Of a stretch of 64,000 bases of DNA, positions 1 through 64,000 are shown in pieces (positions within the stretch are counted from its first letter, which is position 1; each line of letters begins with the position of its first letter). The stretch covers positions 620,001 to 684,000 of the forward strand of contig NZ_SHLI01000001.1 in assembly GCF_004217415.1 (NCBI RefSeq). The letters run 5' to 3'. This DNA is from Spiribacter vilamensis (GTDB taxonomy: Bacteria > Pseudomonadota > Gammaproteobacteria > Nitrococcales > Nitrococcaceae). Both the position numbers and the translations under genes were made by a program. A model generated the notes under the pieces. The model was not told where the DNA came from. It was given only the letters and a program-made list of their open reading frames with translations, and ran no database searches.

Positions 1-150
1 GACCTTATTGGAGAGTTGTGGCCCGAGCTTGGAGAGATCCCGATTAACCGTGGCGCCGGTTTCGGACGTCTTCGGTATTGGAGAAAAGAAATAAGCAACG
101 CGCTACCGGGTAGCGCGAAGCATTTTATTAAAAGGATTGCACAGAAATAA
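1..150 (+). CDS. C-terminal end of an unidentified protein (5' truncated)
   Basis: Frame 1 is open from the window edge to a TAA at 148-150, giving the last 49 residues of a protein. The tail is basic (ending HFIKRIAQK) with two Trp. I do not recognise the family from this fragment. It converges on the XrtA/PEP-CTERM locus that follows; such loci commonly contain glycosyltransferases and an asparagine-synthase-like amidotransferase, so one of these is possible, but that is inference. No alternative frame is open over this stretch on this strand with comparable codon use. Confidence 0.6.
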   Translation, partial: DLIGELWPELGEIPINRGAGFGRLRYWRKEISNALPGSAKHFIKRIAQK

Positions 151-165
151 TCATTTCTGCCGACG

Positions 166-1626
166 CTAGAAAACCCGAGTAATCTCCAACGTAATCGCAT
201 TTTCTCTGTATTCGACGCTCGGATCGTCCGAATCACGTTCCTCGCGGCGCAAAGTAACGCCCGCCTGCATCTCCGGGCTTAACAGCCGCGTCAGGCTGAT
301 CCGGGCGCCGTAAATGTCATTATCGATCCCGTTGCGGTCGTCGAGTTGTTGCCAGTCGAGGCTCGGGGTAAGCGTGGTTCGGGGCTGGAACTGCCATCGC
401 CAGCGGGTATCAACGCCGATCCGGTCGCGTTCCTCGCCGCTGCGAATAAAATCGGCGCGGTCGTCGAACACGTTGACGGTGACCGTCGAGCGACCTTTTT
501 CGTAGCTGGCTGAGGCGTTGAGCCGCTTACTGAGGGCGACATCAGGTTCAGGGTTATCCTCGTCGGCGCGGACGTCCTGTACTTCCTGGTAGCTGAGGTT
601 TCCGGTGATGCGCCCGGCGCGATGGTTGATGGCGGCAAAGTACGTGTCATCGAAGAATCGCTTGCCGAACCGTGCCTCGATGCGGGTACGATCATTGCTC
701 CAACGGCCACCGGCTTCCCAGTATTCGCTGCCAAAGCGGTCGTACCCGCCATCCGGAAGATTCTCGGTCTCCAGACCGCTGCGGGCAGTAAGTGTCAGAC
801 GCCCACGGACGCGATAGCCGAGCTCAACGAAGGCATTATCGAGATAGCTGGTCTCGTCGGACGCACTGCTTTCATCCCGTTCAATCCGCTCGCTTCGAAT
901 ACTCCCGAGCCACGAGACCGGGTCGGCCGCTGCGGGACTTGCCAGGCGTACGCTCCCGATATGGCGGTCCGTGTCTCGATCCTTGCGCTCTTCATGGTCC
1001 GTGGTCTCGAAGGCATACCGGGCCTGCATGCTGCCCGCGGGCCCGAGATCCTGATTAATGTAGGGACTGGCGCGCAGATCGAGCACATCTTCCGTGTTGC
1101 CGGTGTCCAGACCGCGGTTTCCGCCGAAGGCCTCGCTAACCGACAGGGGGCGCTGGTCGAACTGGGCATCCAGGTCCAGGAACGCCGTGTTGTCGGCCAG
1201 TTCTGCCGTGTTGGAGGCGTTCAACTGGTGACGGACGTCGTTACGGTTGGTGTCATCGCTGTAATAAAGCAGCTCGGCGCGGTAGTCGATCTGCGTGCGA
1301 AGGCCTGGTCGGTTCTGGCAAAACGTAAAGGCCGGAACGATCTCGCTGACATTGCTCGACTCTTTCTCGCCATCCGGTGTCAGCGCGACGTTATCTGTCG
1401 TGGTGTGCCGGGCCGTGAGCGACGGGGCCAGCAAAAAGCGCTGGCCCTGCCGATTCTGGATGGTGCGCTCCCCGAGGCCACTGTCGCGATCGGCGCCGCC
1501 CGGCAGTGGCAGACCGCAGCCATCCAGACTCTGACCGACGGCGGGCTGGATGCTTACGATAAGCACCACCACGGCGGCCGTTCGCGTGACAATGCGCGAC
1601 CATCGCGCAGACCATAACCACAACAC
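166..1626 (-). CDS. XrtA/PEP-CTERM-associated outer-membrane beta-barrel protein (TIGR03016-like)
   Basis: About 486 residues. An N-terminal signal peptide (Arg-rich n-region, hydrophobic AAVVVLIVSI core, cut near AVGQ) is followed by a long succession of amphipathic alternating strands rich in aromatic/Asp/Arg residues and a terminal Phe (EITRVF), as expected of an outer-membrane barrel. The family occurs in exosortase/exopolysaccharide loci next to the chain-length protein and tyrosine kinase, as here. I chose the GTG at 1626: a GAGGAG Shine-Dalgarno lies 10 nt upstream, inside the last codons of the kinase gene, and the signal peptide then begins correctly. ATG codons farther upstream (up to 1683) lie within the kinase gene. 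Translational coupling to the kinase is likely. Its role in polymer export or attachment is inferred from context. Confidence 0.82.
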   Translation of the reverse strand: MLWLWSARWSRIVTRTAAVVVLIVSIQPAVGQSLDGCGLPLPGGADRDSGLGERTIQNRQGQRFLLAPSLTARHTTTDNVALTPDGEKESSNVSEIVPAFTFCQNRPGLRTQIDYRAELLYYSDDTNRNDVRHQLNASNTAELADNTAFLDLDAQFDQRPLSVSEAFGGNRGLDTGNTEDVLDLRASPYINQDLGPAGSMQARYAFETTDHEERKDRDTDRHIGSVRLASPAAADPVSWLGSIRSERIERDESSASDETSYLDNAFVELGYRVRGRLTLTARSGLETENLPDGGYDRFGSEYWEAGGRWSNDRTRIEARFGKRFFDDTYFAAINHRAGRITGNLSYQEVQDVRADEDNPEPDVALSKRLNASASYEKGRSTVTVNVFDDRADFIRSGEERDRIGVDTRWRWQFQPRTTLTPSLDWQQLDDRNGIDNDIYGARISLTRLLSPEMQAGVTLRREERDSDDPSVEYRENAITLEITRVF

Positions 1627-1630
1627 GGGA

Positions 1631-2497
1631 TCAGCGCTCCTCGCCATAACCATAGCCGTAATACCCGCCATAATGATCACCACCCGGTCCGTCGATGCTT
1701 TGATTGAGGATCATGTTGATGGCCTTGGTCTGATCGAGTTGCTCGAGAGCCATCGTGACTTCGTGCTGCAACGTCGAGGAGGCCTTAACGATCATGCCGA
1801 TCTGCCCCATGTAATGAGAGAGCGTGACGGCTTCCGGCGCCGCCAGAACCGGGGGCGCGTCGAACAGCACGATATGGTTGGGCGTATTACCGCCAAGTTG
1901 GGCGACGAGACTCGCCATTCGCGAGCTCGAGAGCAGTTCCTCGCTCAGTTCATGATGGGCGCCGGCTGCGAGCACGGAAAGGGAATCGATATTGGTTGGC
2001 CGAACGAGGCTGCCGGGTTCGAGCGATTCGTCGGCCAATAGGTTGAGCAAGCCGGGCGCATCAGCGATTCCGAGAAGCGACGACACGGTATGGCGTGCCG
2101 TATCGCCATCCACCAGGGTGACCGAGAAGTCCGGATCGCGCGCAATGCTCATCGCCAGGTTGAGCGCGGTGAAGGTTTTTCCCTCGCCCTGAACGGCGCT
2201 GGTCAACATAATGAGATTGCCATCCGGCACCTTCATCACGCCTCTCCCGGTCGCGTTATTGACCAGTGGGCGCTTGATCCTTCGATACTCGTTACCGAGA
2301 CGATCCGAGATGCTTGTCGGGGGGAGCATGCTTGCCTGCCGCAGGCGTGGCAGATCGATGAAGAGGCGGGGGCCCGAGGGCTCGAAGTTGGCGTAATGGC
2401 CAGTATTGTCCATTGTCCCGATCGGCGTGTCCGTGCCGGTAGAGGACGCCGGTTGTTCGGCCTTTTTGCGATTGAGGGCCCGTTCGATGGTACTCAA
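1631..2497 (-). CDS. XrtA-associated tyrosine autokinase (CpsD/CapB family, BY-kinase)
   Basis: 288 residues. A P-loop (GEGKT, about residues 104-108) and a second Walker A' segment (LVDGD, about 128-132) define a bacterial tyrosine kinase. The C-terminus is a Tyr cluster (GGYYGYGYG), the autophosphorylation tail of this family. It should work with the upstream chain-length protein at the inner membrane to control exopolysaccharide polymerisation. The start codon is TTG at 2497, overlapping the stop of the chain-length gene by four bases (TTGA), so translation is probably coupled. The Walker A' motif reads DGDTAR rather than the usual DADLRRP, a mild deviation. Family assignment is from motifs plus locus order. 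Confidence 0.88.
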   Translation of the reverse strand: MSTIERALNRKKAEQPASSTGTDTPIGTMDNTGHYANFEPSGPRLFIDLPRLRQASMLPPTSISDRLGNEYRRIKRPLVNNATGRGVMKVPDGNLIMLTSAVQGEGKTFTALNLAMSIARDPDFSVTLVDGDTARHTVSSLLGIADAPGLLNLLADESLEPGSLVRPTNIDSLSVLAAGAHHELSEELLSSSRMASLVAQLGGNTPNHIVLFDAPPVLAAPEAVTLSHYMGQIGMIVKASSTLQHEVTMALEQLDQTKAINMILNQSIDGPGGDHYGGYYGYGYGEER

Positions 2498-4062
2498 AGA
2501 TTCACTCTCCGAATGAGGTTCTGGAACTGCTCGACGCCCATATCCACATATATCGCGCCGCCAACCGCGGCGGCGACCAGCATCAGCGTCGCGAGGCCGA
2601 ACACCGCGATGGCCCCGGTCTTGACCTGGCGCTGACGGCGCGTCAGGACGAGGCTGACCGATCCGAGCACGGGGCGCCCACTGATTTCCGCAAGCCTTTC
2701 ACGGCTCTGGAATACGGGGCGAACAAGGTGGAGCAGAAAGGCAAACGCGCCGCCCATGCCAAGTCCCACCGGCGCGACGGCCGTCATGAACAATGCCCGG
2801 GGCGGGCCATCAGGCTCTTCCGGCGTTCGCGGCGGGTCGACCAGGCGGATGCTCATCTGACCGGCTGACCGGTCCGCCGCCGTTGTCATTTGCGCGGTCT
2901 GCAGCCGGCTAATCAGTGTCTGGTAGCGCTGCTGTGTCGACTGGTAGTTACGGGTCAGATCGGTCAGGCGTTTCTCGACTTCCGTAATCTCGTCAACTTT
3001 CGTGAGGAGTTCTCCGCGGCGTTCCTGTCTTTGCTCAAGACGCGTCCGGATACTGGCGATCTCCGATTCGAGGTCATTGAGGCGCAGTTGAAACTCCTGG
3101 TAGACGAGGCTATCCCGATTGTCCGTTCTCGCCCGGTCAGGTGGATCCTCGGTTTCCAGCGCCTCACGGCGCTGTCGCTGCCGCTCGATTCGGTCCTCGA
3201 GAGTCTGGACATCCGGATGCTCCGCGGTGTAGCGCAGGAGCAGTTCATCGAGCCGCTGCTGACTTGTTCGCAAATCCTCACTGAGTTGCTGGAAGCGCGG
3301 TGATTGCTCAATCCTCTGTGACGGATTGGATTCGAGGCGGACAATCTGTTCACGCAAACTCCGTCGCCGCCGTTCGGCCGTCTCCAGATCCGACTCGAGG
3401 TTCTCGATCTCTTCTTCGGTTCGATTGAGGCGTTGGTAGAAGTCGCCCCCACCCTGGTTGGGCAACATTCCTACATTGGCGCGCCGAAATTCCGCCAGAC
3501 GCTCCTCAGCCGCGCGGAGTCGCTGCTCGTAATCGTCAACCTGTTCCTCGAGGAAGGAAGTAGCAGACCTGGCATCACTCATGGTGACGCCCATTGCCTC
3601 CTCGGTAAGGATGTCGAGGGTCGATTGAACCACCCCCTTGGCCTGGCTAGCGCCGTTGGCGGTGTAACCAATCTGGTAGATCGGGCTATCCCTCATCCCC
3701 TGGATGAGGATTTCCTGCTCCAGGCGCTCGAGAATGCGTTCTTCCTGTGCAGGCGTGGAGGCGGTGAGAAGGAGATCATTCTCGGTGGCAATCCGCTCGA
3801 CATTCTCCCGGCGCAACAGCGTTGCGGTGAGCGCTCGCATGCGTATCCCGAGGTTAGGTTCAACGGCCAGATCCTGGAGCAGTGGCCGGAGCATCGACTG
3901 GGTATCGAGCTGTACCCGGGCGGTGACCCGATACTCGTCCGGCATGGTCAGAACCGATGCCGCGCCGGCGAGCGAAACGACCCACGCAATGAGCAGGCCA
4001 TACCAGCGAAATCTCCAGGTACCGCGTAACTCCCCGAGGAGGTATTTGACGAACTCGCGCAT
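2494..4062 (-). CDS. XrtA-system polysaccharide chain-length determinant (Wzz/PCP family)
   Basis: 522 residues. One membrane helix near the N-terminus (about residues 20-38), a periplasmic Wzz domain, a long coiled-coil-rich region rich in Arg/Glu/Gln (about 165-360), and C-terminal membrane segments with the Pro-rich approach (DPPRTPEEPDGPPRAL) typical of polysaccharide co-polymerases. It would set polymer length and bridge the periplasm to the export lipoprotein encoded upstream. The kinase domain is encoded separately, immediately downstream and overlapping by 4 nt, as in the exosortase-linked (TIGR03007-like) version. Confidence 0.88.
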   Translation of the reverse strand: MREFVKYLLGELRGTWRFRWYGLLIAWVVSLAGAASVLTMPDEYRVTARVQLDTQSMLRPLLQDLAVEPNLGIRMRALTATLLRRENVERIATENDLLLTASTPAQEERILERLEQEILIQGMRDSPIYQIGYTANGASQAKGVVQSTLDILTEEAMGVTMSDARSATSFLEEQVDDYEQRLRAAEERLAEFRRANVGMLPNQGGGDFYQRLNRTEEEIENLESDLETAERRRRSLREQIVRLESNPSQRIEQSPRFQQLSEDLRTSQQRLDELLLRYTAEHPDVQTLEDRIERQRQRREALETEDPPDRARTDNRDSLVYQEFQLRLNDLESEIASIRTRLEQRQERRGELLTKVDEITEVEKRLTDLTRNYQSTQQRYQTLISRLQTAQMTTAADRSAGQMSIRLVDPPRTPEEPDGPPRALFMTAVAPVGLGMGGAFAFLLHLVRPVFQSRERLAEISGRPVLGSVSLVLTRRQRQVKTGAIAVFGLATLMLVAAAVGGAIYVDMGVEQFQNLIRRVNL

Positions 4063-4114
4063 GATTCCCTTCCGTCTGTATCAACGACGCATGTCGCTTA
4101 GCCTTGATCAGTCC

Positions 4115-4732
4115 CTAGAACAACGACTCCGGAATCACGAGGACATCCCCCGACTGGAGGTTGTAGTTCTGACTGAGATCGCCCTCGTTCACGAGGTCGT
4201 CGAGCCGAACGATGATTTCCTCGTTTGCGCTTTTATCGCGCCGAATAATTTTGGCGCGGTTACCGGCCGCGAATTCGGTCAAGCCACCGACCTGGATAAT
4301 GGCATCGAGCACTGTCATGCCCCGCCGGTAGGCCAGCGCCTGTGGCTGTGTTGCCTGTCCAATGATGCGAATCCGGTCGGCATAGGTGCCCACGAAGCCG
4401 GATGCAATGACCGTCACGATGGGGTTGAGAATGACCTCGGAGAGCTCGTCCTCCAGCGCATCGGCGAGCTCCGACGTGGTGCGGCCCGCCGCCTGGATAT
4501 CGCGCACCATGGGTATCGAAATCCGGCCATCGGGCCGGACGGGCAGGCCGACAGAGAGATCCGGGCTGTTACGCACGTTGATCTGGAGCTGATCCCCGGC
4601 CCCGATCACGTAGGCCGGCGTTTCGATATTTCCATCATCCGGTGTTGCCGAGCCGCGTCCGCTGGTGCCACTACAACCAACAACCAGGCTCACCGTGAGT
4701 CCGATAACCAGTGTGCGAAAAACTGCCGTCAT
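4115..4732 (-). CDS. XrtA-system exopolysaccharide export lipoprotein (Wza-like)
   Basis: 205 residues from the ATG at 4732, preceded by GGGAG 7 nt upstream. The signal peptide ends in a lipobox (LVVGC), so the protein is a lipoprotein. The mature part begins with a polysaccharide export domain (YVIGAGDQLQINV) followed by a SLBB-type module (RIIGQATQPQALAYRRGMTVLDAI) and ends with SGDVLVIPESLF. It likely forms the outer-membrane exit for the polymer whose length is set by the downstream Wzz-type protein. A longer reading frame extends upstream to 4879 but would bury the signal peptide and cross the terminator of the upstream gene, so I reject it. Confidence 0.9.
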   Translation of the reverse strand: MTAVFRTLVIGLTVSLVVGCSGTSGRGSATPDDGNIETPAYVIGAGDQLQINVRNSPDLSVGLPVRPDGRISIPMVRDIQAAGRTTSELADALEDELSEVILNPIVTVIASGFVGTYADRIRIIGQATQPQALAYRRGMTVLDAIIQVGGLTEFAAGNRAKIIRRDKSANEEIIVRLDDLVNEGDLSQNYNLQSGDVLVIPESLF

Positions 4733-4832
4733 GTCGATTCTCCCTTGGGCAGTGAAATCCTTTTGATTAGTTCTATCACAGTTTTGAGACTGTGCGCGTT
4801 TCCAGCCGCCTGATTTCAATCCGATCGCGATG

Positions 4833-4855
4833 AAAAAGAGGCCCCGAAGGGCCTC
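4833..4855 (-). terminator. Rho-independent terminator after the PEP-CTERM gene
   Basis: On the minus strand a perfect 7-bp stem, GAGGCCC with loop TTCG and GGGCCTC, is followed by five T residues. It ends transcription of the PEP-CTERM gene 40 nt after its stop and isolates it from the export operon. Confidence 0.9.
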
Positions 4856-4894
4856 CTTTGACCGACCTGGAATTACCATGCCGAAGACGTGGTG

Positions 4895-5725
4895 CTAAGC
4901 CGCGAGGCGATCCTTCCGACGGCGACCGAAAAGCCCCAGCGCCATCAGTCCACTGCCGAGCATCGCCAGCATCCCGGGAGCCGGTACACCAACGGTGACA
5001 TTGTCGAGGCCAAAGCCATCCGACGTATTCCCATCAGTGTTTGTAAACAAGATTGACGCGCTGGTGATGGCTCCAGCCGTCGAGATGGCCGACAGGTAGA
5101 TGAGATCACCATCTTTCCTGGTACCGCTCATCATTTCGGGAATAGTGAAAAGCTCGGTGCCAGCCAACGTGCTGATCTCGAACGTTGCTTTCTGGTCACT
5201 GGGATCCATCAGGTAAAAGCCAATGGCGTTATAGCTCGAATCCAGCGCAGGATCGGCAGTGCCGAGTTCCCACCTCACCTGAGTCAAGTCGTTACTGTCC
5301 AGGTAATATTGACCATTTGGCCCGGTGACGTCGTAACGACCCGTGTTCCCGTCGACATCCGCCTGATTGAGTACGACCGGCTCAGTGCAGCCGGAGACAC
5401 AGTTCGTTCCCGTGCCATTGTTCGCTAGCGGACCCGGCAGGAACGAACCAACCGATGTAACAGGTGATAGCGGTCGATTGTCATCGAAGCTCTCGAAGGT
5501 TTCGGTGGTCCTTGAATCGAGACGCGCGAAGAAGTCGGCCTCGGCATCGAATGCGGCGCCATTAAACTCTCCCGCGACAGGGCCATCCTGTAAGGTCTCG
5601 TCGAAGGGCCGACTCTGGTCTGCAAAGCTGAGGATAAAGCTTGCGTGTGCGCCACCGGCAGCCGCCATAAGTGCGACGGTGGCAAGGGCGGTCAGGGATT
5701 TCTTCCTGCGATTGATAATGGTCAT
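4895..5725 (-). CDS. PEP-CTERM sorting-domain protein (exosortase substrate)
   Basis: 276 residues from the ATG at 5725, with TTGGAG upstream. N-terminal signal peptide (RRKKSLTALATVALMAAAGGAHA). The C-terminus is a canonical exosortase signal in architecture: a short VPAPG motif, a hydrophobic helix (MLAMLGSGLMALGLFG) and an Arg-rich tail (RRRKDRLAA). The usual VPEPG is VPAPG here. The body is Ser/Thr/Asp-rich with two closely spaced Cys (NCVSGC) and no recognised enzyme motifs, resembling secreted 'choice-of-anchor' proteins. It probably is exported, cleaved by an exosortase encoded outside the window, and held in or released with the exopolysaccharide. It is monocistronic, with its own sigma-54-type promoter and terminator. 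Confidence 0.88.
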   Translation of the reverse strand: MTIINRRKKSLTALATVALMAAAGGAHASFILSFADQSRPFDETLQDGPVAGEFNGAAFDAEADFFARLDSRTTETFESFDDNRPLSPVTSVGSFLPGPLANNGTGTNCVSGCTEPVVLNQADVDGNTGRYDVTGPNGQYYLDSNDLTQVRWELGTADPALDSSYNAIGFYLMDPSDQKATFEISTLAGTELFTIPEMMSGTRKDGDLIYLSAISTAGAITSASILFTNTDGNTSDGFGLDNVTVGVPAPGMLAMLGSGLMALGLFGRRRKDRLAA

Positions 5726-5789
5726 TGTCCAACTCCAAGATGCCTGTTGATGCTGTTCGGGAATGGTTCTCCTTCCCTGACCATTTGTT

Positions 5790-5805
5790 TGCAAGTAACG
5801 GGCCA
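5790..5805 (-). promoter_or_regulatory. Sigma-54 (-24/-12) promoter of the PEP-CTERM gene
   Basis: The minus strand reads TGGCCCGTTACTTGCA, matching the RpoN consensus TGGCACGNNNNTTGCW at all but one position, with the invariant GG and GC at correct spacing. A start about 12 nt downstream would lie roughly 54 nt before the ATG at 5725. PEP-CTERM genes are known to be often preceded by such promoters, driven by the PrsK/PrsR two-component pair; those regulators are not in this window. Confidence 0.8.
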
Positions 5806-5916
5806 TCTTTTTAAGTATTTGACTTTACGAAATAAAAATACTCCAGAGCCAAATTCTCAAAGGTCTGCCCATCAAAAGTGTAAAAAACACCGACGCTGTC
5901 AAAGTGTTCAGTCGGC

Positions 5917-6915
5917 TTAGTGGCGTTGCCGCAGGTTTTTGAGGATTCGACGCGACACGGCCGTCGTATAGGAGGCAAAACGCTCGAGCTGGGCAGCCGT
6001 GTGTGTTGCGTCATCGGCTGGTTGCGATGATGCCGGTGGCGTTGGCGCGGGCGGATCATCCGTTGGTGGCTGTAGTGCGTCGGGGGCAGGTATCTGTTCC
6101 CGGACACCGAAGTCCTGATCCAGCTCGTCCACGACTTCCTGTACGCCATCGGCGTCGATTTCATGGCGCTCTTCAAGAGAGGCCATGAGTAGCAAGCGAT
6201 CACAGACAGTGTTGATCCGGCGCGGGACGCCCTCCGAGTAGCGGTGGAGTGCATCGAAGGCGGCATCGGTAAATGACGGATCCTGCTCCCAACCGACCTT
6301 GCGGAGTCGGTGTTCGATATATTCGCGCGTCTCGTCGGCGTTCAACGGGCCAAGATGACAGGTCGCTATGACCCTCTGGCGCAGCTGGCGCATAGCGTCG
6401 CCCTGAAACATGTCACGGAATTCCGGCTGGCCCACGAGAAAACTTTGCAGCAACGACCCACTGTCCGACTGGAAATTGGACAGCATCCGCAGTTCTTCGA
6501 GAGTAGCCGGCGACAGGTTCTGCGCCTCGTCGACCACCAGAAGGCAACGCTTGCCGGCACGCTGACAGGCCTGCAGGTGTTTTTCGAGCCTGAACAGGCG
6601 CTCCGCCTTGCCGCCTTCGGTCCCGAGGCCAAAGGCCGAACAGACCGCTCCGAGCATATCGTTGGCATCCAGCTGAGTGCTCACGATCTGTGCCGCAACC
6701 ACACGATTGAGAGGTAGACTCCGGAAAAGATTCCGCACCAGCGTGGTCTTACCGGCGCCCACCTCGCCGGTAATGACGATGAACCCCTCGCCCTGTTCGA
6801 CACCGTATTCGAGGTACGCCGCTGCACGCTTGTGGCCGCGACTGCCGTAGAAAAATGCCGGATCTGGGCTGAGTTGGAAGGGTTTTCCGATCAGGTTGTA
6901 AAAACGTTCGTACAT
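5917..6915 (-). CDS. XrtA/PEP-CTERM-associated AAA ATPase (ExeA-like)
   Basis: 332 residues. Starts MYERFYNLIGKPF, the hallmark N-terminus of this family. Walker A GEVGAGKTT (about residues 50-58), Walker B LLVVDEAQ (about 125-132), a helical lid domain to about residue 265, then a Pro-rich, low-complexity tail (PAPDALQPPTDDPPAPTPP) and a basic C-terminus. Related to ExeA/GspA secretion ATPases and found in most XrtA exopolysaccharide loci (TIGR03015-like), where it is thought to energise or organise polymer export. The PEP-CTERM gene has been placed between it and the export genes; all are on the same strand. Confidence 0.88.
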   Translation of the reverse strand: MYERFYNLIGKPFQLSPDPAFFYGSRGHKRAAAYLEYGVEQGEGFIVITGEVGAGKTTLVRNLFRSLPLNRVVAAQIVSTQLDANDMLGAVCSAFGLGTEGGKAERLFRLEKHLQACQRAGKRCLLVVDEAQNLSPATLEELRMLSNFQSDSGSLLQSFLVGQPEFRDMFQGDAMRQLRQRVIATCHLGPLNADETREYIEHRLRKVGWEQDPSFTDAAFDALHRYSEGVPRRINTVCDRLLLMASLEERHEIDADGVQEVVDELDQDFGVREQIPAPDALQPPTDDPPAPTPPASSQPADDATHTAAQLERFASYTTAVSRRILKNLRQRH

Positions 6916-7054
6916 TGAATGACCTCAACCCGTTGGTTTAGCTATCTGCATAGTAGCGAAATCTCGGCATCTGGATCGCGTCCTTTCCAGGTTTACCGCA
7001 CTGGATGCACTTCGAATATGATGTCCTTCGGAACGTTGAAAGGCGGGTGTCATT

Positions 7055-8053
7055 ATGCAGAGGATTGATGCGCCGCTGGCCCTTGCGTTGCAGGGCGGTG
7101 GATCTCACGGGGCCTTTACCTGGGGAGCGCTCGACGGCCTTCTGGCTGCCGGCATCCGGCCGGCGGGCTTGAGCGGGACGAGTGCCGGCGCCCTCAACGC
7201 AGTGGCGCTTGCCTCGGGCTGGGCCGCCGATGGGGCAAAGGGCGCCCGAGCCGCACTGCAGGCTCTCTAGGAGGGTATCGGGCAGATGAATGCGCTTATG
7301 CGACTGCCCTGGCGCCTCGATGAGTCGCTCCAGGGGGAGGCGCTGAAGGCGGTGACGGCGATGGCCTCGCCCTACCAGTTCAATCCCGCCGGCTTCAATC
7401 CGCTTCGCCAGTTGCTCAGGGACTCCCTCGACTGGGAGGCGCTTCGTGCCGGCGGCCAGTCACCGCTATTCATCGCTGCTACCGATGTCGAAACCGGCCA
7501 GCTCCGGCTCTTTGAGCGGCACGAGCTGAGTGTGGATGTGCTCCTTGCGTCCACCTGTATCCCGACGCTTTTCCAGGCGGTCGAGATCGAGGGGCGGTAT
7601 TACTGGGACGGTGGCTTTGCCGCGAATCCCGCGCTGCTTCCCCTGGTCGAGGCGGCGCATTCGAATGATTTGATGCTTATCCAGCTCCTGCCGGAGCGTG
7701 CGTCGGGAATACCGCCGCGACGCGTCGATGGCATTCTGCAACGCACCCGCGAACTGGGGTTCAGCACCCACCTTTTGCGTGAGCTGCACTGGATCGCCAC
7801 CTGGCAGGCGGATGCGGGATTACCCGGTCGCTGGTCACTCTCGCGTCGGCACCGACAGATCGCACGTCTGCGCTTCCATCACCTCGATGGCGGTGCTGCC
7901 CTCGCGCGGCAGTCGGCTGCGAGTCGGCTGGAAACTGACGGTCTTTCGCTCGATGCGATGCATGACGCGGGGCAGGATGCGGCGCGGCGCTGGCTTGCGG
8001 ATCACGGAGGTAGCATCGGGCGGCGCAGCTCGCGGGCGTTGAGTGATTTTTAG
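7055..8053 (+). pseudogene. Patatin-like phospholipase interrupted by an in-frame amber codon
   Basis: One continuous frame of 333 codons with a single TAG at 7268-7270. Before it: oxyanion loop LQGGGSHGAF and nucleophile elbow GTSAG (Ser at about codon 43). After it, in the same frame: the catalytic Asp in DGGFAANP (about codon 185) and the rest of the patatin fold. The TAG sits in ALQAL-stop-EGIG, where relatives of this family often have an aromatic residue, so a single TGG-to-TAG change is the simplest explanation. An internal ATG at 7286 (GAG near 7271) could restart translation but would lack the nucleophile. Either a recent nonsense mutation, a sequencing error, or readthrough; without readthrough no active lipase is made. 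Confidence 0.85.
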
Positions 8054-8105
8054 GGTCGGCGGGGTGCCTGGCCGGGTCAGGGTAAGGCGCTGTCACTTTT
8101 TTTCG

Positions 8106-8164
8106 AACCCTTGCACACGCCGAATACACACTGATGAGTGTGTATAGAGAATGTGCAAAGGGTT
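8106..8164. repeat. Nested palindromic intergenic element, copy A
   Basis: Outer arms AACCCTTGCACA and TGTGCAAAGGGTT (one-base bulge) enclose inner arms ATACACACT and AGTGTGTAT around a 4-nt loop. The same architecture occurs near 46153 and 54759. The right flank (GGGAAGAGCTGACA) resembles that of copy B. It is not followed by a T tract, so it is not an ordinary terminator. It lies between the broken patatin gene and the renalase-like gene. Confidence 0.8.
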
Positions 8165-8297
8165 GGGAAGAGCTGACAACGGAGCCAGAAGCCGAGACCG
8201 TCTTCTCCATATGTCGAACCTCCCATGCAACTGCGCCGCTTCGGCAGACTGATGGAATTCAGTAACATGTCGGTTTCATGTCTATGGTGTTTTTCAT

Positions 8298-9536
8298 ATG
8301 TCCGACTCCGCATCCAACTCTGTCCCGTCCCCCCATGCCGTCAGCGTGGCGATTATCGGCAACGGCATCGCCGGCTCCTCGGTGGCGCGCAGCCTCGCGC
8401 TGACGATGCCGGATCACCTCAGTCGCATCACGCTCTATGAAATCGGCCGCGGGCCCGGTGGACGGGCGGCAACGCGGAAAACCCGGTCAATCCCCGAGTT
8501 CCGCGTCAATCACGGGGCACCCTATGCGGATATCTCCACGGACCAGGGTCGGGATCTGCTGCCGTCGCTGGGCGATGCCGTTAAGCCCTATTCGGGGACT
8601 CGGTGCTTTATTGACGGCGCTACCGGTGAGCTCTCTCCGGACGAGAAAACCGACGATGTAGCGTTGATCACCGGTGAAAACGGCGAAATGGCGAATATCG
8701 CGAGCTCGCTGTTGCTGGATGGCGATAGCGAGCTCCTGACTCCGATCACGACCCGGTATTCAACGATGGTGCGAGGTCTCTCCCACGATGGAGGAGGGGA
8801 TGGTCAATGGACATTAACCGATAAAAACGGCGAGGAGGTTGGCACCGCCGACTGGCTGATCGTATCGGGCAGCGGCGTCGCGCATCCCCGCTGGTCGGCT
8901 ACGTTCGGGGGCGAACCGCCGCTCGTCGCGGCGGCCACGGAGCTGGATGATAGCCGGTTGAACGAGTCACTGGAGGCCATCGCCCGGCAAACGGCCGCCC
9001 CGGTGCTCACGGTGTTGTTCTACGGCACCGATGAGGTGGCCGCTCAATGGCGGCGGCTGGGTTTCAGCGATGCCCTGGTCAAAGATCACGACGTCCTGTC
9101 GAAGATCTCCATCCAGCCCTGCGACGGCGGTGGCTGCTCCGTGGTTCTGCATTCCACCATCGGCTTTGCCCGCGAAAATGCCGGTGTCCATGGTTCTTCA
9201 TCGAGTGCTGCGAGAGTGGGTGATGCGTCCTCGGATACCAGCCGCGAAGAGGATCTGATCGACGAGATGCTATTGGCGCTGAGCACCATCCCAGGCATGC
9301 CGGCCTTTGATAAGTCCCGCTACGCGTTCGGCCCGTTGCTGCATCGATGGGGCAATGCCTATCCCGAGGGAGACCCACTGTCGCAGGCACTGTCGGTATG
9401 CCCCGACGCCCGGGTGGCTTTTTGCGGGGACTATGTCAGCACGAGCGCACGTATGGGCAGTTACGAAAGCGCGCTTCTATCCGGCGTCAATGTTGCAGAA
9501 GAGATGCACGGTCATATCGCAGAGGGAAAGAGCTAA
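8298..9536 (+). CDS. FAD/NAD(P)-dependent oxidoreductase, renalase/amine-oxidase-like
   Basis: 412 residues. N-terminal dinucleotide-binding motif VAIIGNGIAGSSVA (about residues 17-30), the GRGPGGRAATRK segment characteristic of renalase-like flavoproteins, and a C-terminal FAD-contact motif (VAFCGDYVSTSARMGSYESALLSG). Cofactor binding is well supported; the substrate is unknown. No signal peptide, so it is cytoplasmic. It converges with and overlaps the TVP38 gene by 4 nt at the stops. The 5' region contains the palindromic element copy A about 140 nt upstream. Confidence 0.8.
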   Translation: MSDSASNSVPSPHAVSVAIIGNGIAGSSVARSLALTMPDHLSRITLYEIGRGPGGRAATRKTRSIPEFRVNHGAPYADISTDQGRDLLPSLGDAVKPYSGTRCFIDGATGELSPDEKTDDVALITGENGEMANIASSLLLDGDSELLTPITTRYSTMVRGLSHDGGGDGQWTLTDKNGEEVGTADWLIVSGSGVAHPRWSATFGGEPPLVAAATELDDSRLNESLEAIARQTAAPVLTVLFYGTDEVAAQWRRLGFSDALVKDHDVLSKISIQPCDGGGCSVVLHSTIGFARENAGVHGSSSSAARVGDASSDTSREEDLIDEMLLALSTIPGMPAFDKSRYAFGPLLHRWGNAYPEGDPLSQALSVCPDARVAFCGDYVSTSARMGSYESALLSGVNVAEEMHGHIAEGKS

Positions 9537-10186
9537 ACCTCCGCATCGTTCCGCAGGCTACGCACCAGCCGCGGGACGAAGGCGAGTACTGCGATCAGCG
9601 CCAGTGCAATCAGCACGCTCTGCACGACGTTGCCACCGCCGGCGAGGGCCTGGCGGCCGGCATGGCCGACCCAGACATAGGCCAGCGCCCCCGGTGCCAT
9701 GGCGATGAAGCTGGTTACGACATAGACCGTTACCCCGACCCGCGTTAAGCCGAGGGCGTAGTTGAGCAGGTTGAAGGGGACCAGCGGGACCAGCCGCATC
9801 AGGGCGACAAACCGCCAGCCCTCGCGATCGATACCGCGCTGCAGGCGCTCGAGGCGCTGACCGGTGCGGGTGGCCACCCAGTCCCCGAGGCCGTGGCGGG
9901 CGGCCAGAAAGGCGAGCGTACCGCCCAGCGTAGCGCCGATCAGGCTGTAGAGCGTGCCCAGTACCGGGCCGAACAGGGCGCCACCGGTGATCGTGAATAC
10001 CAGACCGGGGAGGAACGCGACGGCACCGGCGGCATAGGCGCCGATGAAGGCGAGCCCGGCCCAGGGGCCCAGCCCCGTGATCAGGTTGGCGACCGTCTCG
10101 CGGTCGATTTCGCTGCGCAGTGTCAGGCCGATCGCGATCAGAACGGCGATGACGGTCAGCAGCGCGATTTTCTTGAGTCTGGACAT
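9533..10186 (-). CDS. TVP38/TMEM64 family membrane protein (DedA/SNARE-associated fold)
   Basis: 217 residues with an N-terminal helix, then several hydrophobic segments. The family signature is seen in FLPGLVFTITGGALFGPVLGTLYSLIGATLGGTLAFLAAR and in the RLVPLVPFNLLNYALGLTRV segment. Inner-membrane protein of the VTT superfamily, which includes lipid scramblases and undecaprenyl-phosphate flippases; the specific substrate is unknown. It is the last gene of a minus-strand block that also contains a MerA-like flavoprotein; TVP38 proteins and MerA-like reductases often co-occur. The frame start at 10186 follows the regulator gene by 12 nt. Confidence 0.87.
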   Translation of the reverse strand: MSRLKKIALLTVIAVLIAIGLTLRSEIDRETVANLITGLGPWAGLAFIGAYAAGAVAFLPGLVFTITGGALFGPVLGTLYSLIGATLGGTLAFLAARHGLGDWVATRTGQRLERLQRGIDREGWRFVALMRLVPLVPFNLLNYALGLTRVGVTVYVVTSFIAMAPGALAYVWVGHAGRQALAGGGNVVQSVLIALALIAVLAFVPRLVRSLRNDAEV

Positions 10187-10198
10187 CCGATGACCTTT

Positions 10199-10816
10199 CT
10201 ATGGGTTGTAGTCGGGGATCTGAACGACCCGTCGAATCAGTTCGGCACTGTTCGCTACCTCGAGCTTCTCGAGGACCCGGGCGCGGTGGACCTCGATGGT
10301 CCTGACGCTCGCGCCCAGCCGGGTCGCAATGCGTTTGCTCGGGAGCCCCTCGACCATCAGCGCCATGACCTCGGTCTCGCGCGGGGTGAGGCGATCGATG
10401 AGCATTTCCGTGCGGGTCACTTCCTCATGGGCGATTGCCCACTCACGGTCGGCCGCAATGGCCTGTTCCACCCGCGCGATCAGCGCCTCGTCATCGAGCG
10501 GTTTCTCGAGGAAGTCCAGCGCACCGTAAGAGACGGCCTCGACGGCGAGCGGGACATCACCGTGACCCGTGATGAACAGGCGTGGCAAGTGGATGCGTCG
10601 CTCGATCAGGAGGCGCTGGAGCTCGAGGCCGTTGATGTCACCCAGTCGAACATCGATGATCAGACACCCGCGGCATTCGGGGGTGACGGCGTCAAGCAGG
10701 GCCCGGGCATCGGCGAATGCCTGGATGCGAAAACCGGCGCCGCGAAGCATCATGGACAGCGCCGCGCGCACGTCCGGATCGTCATCGACCAGCCTGACGA
10801 CGGGATGTGCACTCAT
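10199..10816 (-). CDS. FixJ/NarL-type response regulator
   Basis: 205 residues from the ATG at 10816, which overlaps the kinase stop by 4 nt (ATGA). Receiver domain with acidic pocket DDD (11-13), phospho-acceptor Asp about 55 (LIIDVRLG), conserved Thr (FITGHGD) and Lys (EKPLDD); then a LuxR-type helix-turn-helix (LTPRETEVMALMVEGLPSKRIATRLGAS). Its partner is the histidine kinase directly upstream. Target genes are probably in this block, but no binding site is evident. Confidence 0.9.
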   Translation of the reverse strand: MSAHPVVRLVDDDPDVRAALSMMLRGAGFRIQAFADARALLDAVTPECRGCLIIDVRLGDINGLELQRLLIERRIHLPRLFITGHGDVPLAVEAVSYGALDFLEKPLDDEALIARVEQAIAADREWAIAHEEVTRTEMLIDRLTPRETEVMALMVEGLPSKRIATRLGASVRTIEVHRARVLEKLEVANSAELIRRVVQIPDYNP

Positions 10817-12429
10817 GGTTCCGCCATCGACAGCTCGAGGGTGAATTCCGCGCCACCACCGACACGGTTGCGGCCACTGATCCATCCGCCGTGCGCCTCG
10901 GCGATCGAGCGGGAGATGGCGAGCCCCAGTCCGGTCCCCGAGTCATGCCCCGATGCCAGCGGTTCGAATAGATGCTCCAGCCGTGCCTCGTCCAGCCCGG
11001 GTCCGTTATCCCGGACCAGCAGTCGCAGCCGGCGGCGACGCGGCTGGCAGCGTACCAGCACATGGATCCAGCGCGGTTCATCGCTGGGTCGCGTCATAAG
11101 GGCCTCATCGGCATTCTGGAGCAGATTGACGACGATCTGCTCGAGCCCGACGGGATCCCCGATCCACTCGACCGGCCGATCCGGCAGGTCGACATCCAGC
11201 GCGATCCGGTGGTCATTCAGCGTTGGCCTCACGAGATCAATCGCGGCACTGACACCGCGACGGATATCGAACCGCTCCGCATGGTTCTCCCCGTCGCCGA
11301 GGTAATGACGAAAGTGCCGGACGATTCGCGCCGCACGCTCGTTACTCGTGATCATGCCGTCCAGGGCGGGTTGCAGATCGGCGCTGTGGGTGTCGTTTTT
11401 TAGCTGGCGGCGGATTGACTGCGCGTAGGCGTTGGCGGATGTCAGCGGCTGGTTGAGCTCGTGGGCCATGCCGGCGGCAAGCGTTGACATCGCATCCAGC
11501 CGATTGGCGCGGGCAAAGCGCAGCAGGTGCGTCTGCATCGCCGCATCGGCCAGGCTTTTCTGATAACGGATCACCGCCATGATCAGTCCGGTCAGGCTGA
11601 GGATCGCGAGGTTGGCGTGGAGCGCCAGCACATCGGCTTGCAGGCCATTGATCGCGAAAGGCCCTTTGCCGAGGGCGGTGCAGCTGATGGCAATCGCGGC
11701 GATACCGGCAATCGCCAGCGCCGTTGTCAGTCGACCACATCGGTAGCTGGTCGCCATGATCAGCGGGAAAACGGCGTACGACAGCGGTCGGGCGAATTCG
11801 GGGTCGAGATGGCCGGCGTAGATCCCGTAAGTAACGGCGGTCACGACCAGCAGCATCAGGCTATCGATGCCGCGCAGCGGCCAGCCTTTCGGGCGCTGCA
11901 GCGCCAGCAACCACGCCGGGCCGATGAGCAGCATGCCCATACCGTCGGCAATCCAGCAAAGCAGCACGGCCTTCTCCAGCCCTGTCTGCAGTCCGGTTGT
12001 CCCGATGGCGCCGGACAATGCGCTGCCGAATGCGCTGACCCCTAGCCCGATCAATAGAAACGCGATGACCTGGCGCCCGTCTTCGAAGTGCAGGGATACA
12101 TTCGTCCGGCGCGAGATGGTTGCGCCGAGCACGGCCGATGCCATTAAACCCAGTGCGGTCGGGATGGCGACGATGGGAATGGCGTCCAGGTAATAGGTGA
12201 CCGCGAGCGTGTGAGCGATTCCGGCAACGATCAATGCTAGCCATCGGCGTTGCAGGGCTACCCCCAGCATGACGGGACTGGTCGGCAGGATGAGCGGCAG
12301 TTCGAGCCCTGCCGGCACAAAGCGGCTGGCCCAGGCGATCCCGACCAGGATCAGTCCCGCACCCGCGACCGCCGTCGTGGCCTCGGCGCGGAGTCGACGC
12401 CGGATCAGGGCAGGATCCGGTTGATCCAT
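10813..12429 (-). CDS. Membrane histidine kinase with MASE1-like sensor region
   Basis: 538 residues. The first about 300 residues are mostly membrane helices resembling a MASE1 sensory region. There follow a dimerisation/phospho-acceptor box (MSTLAAGMAHELNQPLTSA, His near residue 326) of the FixL/DctB type and a HATPase with N, G1 (DNGPGLDEA) and G2 (GTGLGLAI) boxes. No PAS or haem-binding domain, so oxygen sensing as in FixL is not supported. Forms an operon with the FixJ-like regulator. Its start lies 25 nt inside the end of the preceding reductase gene. Confidence 0.88.
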   Translation of the reverse strand: MDQPDPALIRRRLRAEATTAVAGAGLILVGIAWASRFVPAGLELPLILPTSPVMLGVALQRRWLALIVAGIAHTLAVTYYLDAIPIVAIPTALGLMASAVLGATISRRTNVSLHFEDGRQVIAFLLIGLGVSAFGSALSGAIGTTGLQTGLEKAVLLCWIADGMGMLLIGPAWLLALQRPKGWPLRGIDSLMLLVVTAVTYGIYAGHLDPEFARPLSYAVFPLIMATSYRCGRLTTALAIAGIAAIAISCTALGKGPFAINGLQADVLALHANLAILSLTGLIMAVIRYQKSLADAAMQTHLLRFARANRLDAMSTLAAGMAHELNQPLTSANAYAQSIRRQLKNDTHSADLQPALDGMITSNERAARIVRHFRHYLGDGENHAERFDIRRGVSAAIDLVRPTLNDHRIALDVDLPDRPVEWIGDPVGLEQIVVNLLQNADEALMTRPSDEPRWIHVLVRCQPRRRRLRLLVRDNGPGLDEARLEHLFEPLASGHDSGTGLGLAISRSIAEAHGGWISGRNRVGGGAEFTLELSMAEP

Positions 12430-13835
12430 TTGACGAATCCACGCGTGCGGCTAGAGAAAAGCTGCGGGGCGAAGTGGGCCCCGGCGGCGCGCTTGGTGAT
12501 CTGCGCTAGTGTTGGATAGGCGTGGATCATCCCGGCGAGTTTTCTCAGCGGGATGCCCTCGGCGATCGCCAGCGCGATCTCGTGGATCAGCTCGCCGGCA
12601 TGGGGGCTGAGCAGGCTCGCGCCGATGATCTTCCCGCGACTGACTATTAATCGCAGCTCCCCGGCAGTCTGTCCCTGGGCAATCGCCCGGTCGACGTCGG
12701 CGACGGGGAAGGCGGCGATGGAAAAGGCAATGCCGGCGTCCTGGGCGTCCGTGACGGTCATGCCCACATGCGCGAGTTCCGGATCGGTATAGGTGACCCA
12801 GGGCACGGCGCTATAGTCGGCTTTCTTCGGCATCCGGAAGATCGCGTTGCTGATGATGACGCTCGCCTGGTATTCCGCCATATGGGTAAACGGGTAGGGA
12901 CCGGCGCAGTCACCGCAGGCATAGATATGGTGCTGGCGGGTTCGCAGCCTGGCATCGACCGTCAGCGTGCCGTCGGGCGCGAGTTCAAGCCCGGCCGCGC
13001 CGGGATTGATCGACTGCAGATTGGGTTTGCGGCCCGCGGCGACGAGGACCCGATCGACCGTGAGTGTTTCCTCTCCGGCATCCCCCGATAGCGTAAGCGC
13101 TGCGGTGTCGTTGGCGGTGGCGGCGGCCGACTCGACGCGGGTGTTGACGCGTACCGACACACCCTCGCTCTCCAGGCAGGCACGGAGCTGTTGCGCCAGT
13201 GCCGGATCGTCCTTGGGCAGGATCTGTCCGCCCGCCTCGATCAGGGTGACCCGGCTCCCGAGCCGCGCGAAGGCCTGCCCCAGCTCGGTCCCGATGGGCC
13301 CGCCACCGATTACCGCGAGACGCGCCGGCAGGGTGGTCTCGTCGAACACGGTTTCGTTGGTGAGATACGGGACGTCGTCGAGCCCCGGAATCGGGGGGAT
13401 TGTCGGCTGCGAGCCCGTCGCGATCACGAACCGCCGCGCCCGCAACCGATTGCCCTTGACCTCGATGGTGCGGGCGTCGAGGAAGCGCGCCTCACCGAAC
13501 TGCACGTCCACACCATAGCCACGGAACCGGTCGGGATCGTCCGCCTGCTGGATTCGGGCAATGACCGAACGGACGCGATCCATGACCGCCTCGAGGTCGA
13601 TGTCCCCGAGCCCGGCACTAATACCGGAGCCCTCGGCATTGCGAACCGTCTGCGCGACGCTTGCACTGTGGAGCAGCGTCTTGCTCGGCACACATCCATG
13701 GTGAAGGCAGTCGCCACCCAGCGCCGATCCGCGCTCGACCAGTACGACATCGAGGCCGAGCTGTCCCGCGACGCTGGCGGTAACCAGTCCGCCGACACCA
13801 CCGCCGATGATAATCAGGTCGTGTTTATGATCCAT
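12405..13835 (-). CDS. MerA-like pyridine nucleotide-disulfide oxidoreductase (no mercury motifs)
   Basis: 476 residues from the ATG at 13835. FAD motif IIIGGGVGGLVTA, redox disulfide CLHHGC (Cys 43 and 48), NAD(P) motif VIGGGPIGTELGQAF, FAD-binding YACGDCAG and a C-terminal dimerisation domain with the catalytic His in HAYPTLAQ. It looks like the 'mercuric reductase' family of databases but has neither an N-terminal heavy-metal domain nor the C-terminal vicinal Cys pair required for Hg(II) reduction, so mercury reduction is unlikely. It may be a dihydrolipoamide-type or other disulfide reductase. A longer upstream frame to 14078 is a shadow of the neighbouring gene. Confidence 0.85.
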   Translation of the reverse strand: MDHKHDLIIIGGGVGGLVTASVAGQLGLDVVLVERGSALGGDCLHHGCVPSKTLLHSASVAQTVRNAEGSGISAGLGDIDLEAVMDRVRSVIARIQQADDPDRFRGYGVDVQFGEARFLDARTIEVKGNRLRARRFVIATGSQPTIPPIPGLDDVPYLTNETVFDETTLPARLAVIGGGPIGTELGQAFARLGSRVTLIEAGGQILPKDDPALAQQLRACLESEGVSVRVNTRVESAAATANDTAALTLSGDAGEETLTVDRVLVAAGRKPNLQSINPGAAGLELAPDGTLTVDARLRTRQHHIYACGDCAGPYPFTHMAEYQASVIISNAIFRMPKKADYSAVPWVTYTDPELAHVGMTVTDAQDAGIAFSIAAFPVADVDRAIAQGQTAGELRLIVSRGKIIGASLLSPHAGELIHEIALAIAEGIPLRKLAGMIHAYPTLAQITKRAAGAHFAPQLFSSRTRGFVKWINRILP

Positions 13836-13837
13836 AG

Positions 13838-14386
13838 CTATCCAGTGCGTTGTTCTACCCTTTGGCGGGCAGCGTGGTAGAAAAATATCTGGGCTGTCAG
13901 CGTGCCGCTCAAAAGGGCCGCTGAAAGGGGAACCAGCCAGGGAAACAGCCCGGCCAGAAAACCGATCGACGGCGTGGCGATGACCAGCAGGAGGGCCGGT
14001 GCACAGCAGGCCCCCCCGGCAAGCAGCGCGGGGACCGAGGCCAGCGCGCTCCAGCGTCCCGACCGCCCCGCCTGACAATATACAGGGAGTTGCCGGCGCC
14101 GGTGCCAGATCAGGAGATTACCGCCCAGCAGCCCCCCGAGACCCATCGCGACCAGGCTGTTCAGCGGGCTGATGAGCCAGGTGCCCAAGGGCGCGGTGAG
14201 CTGCGCCGTCGGCTCGAACAGGAACGGGCCGCGACGATCGGTCAGGCGCCCGGTCCAGTCCGGGACACTCTGCCAGCCCCAGCCCGCCTGCGAGTGGATG
14301 GACAGGTCACCGATCATCCACAGGTAGAACAGACTGTAGACGATGACGACCGTGACCACCGCGCTGACGGGAAGGAAGCGTCTCAT
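13838..14386 (-). CDS. Unidentified inner-membrane protein with vicinal Cys pair
   Basis: 182 residues from the ATG at 14386, whose first base is shared with the stop of the DUF3179 gene (TGATG). About four hydrophobic segments: one at the N-terminus (VSAVVTVVIVYSLFYLWMI), one around SPLNSLVAMGLGGLLGG, and two C-terminal ones. The third carries GGACCAPALLLVIATP, a transmembrane Cys-Cys pair reminiscent of MerT/MerC, and is preceded by a Cys in LPVYCQAG. I do not recognise the family. The position between a DUF3179 protein and a MerA-like reductase (2 nt from the latter) suggests thiol or metal chemistry across the membrane; that is inference. Confidence 0.72.
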   Translation of the reverse strand: MRRFLPVSAVVTVVIVYSLFYLWMIGDLSIHSQAGWGWQSVPDWTGRLTDRRGPFLFEPTAQLTAPLGTWLISPLNSLVAMGLGGLLGGNLLIWHRRRQLPVYCQAGRSGRWSALASVPALLAGGACCAPALLLVIATPSIGFLAGLFPWLVPLSAALLSGTLTAQIFFYHAARQRVEQRTG

Positions 14387-15420
14387 CACTGGAGGTGTCC
14401 GGTATCCGGGTAGAAGGCGAACCACGCGAACCACATGACCTCGAACGCATTGATCGGCGTGAGTGCGTCGCGACCGGGGAATCGCGGCCCTTCGGGTCCG
14501 AACTCGACGGCCGATGGGTCGACGCTGACGGATTGCCCGGCGCGGAACAGCCAGCCGGTATCGAGGACCGGATCGTGGATGGCGAGGTAGTGATCGCCAC
14601 CGCGGGAGAATTCGATGACGCCGTCGCGGGCGAGCCGGGTCTTGTCGATGGCCACGGCACCGTTGCGGTCCCGCAGGCCCAGTACGACCTGTTTGGCCGG
14701 ATAGCGATCGTCAGTGTGCATGGCCGGGAAAAGCGCACGGCTGTCGGGGCGGTAATACCCGGTCACGGGGTTGTACGTCCCGTAGGGATCGTCGCCGTAG
14801 TTACGCAGGAACCCGGTGTTGCGGCTGAGTACCCGTGTCTGCGGATAGCGTGTCCGCCAGGCCTCCCAGGTAGTCCAGATCAGCCGAACCTCGCGCAGGG
14901 CCTCGCGTCGATGTCGACCGGTGATGCCGGTCGCGAGTATCTGCGGGAAGCGTGAATCACTGGTGCGGTCGTACATCACCAGGTTGCTATTGACCAGCCG
15001 ACCACTCACGCCCAGCTCGGTCTCGCCGCGCTCGAAGCCGACGGCACTGCCCGTCAGCGGGCAATAGGTGATGGCGATGCCGTCGCCGTCGATGGTGTCG
15101 TTGACGATCTCGTGCCAGACCAGCGTGGACTGAGGATAGGCGCGCGCCTCGCCCTTGTAGTACAGCCCGATCACCTTGTCGCCGGGATCGAGATCGGACT
15201 GATCGGCGGCTTCGAACTGCGGCGAATCGATAGCCGGGATGCCATCCTTGCCCGGTCCGCCGGCGAGGGAGTCCGCCTCGTAGCGGCCGATGGCCTCCGC
15301 GACCGGTCGTTCGGCCGGATCAGCGAGGGGCAGGGCCGACACCGTGCCATGAAGGGTAATGCCGGCGAGGAACAGCAACCCGGGGGCGAATGTGTGCAGA
15401 AAGCATGTTGGAGCAGCCAC
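14386..15420 (-). CDS. DUF3179 domain-containing secreted protein
   Basis: 344 residues from a GTG at 15420 preceded by GAGGGG 8 nt upstream. Signal peptide (TFAPGLLFLAGITLHGTVSA). Contains the DUF3179 hallmarks: VIGLYYKGEARAYP, the segment VNDTIDGDGIAITYCPLTGS with its conserved Cys, and SRNTGFLRNYGDDPYGTY. Function of the family is unknown; proteins of this type are exported. The reading frame continues upstream to 15726, but that stretch is antisense-like sequence overlapping the AEC gene. Coupled to the following membrane protein gene. Confidence 0.85.
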   Translation of the reverse strand: MAAPTCFLHTFAPGLLFLAGITLHGTVSALPLADPAERPVAEAIGRYEADSLAGGPGKDGIPAIDSPQFEAADQSDLDPGDKVIGLYYKGEARAYPQSTLVWHEIVNDTIDGDGIAITYCPLTGSAVGFERGETELGVSGRLVNSNLVMYDRTSDSRFPQILATGITGRHRREALREVRLIWTTWEAWRTRYPQTRVLSRNTGFLRNYGDDPYGTYNPVTGYYRPDSRALFPAMHTDDRYPAKQVVLGLRDRNGAVAIDKTRLARDGVIEFSRGGDHYLAIHDPVLDTGWLFRAGQSVSVDPSAVEFGPEGPRFPGRDALTPINAFEVMWFAWFAFYPDTGHLQ

Positions 15421-15478
15421 GGCGGTTTCCCCTCTGATACGACCTGCTTCCCATATTAGTGGCCGAGCGGGAAAGTGA

Positions 15479-15498
15479 CGTCCGTAGTCGTACGGACG
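15479..15498 (-). terminator. Perfect 8-bp hairpin downstream of the AEC gene
   Basis: CGTCCGTA and TACGGACG flank a 4-nt loop. On the minus strand it lies about 32 nt past the AEC stop and is followed by TCACTTTC, a poor T tract. It could be a weak terminator or an operator for the DUF3179 gene. Confidence 0.4.
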
Positions 15499-15530
15499 CA
15501 TTCGCCAGCCGTCCAGTCGGTGATGCGGGT

Positions 15531-16469
15531 TCAGACCGGATAGATCCAGCTGATCAGTGCACTGAGTGTGAGCACGCCGATCGCCGTGGACAGGAAGATG
15601 GCGGTGGAGATCTGCTCGGGCCGTCGTTGATAGCGCTGTGCGAGCACATAGACATTGGCCGCGATGGGCAGGGCCGCCTGCAGAATGGCTACGGCTGCCC
15701 AGACGGGCGGTAGATCGACCACCCATATCACCATGCCTGCGACCAGTGCGGGATGAATCAGTAGCTTGAGCGCGCAGAGCCAGGCCGTCTCGCCGGCCCC
15801 CTCACTCATCGGCCGCCCCGCCAGCGTCGCTCCCAGTGCGAACAGTGCACACGGGCCCGCTGCATCGGCCAGCAATCCGCCATAGCGCAGGACCGGCTCG
15901 GCCACTGGGACCGCCAGCAGGTTAAGACTGATCCCGATCACGCCCGCCATCACGATGGGGTTACGGGCGACACCGCCGGTGATCTGACCGCAAAGCGCCA
16001 GTCGACTGCGCTGCGTGCCCAGATCCGCTTCGATCAGCGCGGTTGCGAGCCCCAGCATGACAATGGTGTCGCCCATGACGATCACAACGGCGGGCAGCGC
16101 GGCCTCGGTGCCGAACAGCAGGATCACCAGCGGCAGTCCGATGAAGCCGACGTTGGAGAAGACGCCACCGAGCGCCTGGATGGCGGCATCGGCTGTACGC
16201 AGTTGCATGAAACGGCGGGCGATGAGCAGGACGACGAAAAACAGTACGATGCCCGGGATATAGTAGCCCGCCAGCAGCCCGCCCACCGCACCGGTGACGG
16301 CCGGCGCCTGGTAGGTCTCGATCAGGAGCAGGGCAGGGAGGGCAAAGTAGAACACAAAGGTGTTCAGCCCACCGACCGTGCTCGTTCCCAGCATCCTTGC
16401 CCGGGCGGCAAGATACCCGGTGAAGATCAGCGCAAAGAAGGGGAGCGCGAGATTGAAAACCGCCTGCAT
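15531..16469 (-). CDS. AEC (auxin efflux carrier) family transporter
   Basis: 312 residues, about ten membrane helices in two halves. Begins MQAVFNLALPFFALIFTGYLA with the N-terminal half-motif (TFVFYFALPALLLIE) and has the typical FSNVGFIGLPLVI segment; the C-terminal half has the VAILQAALPIAANVYVLA motif. AEC carriers in bacteria export or exchange carboxylates such as malate or malonate. Substrate unknown here. The gene is upstream of, and co-directional with, the DUF3179 gene with a 110-nt gap, so a separate transcript is plausible. Confidence 0.87.
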   Translation of the reverse strand: MQAVFNLALPFFALIFTGYLAARARMLGTSTVGGLNTFVFYFALPALLLIETYQAPAVTGAVGGLLAGYYIPGIVLFFVVLLIARRFMQLRTADAAIQALGGVFSNVGFIGLPLVILLFGTEAALPAVVIVMGDTIVMLGLATALIEADLGTQRSRLALCGQITGGVARNPIVMAGVIGISLNLLAVPVAEPVLRYGGLLADAAGPCALFALGATLAGRPMSEGAGETAWLCALKLLIHPALVAGMVIWVVDLPPVWAAVAILQAALPIAANVYVLAQRYQRRPEQISTAIFLSTAIGVLTLSALISWIYPV

Positions 16470-16545
16470 GCGTCCGCCAGTGTTCGAGAGTTGATCGCCT
16501 GGACCGGCAGGGCGTTATCGCAGGTCCGGGCGATAATCGCAAACG

Positions 16546-17697
16546 CTAGCCTGGGTGGCTGAGTTCCGACGCCCCAACGCTGGCGAACGAGGGGACGCCC
16601 AGCTGACCCAGGGCGCGGATCAATTCCAGCTGAAGGATCTCGAAGGCGCGCCCCACGCCGGCCTGGCCACCCGCGCCTACACCGTAGGCAAGTGCCCGGC
16701 CTGCAAAGGCGAAGTCGGCGCCGAGCGCCTTTGCCCGCAGGATATCCGCCCCCCGGCGCACACCACTGTCGAGAATAATCACCACACGGCCCGCGACTTC
16801 CTCCGCAATCGCCGGGAGCGCTTCAACGGTGGGTGGACCGAACGCAACCTGCCGACCGCCATGGTTGGACACGATGATGCCGTCACAACCGATGTCCACG
16901 CATTTCGCCGCATCCTCTGGATGCAGGATGCCTTTGACTAGAAGCTTGCCTTTCCAGCGTGCGCGCAGACGCTTCAGGTCATCCCAGGTGAAGCTCGGCG
17001 TGATCAGGGTCTTCTGGACATCCGCATAGGATGTTGCGTTTTGCAGAAGGTCTGCGTAGTTCGCGATGTTCGGCTTGCCGTGTATGAGTGTTTCCAGCGA
17101 CCAGCGCGGATTAGCCATCAGACCCGCGATCACCTCGGGCGTGATCCTGAACGGGACGGCCAGCTGGTTGCGGATGTCGCGATCCCTCTTGCCCGCTGCC
17201 GGGACATCAGCGGTGACGATCAGTGTGGTGTAGCCCGCCGCCTCGGCGCGCTGGATCAAGCTCTCGGTCACATCCGCATCGCTCGAGACGTAGAGCTGGA
17301 ACCAGCCGTTCCCGTCTGCCGCCTCGGCGAGGGACTCCAGTGTGGTGGACGCGGCGGAGCCTGCGACATAGGGGACGTTGTACTGCTTGCACAGCCTCGC
17401 CAGGGTCAGATCGGCACCGGGCCAGAACGCGTTGAGCATGCCGATGGGCGCCATCCCGAACGGCATATCGTAGGTCTGGCCGAAAAGCGTGGCCTTAGTG
17501 TCGAGTTCGGATACGTCCACCATGTAGCGGGGCGTCAGTTCAACCTCCTCGAAGGCCTCGATGTTGCGCCGCAGGTTGCGCTCGCTCTCGGCACCGCCGT
17601 CGACCAGATCAAAGGCGAAGCGAGGGATACGCCGCCTGGCTCGACGGCGAAGATCATCAATCGAAGCGGCACGATCCAGTCCCATCAGTTCGACCAC
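16546..17697 (-). CDS. lldD: FMN-dependent alpha-hydroxy-acid dehydrogenase, probably L-lactate dehydrogenase
   Basis: 383 residues, full-length for the family. FMN-binding TIM barrel with MPFGMAPIGML, the VTADVPAAGKRDRDIRN segment, a Lys in KLLVKGIL, catalytic His/Arg in SNHGGRQ and the phosphate loop LDSGVRRGADILRA. Oxidises L-2-hydroxyacids to 2-ketoacids. The neighbouring dehydrogenase and hydrolase genes would release L-lactate plus pyruvate, so L-lactate is the likely substrate. The frame begins 13 nt inside the SDR gene; a second ATG at 17685 is also possible. Glycolate or mandelate specificity cannot be excluded from sequence alone. Confidence 0.82.
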   Translation of the reverse strand: MVELMGLDRAASIDDLRRRARRRIPRFAFDLVDGGAESERNLRRNIEAFEEVELTPRYMVDVSELDTKATLFGQTYDMPFGMAPIGMLNAFWPGADLTLARLCKQYNVPYVAGSAASTTLESLAEAADGNGWFQLYVSSDADVTESLIQRAEAAGYTTLIVTADVPAAGKRDRDIRNQLAVPFRITPEVIAGLMANPRWSLETLIHGKPNIANYADLLQNATSYADVQKTLITPSFTWDDLKRLRARWKGKLLVKGILHPEDAAKCVDIGCDGIIVSNHGGRQVAFGPPTVEALPAIAEEVAGRVVIILDSGVRRGADILRAKALGADFAFAGRALAYGVGAGGQAGVGRAFEILQLELIRALGQLGVPSFASVGASELSHPG

Positions 17698-18428
17698 CCA
17701 CCGTCGATGGCAAAGGCTTGGCCCGTGGTAAAGGCCGATAGATCCCCCGCGAGGTAGCAGACCACTTCCGCGATTTCCTCGGGCCGGCCGAGCCGTCCCA
17801 TCGGCTGACGGTCCTTGAAGGCGGCGAGCGCCTTATCAAAATCACCTGTTGCGCTCAGGCGATCGTTTAGTGACGGGCTCTGTACCGTGCCGGGACAGAT
17901 CGCGTTACACCGAATGCCGTCTTTGACGAAATCGGCTGCAATGGATTTCGTCATGCCAACGATGGCCGCCTTCGATGCGCCATAGGCGAATCGGCGCGGT
18001 GCGCCTTTCTCACTCGAGACGATGGAGGCGATGTTGATGACCGACCCGCTCCCGGCATCCAGCATGCCGGGCAGAACGGCCTTGGTGATGCGGAATATCG
18101 CCTTGGCGTTCAGGTCGAAGGATCGATCCCAGACGGCCTCGTCACAGTCGAGGATCGTGCCGTCATGGACCCACCCGGCGCAGTTCAGCAGGATATTCAC
18201 GGGCGGGATGGATGCGATAAGGGATTCGACGGCTGAACCGTCAAGCACGTCGAGTTGGTAGCCGGTCATGTTCGGGTGGGTCTGTGCGAGGGCCTCGACC
18301 GCTGCACCATCGATGTCGGTGGCGATAACCCGGGCGCCGCGCGCGGCCATTGCTTCGGCACTGGCGCGTCCGATGCCGTTGGCGGCTGCTGTCACAAGGG
18401 CGGTCTTGCCCGTCAGTGTGTGTTCCAT
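17685..18428 (-). CDS. SDR, probable 2-keto-3-deoxy-L-fuconate dehydrogenase
   Basis: 247 residues from the ATG at 18428. Rossmann motif TAAANGIGRA (Gly-rich), NNAG equivalent written LNCAGWVHDGTILDC, catalytic Ser in NIASIVSS and Tyr/Lys in YGASKAA. The stretches LNCAGxVHxGTILDC, RCNAICPGTVQSPSL and FTTGQAFAIDGGWSN are what I recall of 2-keto-3-deoxy-L-fuconate (or rhamnonate) 4-dehydrogenases. Product would be 2,4-diketo-3-deoxy-L-fuconate, the substrate of the hydrolase encoded at 27939. Overlaps the lactate dehydrogenase gene; the two form one transcript with the SDR and M24 genes upstream. Confidence 0.82.
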   Translation of the reverse strand: MEHTLTGKTALVTAAANGIGRASAEAMAARGARVIATDIDGAAVEALAQTHPNMTGYQLDVLDGSAVESLIASIPPVNILLNCAGWVHDGTILDCDEAVWDRSFDLNAKAIFRITKAVLPGMLDAGSGSVINIASIVSSEKGAPRRFAYGASKAAIVGMTKSIAADFVKDGIRCNAICPGTVQSPSLNDRLSATGDFDKALAAFKDRQPMGRLGRPEEIAEVVCYLAGDLSAFTTGQAFAIDGGWSN

Positions 18429-18438
18429 TGCTTTTCTC

Positions 18439-19203
18439 CTAGCGGGCGAGCCAGCCGCCATCGACGGTGACCGTGCTCCCGTGGCAATAAGTGGCCGCAT
18501 CCGATGCCAGAAAGACAGCGGCGCCGGCGATTTCCGAGGGGTCTGCGAATCGACCCGCCGGGATGCGGTCCAGCAGGGCTTTGGCGCGATCCGGATCGTC
18601 ACGTAACGCCTGGGTATTCTCCGTCGCCGTATAACCCGGTGCGATGCTGTTGACGTTGACGCCGTGTGGCGCCCACTCATTGCAGAGTGCTTTGGTCAGG
18701 CCCAGAACCGCGTGTTTGCTGGAGGCGTAGGCCGGTACACGAAGACCGCCCTGCGAGCCGAGCACGGACGATACGATGATGATCCTGCCAGCCCCCTGGG
18801 CGACCATGCGCTTGCCGGCGGCCTGGGAGAGCAGCCAGACCGAGTCGAGGTTGACTGACAATACGCGCTGCCAGTCCCCCATCGCCATTTCGGTGCTGTC
18901 CTCGCGATGGATGATCCCGGCGTTGTTGACCAGGATATCCAGACCGCCGAGTGCGTCCGAGGCGAAGGTGACGACGTCTTCGGCGGCAGCCTGGTTCATG
19001 CCCGTAAAATCGGCTTTGACGGCCGCGCTTTTGCCGCCCGCCGCCTCGATGCCGGCGAGGGCCTCATCGGGCTGGTGAGTGCGATAAGTCAGGGCCACAT
19101 CGGCCCCGGCGGCGGCAAGGCCGAGGGCGATGCCTTCGCCGATGCCGGTTGCCCCGCCGGTAACCAGCGCCTTGCGGCCGGTCAGATCGAATGGATTGCT
19201 CAT
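18439..19203 (-). CDS. SDR, KduD/gluconate-5-dehydrogenase-like
   Basis: 254 residues from the ATG at 19203. Cofactor motif TGGATGIGEGIA, NNAGIIHRE, Ser in IVSSVLGSQGG, YASSKHA active site and C-terminal HGSTVTVDGGWLAR. Closest in feel to 2-dehydro-3-deoxy-D-gluconate 5-dehydrogenase (KduD) and 2-deoxy-gluconate dehydrogenases. In this cluster it probably oxidises a sugar or sugar acid. It begins 2 nt after the stop of the M24-fold gene and ends 10 nt before the next SDR. Substrate cannot be read from sequence. Confidence 0.78.
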   Translation of the reverse strand: MSNPFDLTGRKALVTGGATGIGEGIALGLAAAGADVALTYRTHQPDEALAGIEAAGGKSAAVKADFTGMNQAAAEDVVTFASDALGGLDILVNNAGIIHREDSTEMAMGDWQRVLSVNLDSVWLLSQAAGKRMVAQGAGRIIIVSSVLGSQGGLRVPAYASSKHAVLGLTKALCNEWAPHGVNVNSIAPGYTATENTQALRDDPDRAKALLDRIPAGRFADPSEIAGAAVFLASDAATYCHGSTVTVDGGWLAR

Positions 19204-19205
19204 GA

Positions 19206-20504
19206 TTAGTACCGGTTCGCGATGGGCAGATCTTCGGCGGGAAAGAGCGAAATGATCTCGCACCCTTCCGGCGTGACCACCACTTCCTCTTCGATCCGTG
19301 CGGCGGAGTAGCCGTCTGTCGCCGGACAGTAGGTCTCCAGCGCAAAGACCATACCGGTCTGAATCTCCATCGGGTGATCAAGGCTGACGGCGCGGCTGAT
19401 GATCGGGCGCTCATGCAGGGCAAGGCCGAGCCCGTGGCCGAACTGTAGCCCGAAAGCCGCCTCTTCGGAGGGGAAGCCGAAATCCTCCGCCCTGGGCCAG
19501 ACCGCGGCCACTTTGTCAGTCGTAACGCCGGGCCGGATCATCGCGATCGAGGCATCAATCCACTCGCGGGCCTTGACGTAAGCGTCGTTCTGCGACGGCG
19601 TAGAGCGCCCGATGTTGAATGTCCGGTAGTAGCAGGTGCGATAACCCTGGTAGCTCTGCAGGATATCGAAGAAGGCCTGGTCACCCGGGCGGAACAGGCG
19701 ATCGGTGAAGTTGTGGGGGTGTGGATTGCAGCGCTCGCCGCTGATTGCATTGATCGCCTCGACGTCGTCGCTACCCATCTGGTAGAGCATCTTGTTGCTG
19801 TAGGCAACGATGTCGTTTTCGCGTACGCCGGGCTTCAGCTCCTCGTAGATCATGTGATAGACGCCATCGACCATCGAGGCCGCCTGTGTCAGGAGCTGGA
19901 TCTCGTCCCAGTTCTTGATCTCGCGCGCCGACAGCATGATCTGCTGGCCATCGACCACGTTGAGCCCTTCCTCCTTGAGCGCGTGGAACATCGCAGTCTC
20001 GGCGTAATCCACACCCACGGGCATGTCGGCCATGCCGGCCTCCTTGATCAGCCGCGCAATGTCTCTGGCATAGCGTCGCATCAGGCCGAACTCCGGCGGG
20101 ATCGTCCCGCGCATGCCGACCACACCCGCAAGGCAATGGCTTGGCTCGAGCCAGTCGGAATACTTCTGGTGATGCACGGCGGCCGAGCCGAAATCCCACA
20201 CATAGGGACTGTCGTCGCCGGTGAGCAGGCAGAAGCGACACATCTTGTCGCGCTCCCACTCGCCGATCTTGGTGGAGCTGACATAGCGGATGTTGTTCAC
20301 ATCGAACAGTAATAGCGTGCCCGCGCCCGACGCTTGCAGCGCCTGTCGTGTGCGGGCCAGGCGATAACGACGCAGTCGGTCGTGGTCGATACGCCGCTCG
20401 AAATCGACGGACATATGACCGGGCGACGGTAGCTTCGATTCCCACTGCCAGTTCGGTTGCAGGTCCTGCGGCGTCAGTAGATTGGGCATGAGGGCGCGTG
20501 TCAT
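19206..20504 (-). CDS. Creatinase/prolidase-fold (M24) protein with altered metal site
   Basis: 432 residues from the ATG at 20504 (GAGGAG 7 nt upstream). N-terminal creatinase-N domain (RRIDHDRLRRYRLAR to about residue 190) and C-terminal pita-bread domain. Candidate metal ligands: Asp in AFFDILQ, His in GHGLGL, Glu in ALETY and Glu in RIEEEV are present, but the second Asp of the family (GYxxDxxRT) is Cys here (GYRTCYYRTF). It is therefore not a standard aminopeptidase or prolidase; creatinases have lost metal binding altogether, and the Cys could still ligate a metal. DddP DMSP lyases share the fold but have three Asp. It sits inside a sugar-acid operon, so a C-N or C-O bond hydrolase acting on a modified sugar acid is one guess. 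Confidence 0.75.
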   Translation of the reverse strand: MTRALMPNLLTPQDLQPNWQWESKLPSPGHMSVDFERRIDHDRLRRYRLARTRQALQASGAGTLLLFDVNNIRYVSSTKIGEWERDKMCRFCLLTGDDSPYVWDFGSAAVHHQKYSDWLEPSHCLAGVVGMRGTIPPEFGLMRRYARDIARLIKEAGMADMPVGVDYAETAMFHALKEEGLNVVDGQQIMLSAREIKNWDEIQLLTQAASMVDGVYHMIYEELKPGVRENDIVAYSNKMLYQMGSDDVEAINAISGERCNPHPHNFTDRLFRPGDQAFFDILQSYQGYRTCYYRTFNIGRSTPSQNDAYVKAREWIDASIAMIRPGVTTDKVAAVWPRAEDFGFPSEEAAFGLQFGHGLGLALHERPIISRAVSLDHPMEIQTGMVFALETYCPATDGYSAARIEEEVVVTPEGCEIISLFPAEDLPIANRY

Positions 20505-20592
20505 GAGTTGTCTCCTCGGTGCGGGGGCAATCCGCACTGTTCTTGTGTGTCGGGAAAGGCGGTAAACGGGCGCAAGGGCAATGATTGCGGTC

Positions 20593-21402
20593 TCACTGGA
20601 TGCACCATCCGCCGTCGATGTGGATCATCTGTCCGGTCATGTAGTCGCTGTCACCACTGGCGAGAAAAGAGGCGGTCCCGGTGATGTCCCTGGGGTAGGA
20701 GACTCGCTTGATCTGTAGGAAATTGTTGACGATGTCTTCGTAGGCCTGACCCTCGCGTTCCTTGAAACCCATGTTGATCAGGTCTTTGTCGAGTTGCTCC
20801 CACAGCGGCGTTACCACCACACCGGGCGCAAAGCCATTAACGGTGATGTTGTGCTCGGCAAGCCCGATCGCCCCGCAGTGGGTCAGCGCCAGGCAACCGT
20901 ATTTCGATGTGCAATAAACCGTTACATCGATAAGCGGCTTGCGCGAGGCAATCGATCCGACGTTAATGAGTTTGTACGGGTGATCCTCCATCGGGCCCTG
21001 CTCGATCATCTGGCGGGCTACTTCCTGCATTCCCAGCCACATCGCCTTGGTGTTGACGTTCATGATCATGTCCCAGTTGTCTTCATCGATATCCATGAAA
21101 AACCGGGGCTTGTTGAGGCCTGCATTGAACATCCCCACGTTGATCGAACCGAATGCTTCGACCGTGGCTGCGACGGCGCTCGCGTTGTCCTCGCGTTTGG
21201 TGACATCCATCCTGACAGCGATGGCGCGGCCGTTACCGGCATCGTTGATGCGCTCGGCAACCTTCTGCGCCTCGTCCGGATCCAGATCTCCGAGGCATAC
21301 GTTTGCCCCTTGCGCGGCGAAGCTCTCGGCATTGGCGGCACCCATGCCGCGGGCCGCACCGGTGATCAGAATGTTCTTGCCTTTAAGGCGGTCGGGATCC
21401 AT
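20593..21402 (-). CDS. SDR oxidoreductase (sugar or polyol dehydrogenase-like)
   Basis: 269 residues with AGGAGGAG just upstream. Gly motif TGAARGMGAANA, acidic Asp after beta-2 (LGDLDPDEA) suggesting NAD(H), catalytic Ser in VGSIASRK and YCTSKYG (Tyr/Lys), and a terminal IDGGWC. An unusual insert (EQGPMEDHPYK) precedes the catalytic Ser. Third SDR of the operon. Possibly the first oxidation of the imported sugar, but no substrate-specific signature is visible. Confidence 0.75.
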   Translation of the reverse strand: MDPDRLKGKNILITGAARGMGAANAESFAAQGANVCLGDLDPDEAQKVAERINDAGNGRAIAVRMDVTKREDNASAVAATVEAFGSINVGMFNAGLNKPRFFMDIDEDNWDMIMNVNTKAMWLGMQEVARQMIEQGPMEDHPYKLINVGSIASRKPLIDVTVYCTSKYGCLALTHCGAIGLAEHNITVNGFAPGVVVTPLWEQLDKDLINMGFKEREGQAYEDIVNNFLQIKRVSYPRDITGTASFLASGDSDYMTGQMIHIDGGWCIQ

Positions 21403-21426
21403 GAGTGTCTCCTCCTCGTTGTTTTA

Positions 21427-23184
21427 CTATTCAGGGTTTGCGATGAGCGTGTCGGCCCTTTCCTGGGCCTGGCTGAGTGCGGCGCGGGGGCTGATCCGGC
21501 CGCGCAGCATGTCGTGGAACTCCTCGCCGCAGATCTGGACAATCCCGGTAATTTCGGGGATCGGTGGCCGCGGCCAGAACTGCAGTTCATCGCGCCAGGA
21601 CATGGCGTCCACGGCCTCGAAAATCGGCGAGGCGCGCCTCACTTCGGCATCTGCCCCGACGCTGTAGCGTGGACTGGTGCGGCTGCCGCTCTGGACGTAT
21701 AGCTTCTGGGCCTCGGGACTGGTGAAAACGCGCAGTGCCTCGACTGCCGCTGCAGCCCGCTCCGGGGCAAGGTTGGCCGGAATACCCATCGCGTAGCCAC
21801 CGATGGGTGCAACATTGGCCATGCCTGGTCCACTCGGATGCGGCAGGTAGCCGGTCTGCCCGTGCGCGGGTGACGATGGATTGAGTTCGAAATAGGGAGC
21901 GAGGAGCGTATACCCATAGGCCATGGCGACATGGCCCTCCGAGTAAGCGCGCATGCGCTCGTACCACGACATCGAGAGGGTCTGGGGCGGTGCGTATTGC
22001 AGCAGCTCCACGAGGTACTCGGCCGCCATCAGTCCGCGCTCGGTATCAATGGTCGCGCAATAGTCACGGGCAGCCAGCGTGTCGGTGTCAAAACCTCTGC
22101 TCGTCACGGGCAGGTCGAGTACGGGCTGGCCGAAATCCGCCATTGTCATTAAAACGGTATGGCCAAGCGCGGTGCCTCGTGCCCCGTTGAAGGCCATGCC
22201 GTAGAGGCCTTTTCGAGGCGCGTGCAGCTCGCGTGCCGCGTCCAGCAACTGGCCAGTGGTTGCCGGTGGCTCCAGCCCCGCCGCGGTCAGAAGATCACGG
22301 CGATAGAGCAAAAGCTCCGGTGTGGTTTGCGCCGGCACGCCATAGGGCCGCCCGCCCCAGTGGATCGCTTTCCAGCCGGCCGTGTGGAAATCCGCCGGGT
22401 CGAGTCGTGTCATGTCCATGATCTCGTCGAGCGGCATCAGGATATCCTTCTCGGCGAATTCACCGATCCAGGGCAGATCCAGTGCGATGATGTCGTAGCG
22501 GCTGAATGTGCGCTCGGCGTTGCGCAGCGCCTCGGCGCGCAGGCGATCAATGGAGAAGGCGCGCTGATGGATCTGCGTACCGATCACCTGCTCGAACTGG
22601 CGCTTGAAGTTTTCCATCACCATGAACGTCGGATCGCCATGCACGAGCACGCGCATGCCGCCAGCCAGCTTGAGGGGCTCGGATAGCGCCTGGATCGGCG
22701 GGATCGTGCGGCCGGTCATGTAGGACCCGCCGTAATAATAGTCGTGCGTCTCTTCGCGACTACTCTGATCGCTGAAATAGGTCGCCGCCAGATTGCGTAC
22801 CTGCCTCGACATCTGGGTCCACTGATTGAGCAGTTTTTCGCTGGGGTGCATCGAAAAACGCTTACCCGACCGGGTGCGTGGGCGCTGGTCAATCAGTCCG
22901 GCCTCGATCATTTCCCTGAGCCGCCTGTTGGCGGTCGCGTACGGGACATTACTTGCAGCGATCAAGGACGTGGGTGTCATTACCTTGCCTTCGAGATGCC
23001 GTTTGATCGCGTGTAGCGCCATGCGGAACACCGGGTTGGGATCGTGGAGATCAACCGTGGCCTCCAGTTCATTGGTGCATTCCTCCAGGTAGGAAAGAAC
23101 GCGGAACAAATCGCCTCCCTCCGGCGATCCTTGTCCCGCCTTTTCCACGTTCATGTTCATTTCGGATGAACTCGTTTTCGTCAT
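21427..23184 (-). CDS. Transcription regulator: winged helix fused to an ABC sugar-binding (SBP family 1) domain
   Basis: 585 residues from the ATG at 23184. Residues about 50-115 form a winged helix-turn-helix (TPTSLIAASNVPYATANRRL as recognition region, then a basic wing RPRTRSGKRF). From about 175 onward the sequence is an UgpB/MalE-type solute-binding protein (GMRVLVHGDP, YDIIALDLPWIGEF, GRPYGVPAQTTPELLLYRRDLL, GGYAMGIPA). There is no signal peptide, so this binding domain is cytoplasmic and should act as the ligand sensor. E. coli SgrR is a known precedent with a family-5 binding domain; the family-1 version is uncommon to me. Divergent from the sugar importer and last-upstream gene of the catabolic operon; it likely controls both through the 23239-23272 repeat. 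Confidence 0.82.
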   Translation of the reverse strand: MTKTSSSEMNMNVEKAGQGSPEGGDLFRVLSYLEECTNELEATVDLHDPNPVFRMALHAIKRHLEGKVMTPTSLIAASNVPYATANRRLREMIEAGLIDQRPRTRSGKRFSMHPSEKLLNQWTQMSRQVRNLAATYFSDQSSREETHDYYYGGSYMTGRTIPPIQALSEPLKLAGGMRVLVHGDPTFMVMENFKRQFEQVIGTQIHQRAFSIDRLRAEALRNAERTFSRYDIIALDLPWIGEFAEKDILMPLDEIMDMTRLDPADFHTAGWKAIHWGGRPYGVPAQTTPELLLYRRDLLTAAGLEPPATTGQLLDAARELHAPRKGLYGMAFNGARGTALGHTVLMTMADFGQPVLDLPVTSRGFDTDTLAARDYCATIDTERGLMAAEYLVELLQYAPPQTLSMSWYERMRAYSEGHVAMAYGYTLLAPYFELNPSSPAHGQTGYLPHPSGPGMANVAPIGGYAMGIPANLAPERAAAAVEALRVFTSPEAQKLYVQSGSRTSPRYSVGADAEVRRASPIFEAVDAMSWRDELQFWPRPPIPEITGIVQICGEEFHDMLRGRISPRAALSQAQERADTLIANPE

Positions 23185-23238
23185 CTCTACCACGCCCCTA
23201 CGGTGTTCAAATTGGTAAAACCAAGATATCGGGTTTTT

Positions 23239-23272
23239 ATCCATACCGGATAAATAAATATCCGATATGGAT
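23239..23272. promoter_or_regulatory. Inverted-repeat operator in the regulator/importer divergent promoter
   Basis: ATCCATACCGGATA, six A/T bases, then TATCCGATATGGAT: 13 of 14 positions pair. A further half-like ATATCGG lies at 23226-23232. The repeat is between the two divergent start codons, 5 nt upstream of a candidate -35 for the importer, the expected place for the fused winged-helix regulator to bind. Confidence 0.72.
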
Positions 23273-23276
23273 AGAA

Positions 23277-23304
23277 TTGCTGCTTCGCCGGGCGACGATA
23301 AGGT
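23277..23304 (+). promoter_or_regulatory. Candidate sigma-70 promoter of the sugar importer
   Basis: TTGCTG (23277-23282) and TAAGGT (23299-23304) separated by 16 nt. The start would give a leader of about 50 nt containing the hairpin GCCTGA-GGAT-TCAGGC (23321-23336) just before the Shine-Dalgarno AGGAGGAG. The -10 is a weak match. Confidence 0.4.
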
Positions 23305-23364
23305 GCAAGACTGATTCCAAGCCTGAGGATTCAGGCAGTTAATAAAATTCAGGAGGAGAATCCG

Positions 23365-24315
23365 ATGAAATTCCAGACTATTCTTGCCGCTGCTGCAGCG
23401 AGCACCGCGGTGGTTGGCGTCGCACAGGCCGAGACTTACAAGATCGGCATCACACAGAACAATGTAGGCGTCGACAGTTACCAGACGACTTATGAACAGG
23501 CATTCGTCGATGCCGCCAACGCCAATGATCGCGTGGAGGCGGTAGTGCTCGACGCCGGCGGTGACGTAGCTCGCCAGATTGCGCAGATGGAGAACCTGAT
23601 CCAGCAAGGAGTCGATGCCATCATTATCTGGCCGACTAACGGCGAGGCGGTTATCCCTGCTGTCAGAAAAGCGAAGCAAGCCGACATCCCGGTCGTCGTC
23701 ACCAACTCCAATATCGACGAGAAAGGCTTTGACTTCATCTCTTCTTTTTCGGGGCCGGACAACATTGCGCAGGGCGCCACCGCGGCCGAAGTGATGTGTG
23801 ACCGGTTCAAGGCTCTGGGCATCGCTGACGAGGCGCAGATTGTCGAGATTACCGGCCAGCCGGGCTATACCACGGCAATCGAGCGCTCGGATGGTTTTAC
23901 CGAGCGTCTTCCAGAGATCTGTCCCAACGTGGAACTGGTCGATAGCCAGCCCGGAGACTGGAACCGCGAAAAGGCGCAGACGGTGATGGAGGCGTTTCTC
24001 ACCAAGTATGACGACATCGATGGTGTCTACGCGGGTGATGACAATATGGGAGTGGGTGGCCTCAATGCGGCAATGGCCGCGGGACGCGAGGGCATTACCT
24101 TCGTTGGTGCAACCAATTTCGCCGTGGGCTACGAGGCGATGGCAAACGGTGATTACTGGGGTTCGATTTATCAGTCACCGGTCGACGACGCCCGGGCAGC
24201 GCTTGAGACCGCGGTTGATATCCTCGACGGCGTCGATGTGCCGTTCCTCAACTACTTTGAGACGCCAGCGATCACGCAGGACAACATGGGTGAGTTCACC
24301 AAGCCGGTGTTCTGA
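23365..24315 (+). CDS. Sugar ABC transporter periplasmic binding protein (RbsB/XylF type)
   Basis: 316 residues. Signal peptide (KFQTILAAAAASTAVVGVAQA), then a type I periplasmic binding fold: YKIGITQNNVGVDSYQT, MENLIQQGVDAIIIWPTNGEAV, ITGQPGYTTAIERSDGF, GVYAGDDNMGVGGLNA. Strong AGGAGGAG ribosome site. Belongs to the ribose/xylose/rhamnose carbohydrate group (peripl_BP_4). Feeds the two permeases and ATPase that follow. Sugar not identified; the catabolic genes point to a 6-deoxy-hexose such as L-fucose or L-rhamnose, or their acids. Confidence 0.88.
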   Translation: MKFQTILAAAAASTAVVGVAQAETYKIGITQNNVGVDSYQTTYEQAFVDAANANDRVEAVVLDAGGDVARQIAQMENLIQQGVDAIIIWPTNGEAVIPAVRKAKQADIPVVVTNSNIDEKGFDFISSFSGPDNIAQGATAAEVMCDRFKALGIADEAQIVEITGQPGYTTAIERSDGFTERLPEICPNVELVDSQPGDWNREKAQTVMEAFLTKYDDIDGVYAGDDNMGVGGLNAAMAAGREGITFVGATNFAVGYEAMANGDYWGSIYQSPVDDARAALETAVDILDGVDVPFLNYFETPAITQDNMGEFTKPVF

Positions 24316-24333
24316 AGACTGCATATAGCCATA

Positions 24334-24361
24334 CCGGGCGCGGCAACAGCGCTGCGCCCGG
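24334..24361 (+). promoter_or_regulatory. GC-rich hairpin between binding-protein and permease genes
   Basis: CCGGGCGC and GCGCCCGG form an 8-bp stem enclosing 12 nt. No T tract follows, so it is more likely an mRNA-stabilising or partial attenuation structure that keeps binding-protein mRNA in excess over the permease mRNA, as in many ABC operons. Confidence 0.55.
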
Positions 24362-24395
24362 CGTTCATGAGGGCAGTCTCGCAACGGAGTGGGAA

Positions 24396-25370
24396 ATGGT
24401 GGCACTCACTAGAAAGGACATGGGCCAATTCCTTGCTCGGCAAGGCATCCTGGTGGCCTTTGTCCTGTTCATGATCCTTTTCACACTGGCTAATGACCGG
24501 TTTCTTGACCCCGATAACATCATGGGTGTCGTCCGGTCCTCGGCCATTCTCGGGGTGATGGCGCTCGGCGTGACCTTTGTTGTCATCAGCGGCAATCTCG
24601 ACCTCTCGGTCGGCTCGATGATGTCCTTCTCCACGATTGTTGTTCTCGATCTGCACGACAAGATCGGCCCGGCGCTCGCCATTCCCGCCATGTTTGCGAT
24701 GACGTTATGCCTCGGGGCTTTCATCGGCTTTCTCGTCGGTTACCTGAAACTCAATTCTCTGATTGTGACCCTGGGGATGCTGTCAGCCATTCATGGGCTA
24801 ACGCTCACCTACTCGGGCGGCAAGAACATGGATATCGACGACATGGCGGGAACCTGGTTCGGTATGTTCGGGCGGGGAGATGTGCTCGGTATACCAACGC
24901 CCATCCTCATCTTCCTTTCCCTCGCCGCTGTGCTCGGTGTGATGCTCGCCAAGACACCCTTCGGGCGCAAGGTTTATGCCGTTGGCGGTAACGGGACGGC
25001 GGCCACGTTCTCCGGCATTCCGCGCGCCCGGGTCGTATTCAGCTGCTACCTGGTCTCGGCTTTTTGCGTCGCCACCGCCGGGCTTTTGCAGGCCAGCCGT
25101 TCAATGGGTTCACAAAACACCGTCGGCCAAGGGCTCGAGCTCGAAGTGCTCGCGGCGGTGATCCTCGGCGGCGCGTCGCTGATGGGCGGGGCAGGGACGA
25201 TTTTCAAGACAGTGATCGGCGTGCTGATCCTTGGCTTTATCCAGAATGGGCTCCTGCTCGTCGGTCTGCCGTTCTATGCCCAGTATGTCGTGACCTGGGT
25301 CATCATCATCCTCGCGGTCTGGCTCGATATTGCGGCAAAGCGTGGCGGCCTCTGGTCCCCCATCGCGTGA
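24396..25370 (+). CDS. Sugar ABC transporter permease 1 (RbsC type)
   Basis: 324 residues, eight to ten membrane helices. Family motifs: GVVRSSAILGVMALGVTFVVISGNLDLSVGSMMSF near the N-terminus and the cytoplasmic EAA-like loop LEVLAAVILGGASLMGGAGTIFKTVIG. Pairs with the second permease 14 nt downstream to make a heterodimeric channel, unusual relative to the single RbsC of ribose systems but seen in rhamnose and AI-2 type importers. A second in-frame ATG at 24420 is possible as a start. Confidence 0.87.
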   Translation: MVALTRKDMGQFLARQGILVAFVLFMILFTLANDRFLDPDNIMGVVRSSAILGVMALGVTFVVISGNLDLSVGSMMSFSTIVVLDLHDKIGPALAIPAMFAMTLCLGAFIGFLVGYLKLNSLIVTLGMLSAIHGLTLTYSGGKNMDIDDMAGTWFGMFGRGDVLGIPTPILIFLSLAAVLGVMLAKTPFGRKVYAVGGNGTAATFSGIPRARVVFSCYLVSAFCVATAGLLQASRSMGSQNTVGQGLELEVLAAVILGGASLMGGAGTIFKTVIGVLILGFIQNGLLLVGLPFYAQYVVTWVIIILAVWLDIAAKRGGLWSPIA

Positions 25371-25384
25371 ACAGGAAGACAGCA

Positions 25385-26386
25385 ATGCAACCGAGCACCC
25401 TCAAAATATTTCTGAAAAGCGGCGCGATCTGGGGATTCATCGTTTTCGAACTGATCTTTTTCACCGTCGCGGGCCAGTTCCTGTCGCTCAGCGAGACCGC
25501 TTTCATGGACGTCGACAACATGCTGCTACTTTTCAAGCAGTCGGCGCCCATTGGCATAATTGCGATGGGCATGACGATCGTCATGATCAACGGCAATATC
25601 GATCTCAGTGTCGGAGCGACCTACGCGCTCAGCGCCGTCGTGATGCTCGACTCCATGACCTGGCCGATCTTCGCGGGCCTCGGCGACTGGGTCATCCCCG
25701 TGGCCTGGGCCCTGGCGCTGCTGACCGGCACCGTGCTCGGTGCGATCAATGGACTGATCGTATGGAAAACCGGGGTTGATGCCTTCATCGTCACCCTCGG
25801 CGCAATGCTGGGCTATCGCGGGCTCGTGTTCATGTATAACGGTGAACAGCCCACGTCCCACCTCAACTGGACGCTGGTGGACTTCGCGGAGGCGCAGTTC
25901 CTCGGGCTGCATTCCGCCACCTGGTTCTTGTTACTGGTCACGGCCGTGATCTGGTTTCTGATGAACAGGACCGTCCACGGCCGCAACGCCTATGCCATTG
26001 GCAATAACCGTGAGGCGGCGGTTAACGCCGGGATCCGGGTCGGGCCGCATATGTTGATCAACTTCATGATTATCGGCTTTCTCGCCGCACTGTCGGCGGT
26101 GGTGTTCTATTCGGAAAGCGGCTCGGTCAACCCCAACGACGGAATGCTCTATGAGCTCTGGGTAATCACCGCGGTTGTTCTGGGCGGGACAAAACTCGCC
26201 GGCGGGGCGGGGTCAATTATCTCGACTTTTGGCGGCGTACTGGCAATCCAGCTCCTGCGCAAGGGCCTGTCGCACATCGGTGCCGACACCTCGACAGTCA
26301 ATCTCGTGATCGGCCTGATCCTGATCGCGGTACTGCTTCTCGACCGGCAATTGAATACAAAAGGTAAGGAGGAGTTGAAGATATGA
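25385..26386 (+). CDS. Sugar ABC transporter permease 2 (RbsC type)
   Basis: 333 residues from the ATG at 25385 with AGGAAGA upstream. Motifs mirror permease 1: QSAPIGIIAMGMTIVMINGNIDLSVGATYAL, GVDAFIVTLGAMLGYRGLVFM, and LYELWVITAVVLGGTKLAGGAGSIISTFGG. The frame is open farther upstream (to 25064) but that part overlaps permease 1 in another frame. The stop overlaps the ATPase start by 4 nt (ATGA), so the two are translated together. Confidence 0.87.
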   Translation: MQPSTLKIFLKSGAIWGFIVFELIFFTVAGQFLSLSETAFMDVDNMLLLFKQSAPIGIIAMGMTIVMINGNIDLSVGATYALSAVVMLDSMTWPIFAGLGDWVIPVAWALALLTGTVLGAINGLIVWKTGVDAFIVTLGAMLGYRGLVFMYNGEQPTSHLNWTLVDFAEAQFLGLHSATWFLLLVTAVIWFLMNRTVHGRNAYAIGNNREAAVNAGIRVGPHMLINFMIIGFLAALSAVVFYSESGSVNPNDGMLYELWVITAVVLGGTKLAGGAGSIISTFGGVLAIQLLRKGLSHIGADTSTVNLVIGLILIAVLLLDRQLNTKGKEELKI

Positions 26387-27894
26387 CCGCGCAATCCCCT
26401 GTGCTTCGACTGGAAGGCATCGTCAAGACCTTCCCCGGCGTACGTGCCCTGGACGGTGTCTCGCTCACCATTATGCCAGGTGAGGTTCACGCCCTGATGG
26501 GGGAGAACGGCGCCGGGAAATCGACTCTGATGAAAGTGCTCGGCGGTATCCATCAACCCGATGAGGGTCGGATTATCGTGGGCGAACAGCCGGTGACGAT
26601 GTCTGGCCCGCTGGATGCCAAGGCCAAGGGAATCGTGTTCATCCACCAGGAGCTCAGCCTCGCCGAGGAGCTGAGCGTCGCGGAGAACATCTACCTCGGC
26701 GAACTGCCACGCAAGCGTTTCGGGCTACTGGACCGGGCCGAGCTCGAGACCAGGACCAACCGGATCCTTGACCGGCTCAAGGTGGGGTTCAATGCCCGAA
26801 CCCGTGTCGGTGACCTGTCGATTGCCAATCAACAGATGGTGGAAATCGCGCGTGCACTCACTGTGGATGCCAAGGCAGTGATTTTTGACGAGCCGACTGC
26901 CTCGCTGACGGATGCCGAGAAGGTCGTGCTCTTCGAGGTAATTTCGAGCCTGCAGGAACAGGGCGTCGGCATCGTGTACATCTCTCACAGGATGGAAGAG
27001 GTGTTCAAGATTACCGACCGGATCAGCGTGCTCCGCGATGGTCAGTTCCAGGGTACCGTTAATACCGCCGACACCGACGAGGAAGGGGTGACCCACATGA
27101 TGATCGGGCGCAAGCTCGATCTGAGCCGCGTCGAATGCCATCACGAACTGGGTGAAGTGGCGCTCGAAGTACGGGGCCTGTCTTGTGGGCACCTGTTCGA
27201 GGATGTGAGCTTCGAGGTGCGCAGTGGTGAGGTCGTGGGCTTTTACGGGCTCGTAGGTGCCGGGCGTACCGAGATCGCCGAGACACTTTTCGGCCTGCGC
27301 GAACCATCAGCCGGTTCGATTTATCTCGGTGGCGAACTCGTGCGCATTCATTGTCCGGCCGATGCGATTGCGCGGGGCATTTCGCTTGTTCCCGAAAATC
27401 GCAAAACACAGGGTCTGGTGCTGGGCATGAATTGCCGTGACAACATGACTTTAGCGCAGTGCGATGATCTGAAGGCCGGACCGTTCGTGGCCGAGGGCTC
27501 CGAAATCGCTATTTTCGACCAGTATCGCGACCGCCTGGACATCCGCACACCGGGCTGGAAGCAGCTGGTGTGCAACCTCTCGGGGGGCAATCAGCAGAAA
27601 ATCGTCATCGGGAAGTGGCTGTCGATGCATCCTCGGGTGCTGATCGTCGACGAGCCGACACGCGGTATCGATGTGGGCAGCAAATCGGAGATCCACAATC
27701 TCATCCGCGAGCTGGCGGCACAGGGTTATGCGGTCATAGTGATCTCCTCGGAAATGCCCGAGGTGCTGCATGTCTCGGACCGCGTTGTCGCGATGTACTC
27801 CGGTCGTGTCATGCGGACTTTCAGCGCCGGAGAGGTCACCGAGGATAGCCTTATCCAGGCTATTTCCGGTATCGAGCCCGAACAGGCGGCCTGA
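26383..27894 (+). CDS. Sugar ABC transporter ATPase with two nucleotide-binding domains (RbsA/MglA type)
   Basis: 503 residues, the usual size for a fused RbsA-type ATPase. First domain: Walker A GENGAGKST, signature-like LSIANQQMVEIARAL (a degenerate LSGGQ), Walker B AVIFDEPTASL. Second domain: degenerate GLVGAGRTE in place of Walker A, signature LSGGNQQKIVIGKWL and Walker B VLIVDEPTRGIDVG. This asymmetry is normal in the family. Energises uptake with the two permeases. Confidence 0.92.
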   Translation: MTAQSPVLRLEGIVKTFPGVRALDGVSLTIMPGEVHALMGENGAGKSTLMKVLGGIHQPDEGRIIVGEQPVTMSGPLDAKAKGIVFIHQELSLAEELSVAENIYLGELPRKRFGLLDRAELETRTNRILDRLKVGFNARTRVGDLSIANQQMVEIARALTVDAKAVIFDEPTASLTDAEKVVLFEVISSLQEQGVGIVYISHRMEEVFKITDRISVLRDGQFQGTVNTADTDEEGVTHMMIGRKLDLSRVECHHELGEVALEVRGLSCGHLFEDVSFEVRSGEVVGFYGLVGAGRTEIAETLFGLREPSAGSIYLGGELVRIHCPADAIARGISLVPENRKTQGLVLGMNCRDNMTLAQCDDLKAGPFVAEGSEIAIFDQYRDRLDIRTPGWKQLVCNLSGGNQQKIVIGKWLSMHPRVLIVDEPTRGIDVGSKSEIHNLIRELAAQGYAVIVISSEMPEVLHVSDRVVAMYSGRVMRTFSAGEVTEDSLIQAISGIEPEQAA

Positions 27895-27938
27895 TGCGAT
27901 CAGCCTCAACTCTAATCATTTAATTAAAGGAAAATCCG

Positions 27939-28796
27939 ATGAAATTTCTCCGCCATGGCGCTCCCGGTGCCGAAAAACCCGGTCTGCTCGACACATCGGG
28001 CCGCGTGCGCGATCTCTCGGACAGGGTTCCGGATATCGCCGGCCAAACACTGGGGGCCGCCAATCTGAAAGCCCTACAGGATCTGGATATCGATTCGTTA
28101 CCTGTTGTTGAAGGTACGCCCCAGGAGGATTTGCGACTCGGTCCCTGTGTCGGAGGCATTGGCAAGTTCATTTGCATCGGCCTGAATTATGCGGATCACG
28201 CCGAAGAAGCGGGCATGCCAATCCCCAAAGAGCCGATCATCTTCAATAAATGGACCTCGGCCGTTGTCGGGCCGAATGATGCGATCCAGGTCCCGCGCCA
28301 TTCCGTGAAAACCGACTGGGAGGTAGAGCTCGGCGTTGTCATCGGCGACCCTGGTGTCTACATCGACGAGGCGGATGCAATGCGCCATGTGGCGGGGCTT
28401 TGCGTCATCAACGATGTGTCCGAGCGCGAATTCCAGAACGAGCGTGCCGGTACCTGGGACAAAGGCAAGGGTTGCGATACTTTCGGGCCGACCGGCCCGT
28501 GGCTTGTTACGCTCGATGAGATCAGCGATGTCAACGCGCTGGAACTATGGCTCGATGTCGACGGTGATCGGATGCAGACCGGCTCAACGGCGACACTGAT
28601 CTTCAACGTCCCGCAGCTTGTCTCTTATTGCAGCCAGTTCATGAGCCTGCAGCCGGGAGACGTCATTTCAACCGGCACACCGCCAGGCGTCGGCATGGGC
28701 CAGTCCCCCCAGCGCTTCCTGCATGGCGGAGAGACGGTGTCGCTAGGGATCACCGGCCTGGGTGAGCAGAGGTCGAGCGTCCTGCCCGCTGGCTAA
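27939..28796 (+). CDS. Probable 2,4-diketo-3-deoxy-L-fuconate hydrolase (FAH family)
   Basis: 285 residues, AAGGA 7 nt before the ATG. Fumarylacetoacetate-hydrolase fold: IGKFICIGLNYADHAEE, KWTSAVVGPND, metal-binding DWEVELGVVIG (Glu ligands) and VAGLCVINDVSERE, and the C-terminal GDVISTGTPPGVG. Homologues of this size, often labelled ureidoglycolate lyase, cleave 2,4-diketo-3-deoxy-L-fuconate to pyruvate and L-lactate. The dehydrogenase making this substrate (17685) and a lactate dehydrogenase (16546) are in the divergent operon. Same transcript as the importer. Confidence 0.82.
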   Translation: MKFLRHGAPGAEKPGLLDTSGRVRDLSDRVPDIAGQTLGAANLKALQDLDIDSLPVVEGTPQEDLRLGPCVGGIGKFICIGLNYADHAEEAGMPIPKEPIIFNKWTSAVVGPNDAIQVPRHSVKTDWEVELGVVIGDPGVYIDEADAMRHVAGLCVINDVSEREFQNERAGTWDKGKGCDTFGPTGPWLVTLDEISDVNALELWLDVDGDRMQTGSTATLIFNVPQLVSYCSQFMSLQPGDVISTGTPPGVGMGQSPQRFLHGGETVSLGITGLGEQRSSVLPAG

Positions 28797-28899
28797 CGGG
28801 GGTCGGTGTCGATGTTGGTGACGTGGCTGAACTTAATGACCGTCTCGCCGTCACCACAAGGGCCCGTGCATCGACCCGAAAGAAGGAGCCCTGAAGGCC

Positions 28900-30144
28900 T
28901 TGCTATCTCCGACCGAACCATTGAACCCGCAAAGACGTATCGCGATGCCACTCGGCCTCACGGTGACGCATCAGGCGCTCGGATCGTTCTTCATCCTCTC
29001 GGTGCCGGCAACCGCGCCTTATTTCGAGGCGGCGCTTGCGCGGCCCGAGCTCGTTATCGGGCTGTTCCCCTCGGTGGCGTATCTGATGGCGATGGTGAGC
29101 AGTGTCCTGGCCTATCGCTTTTTCCCCCGGTTCGGACCGCTCGGTACCAGTAATTTCGCCATCCTGATCGGGCTGATCGGTTACCTGTGCCTCGCTATGA
29201 GCACGGCCTGGGCGTTCCTGATCGCCGCGATCCTGATGGGCATTGCCTACGGGCCACTTAATCCATCGAGCTCGGTGGTGCTCTACCAGCTCGCACCGCT
29301 GCGCCAGCGCAACGTTGTCTTCTCGCTTAAGCAAAGCGGTGTCCCGCTCGGTGGGGCAGTCGCCGGGCTGACGCTGCCGTTTGCCGCGAACCAATTGGAC
29401 TACACGGGCACGATCGTTCTGAGCGCGACGATTGTTGCAGCGATCCTGATCGGTTTCTGGCAACACTCGCACCGCATTGACACCGGTATCGAGACGCCGG
29501 GGGCCCGTTCCGGGGGAAATCGGGAGGCGATGTTCCACCTCGGCTGTCAGCTGCTGGCGGCAGCGTCTTTCTGCTACAGCTTTATACAGCTCGTATTCTC
29601 CGCGTTTCTCGGGCTGATTGCGTATCAGTTCTTCGATTTCACGCCGGTTGCTGCCGGCGTTGTGCTCGCGGTTTTCCATGTCTCGGGGATCATCGGGCGG
29701 CCCGCCTGGGGCCTGGTCGCCGATTACCTTCGTCGCTGGTGGACCGTGCTGCCTGCGATCGGTGTTCTGACGGCACTACTCAGCGCCGCGCTGGTGCCGC
29801 TTATTCGCGTTGATAACCCGGACCCGCTGTTACTTTATGGCCTCGCCGCGGCACTCGGGCTCTGTGCCAGTGGCTGGAACGGTGTCTATGTCGCCGAGCT
29901 GTCGAATGCCGTCCCGTCCAGCGCCCTCGGCAGTATTACCGGCAAGGGTCTGAGCATTACTTTTGCCGGTGTCGTGATCGGTCCCATTACGTTCGGTTTT
30001 ACCCTCGAGACGTTCAACGCGACCGTCGCGCTTCTGGGACTGTTCGCGGTCGGAATGATCGGCGCCGGCCTCGCCTGGGCCGGCGTCGTTGTCTCCCGGC
30101 GCATCGTGCACGCCGGGCTGTATCCAGCGAGTAGTCCGGCCTAG
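28900..30144 (+). CDS. MFS transporter
   Basis: 414 residues from a TTG at 28900 with AAGGAG about 12 nt upstream; an alternative ATG at 28945 would shorten it by 15 residues and also precede the first helix. Twelve hydrophobic segments. Signature pieces include [35 protein letters not shown] and [15 protein letters not shown]. The substrate is unknown. Being in line with the sugar-acid genes, it may export or import a carboxylate product such as lactate. Its stop TAG overlaps the convergent GDPD stop within a CTAG. Confidence 0.78.
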
Positions 30145-31385
30145 TCGATACCGACGCAATTGGCGTAGTACGTCACCGTTGCTGGCCAGTCACTGAACAT
30201 GCCGGCGATCCCCACCTTGCGGTGCAGGGCGTCGAGCATCCTGTAGTAGTCGGCATCGGTATCGATGGTTTCTTCTACCGTCTGGAAGTACCAGCCGCCG
30301 CCATCGACCAATGGACCCGAGCGCTCGAGTGTCCAGGCGACGATCTCGATGCCGGCCTCGGTCGCGGCCTTCGCGTAGGGTGAAGGCACAATCTCCTCGC
30401 CGTCGGTGGTCACGAGCATCCACATCGGCGGCGCGATGTAGTTAACGCCCATATCGGCCAGTTCCTGCATCGAGGGCTCGAAGGTGGCCGAGTCCATCGG
30501 GTCGAAGCCGTCACGGTTGTAGCTGTCATCCAGATACACCGCCTGCTCGCCGAAAGCGGGTTCATTCTCGATCCAGTAGCGCACGTCTTCGAGGTTGAAC
30601 GACTGCGGCCAGACGTCCGAAGCGGGTACGCCGGCCGCCTTGTATTCATCAACGAGCTTCTGGGCATAGTCGGCCTGGCTGAAACCGTTGTGCGGCATCT
30701 CCACCGCCGGGGACTTCAGCTCGGGCGTGAACTTGGCGCCCAGTGACCGGAAAAGCTCGATCGACTCGGCATGGGTCATCAGCGTGCCGCCCTCGGTGGC
30801 GTAGAGATCGGTGCGCCAGTCAGCCGTGCCGTCCATGTAGCCCTCGACCGTGGTCGCTTCGGTGTCGGCCGCATCCATCTTGCCGGTCAGCGTCCGGAAC
30901 TCCGCGAGCGTGATATCCGAGCTTAGGCACTCTGCGGTGGCAGGACCGTTTTCCGAGGCGGGAGTAAACGGCGTCTGGCAGGTCTCGGCGAGATCGCTCG
31001 CGAGGATGTCGGTGGTCGTGTGCAGGTCGTTCTGCGCATGCCGACAGACCAGTTCGTGATCCTCGGTGAAGGTCACGTCACACTCGAGGATGCCGGCGCC
31101 CATCCGTGCAGCGGCGCGGTTGCCCTGCGTCGTATGCTCCGGAAACATCAGGGGTGCGCCGCGGTGGCCGATTGTGAAATCCGTACGCTCGGGCGTCTGG
31201 CCGCGGCAGGCCATCAGCTCGTCTTTAAGTTCGCTATCAGCCATGCGATCGATCAGGTAGAGCGGGCGCGGCCCGTAACTAAGCGATTCGGTTTCCTGGG
31301 CAACGACATTGGCGCCCGGAGCCAGTGCGGCCACACCGAGCAGCGCCGTTGTCAGCAATGCGAGCATTCTTGATCGGTTTTTCAT
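30141..31385 (-). CDS. Secreted glycerophosphodiester phosphodiesterase (GDPD family)
   Basis: 414 residues from the ATG at 31385 (AAGGGAAAG upstream). Signal peptide [24 protein letters not shown]. Catalytic motifs: GHRGAP, FPEHT, and [17 protein letters not shown] (metal and His residues). Likely periplasmic, hydrolysing glycerophosphodiesters to glycerol-3-phosphate and an alcohol, thus scavenging phosphate and lipid head groups. Longer than E. coli GlpQ-type enzymes, with an insert around residues 120-230 that contains several Cys. Convergent with the MFS gene. Confidence 0.87.
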
Positions 31386-31448
31386 GAGTCTTTCCCTTAT
31401 TTGAAGACTCATGAAGTTTTGCAAACGAAAGTGACAAACCTGTGACGA

Positions 31449-31475
31449 TGGGCCGGGACAGATTGCCCCGGCCCC
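31449..31475 (-). terminator. GC-rich hairpin past putP
   Basis: GGGCCGGG and CCCGGCCC arms surround about 9 nt, starting some 10 nt after the putP stop. No good T tract follows on the minus strand, so termination strength is uncertain; Rho-dependent or mRNA-stabilising roles are possible. Confidence 0.4.
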
Positions 31476-31484
31476 TGGATCGAC

Positions 31485-32951
31485 TCAACTGCCTGGTTTC
31501 AGCGAAGCCTCGAATTCACCGGCAATGCGATCGGAGGGCTGCTTGTCCATCAGGCTCGCCGCCACAACGGCGGCACCGGCGAAGATGAAGCCCGGCAGCA
31601 GCTCGTAGTAGTCGAACAGGCCTCCCGAGAGCTGCTTCCAGATAATCACCGTGGCGGCGCCGACGATCATGCCGGCGAGTGCGCCGTTGCGGGTCATCCG
31701 CGGCCAGTACAGCGAGAGGATGACGATCGGGCCAAAGGCCGCACCGAATCCGCCCCAGGCGTAGGAGACCAGGTCGAGTACGCCCGCTTCCGGGTCCAGG
31801 GCAAGCAGCAGGGCGAAGATGGACACGCCGGCGACGGCGCCACGACTGATCCAGACCAGTTCCGCATCGGTGGCGTTGGGACGGATCATGCCCTTGTAGA
31901 AGTCATTGGTCAGCGCGCTGGCGGAGACCAGTAGCTGCGAGTCGATGGTGCTCATGATCGCCGCGAGGATGGCCGCCATCAGCACACCGGCGACCCACGG
32001 GTTGAACAGCGCCCGAATGAGCTCGATGAGGACCGTCTCACTGTTCTCGAGGGGTGTCCCGCTGAAATAGGCAATCCCCATGTACCCGGTTGCCACCGAG
32101 CCGATCAGTGCCAGGATCATCCAGCTCATGCCGATCAGCGTCGCCCGCGGGACGTCGGCCTCGGAGCGCATCGCCATGAATCGCGCCAGGATATGCGGTT
32201 GGCCGAAATAGCCCAGGCCCCAGGAGAGCAGGGACAGCATACCGAGGACGGTCATGCCCTGGAAAAGGGCGCTATTGCTGCTGTCTACGGCATTGACCTC
32301 GCTCTGCACCGTGCCCCATCCGCCGATAAGCACAACGACGAACATGGGTACGACAAGCAGCGTCAGGAACATGAGGATGCCCTGGAAGAAGTCGGTCCAG
32401 CTTACGGCCAGGAATCCCCCCAGGAACGTGTAGGAGACGATCACGATGGCACCGACAATCAGGGCGGTGGTGTAGTCCATGCCGAAGGAACTCTGGAACA
32501 GCAGCCCGCCACCTACCAGGCCGGCGGAGATATAGAGCGTGAAAAAGATCAGGATCACGATGGCCGAGATCGTTCGCAGCATGTGCGAGTTATCGCCGAA
32601 GCGATTCTCGAGGAAGTCGGGAATGGTAAGCGAGTCCTTGGCGAGCGCGGTGTACCGTCGCAACCGCGCGGCAATATAGCGCCAGTTCAGGAACGCGCCG
32701 GCGGTCAGGCCGACCCCGATCCACAGCTCGCTCAGGCCGGAGGCGTAGACCGCGCCGGGCAGGCCCAGCAACAGCCAGCCGCTCATGTCCGAGGCGCCCG
32801 CACTCAGGGCGGCGACGCCGGGGCCCAGGCTACGGCCTCCCAGGACGTAGTCGGACAGGTTGTTCGTCATACGATACGCGGCAAAACCGAGCGCCAGCAT
32901 GGCAACCAGGTAAAGGGCGAACGTCAGCAGGGTCGGGAGGGGTAAGTTCAT
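31485..32951 (-). CDS. putP: Sodium/proline symporter
   Basis: 488 residues, 12-13 membrane helices, GAGGAG ribosome site. Typical PutP/SSS features: RMTNNLSDYVLGGRSLGPGVAALSAGASDMSGWLLLGLPGAVYASG near the N-terminus (Na+ and substrate region), SWTDFFQGILMFLTLLVVP, and the GAVAGVSIFALLLALDPEAGVLDLVSYAWGGFGAAFGP segment. Imports L-proline with Na+, used as carbon/nitrogen source or compatible solute, which suits a saline habitat. No putA in the window. Confidence 0.93.
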   Translation of the reverse strand: MNLPLPTLLTFALYLVAMLALGFAAYRMTNNLSDYVLGGRSLGPGVAALSAGASDMSGWLLLGLPGAVYASGLSELWIGVGLTAGAFLNWRYIAARLRRYTALAKDSLTIPDFLENRFGDNSHMLRTISAIVILIFFTLYISAGLVGGGLLFQSSFGMDYTTALIVGAIVIVSYTFLGGFLAVSWTDFFQGILMFLTLLVVPMFVVVLIGGWGTVQSEVNAVDSSNSALFQGMTVLGMLSLLSWGLGYFGQPHILARFMAMRSEADVPRATLIGMSWMILALIGSVATGYMGIAYFSGTPLENSETVLIELIRALFNPWVAGVLMAAILAAIMSTIDSQLLVSASALTNDFYKGMIRPNATDAELVWISRGAVAGVSIFALLLALDPEAGVLDLVSYAWGGFGAAFGPIVILSLYWPRMTRNGALAGMIVGAATVIIWKQLSGGLFDYYELLPGFIFAGAAVVAASLMDKQPSDRIAGEFEASLKPGS

Positions 32952-33072
32952 CAGGCGCTCCTCGTGCGTATGTAGCTCGGCATTCCGAGGCTAGCGTTTT
33001 TTTTCGTTTCAAGAAATGCAACTCCATTCAGGCTATTGATGCTAAACGTCGAACGATTTGATGCGGTCTTTG

Positions 33073-33101
33073 TTGCATCGCAGCATCATGTTCGCTACAT
33101 T
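33073..33101 (+). promoter_or_regulatory. Sigma-70 promoter of the phasin gene with possible PhaR site
   Basis: TTGCAT (33073-33078) and TACATT (33096-33101) are 17 nt apart. A TGC-N3-GCA palindrome (33074-33082) overlaps the -35, reminiscent of TGC-rich PhaR operators that repress phasin genes until polyhydroxyalkanoate forms; that link is inference. Confidence 0.5.
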
Positions 33102-33118
33102 ATTTCAAGCGTTAACAA

Positions 33119-33133
33119 ATGCCCTCAGGGCAT
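33119..33133 (+). promoter_or_regulatory. Perfect palindrome beside the phasin ribosome site
   Basis: ATGCCCTCAGGGCAT has 7-bp arms around one base and ends 2 nt before AGGAGG. In mRNA it could form only a very tight hairpin, so an operator at DNA level is as likely as control of translation. Confidence 0.4.
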
Positions 33134-33145
33134 AGGAGGCCAACC

Positions 33146-33643
33146 ATGGCGAGCAAGACGATCAATCAGGTCAATGAGCAGGTCGAGACAGGCGTTTTCG
33201 CCCCGATGCGCAGCTTTTTCCACACCGTCACCGGTCATGCCGAGAAGATTGCTGGCATCCAGATCGAGACGGCCAAGGCCTGCACCGATATGGCTTTCCG
33301 GAATGCCTATGCGGCGCTGGAAATCCGTGATGTCGAGGCCATGAGGAATTACGTCGGCAAACAGCCCGAGGTTGCCCAGCAGTTCGGCGAGCGCCTCAAG
33401 GCCGACGCCGAGAAACTCGTCGATGCCCATAAGGCCTTTGTCGAGGACGCGCAAAAGGTGACGCAGGACAATGTCGCCCAGGTTCAGAAGGCCGCCGAAA
33501 AGGCAGCGGAGAAGGGCGCGGAGCAGGTCCAGGAGGCTACCAGCGCCGTGACCGCAACCGCTGGCAAGACCAAGACCACGGCCGCTGCCGGTAAGACGAG
33601 CAGCCGGAAGGCCGCTAACAGCTCGACGAATACCGCGCAGTAA
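33146..33643 (+). CDS. Phasin family protein
   Basis: 165 residues from the ATG at 33146, nine nt after AGGAGG. The first about 120 residues are a Phasin_2-like amphipathic helical region (FHTVTGHAEKIAGIQIETAKACTDMAFRNAYAALEI). The tail is Ala/Lys/Thr-rich (TATAGKTKTTAAAGKTSSRKAA), like histone-H1 tails of PhaF/PhaM-type phasins that tether granules to DNA. Coats polyhydroxyalkanoate granules. No PHA synthase is in the window. Monocistronic with its own terminator. Confidence 0.85.
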   Translation: MASKTINQVNEQVETGVFAPMRSFFHTVTGHAEKIAGIQIETAKACTDMAFRNAYAALEIRDVEAMRNYVGKQPEVAQQFGERLKADAEKLVDAHKAFVEDAQKVTQDNVAQVQKAAEKAAEKGAEQVQEATSAVTATAGKTKTTAAAGKTSSRKAANSSTNTAQ

Positions 33644-33669
33644 CGGCTGAGCGGCTAACCGCCAACGCC

Positions 33670-33703
33670 AACCCGCCCTTGCTTCGGCACCGGCGGGTTT
33701 TTT
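33670..33703 (+). terminator. Rho-independent terminator of the phasin gene
   Basis: AACCCGCC, a 14-nt loop and GGCGGGTT followed by a run of T to 33703. It begins 27 nt after the phasin stop and overlaps the last bases of the convergent kinase gene. Confidence 0.9.
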
Positions 33704-35053
33704 ATGAGCGCCCGGACCGGCGGGTGCGTGACTGCCCCGGCAATCGCAGTTGTGCCTCGGTTCCACCCGTTTCGGATGGCTCAAGGTGAAGGCTTCCGTC
33801 GTATAACGCCGCCAGCTCCCGGGCGATGGCCAATCCGAGGCCCGAGCCCGGACTGGATTCGTCGAGTTTGACTCCGCGCTCCATGACCGCTGCCCGGGCG
33901 TCCGCGCTCATTCCCGGGCCGTCATCTATCACCCGGAAAAGGATGCTGTCGGTGTCCTGCTCAACGACCAGCTGGAAACGCCGATCAGCCCACTTGGCGG
34001 CGTTATCGATCAGGTTGCCAACCATCTCCTGGAGGTCCTGGGGATCGGTTCTGACGCTGATGGTGTCCGGGATGCTGAATCGGCACTCGAGCTGGCGGCG
34101 CCCGGCGAGACGCTCGAAACCCTGCAGAAGCGGCTGGAGCGTTTCCGCAAGGTTGCGGGATGCGCCCAGTGCCGAGGGTCCCGCCGCGGAGGCACGCGAG
34201 AGGTGGTGGCGGATCGCCGCGTCCATGCGCTGGATTTCGCCCTTGAGTGTGGCCCTCTGGTCATCGGGCAGGCGATCCGCCAGTGTGCCAATCACCGCAA
34301 TCGGGGTTTTCAGTGCGTGGGCCAGGTTATCCGCGGTCTGCCGGCTGCGCTGGATTAGCGACTGATCGCGCTCGAGGACCCGGTTCATGGCATTCGCCAG
34401 GCCGGTCAGCTCCGCCGGCAGATCGGTGTTCAGCCGATCACGATCACCGTTCTCGACACGGCTCAGATCGGACTGGATGTGACGCAACGGCGCAAGTCCC
34501 CAGCGCAATTGAAGGGCCAGCCCGGTCAGCAGGATGAGTGCGAGCACGAGTAGTGATAGCCATAGCAGCTGGTTGAACTCATCCATTTCGGCCTGGATCG
34601 AGTCCAGCGGCGCCGCCACTGTAACGTAAAGGGGCGAGTCCATGCCGGGCAGCGTCACGGCGCGCTGGATGACCCGAAGCTCGTGATTATCGGGGCCGTC
34701 GACGTTGTACGTGGCGGGACCGTCACGATCGGTCCCGGATAGGCGCTCGTCCCAGAGTGACCGGGAAGTAAACGTCTGCTCCGGTCCTTCGACCTGCCAG
34801 TACCAGCCCGAGAAGATACGGCTGAACCGGGACTCACCCGGGACATCCGGCGGTGATAGCGATCCATCGATGCGATCGTAATCGAGGCTGGCAAGCACCA
34901 CGTTGAGCAGCGAGCCCAGCCGCTCGTCGAACGCCGTATTGATGGATTGCTGGAAATTCCAGGACAGCAACAATCCCGCGACCGGCAACACCAGGAGGAT
35001 CATCAGGCCGGCGCCGGCGAGCATCCGGGTATGAATGGTGGTGCGGTGTCGGG

Positions 35054-35057
<4 letters not shown>
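33702..35057 (-). CDS. Sensor histidine kinase (PhoQ/EnvZ-like) of the first PepSY-linked two-component system
   Basis: 451 residues from a GTG at 35057 that overlaps the regulator stop by 4 nt (GTGA). First membrane helix about 12-32, periplasmic sensor of about 130 residues, second helix (LLWLSLLVLALILLTGLAL), HAMP, then a HisKA box NLAHALKTPIAVIG and HATPase motifs (NLIDNAAKWA, DDGPGMS, GSGLGLAI). HALKTP is the PhoQ-subfamily variant of the H-box. The regulator and a small PepSY protein are in the same operon. Confidence 0.9.
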
Positions 35058-35721
<664 letters not shown>

Positions 35722-35725
<4 letters not shown>

Positions 35726-36036
35726 GGATCGCGCCTCATCTGATCGATTTTGCTGCCTTCCATGCCAATGATTTCCCCGGTGGCTGCATCCAGCACGAAC
35801 TCGACAATCTGCCCGTCGGGCCCGAGGAGCTCGATCTCGTAGAGACGCACGCTGTCTTCATCCTCGAGCTCCACCTCAAGCACCTCGCCACGGTAGTCGC
35901 GACGTAACGTCTCAATGATCTGGGTGAGCGGCAACAACTTGCCCGATTCGATCTGCTCGCGCAGCCCTCGCCGCTCCTCATCACCGGCCAGTGACACAAG
36001 CGGCAGGCTACATGCAATGCACAGCAGCACGCGCAT
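35722..36036 (-). CDS. Small periplasmic PepSY-domain protein
   Basis: 104 residues from the ATG at 36036 with signal peptide MRVLLCIACSLPLVSLAG. The mature protein is one PepSY unit (LTQIIETLRRDYRGEVLEVELEDED, ending FVLDAATGEIIGMEG). An upstream ATG at 36081 is possible but coincides with the expected transcription start after a TATACT -10-like element, so I favour the shorter form. Neither start has a good Shine-Dalgarno. PepSY proteins next to OmpR-type systems are thought to sense or modulate periplasmic proteolysis or metals; the role here is unknown. Confidence 0.75.
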
Positions 36037-36108
36037 CACCGGCTTTGGCGTATTAAGGGGAAAGGGCCGTCTCACAATCATTATTCAAGAGTATAACGGC
36101 GACGGGCA

Positions 36109-36124
36109 TGAACAGAATGTGAAT
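36109..36124. promoter_or_regulatory. 11-bp-phased direct repeat between the two PepSY genes
   Basis: TGAACAGAATGTGAAT contains TGAA at 36109 and again at 36120, an 11-bp phase that is usual for OmpR-family regulators. It lies in the divergent promoter region of the PepSY/two-component operon and the second PepSY gene. A minus-strand TATACT is nearby (about 36089-36094). Confidence 0.4.
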
Positions 36125-36216
36125 GGAGCGCTAACCGGCGTGTCACCCGGGCGCTGTTAAATTCCCTCTCCAATTGGAGACGATTCACACATACATAGCA
36201 AACCTGGAGAACACCC

Positions 36217-36690
36217 ATGAAAACAGCAGCAAGCATTACCCTCCTGTCCGCACTGGCGATCGCCCCGATGGCCCACGCGGCCGATTCAACAGGGGCTATC
36301 GACCGAATCGTGACGGCTGCCTCCGAACACGGGATTACTCATTTCAACGAGCTGGAGTTCGAGGACGATGAAATGACCGAGGTCGAAGGCTGGATGGACG
36401 GCGAATGGTACACCGAGATCAAGATGACCGAGTCCGGCGAGGTCATTCGCGAGAAGCGCGAGAAGCGTATTGACGGCGTCTGGGGCATGAGTGCCGATCA
36501 GGTGCGTAATTACGCCGAGGCCGCATTCGGCGAGGGAATGACCCGTATCGAGGGAATCGAGGTGGATGAAAAGGGCCACGTCGAAGTGGAAGGGGACGGC
36601 GACAGCGAGAATGGCAAGGATGGAGACGGCGAGATGAAGGTCTATTTCCGTCTTGGTGATACGTCACTGTCTAATGTCACCCGAGACTAA
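36217..36690 (+). CDS. Secreted acidic PepSY-like protein
   Basis: 157 residues. Signal peptide KTAASITLLSALAIAPMAHA. The mature protein is very acidic, with two PepSY-like repeats (AIDRIVTAASEHGITHFNELEFEDDEMTEVEGW and QVRNYAEAAFGEGMTRIEGIEVDEKGHVEVEG) and a Gly/Asp/Glu linker (GDGDSENGKDGDGE). Divergent from the first two-component operon and 53 nt before the second one, so it may be a shared target or a periplasmic partner. Function not known. Confidence 0.78.
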   Translation: MKTAASITLLSALAIAPMAHAADSTGAIDRIVTAASEHGITHFNELEFEDDEMTEVEGWMDGEWYTEIKMTESGEVIREKREKRIDGVWGMSADQVRNYAEAAFGEGMTRIEGIEVDEKGHVEVEGDGDSENGKDGDGEMKVYFRLGDTSLSNVTRD

Positions 36691-36743
36691 CGGAACCTGT
36701 GTGGATGTTTGCCATCGCCGGAGACCGGCGGTAGAGAGGTTGA

Positions 36744-38123
36744 ATGAGACGACCGGGAATCACCGCCAAGCTCTTCGTTGCCTTCCTCGGCATCACGCTG
36801 CTGGTGGTGGTGTCGATGGCGGTGGCGGTGCAGTGGACCTTCCGCAGCGACTTCCTGGACTATCTGCGTGAGCGCGAAGGTGAGCGCATGGAGGAGCTCG
36901 CCGGGGCCCTGGAGGATTACTACGAAGAGCACGGCAGCTGGACGGCGCTCCGGGGGCAGGAGCGCTGGCCGCGGGTCGTGCTTCGCGGCGTGGAGGGAAA
37001 ACCGGATGCCGAAGAGCAGGGTGAGCGGCGCCGCGGATTATCCCGTCGGAGCCGTGGCCCCTGGTTACTGGATGCGGATGGCGAGCGGGTGGGCATGCCT
37101 GGGCCGGCGCCGAACAACGCCGTGCGCATCCAGATCAAGAGCGATGATCAGGCGCTCGGCTGGCTTGCCTACCGCCCCAGTAGCAAGGTGACCGAGGGTA
37201 TCGCTCTTCGCTTTCAGCGCGAGCAGCTGGAGACGGCCTCGATGATCGCGGCGGTCAGTGTGGCGCTGGCCGCCTTGCTTGGCCTGCTATTGGCACGGGG
37301 TTTCCTCGCGCCGGTGCGGCGCGTCGCGACGGCAACCCGGATCCTGGCTGATGGCGATTTGACCACGCGGGTGAGCGAGCTCCGTCGAGATGAGCTTGGT
37401 CAGCTGGCCCGGGACTTTAATCGCCTTGCCGAGACCCTCGAGCACAACGAGCGCTTGCGCCGGGAAGTGATGTCCGACCTCTCGCACGAACTACGTACTC
37501 CCGTATCGGTACTACGCGGGGAGCTTGAGGCCATTGAGGACGGTGTTCGTCCTCTGACCGCGGAGACGGTGGCGGGTCTGCAGGAGAGTGTGGCTACCCT
37601 CGGCCGGCTTATCGACGACCTCTACGAGCTCTCCCTGGCCGATGCGGGAGCGCTCAGTTATCGCATGGGGATGGTGGAACTCGCGGGCCTACTCTCCGAT
37701 CTGGCGGAGCATTGGCAATCGCGATTCGACGAGGCGGGGCTCGCCCTGGAGTTGGCCCTGCCCGCCGACCCGATAACCGTGCGTGGGGATCGGCGCCGCC
37801 TGGAGCAGCTCTGGACCAACCTGCTGCAGAACAACCTGCGCTACACCGATCCCGGCGGCCGGGCCCGACTGCGCCTTGAGGCGGATGACGAGGGCGCGAC
37901 GGTGCGGCTGGAGGACTCCGCGCCGGTTGTCCCCGAGCCGGCGCTGGAAAGGATTTTCGAGCGCCTCTATCGGGTGGAGGGGTCACGCAGCCGCGCCAGT
38001 GGTGGCGCCGGCCTGGGGCTTGCCATCGGCCGCAGCATCGTCGAGGCCCACGGAGGTAGCATCGAGGCTTACCCCTCGCCGCTGGGCGGGTTGGGTATCC
38101 GGGTGTGGCTACCACGGGAATGA
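36744..38123 (+). CDS. Sensor histidine kinase, BaeS-like
   Basis: 459 residues. Helix about 9-29, periplasmic region with a hyper-basic stretch ([12 protein letters not shown]), second helix ([21 protein letters not shown]), HAMP, HisKA box [24 protein letters not shown] (a BaeS-type signature), HATPase with [11 protein letters not shown] and [18 protein letters not shown]. The usual DxGxG G1 box reads DSAPVVPE, as in BaeS. Envelope-stress sensing by analogy. The regulator gene follows after 25 nt. Confidence 0.88.
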
Positions 38124-38148
38124 AGCCAATCGGAGGGGAAGGCCGGGC

Positions 38149-38823
38149 ATGAACCGAAGGATCCTGATCGTGGAGGACGAGGAGCGCCTGGCGTCGCTGC
38201 TCGTCGATTACCTGCGCAACGCCGGCTACGAGCCGCATTGCCTGGTCGATGGCAGCGCGGTAGTGGAGTGGGTGCGCAAGCACCAGCCCCAACTCGTCTT
38301 GCTCGATCTCATGCTCCCGGGGCAGGACGGGCTAACCGTATGCCGGGAGCTGCGCCGCTTCAGTGACGTGCCCATCGTCATGATCACGGCCAAAGTCGAG
38401 GAAATCGACCGGCTGCTGGGGCTCGAGCTCGGAGCCGACGACTACATCTGCAAGCCCTTCAGCCCGCGGGAGGTGGTCGCCCGGGTCAAGGCCATATTGC
38501 GTCGCGCTGCGGGCAGCGAGCCGCCGACCGCCGGCCAGGGTCTGGTTGTCAACGAAGCGGAGTACCGGGCGGTGCTGGACGGCTACGAACTCGATCTCAC
38601 TCCGGTCGAGTTGCGCTTGCTGGCGATGCTGGCGTCGTGGCCCGGCCGGGTTTTTTCGCGCGCACAGCTGCTCGATCGGATCTACGACGATCATCGCGTG
38701 GTCACCGATCGCACGGTTGACACCCACATCAAGAATTTACGGCGCAAGATGGCAGCGGTGCGCGGTGAAGAGGAGACGATCCGCTCGGTCTACGGTATCG
38801 GCTACCGTATCGAGGCCCTTTAG
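38149..38823 (+). CDS. Response regulator, BaeR-like (OmpR family)
   Basis: 224 residues from the ATG at 38149 with GGAGGGG upstream. Receiver with VEDEE, Asp in [12 protein letters not shown], Lys in [20 protein letters not shown]; winged-helix output domain with [32 protein letters not shown] and [13 protein letters not shown]. The [20 protein letters not shown] segment is typical of BaeR. The reading frame upstream of 38149 overlaps the kinase gene and is not coding. Probably controls the adjacent PepSY genes and possibly the flavoreductase downstream. Confidence 0.88.
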
Positions 38824-38929
38824 CCCTCGACTTTCACTATCTCTTCGCATTTCCTCCCGATTCCCTTCACGGACTCTTGCCAGACTTATTGGGACCATGT
38901 TCCACGAGTAGAGCAAAGAGAAGTCAAAT

Positions 38930-41137
38930 ATGATGCGGATCCTGCACCGGTGGCCGGGTATCCTCGCCGCCGCTCTTATCGTTGTGGTGACGCTCAGTGG
39001 TGCCGCGCTGTCGGTGTTTCCGGCGCTCGAAAGCGTCACCGCGCCGACAACGGCCGAGACCACGACCGTGGCGGATCTGGCCGGGCGGGTTCAGGCAGCC
39101 CATCCCGGACTGGAGAAGATCAAACGCACGCCTTCGGGCAAGATTAAGGCCTATTGGTTCGAGCAGGGTGAGCCTGACAACGGCGTGATTGACCCGGCCA
39201 CCGGCGAGACTGTGGCGAGTGCCGACAAGAATCCGGTTCGCGTCTGGATTACCAATCTGCACAGGTCATTCCTACTGGACGATACGGGGCGCGTGGCCGC
39301 TGCCCTCACAGCCGGGGCGATGCTGATACTGGCCTTGTCCGGTGCTGTGCTCGTGGCGCGGCGAGTGGGCGGCTGGCGATGCTGGTTCGCCCCGCTCAAG
39401 GGGGGCACGGCTGGACGCGTGCATGTGGAGCTGGCACGTGTGGCCGTTGTCGGCCTGACTCTGTCTGCGCTCACCGCGCTATGGATGTCGGCGGAGACCT
39501 TCGGGCTGATCGAGGTGACGCCCGCCGAACCCGGAATTGCCGAAGCCACTAGCGATGCGGAACCTATCCCGCTATCGCAAATGCCGGCGCTGGACGATAT
39601 TCCGGTGTCGGCCCTGCGCAGCCTGTCACCCTCCGATCCGACTCGGCCGGGGGATACGGTCGCGATCGAAACAGCGACGGGTGTCGGCGTGATCGATCCG
39701 GCCACGGGCGAGATGATCAACTGGACCGAGGCCACGCTGCTGCAGCGCATCTCGGAAACCATCTACATGCTGCACACTGGCAAGGGAGCGGCCGTGCTCG
39801 GCGTTGTGCTGGGGCTGATGGCGCTTGCCGCCCCCGTGATGGCCGTGACCGGTGTACTGATGTGGTGGGCCGGACGGATTCGACAGCCACGCCTGCGCGG
39901 TACGGTGCGGGCAAACCAGGCACGAACGGTCATCCTGGTCGGTAGCGAGGGCGGAAGCACCTGGGGCTTTGCCGTAACGCTGGCCCGCGCCTTGATGCAA
40001 GCCGGGCAGTCGGTCCACCTGGCCTCGATGTCCGCTTTTGCCCCCGAGCGCTATGCCAGTGCCGAGCGCATCCTCGTCCTGGCTGCGACCTACGGCGATG
40101 GCGATGCACCGGCCTCGGCCAAGGGTTTCCTCGACAAGCTGGCGGCAGTGCCCGAGCCTCCCGCCACACCGCTCACGGTTCTGGGCTTTGGCGATCGCGG
40201 CTTTGCAACCTATTGCGGTTATGCGCAGAGGGTCTCTGACGAGGCGCAGGCGCGGGGCTGGGGGCAACTCATGCCGCTCGACACGGTTGACCGCCAATCG
40301 TCGCAGGATTTCGCCCGCTGGGGACGGGACCTGGGGGCGGTAATGGGCATCGAGCTGGAGCTCGTGCACGAACCGGGACGGCCCGCAAGCCATGCATTGA
40401 CGCTCGTGTCGCGCCGCGATTACGGGGCCGAGGTGCGGTCTCCCACGGCGATCCTGCGCTTTGCCCTGCCACGCACCTCGCTATGGCAAAGGCTGAGAGG
40501 GCGCGGCTTCGGCCGGTTTGCCGCCGGAGATCTGATCGGCGTAGTGCCCGAGGGAGCGACTCTGCCACGGTTCTATTCGCTGGCATCAAGTCACCGTGAC
40601 GGTTTCTTGGAGATCGTGGTGAGGAAGCAACCTGGCGGGGTGTGCTCGGGACAGTTGATGGCGCTTGAGCCCGGTGACACGGTCGCGGCCTTTCTGCGTC
40701 GCAACCAGACCTTCAAGTCGGGGAAGGGCGATGCGCCGCTGGTGCTGATCGGTGCGGGTACGGGTGTCGCGCCGCTGGCGGGGTTCATCCGCGCGAATAC
40801 GCGCCGCCGGCCAGTGCACCTGTTCTTCGGGCTGCGTCACGCGAACAGTGATTTCATGTATCGGGAAGAGTTTGTCGACTGGCAGGGCAAGGGGCGTCTA
40901 GAACACCTCTTCACCGCGGAGTCACGCGCCGATCAACCACAGTACGTGCAGGATGTGCTGTATATCGAGGCGGCACACATCCTGCACGCGATCCGTCACG
41001 GAGGACAGATAATGGTCTGTGGCGGGCGTTCCATGGCGACGGGCGTTACGCAGGCGCTGGAGGATATCCTTGCACCCGCAGGGGTAACCCCGGCCATGCT
41101 CAAGGCAGAAGGCCGGTACGTCGAAGATGTCTACTGA
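38930..41137 (+). CDS. PepSY-flavodoxin-FNR fusion: membrane NADPH-dependent flavoreductase
   Basis: 735 residues. Residues 1 to about 320: PepSY-TM (PiuB-like) membrane module with four helices and two PepSY-like ATGE segments (GVIDPATGETV, GVIDPATGEMI). About 335-480: flavodoxin domain (VGSEGGSTWGFAVTLARAL, AATYGDGDAPASAKG, GFGDRGFATYCGYAQ). About 490-735: FNR/CysJ-like FAD and NADPH domain (PRFYSLASS for FAD, GAGTGVAPLAGFI for NADPH, CGGRSMATGV). It would pass electrons from cytoplasmic NADPH through FAD and FMN to a membrane or periplasmic acceptor; ferric-siderophore reduction is a guess by analogy with PepSY-TM reductases. Follows the BaeRS-like system by 106 nt. Confidence 0.87.
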   Translation: MMRILHRWPGILAAALIVVVTLSGAALSVFPALESVTAPTTAETTTVADLAGRVQAAHPGLEKIKRTPSGKIKAYWFEQGEPDNGVIDPATGETVASADKNPVRVWITNLHRSFLLDDTGRVAAALTAGAMLILALSGAVLVARRVGGWRCWFAPLKGGTAGRVHVELARVAVVGLTLSALTALWMSAETFGLIEVTPAEPGIAEATSDAEPIPLSQMPALDDIPVSALRSLSPSDPTRPGDTVAIETATGVGVIDPATGEMINWTEATLLQRISETIYMLHTGKGAAVLGVVLGLMALAAPVMAVTGVLMWWAGRIRQPRLRGTVRANQARTVILVGSEGGSTWGFAVTLARALMQAGQSVHLASMSAFAPERYASAERILVLAATYGDGDAPASAKGFLDKLAAVPEPPATPLTVLGFGDRGFATYCGYAQRVSDEAQARGWGQLMPLDTVDRQSSQDFARWGRDLGAVMGIELELVHEPGRPASHALTLVSRRDYGAEVRSPTAILRFALPRTSLWQRLRGRGFGRFAAGDLIGVVPEGATLPRFYSLASSHRDGFLEIVVRKQPGGVCSGQLMALEPGDTVAAFLRRNQTFKSGKGDAPLVLIGAGTGVAPLAGFIRANTRRRPVHLFFGLRHANSDFMYREEFVDWQGKGRLEHLFTAESRADQPQYVQDVLYIEAAHILHAIRHGGQIMVCGGRSMATGVTQALEDILAPAGVTPAMLKAEGRYVEDVY

Positions 41138-41151
41138 TCCCGTGCGCTGCC

Positions 41152-41691
41152 TCAGCGACCGAGGTTGCCGAGCCGCGCCGGTTCCACCACCTCGATCCAG
41201 TACCCGTCCGGGTCACGGATAAAGGCCACATCGGTCAGTTTGCCTTGATCCGGACGCTTGATGAATTCGACGTCATTGTCATCGAACCAGCGTTCCGCGG
41301 TGTCCAGATCGGGCACCGCGACGCAGATGTGCCCGAATCCCTGCGGCTCCGAGTTGCCATCGTGATAGCTGACGTTCGGATCATTCTCGCTGCCCCAGTT
41401 GTGGGTGAGCTCGAGCAGACCGCGCTGTGAAAACGTCCAGACGGTCCGCTCGCCGACGTCGGAGGGCGGCGTTTCCTGGCCCTCGGTGGGGCAGTCGAGG
41501 AAATACAGCGAGAAATTGAGCTCCTCGAAATCCAGTCGCCGAAGAACGCGCATGCCCATTACGCCGGTGTAAAACGCCAGCGAGCGTTCAGGGTCCTTGA
41601 TGCGCATCATGCTGTGGTTGAGCGCGAACCCGCGGGTCGACTCGGGCCGTTGCTCGACCACGCCGGGATACTGCTCGGTGGAAAAGGTCAT
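41152..41691 (-). CDS. gloA: Lactoylglutathione lyase (glyoxalase I)
   Basis: 179 residues from the ATG at 41691, six nt after AAGGAGG (upstream ATG codons at 41697 and 41712 are too close to or before it). Two betaalphabetabetabeta units with metal ligands: His in LNHSMMRIKD, Glu in LLELTHNWG, His in GFGHICVAV and Glu in YWIEVVE. Length and the extended N-terminus match the Zn-dependent, eukaryote/Pseudomonas-like subtype. Detoxifies methylglyoxal as its glutathione hemithioacetal. Immediately downstream of the GMC dehydrogenase gene. Confidence 0.9.
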   Translation of the reverse strand: MTFSTEQYPGVVEQRPESTRGFALNHSMMRIKDPERSLAFYTGVMGMRVLRRLDFEELNFSLYFLDCPTEGQETPPSDVGERTVWTFSQRGLLELTHNWGSENDPNVSYHDGNSEPQGFGHICVAVPDLDTAERWFDDNDVEFIKRPDQGKLTDVAFIRDPDGYWIEVVEPARLGNLGR

Positions 41692-41708
41692 TGGCATCCT
41701 CCTTGTTA

Positions 41709-43295
41709 TCAAATCGCTCGATCGGCCATCTGCCGGGCAATGTAGTCGGCCTGTCGCATTGCGAGGCTGACGATGGTCAGTGTCGGATTCTCGGCCGCAC
41801 TGGTGGTGAACTGGCTGCCGTCCGAGATGAACAGGTTATCGATATCATGGGTCTGGCCAAAGCCGTTGCAGACCCCGTCACGGGCACGCTCACTCATCCG
41901 GCAGGTCCCGAGGTTATGGGTGGAGGGGTAGGGCGGCGTCTTGTAGGCCTTTTTGGCGCCGGCAGCCTCGTAGATGGCGATCCCCTGCTGAAAGGCGTGC
42001 TGGCGCATCGCGACGTCGTTGGGATGGTCGTCGTAGTGGACGTTGGGGACGGGCAGGCCGTAGGTGTCCTTCACATCCGTATTGAGGGTGACGCGGTTGC
42101 GCTGCTGCGGCATATCCTCGCCGACCAGCCACATGCCCGCCATGTGCGCGTACTGGTCCATTGCCTCGGTAAAATCGCTGCCCCAGGCGCCGGGATCGAA
42201 GAACGCCGCCATGAAGGGCAGACCGAGCGACACGGTCTCGATCTCGTAGCCACCGGAGAAGCCTCGGGACGGGTCGTGATGGGCCTCGTCCTGGACGATG
42301 CCGGCCATTGTCGTGCCGCGGTACATGTGTACCGGCTCCTCGAAGCTGGCATAGACCGAGCCGGTCATGTGGCGCATGTAATTCCGTCCTACCTGGCCCG
42401 ATGAATTGGCGAGGCCGTCGGGGAATTGGCTCGACGCCGAGTTGAGCAGCATCCGCGGGGTCTCGATGGAGTTACCCGCCACGGCAACCGCCCGGGCACG
42501 CTGTCGCTGTTCATTGCCACTGGCATCGAAGTACACCACGGCACTCACCCGGCCGCGGTCATCATGCTCGATCGAGGCGACCTGCGATTCGGGACGCAGC
42601 TCGACGTGGCCGGTAGCGAGGGCACGCGGGATCTCGGTAAACAGGGTCGACCACTTCGCCCCCGTGGTGCAGCCCTGAAAGCAGAAGCCGCGCTGGGCAC
42701 AGCCGGCCCGGCCATCCCGCGGGACGCTGTTAATCGCCATGTTGCCGGTATGGCAGTTCTTGTAGCCAATGGCCGTGGCGCCGGCATGCATGACCTTGAA
42801 GTTGTTGTTGCCGGGCAGGCCGGGGATGCCGTTGGTCCGCGTGACGCCCATCCGGTCCTCGGCCCGGTCGTAGTACGGTGCAAGGTCTTCATAGGCGATC
42901 GGCCAGTCGAGCAGGTTGGCGCCGGGGATATCGCCATATTCGGTGGCGACACGGAATTCGTGGGGCTGGAAGCGCAGGCTCGCCCCGGCCCAGTGCACGG
43001 TGCTGCCGCCGACCGCCTTTACGATCCACGACGGCAGATTGGGGAAGTCCCGCGCCACCCGCCAGGTACCGCTGGTGGTGCGGTTATCGAGCCACGCAAG
43101 CTGGCCGAATGACGCCCATTCATCGGCGATGAAATCACCGCGTGTATGCAGCTTGCCGGCCTCGAGCACAACGGCATCGATGCCTTTCTGTGCCAGCTCA
43201 TTGGCCAGCGTCCCGCCGCCCGCGCCCGATCCGATAATGACGACAACGCTGCCGTCGTCCTGCGTAAAGGTACGCTGATTCTCGTAGTTTTCCAT
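41709..43295 (-). CDS. GMC-family FAD dehydrogenase, large subunit
   Basis: 528 residues. N-terminal FAD motif VVIIGSGAGGGTLANEL, GGSTVHWAGASLRF, a GMC signature, a Cys-rich insert (GCAQRGFCFQGCTTGAKW), and the C-terminal active-site region LFISDGSQFTTSAAENPTLTIVSLA. This is the gluconate-2-dehydrogenase/sorbitol dehydrogenase type of GMC enzyme. It has no signal of its own and is presumably carried out with the Tat-signal subunit encoded 13 nt upstream. No cytochrome subunit is next to it. Substrate unknown (sugar, polyol or other alcohol). Confidence 0.87.
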   Translation of the reverse strand: MENYENQRTFTQDDGSVVVIIGSGAGGGTLANELAQKGIDAVVLEAGKLHTRGDFIADEWASFGQLAWLDNRTTSGTWRVARDFPNLPSWIVKAVGGSTVHWAGASLRFQPHEFRVATEYGDIPGANLLDWPIAYEDLAPYYDRAEDRMGVTRTNGIPGLPGNNNFKVMHAGATAIGYKNCHTGNMAINSVPRDGRAGCAQRGFCFQGCTTGAKWSTLFTEIPRALATGHVELRPESQVASIEHDDRGRVSAVVYFDASGNEQRQRARAVAVAGNSIETPRMLLNSASSQFPDGLANSSGQVGRNYMRHMTGSVYASFEEPVHMYRGTTMAGIVQDEAHHDPSRGFSGGYEIETVSLGLPFMAAFFDPGAWGSDFTEAMDQYAHMAGMWLVGEDMPQQRNRVTLNTDVKDTYGLPVPNVHYDDHPNDVAMRQHAFQQGIAIYEAAGAKKAYKTPPYPSTHNLGTCRMSERARDGVCNGFGQTHDIDNLFISDGSQFTTSAAENPTLTIVSLAMRQADYIARQMADRAI

Positions 43296-43307
43296 TGTTC
43301 GGTCTCC

Positions 43308-43874
43308 TCAACCACTCATCCCGGGGACGGGGCCACTGGCACTGCTCGGCAGCTCCGGCAGCCAGGTCAGATCATTGAAGCCGCGGGACAGATACCCGGC
43401 ATCGCCCAGCTCGCCGCCGTAACCGAAATGCCGGAATGCCATTTCGTTGTTGTAGAGCGAGACGACGGCGGTGGACTGGACCTTGCGGAACAGATCCGAC
43501 CCGGCAATGGCGCGGACATGCATGAGCTGTTGCGCGTCATCGAGCGCCAGCCAGTCGCCACCGGCGCGGCTGTCCAGTGCGGCAATACCGGCGCGCATCG
43601 TCTCCGCCGTTCCGGTGTCGGCGGCGGACGCCGCGTCCAGATCCTTGACGACGAGGGCGTAGACCGCGTCTTCAAGCGTCTTGTGGGGGAAGATATGGCG
43701 GGTGAGTCGAAGCAGGATCCTGCCCTGGTGGGCATCGAGATGCTGGAGCTCGAGCGCCCAGGACCGGGACGGGGCGAGGATCGCGATGGGCATACTGGTC
43801 ATTGCCAGTGTTCCCATCAGGGTCGAGCCGCTTCCCTTGAGAAAGCGGCGCCGGTTCATGGTCTGATCCAACAT
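43308..43874 (-). CDS. Tat-exported small subunit of the GMC dehydrogenase (gluconate 2-dehydrogenase subunit 3 family)
   Basis: 188 residues from the ATG at 43874 with AGGAGGAG upstream. Twin-arginine signal RRRFLKGSG followed by LMGTLAMTSMPIAILAP. The rest is helical (LQHLDAHQGRILLRLTRHIFPHKTLEDAVYALVV) as in DUF1841/GMC small subunits. Chaperones and co-exports the GMC subunit. First gene of the operon, transcribed divergently from the ribbon-helix-helix gene. Confidence 0.82.
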   Translation of the reverse strand: MLDQTMNRRRFLKGSGSTLMGTLAMTSMPIAILAPSRSWALELQHLDAHQGRILLRLTRHIFPHKTLEDAVYALVVKDLDAASAADTGTAETMRAGIAALDSRAGGDWLALDDAQQLMHVRAIAGSDLFRKVQSTAVVSLYNNEMAFRHFGYGGELGDAGYLSRGFNDLTWLPELPSSASGPVPGMSG

Positions 43875-43981
43875 GGTTGGGATCTCCTCCTGTGTGGGCG
43901 CGACGCAGGGGCGCACGCCTTGTTGTCGACACCTCTTGGCGGGTGCGTGATTCGATTGTGTGCTGCGTGTTTGCCCACGGG

Positions 43982-43999
43982 GTAGTAGCGTGCTACTAC
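43982..43999. promoter_or_regulatory. Perfect palindrome in the GMC/RHH divergent promoter
   Basis: GTAGTAGCGTGCTACTAC: 8-bp arms, 2-nt centre. Lies 107 nt upstream of the Tat-subunit start and 48 nt upstream of the RHH start. Confidence 0.65.
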
Positions 44000-44001
44000 A
44001 A

Positions 44002-44031
44002 CGATCAAAACCGATCAAAACCGATCAAAAA
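44002..44031. repeat. Three tandem 10-bp repeats before the RHH gene
   Basis: CGATCAAAAC occurs three times head to tail (the last with a final A). It lies 17 nt before the RHH start codon, next to the Shine-Dalgarno GAGGAG. Ribbon-helix-helix proteins often bind short tandem repeats of about one helical turn, so this is a candidate autoregulatory operator. Confidence 0.7.
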
Positions 44032-44047
44032 AAGAGGAGAGAGATCG

Positions 44048-44347
44048 ATGTGCGAGGTCTACGCGTCGACGCCAACCGGGCGCTACGAGTCGAGTACCCG
44101 ATCGGTACGGCTCAGCGGGTTCGTGACCAGCATCCGGCTCGAGAACGAGTTCTGGTGGATCCTCGAGAAGCTCAGCGCGGAGCAGCATCTGACCGTGCCG
44201 CAGTTCGTCACCGAGATCCACGACGAGGTACTGGCGCGCCAGGGCGAGGTCAGGAATCTCGCGTCATTGCTGCGGGTCTGTTGCGCGCGGTATCTGGAGC
44301 GGCAGATTCCGGAGGAAGCGGGCACCCCGGGATTGCGCACCGCATGA
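44048..44347 (+). CDS. Ribbon-helix-helix domain protein
   Basis: 99 residues from the ATG at 44048; GAGGAG lies about 8 nt upstream. Residues about 19-85 (SVRLSGFVTSIRLENEFWWILEKLSAEQHLTVPQFVTEIHDEVL) fit the RHH_4-type ribbon-helix-helix family, which carries a beta-strand-like SIRLE and a helical Trp pair. Probable DNA-binding protein. Divergent from the GMC operon, with a palindrome and three tandem 10-bp repeats between them, so it may regulate both genes. Confidence 0.78.
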   Translation: MCEVYASTPTGRYESSTRSVRLSGFVTSIRLENEFWWILEKLSAEQHLTVPQFVTEIHDEVLARQGEVRNLASLLRVCCARYLERQIPEEAGTPGLRTA

Positions 44348-44369
44348 TTGCGGCGAGCGTTGGATCATT

Positions 44370-45143
44370 TTATTCAACGACAACGGTCGTTTTGTCGATA
44401 CCGGTATTGCCGTTTTCTGGGTCATAAGCATGAACGATTATTTCGTACACGCCGGGCTCTGTGACGGGCATTTCACCGCCGAACATACTGCTGCTCCCAG
44501 CGTAAGACATTGCCTCTTCACCCACTTTTTCTCCATTTTTAGAGATAGTCATGCCAACCTCGAATTGATTTGCGTCCCAGAGACCGTCCGGGGTGATCGG
44601 GCAACCGCACATCATCATGACATTGGCGCTTACTGAAAGGCTCTCAACTTGCGAGGCTGAAACTTTCCGGGCAGCCGCCGGTTCCAGTACATTGACTACA
44701 AAGCCCGGCAATTCAATGACCCAACCATCTCCAACCGAAAGGTGGCCGCCAGGAATGACCCATTGGGTCGCACTTGCAGCGTGTGCGGCTTGTGGCTGGG
44801 CAAGTGGCCCATACACTTCCGCTTCGATTAATCGGGGTCGGTCGAGATCCAGTGTAGTTTTGAACGATGCCGCAGATTCGTCAGCCATAGCAGCGCGGCG
44901 GCCACCATTTTTATGCATGATTTTTGCGGTGTCGCCGGTGCCGCCAGCGGTAAGTCCCTTTGCCAGGACCTCACCTGTTTCTTGATCACGCAGAATTACC
45001 CTAGCTCCCCCCATACTGGTGCCTACGAATTTGGCATCTTTGCTCATTACTCGAACCGTGATGTCGGTGTCTTCAGCCACGGCAGTGCCCGAAACCATAG
45101 CCAACGCAAAGCTGGCGACGAGAATGATTGCTTTGAATTTCAT
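44370..45143 (-). CDS. Unidentified secreted beta-rich protein
   Basis: 257 residues. Signal peptide KFKAIILVASFALAMVSGTAVA. Two halves that look like Ig-type beta domains: ITVRVMSKDAKFVGTSMGGARVILRD (first) and FEVGMTISKNGEKVGEEAMSYAG (second), ending YEIIVHAYDPENGNTGIDKTTVVVE. A MMMCGCPI stretch holds two Cys. No enzyme motif recognised; perhaps a periplasmic binding or scaffold protein. The region is AT-richer than its surroundings and, with the VIT1-type gene upstream, looks like acquired DNA; the latter is inference. Confidence 0.7.
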   Translation of the reverse strand: MKFKAIILVASFALAMVSGTAVAEDTDITVRVMSKDAKFVGTSMGGARVILRDQETGEVLAKGLTAGGTGDTAKIMHKNGGRRAAMADESAASFKTTLDLDRPRLIEAEVYGPLAQPQAAHAASATQWVIPGGHLSVGDGWVIELPGFVVNVLEPAAARKVSASQVESLSVSANVMMMCGCPITPDGLWDANQFEVGMTISKNGEKVGEEAMSYAGSSSMFGGEMPVTEPGVYEIIVHAYDPENGNTGIDKTTVVVE

Positions 45144-45186
45144 AAATGACTACTCCTCTATCTAGCTACGAGAAACCCAGGTTTGT

Positions 45187-45870
45187 CTAAAATAACGTCC
45201 CTATTCCAGTGGTAACTGCCATCGCCACAGCACCCCAGAATGTAACGCGTACAGTTCCTTTTACAACGTTGGCACCGCCTGTGTAAGCGGCCAGTCCGCC
45301 AAGGATCATCAAGAAAACAACAGAGAAGACAGCGACTGCACTCTGCGTATACTCAGCTGGCGAAAGCCAAACACTCAACAAAGGGAGGCCTGCACCCACT
45401 ACAAACGCGAGCGCAGAGGATCCAGCCGCCGCTAACGGGCTTGCACCGGACACTTCTGTAATGCCAATTTCATCACGCATGTGAGCGCGCAGTGCATCTT
45501 TATCCATCAACTGTTGTGCAACTTCTCTGGCAAGTTGATCATCAAGACCACGCTTTTTGTAAATCTCTGCGAGCTCTTCAATTTCTTCTTCAGGGTTTTC
45601 CTTAAGTGCCGTTCTTTCTTGCTCAACATCTGCTTTTTGGGTGTCTGCCTGGGAGCTGACAGAAACATATTCCCCTGCCGCCATCGACATAGCCCCTGCT
45701 ACTAATCCTGATGAGCCGGCTAAAAGTATCGCAGTCTCAGAAGAGCCGGAAGCTGCAACACCAAGAATCAATGCTGCAGTAGAAACAACGCCATCATTGG
45801 CTCCCATTACAGCGGCACGCAGCCAACCGACCTTCTGGCTTTTATGATGCTCTTTGTGTGCTCTGTACAT
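45187..45870 (-). CDS. VIT1/CCC1-family transporter (Fe2+/Mn2+)
   Basis: 227 residues from the ATG at 45870, seven nt after AGGA; in-frame ATG and TTG codons at 45876 and 45885 lie too close to it. Five hydrophobic segments. Family signature LRAAVMGANDGVVSTAALILGVAASG, then GAMSMAAGEYVSVSSQADTQKADVEQER with the acidic metal-binding helix and the cytoplasmic Glu-rich EENPEEEIEELAEIYKKRG-like arm. Moves divalent iron or manganese out of the cytoplasm. Codon usage is AT-richer than neighbours. Confidence 0.85.
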   Translation of the reverse strand: MYRAHKEHHKSQKVGWLRAAVMGANDGVVSTAALILGVAASGSSETAILLAGSSGLVAGAMSMAAGEYVSVSSQADTQKADVEQERTALKENPEEEIEELAEIYKKRGLDDQLAREVAQQLMDKDALRAHMRDEIGITEVSGASPLAAAGSSALAFVVGAGLPLLSVWLSPAEYTQSAVAVFSVVFLMILGGLAAYTGGANVVKGTVRVTFWGAVAMAVTTGIGTLF

Positions 45871-45938
45871 AGTCATATCCTGCAATTAATTTTTGACCCC
45901 TCGTTAGTTCATAAATGCTGATATAGAATACCAAGGGC

Positions 45939-46064
45939 TCAAGTAGCCGATTGGCCTCCGTTTATCGCTAGCAGATCATCAAGCGGGAGCCGCAGCGTGC
46001 GTCGCAGCTCAACGACAATCGCCTCCTGCGCTTCAGAGAGGCTCGCGTGCAGCGGGATGTTCAT
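45939..46064 (-). pseudogene. IS481-type transposase N-terminal remnant
   Basis: 41-codon frame starting ATG at 46064. Its sequence MNIPLHASLSEAQEAIVVEL followed by RRTLRLPLDDLLAI is what I recall of the beginning of IS481-family transposases of proteobacteria. Resemblance ends around residue 34, then the frame stops, so all catalytic (DDE) parts are gone. No inverted repeats of the element were recognised. It marks the edge of the AT-rich 44370-45870 segment. Confidence 0.65.
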
Positions 46065-46152
46065 TCATTTGCCCCCTGTGCCAGCCACAGAGGATAGCTC
46101 CTCGGAGCAATGGAATCATCCGGTACCCAACATCTAGCATTTACCGACGCTT

Positions 46153-46198
46153 TGCACACTGGCTATACACACCACCCAGTGTGTATGCCCAGTGTGCA
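46153..46198. repeat. Nested palindromic intergenic element, copy B
   Basis: Outer arms TGCACACTGGC and GCCCAGTGTGCA (one-base bulge) and inner arms TATACACAC and GTGTGTAT flank a CACCCA loop, a nearly perfect 46-nt hairpin. The right flank (GGAAATAGATGACA) resembles copy A near 8106. No T tract follows. Confidence 0.85.
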
Positions 46199-46282
46199 GA
46201 AGGTCGGAAATAGATGACAGCGCCCCTTGGCCTCGACCCCGCCGGGCCCACCGTCGTATCTGGCCGACCCGCCCAAGCTGAT

Positions 46283-46681
46283 CTATGCGCTCTTCCACTC
46301 CGCATAGGCTTCCAGATCGGGCCTTGCGATCTCCAGGGCCAGTTTGATGACCAGCGCATCGTCCACGTAGCCGATAACCGGTATGAAATCCGGCACCACA
46401 TCCACGGGCGAGACAAAGTAGAGGATCGCGCCGGTAACGGCCGCAAGCACATTCCAGGGGATCTGCGTGTAGTTTCCTCGGGAGTAGTCCGAGGCGAGGC
46501 CAATCATCAGATTGATATCCCGCCAGAGGCTTTGAATGCGACTGGGTGGCTTGCCCCCGAAGCCCTCGACTTTTCGTCTGCCTTTCCTTGATGCGTACCC
46601 GACACGCTCGCCGTCTACATTGTCGGTGTGGGTTTCGAACTGTTCGCGCGCTTTTCTTTCTTCATCGCTTGATATCGTCAT
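46283..46681 (-). CDS. YkvA family protein (DUF1232)
   Basis: 132 residues from the ATG at 46681 (an ATG at 46687 is also in frame). The conserved DUF1232 hallmark YFVSPVDVVPDFIPVIGYVDDALVI lies in the C-terminal third, preceded by a hydrophobic WNVLAAVTGAILYF. The N-terminal half is charged and probably cytoplasmic. Function of the family is unknown. Between it and the IS481 remnant lie copy B of the palindromic element and about 80 nt with nothing recognised. Confidence 0.85.
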   Translation of the reverse strand: MTISSDEERKAREQFETHTDNVDGERVGYASRKGRRKVEGFGGKPPSRIQSLWRDINLMIGLASDYSRGNYTQIPWNVLAAVTGAILYFVSPVDVVPDFIPVIGYVDDALVIKLALEIARPDLEAYAEWKSA

Positions 46682-46722
46682 AATCACCAGACCGGAAATA
46701 ATCGACTCAATGCTTTTCGCCC

Positions 46723-46764
46723 AAAAAAATGGCCGCTCATGTCTGATAGAACACTAAGCGGCCA
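46723..46764 (-). terminator. Rho-independent terminator of the fasciclin gene
   Basis: On the minus strand TGGCCGCT and AGCGGCCA form an 8-bp stem around a 19-nt loop and are followed by seven T. It begins 37 nt after the fasciclin stop. Confidence 0.88.
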
Positions 46765-46800
46765 GTATAGAAAGTCCCGTGATGTCAGGACTTCGCTCGA

Positions 46801-47289
46801 TTACGGCATCAGGACGCCATCAATGACATGAATAACGCCGTTGCTCGCCTCGATGTCGGTGGTGACAACCGTCGCACCGTCAATCATGACGTTCCCGTCC
46901 ACGACTTCAATGCTGACATCCGAGCCCTGAACCGTTGTGGCTGAATCGAGCCCGACAACGTCCTCTGCCATCACCTTGCCCGAGACAACATGATAGGTAA
47001 GAACGGCGGTCAACTGGTCCTTGTCGGCCAGCAGAGCTTCCAGATCACTCTCCGGAATGGCTGCGAAGGCCTCGTCGGTCGGAGCGAATACCGTAAACGG
47101 GCCTTCACCCTTCAGTGTCTCGACCAGGTCGGCAGCCTGTACCGCGGTCACCAGGGTATTGAAATCGTCGGCGCCGATGGCGGTATCGACTATGTCTTTA
47201 CCCATCGCGCCATCATGCTCATCCGCATTTACCGTTATGCCGATGGCAAGGAAAGCTGTGGCAGCGATTGCCTTGATTAGATTGATCAT
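46801..47289 (-). CDS. Secreted fasciclin (FAS1) domain protein
   Basis: 162 residues. Signal peptide [21 protein letters not shown], then one FAS1 domain with the H1 motif [17 protein letters not shown] and the H2-type VLTYHVVSG and [13 protein letters not shown]. Ends shortly after the domain, as in small bacterial Nex18-like proteins. Acts as an adhesive or extracellular matrix protein in relatives. Independent unit with a strong terminator. Confidence 0.92.
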
Positions 47290-47476
47290 TTTTATTCCTC
47301 TAATAATTATGAGTGTGCGCTAATTGTTCAAACAAGCTGCACTCATTGATAGAGGGGAAAAAGAGGAAATGGTTCCGTGGCGACAATGACGGCCGCCGAC
47401 GGGGCCCGCCGGGCTCTCCATCACAGCCGAGCGGCTCGCCCAACGCTGGCGCGAAAAAGCCCGCGTTACACGCAAC

Positions 47477-47656
47477 TTACTTCTTCCGGCTCTTCCAGGT
47501 CCCGCCGTATTGATAAGAGCCCGCATAAGCCGCTTTGACTTCGGTCAGACACGGGCGACACAGAAAGACCCAGTCCGTGAGGTCCCCGTACCGACACCGG
47601 TAGAGGACCTCCCCGGGCTTGTTGCACATGAAACAGGCCTTGTTTCTGACTCGCAT
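47477..47656 (-). CDS. 59-residue zinc-ribbon protein
   Basis: ATG at 47656 to TAA at 47477. Starts MRVRNKACFMCNKPGEVLYR and ends SYQYGGTWKSRKK. Four Cys in two CxxC knuckles, C8/C11 and C33/C36, plus C21, in a basic protein with an aromatic-rich centre (YGDLTDWVFL). That pattern, and its conservation-like codon use, support a real gene. It resembles small zinc-ribbon proteins common in marine gammaproteobacteria, but I cannot name a function. No obvious Shine-Dalgarno was noted, and it is 38 nt from the SDR gene stop on the same strand. Confidence 0.68.
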   Translation of the reverse strand: MRVRNKACFMCNKPGEVLYRCRYGDLTDWVFLCRPCLTEVKAAYAGSYQYGGTWKSRKK

Positions 47657-47694
47657 AAAGAGGCGACGGGCCTCTCCCTACCAATGCACCGGCG

Positions 47695-48471
47695 TTACAA
47701 CGAGAAGCCACCGTCGACGGCGATCGCCTGTCCCGTCACATGCTCGGCAGCCGCCAGATAGACCGCCAGCTGTCCCATGTCCTCCGGCGTTTGCGCCTCA
47801 CCCTGAGGCAGCAGTGTCTTTTGATGCCGCTCCCAGGAGTCGGCCTCCGTTTCGCCTTCCTGACGCCAGCGGCCGGCAAGGCCTTCCTCACCTCGCCACA
47901 TGCCGGTGCCGACGATACCGGGACAAAGCGCATTGACGGTGACGCCTTCGGTGGCGACCTCTTTCGCGATTGCATTGGTAAAGCCGATGACGGCGAACTT
48001 CGATGCGGAGTAGTGGGAAAGATCCGGAAAGCCCACCTTGCCCGCGATGGAAGAGACATTGATGATGCGACCAAAGCCCCTCGGCCGCATGACGGCGAGC
48101 TCGGCCTGCGAGCATAGAAACACCCCCTTCGCGTTGACCGTCATTACGCGATCCCAGTCATCGCTCGAGAGCTCAGCGACCGAGCGGATGTTGAGGATGC
48201 CCGCATTGTTGACCGCGATATCCAGCTGCCCGGCGTGGGCAACGATATTATCGATGAGCTGTTTTACGGATGCAGGATCGGATACGTCGACCTCGAAGGC
48301 GCCACTCCGACGACCCAGTTTTTCAACCTCAGTCGCCGTTTCCTTTGCAATGTCGGCATCCAGGTCAGCGATCATTACATCGGCGCCGGCTCTGGCGAGC
48401 GCCATCGCGATCCCCTGGCCGATACCGCGGCCACCACCAGTCACCAGCGCCGTTTTTCCGTTAAGTTCCAT
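47695..48471 (-). CDS. SDR oxidoreductase (3-ketoacyl-ACP reductase-like)
   Basis: 258 residues. TGGGRGIGQGIA cofactor loop, Asp after beta-2 (IADLDADIA) favouring NAD(H), NNAGILNI, Ser in NVSSIAGKVG, YSASKFA active site and VDGGFSL end. An insert before the C-terminus (WRGEEGLAGRWRQEGETEADSWERH) is like that of sorbitol or 2,3-butanediol-type SDRs. Substrate not identifiable. It may share a transcript with the zinc-ribbon gene 38 nt downstream. Confidence 0.83.
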   Translation of the reverse strand: MELNGKTALVTGGGRGIGQGIAMALARAGADVMIADLDADIAKETATEVEKLGRRSGAFEVDVSDPASVKQLIDNIVAHAGQLDIAVNNAGILNIRSVAELSSDDWDRVMTVNAKGVFLCSQAELAVMRPRGFGRIINVSSIAGKVGFPDLSHYSASKFAVIGFTNAIAKEVATEGVTVNALCPGIVGTGMWRGEEGLAGRWRQEGETEADSWERHQKTLLPQGEAQTPEDMGQLAVYLAAAEHVTGQAIAVDGGFSL

Positions 48472-48555
48472 GAGCTTCTCTCCCCTTATCAGGTGTTATG
48501 AACTCTCTGGAACAATAACCCATTAGTTGCCGCGGTGATGCATCAACAAAGGCCG

Positions 48556-50535
48556 TTACTCTCGCGACGCCCCCGGCAGCTCCTCGACCGGCAAATGGCA
48601 ATGGATCTGATGCCCCGTCTCGGGTTCGCGCACCGGTGGCGGATTATCCTCGCAAACCGGCATGACATACGGGCAGCGGGAGGCGTAGGGACAGCCCGTA
48701 GGCCGATCGCCCGGCCCGGTAATCGATCCACGACCCTGGGTACTGGTATGGCCCTCGGCCATCCCGGGGATGGCGGCGAGCAACTCCGCGGTGTAGGGGT
48801 GACGCGCGCCGGTGAAAATCGCCTCGACGGGGCCGACCTCCATAATGCGGCCGAGGAATAGTACCGCCACGCGATCGGCGATATACCGAACGACGGCCAG
48901 ATCATGCGAAATGAACAGGTACGCCGTGCCGCTGCGCTGCTGTAAATCGATCAACAGATCCAGTACGGCCGCCTGGACCGAGACATCGAGGGCGGACGTG
49001 GGCTCATCCAGAATAACGGCCTCGGGGTCACCCGCGAACGCCCGGGCAATGGCGACGCGCTGACGCTGCCCGCCGGAGAGTTGCGCCGGCAGGCGATTGG
49101 CAGTGTCCGCCTCGAGCGCAACCTGGTCGAGGCGCTCGGGCACGAGCGCGCGGGCCGCCCGAAAACCCAGTCCGCCCAGCTTGCGGATTGCCCGGGCCAG
49201 AGCCGGCCCCACGTGGTGGCTGGTGTTCAGCGTGTTCTCGGGCGACTGGAATACCATCTGCAGCGCCCGCCGTGTCTGTTGTCCACGCCGTCGCTGCGGA
49301 CCGGGAAGCACCTTGCGATCCAGGCGCACCGTTCCGCTCTCGGGGATGGTCAAACCGGTCAACGCGCGGGCGAGGGTGCTTTTGCCACTGCCCGACTCCC
49401 CGACGAGGGCGAGCGTCTCGCCGGCACGCACGTCCAGCGTGATGCCGTCCAGGACGCGCACGTCCTTGTAGCCGACGACGAGGTCTTCAGTCTCCAGGAC
49501 AACCGCGCCCGGCGCCTGTCCCGACGTTGCCGGTGGTCGGTTACCGCCCGGCGCCGCGGTGTCCTCGGGAAACAGGCACCGGCTGGTGTGCTCGGAACCG
49601 ACCGACGCCAGTTCGACGGGTTGCTCGCGACACGCCGCACGCGCCACCGGACAGCGCGATGCAAACGCACAGCCGGGCGCGCGCTCTCCCAGCGCCGGCG
49701 GATAACCTGGAATCGACGCCAGCCGCTCGTCCGACCAGTGCGTATACCCGGTGGGAATGCAGTCGATAAGCGATGCCGTGTACGGATGCTGCGGACGCTC
49801 GAAGAGTTCATTTACCGGCGCCGACTCGACCACTTCGCCGGCATACATCACCGCGGCCCGATCGCAGACGGCGCGCACCACGGTCAGGTCGTGGCTGATG
49901 AGCAGCATCGCCACGTCCAGATCGCGCCGCAGATCGGCGAACAGGGACAGCACTTCGGCCTGGATGCTGGCATCCAGGGCCGTTGTGGGCTCATCGAGGA
50001 CCAGCAGGTCGGGCTCGCCCGCCAACGCCATGGCAATCACCACCCGTTGCTGCATCCCGCCGGATATCTGATGCGGATAGGCATCCAGCAACTGACCGGG
50101 GTCGGCGATACGGACCTGTTCGAGGATACCCGCAGCGGCATCGATGGCTTCCTTCGCGCCAAGCCCCCGCTGGTATTCATAGATCTCGGTAATCTGCCGG
50201 CCGATGGTCAGCGACGGGTTAAGGGCTGCAGCCGGATCCTGGTAGACCGCCGCAATCGTGTTTCCCCGGTGATGTTGCAGTCGCGCCGGAGGCATCTGCA
50301 TCATTGATTCGCCCATCAGACTGACCTCGCCAGTCATGATGCGCGCGTTCTCAGGCAGATAACCCAGGCTCGCCATGGCGAGCGTCGACTTGCCGCAGCC
50401 CGATTCACCGATCAGGCCCACGGCCTCGCCGGGCTCGACCTGCAAGTCGACGCCGCGCACGGCTGCGCGCCATTCGCCGCCGCGACGAAAGGCAATGGTC
50501 AAATCCTCAAAGGAAAGCAGGGGAGCGCCCGTCAT
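48556..50535 (-). CDS. Peptide/nickel-type ABC transporter, fused two-domain ATPase (DppD-DppF-like)
   Basis: 659 residues from the ATG at 50535. First ATPase: GESGCGKST, signature ISGGMQQRVVIAMAL, Walker B LLVLDEPTTALD. Second: GESGSGKST, LSGGQRQRVAIARAF, VILDEPTSALD. Each has the C-terminal oligopeptide-transporter domain with Cys (GCAFASRCPVA and GCPYASRCPYV). In most organisms these are two genes (dppD, dppF). Starts within the permease stop (ATGA overlap), so it is coupled to it. Supplies energy for import of peptides, or of another substrate handled by the amidohydrolase-like gene at 53903. Confidence 0.9.
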   Translation of the reverse strand: MTGAPLLSFEDLTIAFRRGGEWRAAVRGVDLQVEPGEAVGLIGESGCGKSTLAMASLGYLPENARIMTGEVSLMGESMMQMPPARLQHHRGNTIAAVYQDPAAALNPSLTIGRQITEIYEYQRGLGAKEAIDAAAGILEQVRIADPGQLLDAYPHQISGGMQQRVVIAMALAGEPDLLVLDEPTTALDASIQAEVLSLFADLRRDLDVAMLLISHDLTVVRAVCDRAAVMYAGEVVESAPVNELFERPQHPYTASLIDCIPTGYTHWSDERLASIPGYPPALGERAPGCAFASRCPVARAACREQPVELASVGSEHTSRCLFPEDTAAPGGNRPPATSGQAPGAVVLETEDLVVGYKDVRVLDGITLDVRAGETLALVGESGSGKSTLARALTGLTIPESGTVRLDRKVLPGPQRRRGQQTRRALQMVFQSPENTLNTSHHVGPALARAIRKLGGLGFRAARALVPERLDQVALEADTANRLPAQLSGGQRQRVAIARAFAGDPEAVILDEPTSALDVSVQAAVLDLLIDLQQRSGTAYLFISHDLAVVRYIADRVAVLFLGRIMEVGPVEAIFTGARHPYTAELLAAIPGMAEGHTSTQGRGSITGPGDRPTGCPYASRCPYVMPVCEDNPPPVREPETGHQIHCHLPVEELPGASRE

Positions 50536-51374
50536 TGATTTCGATCCCGCAGACCGTCGGCAATGAGTGAAAAGCCGATCACCACCGCGGCAATGGCGAG
50601 CGCCGGGGCGAGCACCGCCCACGGTGCGGTAGTGAGCAGCGCGCGGTTCGACGAGACCATAACCCCCCAGTCCGGTGCCGGTGGTTGAACACCCAGCCCC
50701 AGAAAACCCAGCGTTGCGGAGGTGAACACGGCGTAGCCCAGCCGGATCGTGCCTTCCACCATCAGCGGGCCACGAATGTTGGGCGCCACCTCGAGCACCA
50801 TAACTGCCCAGTGGCCCTCACCCCGCAGCCGGGCGGCCTCGACGTATTCCTTGCGTACCTCGACGAGCGCGGCTGCACGCGCCGTCCGGGCAATCAGGGG
50901 CGCAAAGATGAGCCCGATTACCAGAATGACATTCAGCGTCGAACTGCCAAGGACGGTCAGAACGAGCAGGGCGAGAACGACAATCGGAAAGGCCATGATG
51001 GCGTCCAGCAGTCGCATGATCGCCTCATCCAGCCAGCCCCGCCCGTAAGCGGCGACCAGGCCAATCAATGTCCCGAGCCCCAGGCCCAGCAGTGTCGAGG
51101 CCGGAGCAATCGCCAGGACATAGCGCCCGCCGTGGACGACGCGGCTCAGGATATCCCGGCCATACTCATCGGTACCAAACCAGTGCTGCCACGACGGTGC
51201 CTCCGTCTGGGGGCCGACGCCCATGGCGGTGGGCTCGAAGGGCGCCACCCAGGGGGCAAGCGCCGCCGATATAACCCAGGTGGCGATGAGGACGATCCCC
51301 ACCGTCAGCCCCGGTGCGGCGGCAATCGACTTAATCAGCCAGCGCACCACGGACTCGCGGGTTGAGGAGTGCAT
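50532..51374 (-). CDS. Peptide-type ABC transporter permease (DppC-like)
   Basis: 280 residues, six helices. Hallmarks: FGTDEYGRDILSRVVHGGRYVLAIA in the N-terminal part and the EAA loop EYVEAARLRGEGHWAVMVLEVAPNIRG. The start lies 44 nt inside the other permease gene, whose end it overlaps. Forms the membrane channel with the DppB-like protein. Confidence 0.9.
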   Translation of the reverse strand: MHSSTRESVVRWLIKSIAAAPGLTVGIVLIATWVISAALAPWVAPFEPTAMGVGPQTEAPSWQHWFGTDEYGRDILSRVVHGGRYVLAIAPASTLLGLGLGTLIGLVAAYGRGWLDEAIMRLLDAIMAFPIVVLALLVLTVLGSSTLNVILVIGLIFAPLIARTARAAALVEVRKEYVEAARLRGEGHWAVMVLEVAPNIRGPLMVEGTIRLGYAVFTSATLGFLGLGVQPPAPDWGVMVSSNRALLTTAPWAVLAPALAIAAVVIGFSLIADGLRDRNQ

Positions 51375-52284
51375 AGACCAAATCGGCGGCCAGGTTGGCG
51401 AGCGCGAATACCGCTGTTACCAGCAGCGTGCAGCCTGCGAGCAGGGGGATATCCTTGTTGAGGGCGGCGTTGTGCAACAGGCTGCCGATGCCGGGGTAGC
51501 GAAACAGGCTCTCCACGACGACGAGCCCGCCGACGAGCCAGCCGAGCTGAGCGCCCATGACCGTCACCGTCGAGAGCAGCGCGTTGCGCAGGACATGACG
51601 CCGCAACACGATCCGCTCGGGCAGGCCCTTGAGCCGTGCGGTGCGCGTGTAGTCGGCCTCCAGTGCGCTGATCATGCCCGACCGGGCCATCCGGAACAGG
51701 TAGGCGAACAACAACAGAACAAGGCACATCGCAGGCAATACCAGCCCGTGAATCACGCCCCAGAAACCGTCATCCGCCCCCGTGGTTGCTTGCACCGGAA
51801 ACCATTCGAGGCCCAGTCCGAAGACGACAATCAGCAGCGTGCCCGTCACGAACTCCGGCATCGCACCCAGGGCAAGTCCGACCACGGATAGACTGCGATC
51901 GAGCACTCCGTCAGGCCGACGGCCGGCCGCTACTCCCGCCCCGACTGCCAGCGGCAGCAGAACCACAATCCCCAGTCCGGCGAGCACCAGTGAACGGCCA
52001 AAGCGCTCGAGCGCCAGGGGTAGAACCGGTGTGTTGAGTGAGGTCGATTGGCCCCAGTCACCCTGCAGGACGCCGCCAATCCAGTCGAAATAACGCTGGA
52101 TCGGCGGGTCATTGAGCCCGAGTGATTCATTCAGGGCCTGCACCGCCGACTCGTCGGCAAACGGCCCCAGGATGATTCGGCCAATGTCTCCCGGCAGCAC
52201 CGCGGTCATGAGGAAAATCAGAACCGAGGCGACCAGGAGCGTCACACCGAGCATCCCCAGTCGACGAAGGGTGTAGCGCAGCAT
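51331..52284 (-). CDS. Peptide-type ABC transporter permease (DppB-like)
   Basis: 317 residues, six helices. Starts MLRYTLRRLGMLGVTLLVASVLIFLM, the DppB N-terminus, followed by the SLGLNDPPIQRYFDWIGGVLQGDWGQS periplasmic segment and the EAA loop DYTRTARLKGLPERIVLRRHVLRNALL. Lies 8 nt downstream of the binding-protein gene in the order SBP-DppB-DppC-ATPase. Confidence 0.9.
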   Translation of the reverse strand: MLRYTLRRLGMLGVTLLVASVLIFLMTAVLPGDIGRIILGPFADESAVQALNESLGLNDPPIQRYFDWIGGVLQGDWGQSTSLNTPVLPLALERFGRSLVLAGLGIVVLLPLAVGAGVAAGRRPDGVLDRSLSVVGLALGAMPEFVTGTLLIVVFGLGLEWFPVQATTGADDGFWGVIHGLVLPAMCLVLLLFAYLFRMARSGMISALEADYTRTARLKGLPERIVLRRHVLRNALLSTVTVMGAQLGWLVGGLVVVESLFRYPGIGSLLHNAALNKDIPLLAGCTLLVTAVFALANLAADLVYALLNPRVRGALAD

Positions 52285-52292
52285 TTACCGAA

Positions 52293-53822
52293 TCAGACGA
52301 CCCAGGTGCGGGTTAGATCGAGGAAGTTCGACATGTTGCCCGGCAGATCACGGACACGTGTGTTGACCGGACGGAAGCCATCCTTGAAGTAGCCGATCAC
52401 CGCGGGTACCTCGTCCTGCAGGATCGTGGCCAGCTCGTTGGCAAGCCGCTCACGTTCCGCTTCGTCAGGTTCGCTCTCGAACTGATCCAGCAGCGTATCG
52501 AAGCGGTCGTTGGACCACTTCGGGACGTTCCAGTCGACCCCTCCGCGGAACGCGGCGTTCAGGAACTGCCCCGGCGTCGCCCGACTGGCCCAGTCCGTCA
52601 CACCAAAGGTGACTTCCGTCCAGTGGCCATAGTAGACGTTGACCGGTTCGACCTTGAGACTGACATCAATCCCGATCGGGCTGAGCATCTGCTGGAGCAT
52701 TTCCGCGTACTGCGGCAATTCGGAAAGCCGTCCGACATAAAGATCGATCGGGAAGCCATCGGGATAACCCGCCTCGGTCAGCAACGCACGAGCCTGCTCG
52801 ACATCGCGCCGCCGCTGCTCGATCGTGATATCCATCGGGTAAATCGGCGCGAGCGGATGATCGTTGCCAATCGCGGCGTTGCCGCCCAGCAGTGTTTCAA
52901 TTGCGTTGGGCCGATCGACGGCCAGGGCGACCGCCTGGCGCACGCGGACGTCGTTGAACGGCGCCTTGTCGGTGCGCATGGTGACCTGGGTATGGCTCGA
53001 CGTGGGCTGATTGATCATGCGCACGTTGTCCTGGCCGAACAGCGGGCGGATATCGATATATCCGGCCGAGAGCATGGCGTCCGCTTCGCCGCCCTGCATG
53101 GCGATGACCTGTGACTGCGAGCCGTCGTAGAAGTCCAGCTCGACGGCGTCGAGATAGGGCAGCGGGTTGTTCCAGTAATTGGCGTTGCGCGACAACCGCG
53201 CCCCTCCCTGGGGACGGTACTCGTCGAGCTTGAACGGCCCGGTGCCGATCGGGTTGTTGGCGAAATCGCCCTCGTAGTCGGCAGGCAGAATCACCGCGTT
53301 GTAGACATGCGTGTAATACGGGAACGCGCCGACCGGGCGATCGAGCTCGAATCGAACGGAATAGCGGCCGTTCGCGGTGACATTCTGCGGTTGCAGGAAA
53401 TCGAGCTGGGCGGCACCGGCCGAGCCACTGTCGGGCTCGACCAAGCGCTGGAAGCTCGCCACCACGTCGGCGCTGGTCATCTCCCGGCCATCATGGAATT
53501 GCACGCCCTCGCGTAGCTGGAAATTCCAGACGCGGGCGCCGTCTTCCGAGTTCCAGTCAGTGGCGAGCACCGGGCGCAGGCTCAGGTCATCCTCGGCCCA
53601 GACCAGGTACTCGGCAATCTGCTGGACGATGGCAATGGTGCCACCCCCACTCATGGTGACAGGCTCGAGGTTATCGGCCAGGGGCACGGCAACGCTGAGC
53701 GTCCCGCCACGGCTCGGCTCCTGGGCCCGCCCGATGATGGGCCAGGTCCCGGTTGCGGTGGCCGCACCGGCAATACCCAGTGTCTGCATTATGCGGCGGC
53801 GACGACGATCGATACTGTCCAT
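52293..53822 (-). CDS. Peptide-type ABC transporter substrate-binding protein (SBP family 5), Tat signal
   Basis: 509 residues from the ATG at 53822 (GGAG 9 nt upstream). Signal RRRRRIMQTLGIAGAATATG has the twin-arginine pattern, unusual but seen in some family-5 binding proteins. The mature part carries the family region FQLREGVQFHDGREMTSADVVASFQRL and the RQAVALAVDRPNAIETLLGGNA segment. Binds peptides, glycosides, opines or metal chelates in relatives; the ligand here is unknown. Divergent from the isochorismatase-like gene at 53903 by 80 nt. Confidence 0.88.
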   Translation of the reverse strand: MDSIDRRRRRIMQTLGIAGAATATGTWPIIGRAQEPSRGGTLSVAVPLADNLEPVTMSGGGTIAIVQQIAEYLVWAEDDLSLRPVLATDWNSEDGARVWNFQLREGVQFHDGREMTSADVVASFQRLVEPDSGSAGAAQLDFLQPQNVTANGRYSVRFELDRPVGAFPYYTHVYNAVILPADYEGDFANNPIGTGPFKLDEYRPQGGARLSRNANYWNNPLPYLDAVELDFYDGSQSQVIAMQGGEADAMLSAGYIDIRPLFGQDNVRMINQPTSSHTQVTMRTDKAPFNDVRVRQAVALAVDRPNAIETLLGGNAAIGNDHPLAPIYPMDITIEQRRRDVEQARALLTEAGYPDGFPIDLYVGRLSELPQYAEMLQQMLSPIGIDVSLKVEPVNVYYGHWTEVTFGVTDWASRATPGQFLNAAFRGGVDWNVPKWSNDRFDTLLDQFESEPDEAERERLANELATILQDEVPAVIGYFKDGFRPVNTRVRDLPGNMSNFLDLTRTWVV

Positions 53823-53902
53823 GCGTGTTTGCTCCGATAAATAATATTCATCACTATAACCGATGCTCACCTCTAAAAACCATGGCTTTAAGGAGATCGG
53901 CG

Positions 53903-54754
53903 ATGGAAGGGAATGACGAGAAAATCCTGACCCTGGCAGAGGCCTTACAGGCACCACGCAAGCACCGCGACAGGGATCTGGCGCTCGAGCCGATGCCCAA
54001 CCACTCCAGCACACCCGGAGGACCGAATGATCAACCGCTGGCGTTCTGGGCTTCCTGGGATTTGAACCATAGACCTCGCCGGATTGCGCTGCTGCTCGAT
54101 GACTGCCAGGAGGAGTATCGACCCTATGCCGGAGAGATCCTGCCGAACCTGACCAGGCTGGTAGAGACGTTCCGCTCGGCGCAGTCAGCTAGTGACGGCG
54201 TCCGCATCGCGTGGAGTGCCTGGACCCGGACCTTTGACGACGGGATCAGTAATGCGATGGATCGATGGTACGGACCAAGAGGCCTGCGACCGGACGATCC
54301 GGTGAATGCCGTGTATGTATTCGGCGGTGGGCCAGCAATGGAGCCGCTGTCAGAGATTGCCCCGACCGAAGAAGAACTTGCCGGCGGCTGGTTCTACCAC
54401 GGCAAGCATCTGGACATGTTCTGGAATTTCGACGAAAACGGCCGTTCGTATCTCGACGAAAAATTGAAGGCCGCTGGAATCGACACTATCGTGCTGTCGG
54501 GCCTGTGGACAGATGAATGTATTCTCGCGACCGCTTACGCCGGCAATTCGCGAGGATACGATGTCGTGCTGGCGCATGACGCGATCGCAACGGCGACTGC
54601 CAATCACGAAATCGCACTGAAGGTCGCCAGCAGCACGGTCGGGAAAGTGGTCTCCACGCATGACGTTATCCACTACATGGAAAACGACTTCATCACGGGC
54701 GAAGTAGGCGCCGTGAAGGGGACGAGCCATCCCGATGGCAGGAAAGAAGACTGA
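53903..54754 (+). CDS. Isochorismatase-family cysteine hydrolase
   Basis: 283 residues from the ATG at 53903, seven nt after AAGGAG. Catalytic triad visible: Asp in LLLDDCQEE, Lys in HGKHLDMF, and Cys in LWTDECILATAYAG (the usual GVxTxxC region). A cysteine amidase or N-carbamoyl/nicotinamide-type hydrolase. Divergent from the peptide-type importer by 80 nt, so it may act on the imported compound. N-terminal 50 residues are an uncommon polar extension (LEPMPNHSSTPGG). Confidence 0.82.
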   Translation: MEGNDEKILTLAEALQAPRKHRDRDLALEPMPNHSSTPGGPNDQPLAFWASWDLNHRPRRIALLLDDCQEEYRPYAGEILPNLTRLVETFRSAQSASDGVRIAWSAWTRTFDDGISNAMDRWYGPRGLRPDDPVNAVYVFGGGPAMEPLSEIAPTEEELAGGWFYHGKHLDMFWNFDENGRSYLDEKLKAAGIDTIVLSGLWTDECILATAYAGNSRGYDVVLAHDAIATATANHEIALKVASSTVGKVVSTHDVIHYMENDFITGEVGAVKGTSHPDGRKED

Positions 54755-54758
54755 GTTA

Positions 54759-54804
54759 TGCACACGCCCTCTACACACGAATCTGTGTGTATTCACAGTG
54801 TGTG
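54759..54804. repeat. Nested palindromic intergenic element, copy C (diverged)
   Basis: TGCACAC with a downstream partner GTGTGTG and inner arms CTACACAC and GTGTGTAT around GAATCT. Less symmetric than copies A and B. It begins 5 nt after the isochorismatase-type gene stop. No T tract follows. Confidence 0.75.
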
Positions 54805-54923
54805 AGCGGTCACTTGCGCTGCATCATCTGTATCTGATTGAAACGTAGACGCCAGTCCACTACTTTTGGCAGAACATGGGTCTGCATGCGCATCTGCAGA
54901 CACTGATCAGTCCAGTCGTATAG

Positions 54924-57062
54924 ATGAAGCGCATGTCCCTGAATTTGCGAACTAAATTCTTCGAAATCGCCATTGAGCAGACCGACTTCCCCGTATGTAT
55001 TACGACGGCGGTGCTGGACCCGCCCGGGCCGACCACACTGCACGTCAACGAGGCGTTCATCCGCCTGACGGGTCATCCCCGCGGGGCATTGATCGGCGCC
55101 ACGCCGCGCCTCCACCAGGGACCGGCGACGGATCGCACTGAACTCGACCGATTGAGGGAGGACCTCGCGGCGGGTGAGGTTTTCAACGGCGTCGTCTGGA
55201 ACATTCGCCGCGACGGGACAAACTATCAAGTAGAGTGGTGTGTTGTTCCCCTGCGCTCCGGCGATGGAGACATCGATCACTTTGCATCGGTCCAGCGCGA
55301 TATCACCCACGGTTCGGAGTCCCGTCAGATGCTGATGGATGAGACCGAGCGCATGCGCGCGCTCCTGCAATCGGCGATGCTCGAAGATCCCGAAGACGAG
55401 ATCGAGGAGCGTGGCTACAACGCTGAGGTTAGCCGTGATCAGGCGCAGGCGATTCTGAAAAGCTCACCGGTGGGTGTCGCCTTCATCGATCACCGGCGTC
55501 GTATTCAGCAGGTCAATCCCGCGCTCGAGCGGCTTCTTGGCTACACGGCGAGTGAGATGGTCGGTTTTGATACGAGCCGCTTTTATGCGGACAAGGCCGG
55601 ATTCGAGCGTGTGGGTGCCGAAGTCTACCCGGCCATGGCGGCGGGTGAGGCTTACGAGATCATCGTGGATCTGCAACGCTCTGACGGCACCATCATTACG
55701 GTCTCAATGAAAGGCCAGCAAGTCGGTTCCTCGACGAAAGAGGGCAATATATGGGTCTTGCAGGATGTGACCCAACAGCACGCACGTGAACGCTCGCTGC
55801 GGACCTATCAGGCCGTTTTCGAGAGCTCCCGGGATGCAGTGGTATTCACCGCGGAAGACGGCTGTTTCACGCATGTTAACCCGACAGCGATGGCGCTCTT
55901 CGAGGTACCGGACCGCGCCACATTCCTGCGGGAATTCAATACCCCCGCCGGGTTGTCGCCGGTGTTTCAGCCCGATGGTCGGCGCTCCGAAGATAGCGCA
56001 AGCACGCTGCTTCGGGAGGCCTTCGATAAGGGTGAAGTCCTGTTCGAGTGGCAATACCAGACCCGGACGGGGCGAACGTTTCCCGCCGAGGTCCTCCTCA
56101 GTCGTGTTGATCTGGGCGATCAGTCGATTCTCGAGGCGAACATCCGTGATCTCACGGAGAAGAGAGCGGCGATGGATGCGCTCCAGCGGGCCCGGGATCG
56201 TGCCGAGGCGTATTTCGAAGCCGTTCCAGTCCTGGTCATGGTCATCGACATGTGGGGACAGATCACCGAGATCAATCAGGCCGGTTGCGAGCTGCTCGGT
56301 CTCCCGCGCGAGGAGATTATCGGGACCGGCTGGTTCGATCGGTTCGTACCCTCGGATGAGGCGCTCCGATTGAGGAATACGTTTCAGGCATTGCGGGCAG
56401 GCGATACAAAGCTGACCGAATATATTGAGAATCGAATTGTTACGGCAAGCGGCCTGGAGCGGATCGTCGCCTTCCGCAATGTGTTGCTCAGGGATGATGC
56501 GGGCGAGGTCTTGAGCATTCTTGCCTCTGGCGTGGATATCACCCAGCAGCGCGAGACCGAGGCCGATCTTGAGCATCGCGCGACGCATGACCCGCTCACC
56601 GGAGTGTTTAACCGGCGACGCATGAGCGAGCTGATCGACGCGGAAATAGAGCGCGTTGAACGATACGGCCAGCGCACTAACGACGCGTTCAGTGCAATCC
56701 TGTTCGACGTGGACCACTTTAAATCGGTCAACGATCGCTACGGGCATGACGTGGGCGATTCGGTGCTAAAGGAACTGGTTGCCGTGGCGAGTCAGCGGCT
56801 GCGAGATGTGGATAGCCTCTGTCGCTGGGGTGGAGAGGAGTTCCTTGTTTTGCTACCCGCTACCCCTCAGGCGGACGCGTATGGCGTCGCCGAGGCGCTG
56901 CGTTGCCGGGTCGCCGAGACCGAATTTAGCGGAGTGGGCCGGATCACCATCAGCCTGGGCGTCGCGGCTTTCGATGACCGGGCCACACGGCAGCAGTTCC
57001 TCAAGCGTGTCGACAATAGAGCCTATGCCGCGAAACACAGCGGGCGTAATTGCGTCCGCTAA
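54924..57062 (+). CDS. Diguanylate cyclase with four PAS domains
   Basis: 712 residues. Four PAS modules (about 15-130, 165-290, 295-415 and 425-545) followed by GGDEF (about 550-712). Active site GGEEF at about residues 636-640, with the inhibitory I-site RDVD (627-630) at the usual distance, so product feedback is expected. First PAS has LNRLTGHPRGALIG-like LOV/PAS features (VNEAFIRLTGHPRG, with no visible LOV Cys in GxNCRFLQ form). No membrane helices, so it is cytoplasmic. Makes cyclic di-GMP, which could tie in to the exopolysaccharide locus. Stop overlaps the convergent permease gene by 4 nt. Confidence 0.9.
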   Translation: MKRMSLNLRTKFFEIAIEQTDFPVCITTAVLDPPGPTTLHVNEAFIRLTGHPRGALIGATPRLHQGPATDRTELDRLREDLAAGEVFNGVVWNIRRDGTNYQVEWCVVPLRSGDGDIDHFASVQRDITHGSESRQMLMDETERMRALLQSAMLEDPEDEIEERGYNAEVSRDQAQAILKSSPVGVAFIDHRRRIQQVNPALERLLGYTASEMVGFDTSRFYADKAGFERVGAEVYPAMAAGEAYEIIVDLQRSDGTIITVSMKGQQVGSSTKEGNIWVLQDVTQQHARERSLRTYQAVFESSRDAVVFTAEDGCFTHVNPTAMALFEVPDRATFLREFNTPAGLSPVFQPDGRRSEDSASTLLREAFDKGEVLFEWQYQTRTGRTFPAEVLLSRVDLGDQSILEANIRDLTEKRAAMDALQRARDRAEAYFEAVPVLVMVIDMWGQITEINQAGCELLGLPREEIIGTGWFDRFVPSDEALRLRNTFQALRAGDTKLTEYIENRIVTASGLERIVAFRNVLLRDDAGEVLSILASGVDITQQRETEADLEHRATHDPLTGVFNRRRMSELIDAEIERVERYGQRTNDAFSAILFDVDHFKSVNDRYGHDVGDSVLKELVAVASQRLRDVDSLCRWGGEEFLVLLPATPQADAYGVAEALRCRVAETEFSGVGRITISLGVAAFDDRATRQQFLKRVDNRAYAAKHSGRNCVR

Positions 57063-58171
57063 ACGTCATTGGCCAACATCGCAACCGCCCAGCCCGCGAT
57101 CACCAGCGGGATCGACCACGCGTGGAACGCGCCCCATAAATGTGGGCGACGCGCCAGACGAAGCGCGATCAGATTGGCCATGGACCCGATCGCCAGGCCG
57201 AAGCCGCCGACGTTCACCCCCCAGGCAACGGCCCGCCAGTCGCCGGTCAGCTGATCCAGGAGGATGGCCGCCGGGACATTGGAAATGACCTGCGAGAGTA
57301 GTGTCCCGGTGGTCAGCCAGCCCCCCGGTAGCTGCGAGATCCGGTGCGCGATGTCTGTAACTGCCGGAAAATCGGCGATGATTCCGAGGGTTGCGAACAT
57401 CAGTGCGAAAACGCCCAGCAGCGTCCAGTCGACGTTGAGCAGAACACTGCGACGGGTGAGAGCAACGAGGGCGACCATCAGGCCGACGGCGATTGGCGCG
57501 AATCCCGCCTCGACCAGTCCCAGAAATAATGGGTAACCGATCAGCGCGGCGGTAGCCAGTCGTCGATCGATACGCTCCGCCGTAATCGATGCCTGATGCA
57601 GGAGCGGGCGGGCGCTGAAGGCGAGCGGCACAAGCGCCAGCACGAGCAGTAGCAACCCGCCGGCGAGGGGAAGCATGGCCAGTGTGAAGTCGACGAATCC
57701 AGCGGGGGAAGATCGCCACAGCAGCAGATTCTGGGGATTGCCTACCGGTGTGAGGGCCGATCCCGCATTGACGGCGAACGCCTGGAAGATGACCAGCCGC
57801 CCCAGCAGGCGATCGTTGTCGTTAATCAGCCGAAGCGTCAGCGGCACCGTAACGAAGAGCGCCACGTCGTTGGTGACAACGGCGGCGAGCAGCGCCGAGA
57901 ACACGACGAGCACCCATGCCAGCCGCCGCTCGGTGGCCATCCGGGTGAGCAGCCAGCCCCCGGCATGGGTCAGAAAACCGCTCGACGCCAGGCCGGCACT
58001 GAGCAGCATCAGGCCGGCCAGCGCCATGAGCGTCTGCCAGTGCACGTAGCCCACTACCTCGCCCACCGACGGCTGATCGATGATCAGAAGCGGGATCAGG
58101 GCAAATAGCAGGCCCAGCAGGAGATAATCCTCGCCGATCCGGGCGAGGGCGTTTCGGAAGATGGTGATCAA
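57059..58171 (-). CDS. Anion permease of the ArsB/SLC13-like (IT) superfamily
   Basis: 370 residues, ten to eleven helices. N-terminal DYLLLGLLFALIPLLIID, then VVTNDVALFVTVPLTLRL and FAVNAGSALTPVGNPQNLLLW, the paired hairpin/NxxP substrate-binding signature of citrate/arsenite-type carriers. Second half SNVPAAILLDQLTG and VGGFGLAIGSMANLIALRLA mirrors it. Probable dicarboxylate, sulfate or arsenite-type carrier; without an ArsA-type partner, a secondary transporter is likely. Size is small for SLC13. Confidence 0.8.
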   Translation of the reverse strand: MITIFRNALARIGEDYLLLGLLFALIPLLIIDQPSVGEVVGYVHWQTLMALAGLMLLSAGLASSGFLTHAGGWLLTRMATERRLAWVLVVFSALLAAVVTNDVALFVTVPLTLRLINDNDRLLGRLVIFQAFAVNAGSALTPVGNPQNLLLWRSSPAGFVDFTLAMLPLAGGLLLLVLALVPLAFSARPLLHQASITAERIDRRLATAALIGYPLFLGLVEAGFAPIAVGLMVALVALTRRSVLLNVDWTLLGVFALMFATLGIIADFPAVTDIAHRISQLPGGWLTTGTLLSQVISNVPAAILLDQLTGDWRAVAWGVNVGGFGLAIGSMANLIALRLARRPHLWGAFHAWSIPLVIAGWAVAMLANDV

Positions 58172-58206
58172 AAGCCTCGGAAAGACGGTCGCCTAAGAGC
58201 CGCTGG

Positions 58207-58467
58207 TTATGCGGCTGACTCGCCCTCGACATCCCAACCAGGAAACACGAGGACCGCAGGGTGACAATGCAAAGCCCGCGCCAGAACCTTGGCACGGTCT
58301 ACACCGAGACGAACGCGACCATTCTCTATGGCAGAGATGGTGGATTGAGATATTCCGGTAGCGCTAGCCAATCCATTCTGACTCATCTCCTGCAGTTCAC
58401 GCAGGATGCGGACTGACTCACCAACAGAAACTTCCATCCGCTTCTTGGCTTTACGATACTCGCTCAT
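58207..58467 (-). CDS. HTH (XRE/HigA-type) antitoxin
   Basis: 86 residues, starting 1 nt after the toxin stop. XRE-type helix-turn-helix VRILRELQEMSQNGLASATGISQSTISAIENGRVRLGV (about residues 19-56). Ends in an acidic tail (FPGWDVEGESAA). By order (toxin then antitoxin) and fold it is a HigA-like antitoxin; it should bind the palindrome at 58767-58782 to repress the pair. Confidence 0.85.
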   Translation of the reverse strand: MSEYRKAKKRMEVSVGESVRILRELQEMSQNGLASATGISQSTISAIENGRVRLGVDRAKVLARALHCHPAVLVFPGWDVEGESAA

Positions 58468-58468
58468 G

Positions 58469-58750
58469 TCAATTCCTCCTGTAATCGTGGGGAGTTACCT
58501 TCTCAACTTCTACAAGCACCTGATCTTTTTCCACTCGGTAGATGACGCGGTACTGGATATTGAGTCGCGACGACCGAAATCCTTTCCATCTACCGGACAA
58601 AGCTTCGTCGTTGAAACCCCGAATGTGGCGCAGCCCCTGAGGTCCCGAGATGGCGACAATATCTTTCCATTTCTCGTACCGCTTCTGGACCTCGACAGGC
58701 GCTGCCGCCAGGTTTTTCGCCACTCTCCTGTGCTCGAATATCTCCCACAT
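58469..58750 (-). CDS. RelE/HigB-type mRNA-interferase toxin
   Basis: 93 residues. RelE-superfamily toxin: VQKRYEKWKDIVAISGPQGLRHIRGFNDEALSGRWKGFRSSRL, then NIQYRVIYRVEKDQVLVEVEKVTPHDYRRN, with Arg, Lys and Tyr in the catalytic C-terminus. Probably ribosome-dependent mRNA cleavage. Toxin-first order is typical of HigBA. Starts 17 nt after the palindrome. Adjacent to ssrA on its 3' side, a common integration hot spot. Confidence 0.85.
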   Translation of the reverse strand: MWEIFEHRRVAKNLAAAPVEVQKRYEKWKDIVAISGPQGLRHIRGFNDEALSGRWKGFRSSRLNIQYRVIYRVEKDQVLVEVEKVTPHDYRRN

Positions 58751-58766
58751 ACCACAGAAGGTATAT

Positions 58767-58782
58767 ATACCATATATGGTAT
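58767..58782. promoter_or_regulatory. Palindromic operator of the toxin-antitoxin pair
   Basis: ATACCATATATGGTAT is a perfect 16-bp palindrome, 17 nt upstream of the toxin start. A second ACCA half lies at 58751-58754. Likely bound by the HTH antitoxin. Confidence 0.75.
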
Positions 58783-58824
58783 GTCAACTCGGCAGGAGCG
58801 GATCCCGATGAATGCTCTGGACGT

Positions 58825-58850
58825 AAAAAAGCCCCGAAAACGGGGCTTTT
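58825..58850. terminator. Bidirectional terminator downstream of ssrA
   Basis: GCCCCG, loop AAAA and CGGGGC, with six A before and four T after. On the minus strand it ends in T6 and follows the tmRNA 3' end by about 45 nt. Confidence 0.88.
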
Positions 58851-58894
58851 GAGGCGTTTCAGTAGACGTTGGTGGATCTCCTGAAACTCTTGGA

Positions 58895-59252
58895 TGGTGG
58901 AGACGGCGGGAATCGAACCCGCGTCCGAAGGACCTCCGCTACAGGGTCTACATGCTTAGCGCCGTCTTTATTTTTAGCAGCCACCGACCCAACGGCCAGG
59001 GTCAGGTTGCCGCGATCCCGTTATGTTTCGCCGCGCGAGTCCGGGCTCCTCGCGGGGCTAGCCTGTGTAATATGCCTGTTCTACACCCAACCACAGGCGA
59101 TCGAGTGCGAACAGCTCACGGGTGTTTAGGCCGCGAGAGCGAAGTTGTCGTCGTTGGCAACTATCTTTTTTGTCACATTGTTAACGAGGTTGAGTGACGT
59201 CCCCGGCATGCACCTGGAGTTTCGCGACCTTCGTCGAAGCCATGTCGTCCCC
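58895..59252 (-). ncRNA. ssrA: tmRNA (10Sa RNA)
   Basis: 358 nt. The 5' end GGGGACG pairs with CGTCTCC at the 3' end (one G-U), followed by ACCA, forming the tRNA-like acceptor. The T-arm GGGTTCGATTCCCGC is seen near the 3' end. The tag-coding frame starts at the GCC at 59156-59158 and ends TAA at 59126: ANDDNFALAA. This differs from the E. coli tag (ANDENYALAA) by D and F at positions 4 and 6. Works with SmpB, encoded just upstream on the same strand. I did not recognise a strong -10 or -35 just before 59252. Confidence 0.93.
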
Positions 59253-59305
59253 AGATAGTTCACTAGACAGGTTAGCGCGTACCGGGTTCCGGGGGAAGGG
59301 GGCGG

Positions 59306-59794
59306 TTAAACGCGGTGCTTGAGCAGGCGTCCCTTCTCGCGCTGCCAGTCGCGTTCCTTCTTGTCCGCGCGCTTGTCATGCTGCTTCTTGCCCTTGGCAA
59401 GCCCGATGCTGAGCTTCGCCCGGCCGCGCGACCAGTGCATGTCGAGCGGCACCAGGGTATAACCGCGCTGTTCGGTGGCGCCGACGAGCTTGGCGAGCTC
59501 TTTCTGATGGAGTAGCAGTTTGCGCGTCCGCGTCGGGTCGGGATGGATATGCGTCGATGCGGTTGGCAGGGGCGGCAGGTTGCACCCGATCAGGAACGCC
59601 TCGCCGTTGCGGATGAAAACATACGCCTCGGTGAGGTTGGCACGCCCGGCACGCAGGCTCTTGACCTCCCAGCCCTGCAGTACAAGCCCCGCCTCGAATC
59701 GCTCCTCGATGAAGAATTCAAAGCGCGCACGACGATTGACGACGATGCTCGAGTCGTCGCCGCCGGATTTCTTTTTGCCTGATTTCTTGCTCAC
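59306..59794 (-). CDS. smpB: SsrA-binding protein SmpB
   Basis: 162 residues. Core OB-fold with [44 protein letters not shown], a signature SmpB N-terminus, followed by [13 protein letters not shown] and a basic C-terminal tail ([29 protein letters not shown]) that probes the ribosome decoding site. Has an extra Lys/Ser N-terminal tail ([12 protein letters not shown]). Adjacent to ssrA, its partner in trans-translation. Confidence 0.96.
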
Positions 59795-59911
59795 CTGTCC
59801 AGTTTAACGGGGCGGAGGCCCGGCATCCAATGCTGCATGACGGCAATGAGCCGATGCGCGGAGTTTGTTACCATTCGATGCTGTTTTATCGGCAACGCTC
59901 GAGCACACCGC

Positions 59912-60349
59912 ATGACCACCGTTTCACGCTCCGCCATCGTCAGGTATTCCGCGCACCAGATGTTCGATCTGGTGGACGATGTGGAGCGCTACGAGGATTT
60001 CCTGCCCTGGGTAAAGCGAAGCCATGAGCGCGAGCGCAGCGAGGATCGGGTCGTTGGCGAACTGCTGTTCTCGAAGGCGGGCTTCGAGAAATCCTTTGTC
60101 ACCCGCAACCATCGCCACCCCGGAAAACGGATCGAGATCCGCCTGGTCGAGGGTCCGTTCCGGCATCTGGAGGGGGTCTGGCGCTTCGAGCCGATGGGCG
60201 ATGGCGCCTGCAAGGTCTCGGTGGATCTGGAGTTCGAGTTCTCCAGCCGGCTGCTCGCGATGGCCTTTGGCAAGGTTTTCACACAGGTTGCCGGCACGCT
60301 CGTCGATTCGTTCGTGACCCGGGCCAACGCCTGTTACGGGCCGCGCTGA
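59912..60349 (+). CDS. ratA: RatA (START-like, coenzyme Q-binding/toxin family)
   Basis: 145 residues from the ATG at 59912. SRPBCC fold: VSRSAIVRYSAHQMFDLVDDVERYEDFLPWV, the signature Trp in FLPWV, then GPFRHLEGVWRF and the C-terminal VAGTLVDSFVTRANACYG helix. Homologous to COQ10-like proteins and E. coli RatA (formerly YfjG), whose ribosome-subunit-association role is debated. Conserved partner of rnfH, which begins 5 nt after the stop. Confidence 0.92.
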   Translation: MTTVSRSAIVRYSAHQMFDLVDDVERYEDFLPWVKRSHERERSEDRVVGELLFSKAGFEKSFVTRNHRHPGKRIEIRLVEGPFRHLEGVWRFEPMGDGACKVSVDLEFEFSSRLLAMAFGKVFTQVAGTLVDSFVTRANACYGPR

Positions 60350-60353
60350 GCCG

Positions 60354-60659
60354 ATGGTCAACAAACCGATGATCACCGTCGAAGTAGCCTATGCGCTCCC
60401 GTCGGACCAGCGTTTGATCAGCCTCGACCTGCCATCCGGGGCCACCGCCCGCGAGGCGATCCAGCAATCCGGACTGCTCGCCGAGTTTCCCGGTCTCGAT
60501 CCGGCGGAATCGGGGATCGGGATCTTCTCGCAGCCGGTTGACCTCGATACCGCCCTCAATGACGGAGATCGGGTGGAAATCTACCGCCCGTTGCAAATCG
60601 ATCCGAAGGCGCAACGCCGAGCGCGGGCTCGAACGCAGCGCGAGTCTCGGCAGGGCTAA
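60354..60659 (+). CDS. rnfH: RnfH family protein (UPF0125)
   Basis: 101 residues. Ubiquitin-like fold: MITVEVAYALPSDQRLISLDLPSGATAREAIQQSGL, IFSQPVDLDTALNDGDRVEIYRPLQIDPKAQRRARA, which is the RnfH/UPF0125 signature. Named for its rnf gene neighbourhood in other species; function unknown, possibly a toxin-antitoxin-like partner of RatA. Its 3' end overlaps the convergent bamE gene by 4 nt. Confidence 0.93.
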   Translation: MVNKPMITVEVAYALPSDQRLISLDLPSGATAREAIQQSGLLAEFPGLDPAESGIGIFSQPVDLDTALNDGDRVEIYRPLQIDPKAQRRARARTQRESRQG

Positions 60660-61039
60660 CCCGTCGGGTCGGACAGCGGGTGATCGGCGTCAACGAAATC
60701 ACCCTGCGCACCGGAGAGTCCACCTTCGTCGAACCGAAGCGTCAGGCGCCTCGAGACGGCCTCGACATCGGCGCTGCGGGGTTCGACCTCGTAGACATAA
60801 TCCCATCGGTTGTCGGTGAAGGGATCCTCGATAGTGGGTGGGCCCAGCACGTATCGGACCTGTCGCTCGGTCATCCCCGGGCGGAGCTTGTCGACCGCCT
60901 CTTCATCGATCAATGTGCCCTGACGGATCTCGGGTTTGTAGAGGAAAGGAAGGTTGTCGACGGTGCTGGTGCAGCCTGCCACGAGCGTGGCAATAATAGT
61001 GGCTGCGATGATCCGTTTGCCGGTATATACTGGAATCAT
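60656..61039 (-). CDS. bamE: Outer membrane assembly factor BamE (SmpA/OmlA)
   Basis: 127 residues. Lipoprotein signal (IIAATIIATLVAGC, lipobox VAGC). SmpA/OmlA fold: LPFLYKPEIRQGTLIDEEAVDKLRPGMTERQVRYVLGPPTIEDPFTDNRWDYVYE. Part of the BAM complex that inserts outer-membrane barrels such as the one at 166-1626. Divergent from fur; intergenic only 34 nt. Confidence 0.94.
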   Translation of the reverse strand: MIPVYTGKRIIAATIIATLVAGCTSTVDNLPFLYKPEIRQGTLIDEEAVDKLRPGMTERQVRYVLGPPTIEDPFTDNRWDYVYEVEPRSADVEAVSRRLTLRFDEGGLSGAQGDFVDADHPLSDPTG

Positions 61040-61045
61040 TATAAA
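61017..61045 (+). promoter_or_regulatory. Probable fur promoter
   Basis: TTGCCG (61017-61022) and TATAAA (61040-61045) separated by 17 nt, giving a start near 61052, about 22 nt before the fur start. It overlaps the 5' end of the divergent bamE gene. An autoregulatory Fur box was not recognised. Confidence 0.6.
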
Positions 61046-61073
61046 GAGAACGTCGTTCCGAGTGGTTTAGCCA

Positions 61074-61562
61074 ATGGTAACTCAAGCCCGTCCCGTCTCA
61101 CACATTCCCTGGGAAATCAGCCACGAGTCGGATGAGCTCCGCCGCGCGGGACTGAAGGCCACGGCGCCGCGACTCAAGATCCTGCGCATCCTCGCGGGTC
61201 GCGAGCGTGCGCACCTGGCCGCCGAAGAGGTCTACCAGCGTCTGCACGACGACGGCGAGGATATCGGGCTCGCCACGGTCTATCGTGTGCTCACCCAGTT
61301 CGCCGAGGCCGGCATTGTCATTCGGCATAATTTCGACAGCGATCGGGCGGTGTTCGAGCTCAACTCGGGCATTCAGCACGATCACCTGGTCTGCGTCGAT
61401 TGCGGCAAGGTGGAGGAATTCAAGGATCGGGTCATCGAGCGCCGCCAGGCGGATGTCGCGGCGGTCTCCGGTTACCAGCTGCAGAGCCATTCGCTCATCC
61501 TCTACGGCCGCTGTCCGGACTGCGCGAAGGCGGCACGTCGCGAGGGCGAGACGACGCCGTAG
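61074..61562 (+). CDS. fur: Ferric uptake regulator Fur
   Basis: 162 residues, longer at the N-terminus than E. coli Fur. Winged helix with LRRAGLKATAPRLKILRIL, DNA helix GLATVYRVLTQFAEAGIV, then the metal-binding region VFELNSGIQHDHLVCVDCGKVEEF (His and Cys ligands) and CPDC near the C-terminus. Divergent from bamE as in many gammaproteobacteria. Starts with a possible TTG or GTG alternative nearby; the ATG at 61074 has GAGTGG upstream. Confidence 0.94.
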   Translation: MVTQARPVSHIPWEISHESDELRRAGLKATAPRLKILRILAGRERAHLAAEEVYQRLHDDGEDIGLATVYRVLTQFAEAGIVIRHNFDSDRAVFELNSGIQHDHLVCVDCGKVEEFKDRVIERRQADVAAVSGYQLQSHSLILYGRCPDCAKAARREGETTP

Positions 61563-61571
61563 AATCCGCCG

Positions 61572-63242
61572 TCAACCCGCCTGGTCGAGCATCTCGCGGG
61601 CATGGTTCAGGGTTTTCTCGGTGATGGCGAGTCCGCCGAGCATGCGGGCGATCTCGTCGATGCGCTGTTCCGCCGACAGCGCCTGGACGTCGGTCACCGT
61701 TCGGCCAGTCTCGGTCTGGCGCTTTTCCACCTGCAACTGATTCATCCCCTGCGCGGCAACCTGGGGCAAATGGGTAATACAGATCACCTGATGATGCCGC
61801 GCGAGGTCCCGCAACTGCCGTCCGACGACCTCGGCGACGGCGCCGCCAATGCCGCTGTCCGCCTCGTCGAAGATCAGTGATGGCAGCTCGGCGGTATCGG
61901 CGGTGGCCACTTCCAGCGCCAGGCCGATGCGCGAGAGTTCGCCGCCCGAGGCGATCTTCTGCAGTGGGGCGGGGCGCTGATCGGCATTGGTGCGAATATC
62001 GAAGCGCACCCGATCCGCGCCATGGGGAGATGGCGCGGCCTCGAGACTGGGCTCGACCACGATGATCAGTTCGGCGCCCGCCATACCCAGCTCGCCGAGG
62101 AGCGTGCCGACGCGCTTGCCGAGCGTTTCGGCCGCGGTCTGGCGAGAGGCCGAGAGCTTTTCCGCCGCCGCACGATAGTCCCCGAGCAGTTCGGCCTGTT
62201 CCGCCTGCAGGGTAACGAGCCGCTCGTCCGCCGATTCCAGCCGTTCGAGCTCGTAGCGCAAGCGCTCGGTATGCGTTGCAAGATCCTCGGGCTCGATCTG
62301 GTGCTTGCGGGCCAGGTCATGGAGCTGGGTCAGCCGATCCTCTACCGCCTGCAGTCGTTGCGGATCCATCTCCATGTGGTCGGCGAACGCCCGCAGCGCC
62401 TGGCACGCCTCGTCGATCTGGACCTGGCCCGTGGCAAGCAGCTGCTGGATCTCGGTCATCTGCGCGTCGACGTCGAGATGCGGCTGCAGGTCACGCTCGG
62501 CGCTCGCCACCAGCGACTGGGCGCTTATCTCGCCATCGTAGAGCGCCTCGAGGCTGCGCTGGCATGCCGCCATGATGTCGCCGGCACTGGCGAGGCGGCG
62601 TTGCTCATGCTCCAGATCGGCAAATTCCTCTGCGCTGGGTGCCGCCTCGTCGAGCTCCTTGAGCTGATAGCGGAGCAGGTCGATGCGATCCTGGTGATCG
62701 GCGCTACCCCCGCTGAGCGATTCGATCTCGGCGTTGACGTCGCGCCAGCGTGAATGTAGATCGGCTACGGTCGCCAGGTGTTCGGGATGCACCGCAAAGC
62801 CGTCCAGCGTGCGCCGCTGTATATCGGTGCGCATCAACGCCTGGTGGGCGTGCTGGCCGTGGATGCCCATCAGCCGCGCGCCAAGCTGCTCGAGCTGGTA
62901 GCGGGTCACGGGGCGGCCGTTGATCCACGCCTGGGAGCGGCCGCTGCGCTGCACGACCCGGCGGATCAGGCAGTCGTCGTCCTCATCGAGGGACTCCTCG
63001 CTCAGCCAGGCGCGCGCCCTGGGCGTGTCGGACACATCGAAGATGCCATGGATCTCGCTGCGCTTTGCCGTCTCCGGGACCATCGAGGTGTCCGCCCGAT
63101 CGCCCAGGCACAGCCCCAGCGCATCGAGCAGGATCGATTTGCCGGCGCCGGTCTCGCCGGTGAGCACGGTCAGTCCGGTCTCGAAGTTGAGGCCGAGGTA
63201 ATCAATAATCGCGAAGTCACGGATTTCGATACGATTCAGCAT
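61572..63242 (-). CDS. recN: DNA repair protein RecN
   Basis: 556 residues, full length. SMC-like ATPase with MLNRIEIRDFAIIDYLGLNFETGLTVLTGETGAGKSILLDAL (Walker A about 29-36), a long coiled-coil middle, and the C-terminal ABC region IASGGELSRIGLAL and SLIFDEADSGIGGAVAEVVG (signature, Walker B). Repairs double-strand breaks by holding ends. Starts 7 nt inside the preceding nadK gene. A LexA box was not recognised at its start. Confidence 0.96.
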   Translation of the reverse strand: MLNRIEIRDFAIIDYLGLNFETGLTVLTGETGAGKSILLDALGLCLGDRADTSMVPETAKRSEIHGIFDVSDTPRARAWLSEESLDEDDDCLIRRVVQRSGRSQAWINGRPVTRYQLEQLGARLMGIHGQHAHQALMRTDIQRRTLDGFAVHPEHLATVADLHSRWRDVNAEIESLSGGSADHQDRIDLLRYQLKELDEAAPSAEEFADLEHEQRRLASAGDIMAACQRSLEALYDGEISAQSLVASAERDLQPHLDVDAQMTEIQQLLATGQVQIDEACQALRAFADHMEMDPQRLQAVEDRLTQLHDLARKHQIEPEDLATHTERLRYELERLESADERLVTLQAEQAELLGDYRAAAEKLSASRQTAAETLGKRVGTLLGELGMAGAELIIVVEPSLEAAPSPHGADRVRFDIRTNADQRPAPLQKIASGGELSRIGLALEVATADTAELPSLIFDEADSGIGGAVAEVVGRQLRDLARHHQVICITHLPQVAAQGMNQLQVEKRQTETGRTVTDVQALSAEQRIDEIARMLGGLAITEKTLNHAREMLDQAG

Positions 63243-64000
63243 GGTGGCGCGCCATCTCCCCAGTGCAGCTTCGCACGAAGGATATCGAAGTAGCGGTGCC
63301 CCGGTGGGTGCACAAGTCGCAGCGCATGCGGATAGGCAACGATATCCAGCCGTCCCTCGCGTGTAAGCGCCAGGTCGGTCTGGCTGTCGCAGCTGACATG
63401 GACATGATCGATGGATGCGTCCTGCACCCGCACTTCGATATGGCTACTGGCACTGATCACCAGCGGTCGATTGCTAAGCGTGTGCGGCGATATCGGGACC
63501 ATCGCCACGGCATTGATGCCGGGGTGCATGATCGGCCCGCCGCCGGACAGGGCATAGGCGGTGGATCCGGTGGGGGTGGAGATGATCAGGCCGTCGGAGC
63601 GGTGACGGTTACAGGGTTCACCGTCGATCCAGGTCTCGAACTCGATCATTCGCGCGGTGTTCCAGCGCTGCAGCACGACCTCGTTGACAGCCGGAGCGCG
63701 GGCCACGATCCGATCGTCGGCAACGACTCGGGCCTCGAGCATGAGCCGCTCTTCGATGTGCATATCACCATCGATTACGCGTCTGATCTCATCGAAGCGA
63801 TCCGGTGAGACATCGACCAGGAACCCCAGCCGGCCGCGGTTTACACCCAGGATCGGAACCTGTTGCGCCGCCACGCGCTTGCCGGCGTGGAGCAGTGTTC
63901 CGTCACCACCGACAACGATCAGCAAATCCAGGTCTGCGGCGACGGATTCCAGGTGCACGATGGGCGGTGAACCGGCAGAGGGGTCAATCGCCTCTCCGAT
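63236..64000 (-). CDS. nadK: NAD kinase (5' truncated by the window edge)
   Basis: Open to the edge of the window; at least 254 residues visible from IGEAIDPSAG onward. GGDGT motif (LIVVGGDGTLLHAGKRVA), NEVVLQRW, the substrate-binding STPTGSTAYALSGGGPIMHP and the C-terminal ISASSHIEVRV. Phosphorylates NAD to NADP. A GTG at 63958 could look like a start but would lose the N-terminal part, so the true start is upstream. The stop overlaps recN by 7 nt. Confidence 0.95.
   Translation of the reverse strand: MGEAIDPSAGSPPIVHLESVAADLDLLIVVGGDGTLLHAGKRVAAQQVPILGVNRGRLGFLVDVSPDRFDEIRRVIDGDMHIEERLMLEARVVADDRIVARAPAVNEVVLQRWNTARMIEFETWIDGEPCNRHRSDGLIISTPTGSTAYALSGGGPIMHPGINAVAMVPISPHTLSNRPLVISASSHIEVRVQDASIDHVHVSCDSQTDLALTREGRLDIVAYPHALRLVHPPGHRYFDILRAKLHWGDGAPPC

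Follow-up and report, generated by a model that had tools for sequence, protein, structure and literature searches.

The window analysed here is a 64,000-nucleotide stretch of the Spiribacter vilamensis genome, and the locus described below lies within it. A gene for a putative transcription regulator is followed on its own strand by genes for two SDR dehydrogenases, an M24-like enzyme and an FMN-dependent dehydrogenase, and is opposed by a divergent operon for a sugar ABC importer, with an FAA-hydrolase-family enzyme at its end. The coordinates of all genes, domains and candidate regulatory elements are collected in Table 1. The first-pass annotation of this DNA had placed the regulator divergent from a sugar importer and in front of sugar-acid genes. 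The importer is indeed present, with a Peripla_BP_4 substrate-binding protein, permeases and an ABC ATPase, and the enzymes are there too, their role in sugar-acid metabolism being plausible.

Table 1. Genes, protein domains and candidate regulatory elements of the locus, in window positions.
Feature	Position	Strand	Remarks
Regulator gene	21427..23184	-	585 aa, wHTH plus family-1 SBP
MarR-like winged helix-turn-helix, residues 21-137	22774..23124	-	AlphaFold2 elements; separate wHTH model; MarR-type PDB matches
Disordered linker, residues 138-160	22705..22773	-	pLDDT <50 at 138-158; hydrophobic segment absent
Family-1 solute-binding domain, residues 161-585	21430..22704	-	SBP_bac_1; 5iai superposition; family profile vs PDB
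Candidate operator O1, 15-bp dyad	23259..23273		exact TATCC-N5-GGATA; pair conserved
Candidate operator O2, 15-bp dyad	23238..23252		21 bp from O1; exact TATCC-N5-GGATA; pair conserved
Putative -10 of regulator promoter, TATCTT	23223..23228	-	conserved TAnnnT past O2
O2b, degenerate fourth site	23204..23218		34 bp from O2; conserved TTGAACA-like half in profile
Candidate operator O3, codons 6-11 of regulator	23154..23168		PWM 13.9; 84 bp from O2
SDR dehydrogenase 1, directly after regulator	20593..21402	-	homologue in 79/80 loci
M24 peptidase/creatinase-like enzyme	19206..20537	-	homologue in 75/80 loci
SDR dehydrogenase 2	17685..18680	-	ORF start likely placed too far 5'; domain begins at residue 92
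FMN-dependent (L-lactate type) dehydrogenase	16546..17697	-	homologue in 30/80 loci
Divergent sugar ABC importer SBP (Peripla_BP_4, RbsB-like)	23365..24315	+	
Importer permease 1 (BPD_transp_2)	24396..25370	+	
Importer permease 2 (start approximate)	25400..26386	+	tblastn census: 50-92% identical homologues in 75/80 loci
Importer ATPase (two ABC_tran stretches)	26383..27894	+	
FAA_hydrolase-family enzyme	27939..28796	+	adjoins importer 3' end

Domains and predicted fold of the regulator

The C-terminal part of the regulator matches the Pfam family SBP_bac_1 (PF01547) over residues 230-494 at 89.8 bits (E 4e-25; cut-off 26 bits), and SBP_bac_8 over residues 229-517. Failure of this region to match SBP_bac_1 had been named beforehand as grounds for giving up the proposed fusion, and the score lies far over the cut-off. 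A phmmer search of the PDB with the regulator returned 5iai, a sugar ABC-transporter binding protein, as the top match (E 1e-27, residues 180-579), and the family profile recovered the same structure at E 5e-49 and the binding protein TMBP (1eu8) at E 2e-39. In an AlphaFold2 model built on a 30-row alignment (mean pLDDT 85) the two-lobed solute-binding protein (SBP) starts at around residue 160, and this part superposes on 5iai with a TM score of 0.90 by target length (Foldseek), the family-1 fold that had been predicted from the letters alone. Towards the N-terminus the model contains helices at residues 21-43, 51-64, 71-77 and 82-94, strands at 98-102 and 110-114 and a last helix at 116-137, which form a winged helix-turn-helix (wHTH), while pLDDT drops below 50 at residues 1-22 and 138-158. 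Modelled separately, the wHTH reached a pLDDT of 90, and its matches among PDB structures were mostly of the MarR type and weak (best E 6e-4 with TM of about 0.5 by query length, two matches at E ≤ 0.001). The MarR_2 profile aligns with residues 56-103 (E 9e-5) at 22.9 bits, under its Pfam cut-off of 27. The fusion of a wHTH with a family-1 SBP, claimed in the first-pass annotation, is thus real.

The same annotation held that the protein lacks a signal peptide and probably works in the cytoplasm, and the hydropathy profile agrees: the best 19-residue Kyte-Doolittle mean is 0.9 anywhere in the protein and 0.7 in the interdomain stretch, compared to 1.4 for the neighbouring importer SBP, whose signal peptide is of a known type. 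Across 30 family members the maximum ranges from 0.9 to 1.45. By hydropathy no signal peptide or membrane anchor is evident in the regulator, and in place of the export signal expected of a transport SBP the N-terminus consists of a disordered tail and the wHTH in the AlphaFold2 model. A membrane-anchored, ToxR-like arrangement was rejected, as the interval between wHTH and SBP has no hydrophobic segment. So was an SBP mis-started by annotation, given that an SBP is attached in 14 of 14 strong N-terminal-module loci and that the start codon is fixed by O3 (see below). These features support the product of 21427-23184 being a cytoplasmic one-component transcription regulator, composed of a MarR-like wHTH and a complete MalE-type SBP.

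With regard to the ligand, the profile alignment to TMBP sets D236, W239, Y464 and R539 of the regulator opposite D, W, W and R of that protein, at positions which we take to contact the sugar there. Throughout the 30-row family alignment W239, G462-G463 and R539 never vary, and D236 is replaced by N in some members. Judged by these residues, the SBP domain of the regulator looks ligand-competent. The domain is not of the importer's own kind, since it belongs to family 1 and the SBP of the neighbouring importer to Peripla_BP_4; a sensor copied from the neighbouring importer SBP was rejected on the same grounds.

Relatives of the regulator and their neighbourhoods

A genome scan confirmed 491 relatives, and the conservation counts given here use the best 80 of these 491 loci (65-81% identity, mostly Rhodobacterales), a set that favours close relatives with shared descent, its counts not being independent events. 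One of the 80 (L015) comes from the same genome as another relative (L002), or from a near-copy of it, and was left out of the 79-locus set used for the promoter region. The fusion is found in all 80, with matches starting at or before residue 43 and ending at or after residue 578. A tblastn search of plasmids with the regulator gave 73 records, 40 of them at a coverage of at least 80%, and many of the others are stand-alone SBPs.

Searching Pseudomonadota with the N-terminal module (wHTH plus linker) gave six strong (>150 bits) and 18 weak (<50 bits) matches in 398 genomes, the own genome included, and eight strong (>125 bits) and 18 weak ones in a 385-genome class sample centred on the genome G456. 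An SBP was attached in all 14 strong loci checked, with regulator identities of 30-73%. Among the eight weak matches inspected, five were response regulators (Response_reg over its cut-off, wHTH C-terminal) and three had an HTH only, so this wHTH module has been joined to at least two sensor types.

The gene is present in two of 144 related genomes, both among the 14 of the window's own genus. The closest relatives of the window regulator are 81% (L015), 79% (L017) and 78% (L016) identical, the last two in Rhodobacterales, and in a tree built from the SBP parts of 45 fused and 11 stand-alone rows the window regulator groups with L017, L018, L020 and L003. This combination of a sparse presence among relatives, best matches in Rhodobacterales and tree grouping suggests horizontal transfer of the regulator into the window's lineage. 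The labels fused and stand-alone change at least three times on the tree as drawn, and its strongly supported branches force one change only, so one common origin of the fusion is possible. The stand-alone rows sit on long branches; one stand-alone relative, a 425-aa SBP from Ensifer, opens with a typical signal sequence.

A neighbour census by tblastn in the best 80 of 491 loci, some of which end at contig ends, found a well-kept core: importer SBP in 79, SDR dehydrogenase 1 in 79, M24 enzyme in 75, permeases in 75 and ATPase in 74. Downstream sets alternate, either FMN-dehydrogenase (30/80) with FAA-hydrolase (26/80), as in the window, or the E1 subunits of a 2-oxo-acid dehydrogenase (40/80). 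A 1.4-Mb alphaproteobacterium with a strong match (G560) has the same core of importer, SDR and M24, followed by E1. Rhizobial relatives are accompanied by Gfo/Idh and other dehydrogenases, YciI and intradiol dioxygenase, with maleylacetate reductase in most. These differing neighbour sets indicate that the regulator family is not tied to one pathway; judging from gene content, it is a companion of sugar or cyclitol catabolism of more than one kind.

Of the 13 annotated relatives viewed, "extracellular solute-binding protein" is the name given to 11; the other two are a "hypothetical protein" and an "ABC-type sugar transport system, periplasmic component". Nine of 11 family members scanned have no Pfam HTH model at cut-off (HTH_IclR passes it in L013 and in one L158 paralogue), and SBP_bac_1 is over cut-off in all 10 relatives scanned as well. 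The members of this regulator family are thus mostly covered in databases by a transport-protein label. The first-pass annotation could name no family-1 version of such a regulator, and in open-licence papers we found no published wHTH plus SBP_bac_1 regulator family either. GntR-type HTH plus SBP_bac_1 architectures may exist in Firmicutes and, if real, would make the bare architecture less novel. We are probably dealing with an unrecognised regulator family whose operator can be read from sequence.

Dyads between the divergent genes and within the regulator gene

The 14-bp inverted repeat reported earlier between the divergent genes is real, but it is better described as two 15-bp dyads of the form TATCCATWTTGGATA, to which a third dyad in the coding sequence and a degenerate one in between have to be added. 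The two intergenic dyads read TATCCGATATGGATA and TATCCATACCGGATA and lie 21 bp apart, centre to centre. They are the only two exact occurrences of TATCC-N5-GGATA among the 2,076,021 bases of the genome; the reversed control pattern has none. With one mismatch allowed, the dyad is found at 20 further places in the own genome, and the reversed pattern at 8.

In the best 80 of 491 loci the 21-bp pair reaches a score of 15 or more, out of 20, in 75 cases and of 17 or more in 53, and any other spacing from 15 to 44 bp attains these thresholds in at most 29 and 1 loci, respectively. As controls, 4 of 1600 Markov-resampled upstream regions and 1 of 1600 windows elsewhere in the loci scored at least 15, and none at least 17. 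Among the 144 related genomes, the double-dyad pattern appears at the regulator locus of the two genomes that encode the regulator (G000 and G010) and at one chance site, that is, in one of the 142 genomes without the gene. In a class sample of 190, three genomes had the strict double dyad by chance, none of them with a regulator match, and the strict pattern missed all four sampled regulator genomes (G222, G456, G560 and G635), the sites there being more degenerate or single.

A weight matrix was also applied to 14 loci from the searches with the N-terminal module, all outside the training set, although one of them (L096) almost duplicates L021, a locus of that set. Where regulator identity is 51% or more, as in seven of these loci (L096 among them), the 21-bp pair is always kept, with pair scores of 28.6-42.3 against a best score of -0.3 or lower in the downstream control windows of each locus. 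The pair is absent by weight matrix from the seven less identical loci, where single dyads are strong in L125, L127 and L128 (18.5), intermediate in L119 (12.4) and weak in L122 and L142 (9.7), with no site by weight matrix in L126; single sites of 9.7 are not above background, being reached by 0.11-0.19 of random windows. Sites scoring above 11 were found in eight of 19 upstream regions of distant relatives, scores that 0 to 8% of random windows from the same loci reach. They include TATCCGAAACGGATA at the divergent promoter of the Rhizobium/Sinorhizobium loci L145 and L010 and TGTCCGGATTGGATA in the Rhizobium relative L009 (regulators 33-34% identical), as well as GATCCAAATTGGATG in Aminobacter (L012, 28% identical, two regions tried). 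The remaining 11 of these 19 regions, including those of Agrobacterium (L008), Shinella (L144) and the Paraburkholderia relatives, have no site above 11.

The third dyad, O3, lies 81-86 bp from O2 in 59 of the 79 loci, starting in most relatives 16 nt past the first base of the regulator start codon. An ATG (43 loci) or GTG (14) stands at -16 from O3, as in the window, in 57 of those 59 loci, and this fixed distance supports the start codon of the window gene. The residues encoded under O3 vary (SSKSDK, PSNLNN or SSRMNI), and the most conserved columns of this early coding stretch, start codon aside, are the dyad positions themselves. Instead of O3, 11 of the 79 loci have a site 33-35 bp from O2, and by the thresholds chosen nine have neither. 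O2b-type matches with a PWM score above 3 occur in 28 of the 79 loci; 17 of these also have O3, and the other 11 lack it.

At 9-14 nt past O2 the loci share a TAnnnT element (T in 77, A in 69 and T in 59 of the 79 loci), followed by the degenerate site (19-33), a purine-rich Shine-Dalgarno sequence (40-44; AGGGG at 23195-23199 in the window) and the start codon. Given this conserved -10 element, O2 sits where the -35 of the regulator promoter should be, and the natural reading of the arrangement would be that the regulator represses its own gene from O2. On the importer strand, a -10-like pattern recurs 33-38 nt beyond O1 (A in 74, T in 75 and G in 76 of the 79 loci), fitting the two positions at which -10 elements are best conserved. 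Two of the three positions of this pattern are kept in the window, which has G at -38 where 74 of the 79 loci have A, and no conserved -35 was seen between O1 and this element. With the importer promoter placed by this pattern, both O1 and O2 fall on its upstream side, and from this we infer that they may be positioned as for an activator of the divergent importer. A generic sigma-70 promoter and terminator scan of this region of the window found nothing and hence no promoter, so the promoter assignments draw on conservation.

A proposed ligand-responsive switch and its alternatives

We propose that dimers of the MarR-like wHTH would bind the 15-bp dyads and that the MalE-type Venus-flytrap domain would close on a sugar, or on a catabolic intermediate of the neighbouring pathway, this closure altering the seating of the dimers on O1, O2 and O3. 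Two dimers could occupy O1 and O2 on the same face of the helix, 21 bp being two turns, and O3, eight turns off in the 5' coding sequence of the regulator, may act as an auxiliary site through a loop or a roadblock. The regulator's own promoter would be repressed, with O2 covering the -35 region, O2b close to the transcription start and O3 in the gene, and the divergent importer would be controlled from an upstream, activator-like position, the dyad centres falling at about -52 and -73 from the presumed start. We give a probability of roughly 0.7 to this proposal as a whole, namely a cytoplasmic ligand-sensing regulator that would repress its own gene and control the importer via O1, O2 and O3.

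One simpler explanation, which we consider possible though at clearly less than even odds, is a plain repressor, in which O1 and O2 block both divergent promoters, the ligand releases the protein, and activation plays no part. MarR-like wHTH regulators are usually repressors, and the placement of O2 at the promoter of the regulator gene, with O3 within its coding sequence, fits this view; the importer -10-like element 33-38 nt beyond O1 does not, as it leaves O1 and O2 upstream of the core promoter and not over it. It seems unlikely that the SBP domain docks instead on a partner such as the importer or an enzyme, without free ligand, so that transport activity is what is sensed. Sugar regulators do have such transport-coupled sensing (MalT-MalK, Mlc-PtsG), and the neighbouring importer owns an SBP of a different type, but the positions that align with the TMBP sugar pocket vary little or not at all, and the permeases of the window importer are presumably of the type served by Peripla_BP_4 proteins, on which the docking of a family-1 SBP would be unexpected.

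We find it more doubtful still that the dyads serve some other regulator and the fused protein is just encoded beside them, an idea to which the lack of a clear site in 11 of 19 distant upstream regions lends some weight. Against it, both related genomes that carry the gene have the double dyad, as does 1 of the 142 that lack it, no third exact dyad exists in the own genome, one site is inside the regulator gene itself, and similar dyads adjoin 28-34% identical regulators in other operons. Hardly credible, finally, is a common periplasmic SBP whose N-terminal extension is fortuitous or due to a wrong start, which would suit the extracellular SBP name of 11 of 13 annotated relatives but not an in-frame wHTH that is folded in the model and recurs in all 14 of the distant strong loci, nor the missing signal-peptide-like segment (hydropathy), the same start codon fixed by O3 in 57 of 59 loci, or related stand-alone SBPs (Ensifer, 425 aa) that begin with a typical signal sequence instead.

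Returning to the ligand-sensing autorepressor, several known systems resemble it in part. LacI/GalR regulators combine an HTH with a sugar-binding Venus-flytrap fold, but theirs is a type I periplasmic-binding fold with a LacI HTH, where the window regulator has a family-1 SBP and a MarR-like wHTH, and neither the LacI HTH nor Peripla_BP_1/3 was found in it at E ≤ 0.1 (Pfam). In the LysR family a wHTH is joined to a two-lobed binding domain, and divergent autorepression with activation is typical; neither HTH_1 nor LysR_substrate was found in the window regulator at E ≤ 0.1 (Pfam), whose SBP domain, unlike that of LysR proteins, is of the full-size MalE type. The MarR family shares the wHTH with flanking long helices, but its proteins have no SBP domain and the window wHTH stays under the Pfam cut-offs for MarR and MarR_2. 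The nearest sequence relatives found for the wHTH module outside the family are the REC-wHTH response regulators of Alphaproteobacteria, in which the wHTH follows the receiver domain, whereas here it precedes the SBP. Periplasmic family-1 SBPs (5iai, TMBP 1eu8, MalE) have the fold and profile of the C-terminal domain, but the window regulator has no signal peptide, is fused to a wHTH and lies in a locus without a matching family-1 permease pair.

Close parallels are SgrR of E. coli and DsvR of Vibrio, in which, as proposed for the window regulator, an N-terminal HTH is linked to an ABC-type solute-binding domain within a cytoplasmic, autoregulated protein. DsvR is described as HTH plus SBP_bac5 and SgrR as negatively autoregulated (PMC13060122). 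The window regulator differs from them in having SBP_bac_1 and not SBP_bac_5, a different MarR-like wHTH, a sugar importer and dehydrogenases as neighbours and not an sRNA, and a paired 15-bp dyad as candidate operator. At E ≤ 0.1, Pfam searches found no SBP_bac_5 in it, the SBP profiles being SBP_bac_1 and SBP_bac_8 only, and no SgrR_N, with MarR_2 and other HTH profiles instead. The regulator would work like the one-component types SgrR, LacI or LysR and, going by its sequence, is outside the domain definition of each. SiaP-LacI chimeras, too, pair a transporter binding protein with a DNA-binding domain for sugar sensing (PMC13188862), but they are engineered and use a different binding protein, whereas the window family is natural.

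A wider reading, to which we give even odds, would join all these elements. The family would be an unrecognised class of transcription factors of Alphaproteobacteria, reaching Gamma- and Betaproteobacteria, in which a captured MalE-type protein serves as cytoplasmic sensor and one dyad code is used across sugar and cyclitol operons. Its members would combine autorepression with activation, much as LysR regulators do, one clade having an auxiliary operator in its first codons, and would guard an undescribed pathway made of the importer, SDR and M24 genes with two interchangeable downstream modules. If this is true, proteins mostly annotated as extracellular transport components would be cytoplasmic transcription factors, and since their operator can be named from sequence, regulons and ligands would become directly testable. 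It would also be a natural case of domain capture involving a family-1 SBP, a class that protein engineers try to make into sensors, and could provide a ready scaffold for sugar biosensors.

Conserved and exchangeable genes of the sugar-import operon

The sugar-import operon keeps an M24 enzyme of the creatinase/DddP-like type in 75 of the 80 loci covered by our neighbour census (L015-L094, the best 80 of 491 relatives of the regulator). In these loci, two interchangeable modules located downstream accompany this enzyme.

The M24 enzyme and the downstream modules accompanying it
Feature	Composition	Location
M24 enzyme	creatinase/DddP-like	window 19206-20537 (-)
Downstream module 1	FAA-hydrolase and FMN-dehydrogenase	loci L015-L094
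Downstream module 2	E1/E2 2-oxo-acid dehydrogenase and semialdehyde dehydrogenase	loci L015-L094

Single operator-like dyads recur approximately 3.0-3.2 kb upstream of the regulator in seven loci (L040, L055, L068, L081, L088, L090, and L093), where they are located within importer genes; they may act as a distant operator or may simply reflect conservation of the coding sequence.

Relatives, paralogues, and the wHTH module in other contexts

The same type of wHTH is carried C-terminally by receiver-domain response regulators of Alphaproteobacteria (L101, L103, L105, L129, and L134). One sampled genome (G456) has three paralogues of the fused regulator, two of them less than 10 kb apart; on its contig 50 (locus L158), the neighbours of the fused regulator are a GMC oxidoreductase, a Gfo/Idh dehydrogenase, and a Peripla_BP_4 protein.

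Rhizobial relatives (L009, L010, L145, L146, and L012) are adjoined by Gfo/Idh and other dehydrogenases, YciI, and an intradiol ring-cleavage dioxygenase, with a maleylacetate reductase gene also nearby in all of these loci except L146. This set of enzymes could convert a cyclitol or sugar into a ring of the hydroxyquinol type and then cleave that ring.

Origin of the locus

Within the genus of S. vilamensis, only two of 14 genomes contain the regulator, its best relatives (among the best 80 of 491) belong to Rhodobacterales, and the gene order of a Roseovarius locus (L017) closely resembles that of the window. Taken together, these sequence comparisons suggest that the regulator locus probably reached this lineage by horizontal transfer.
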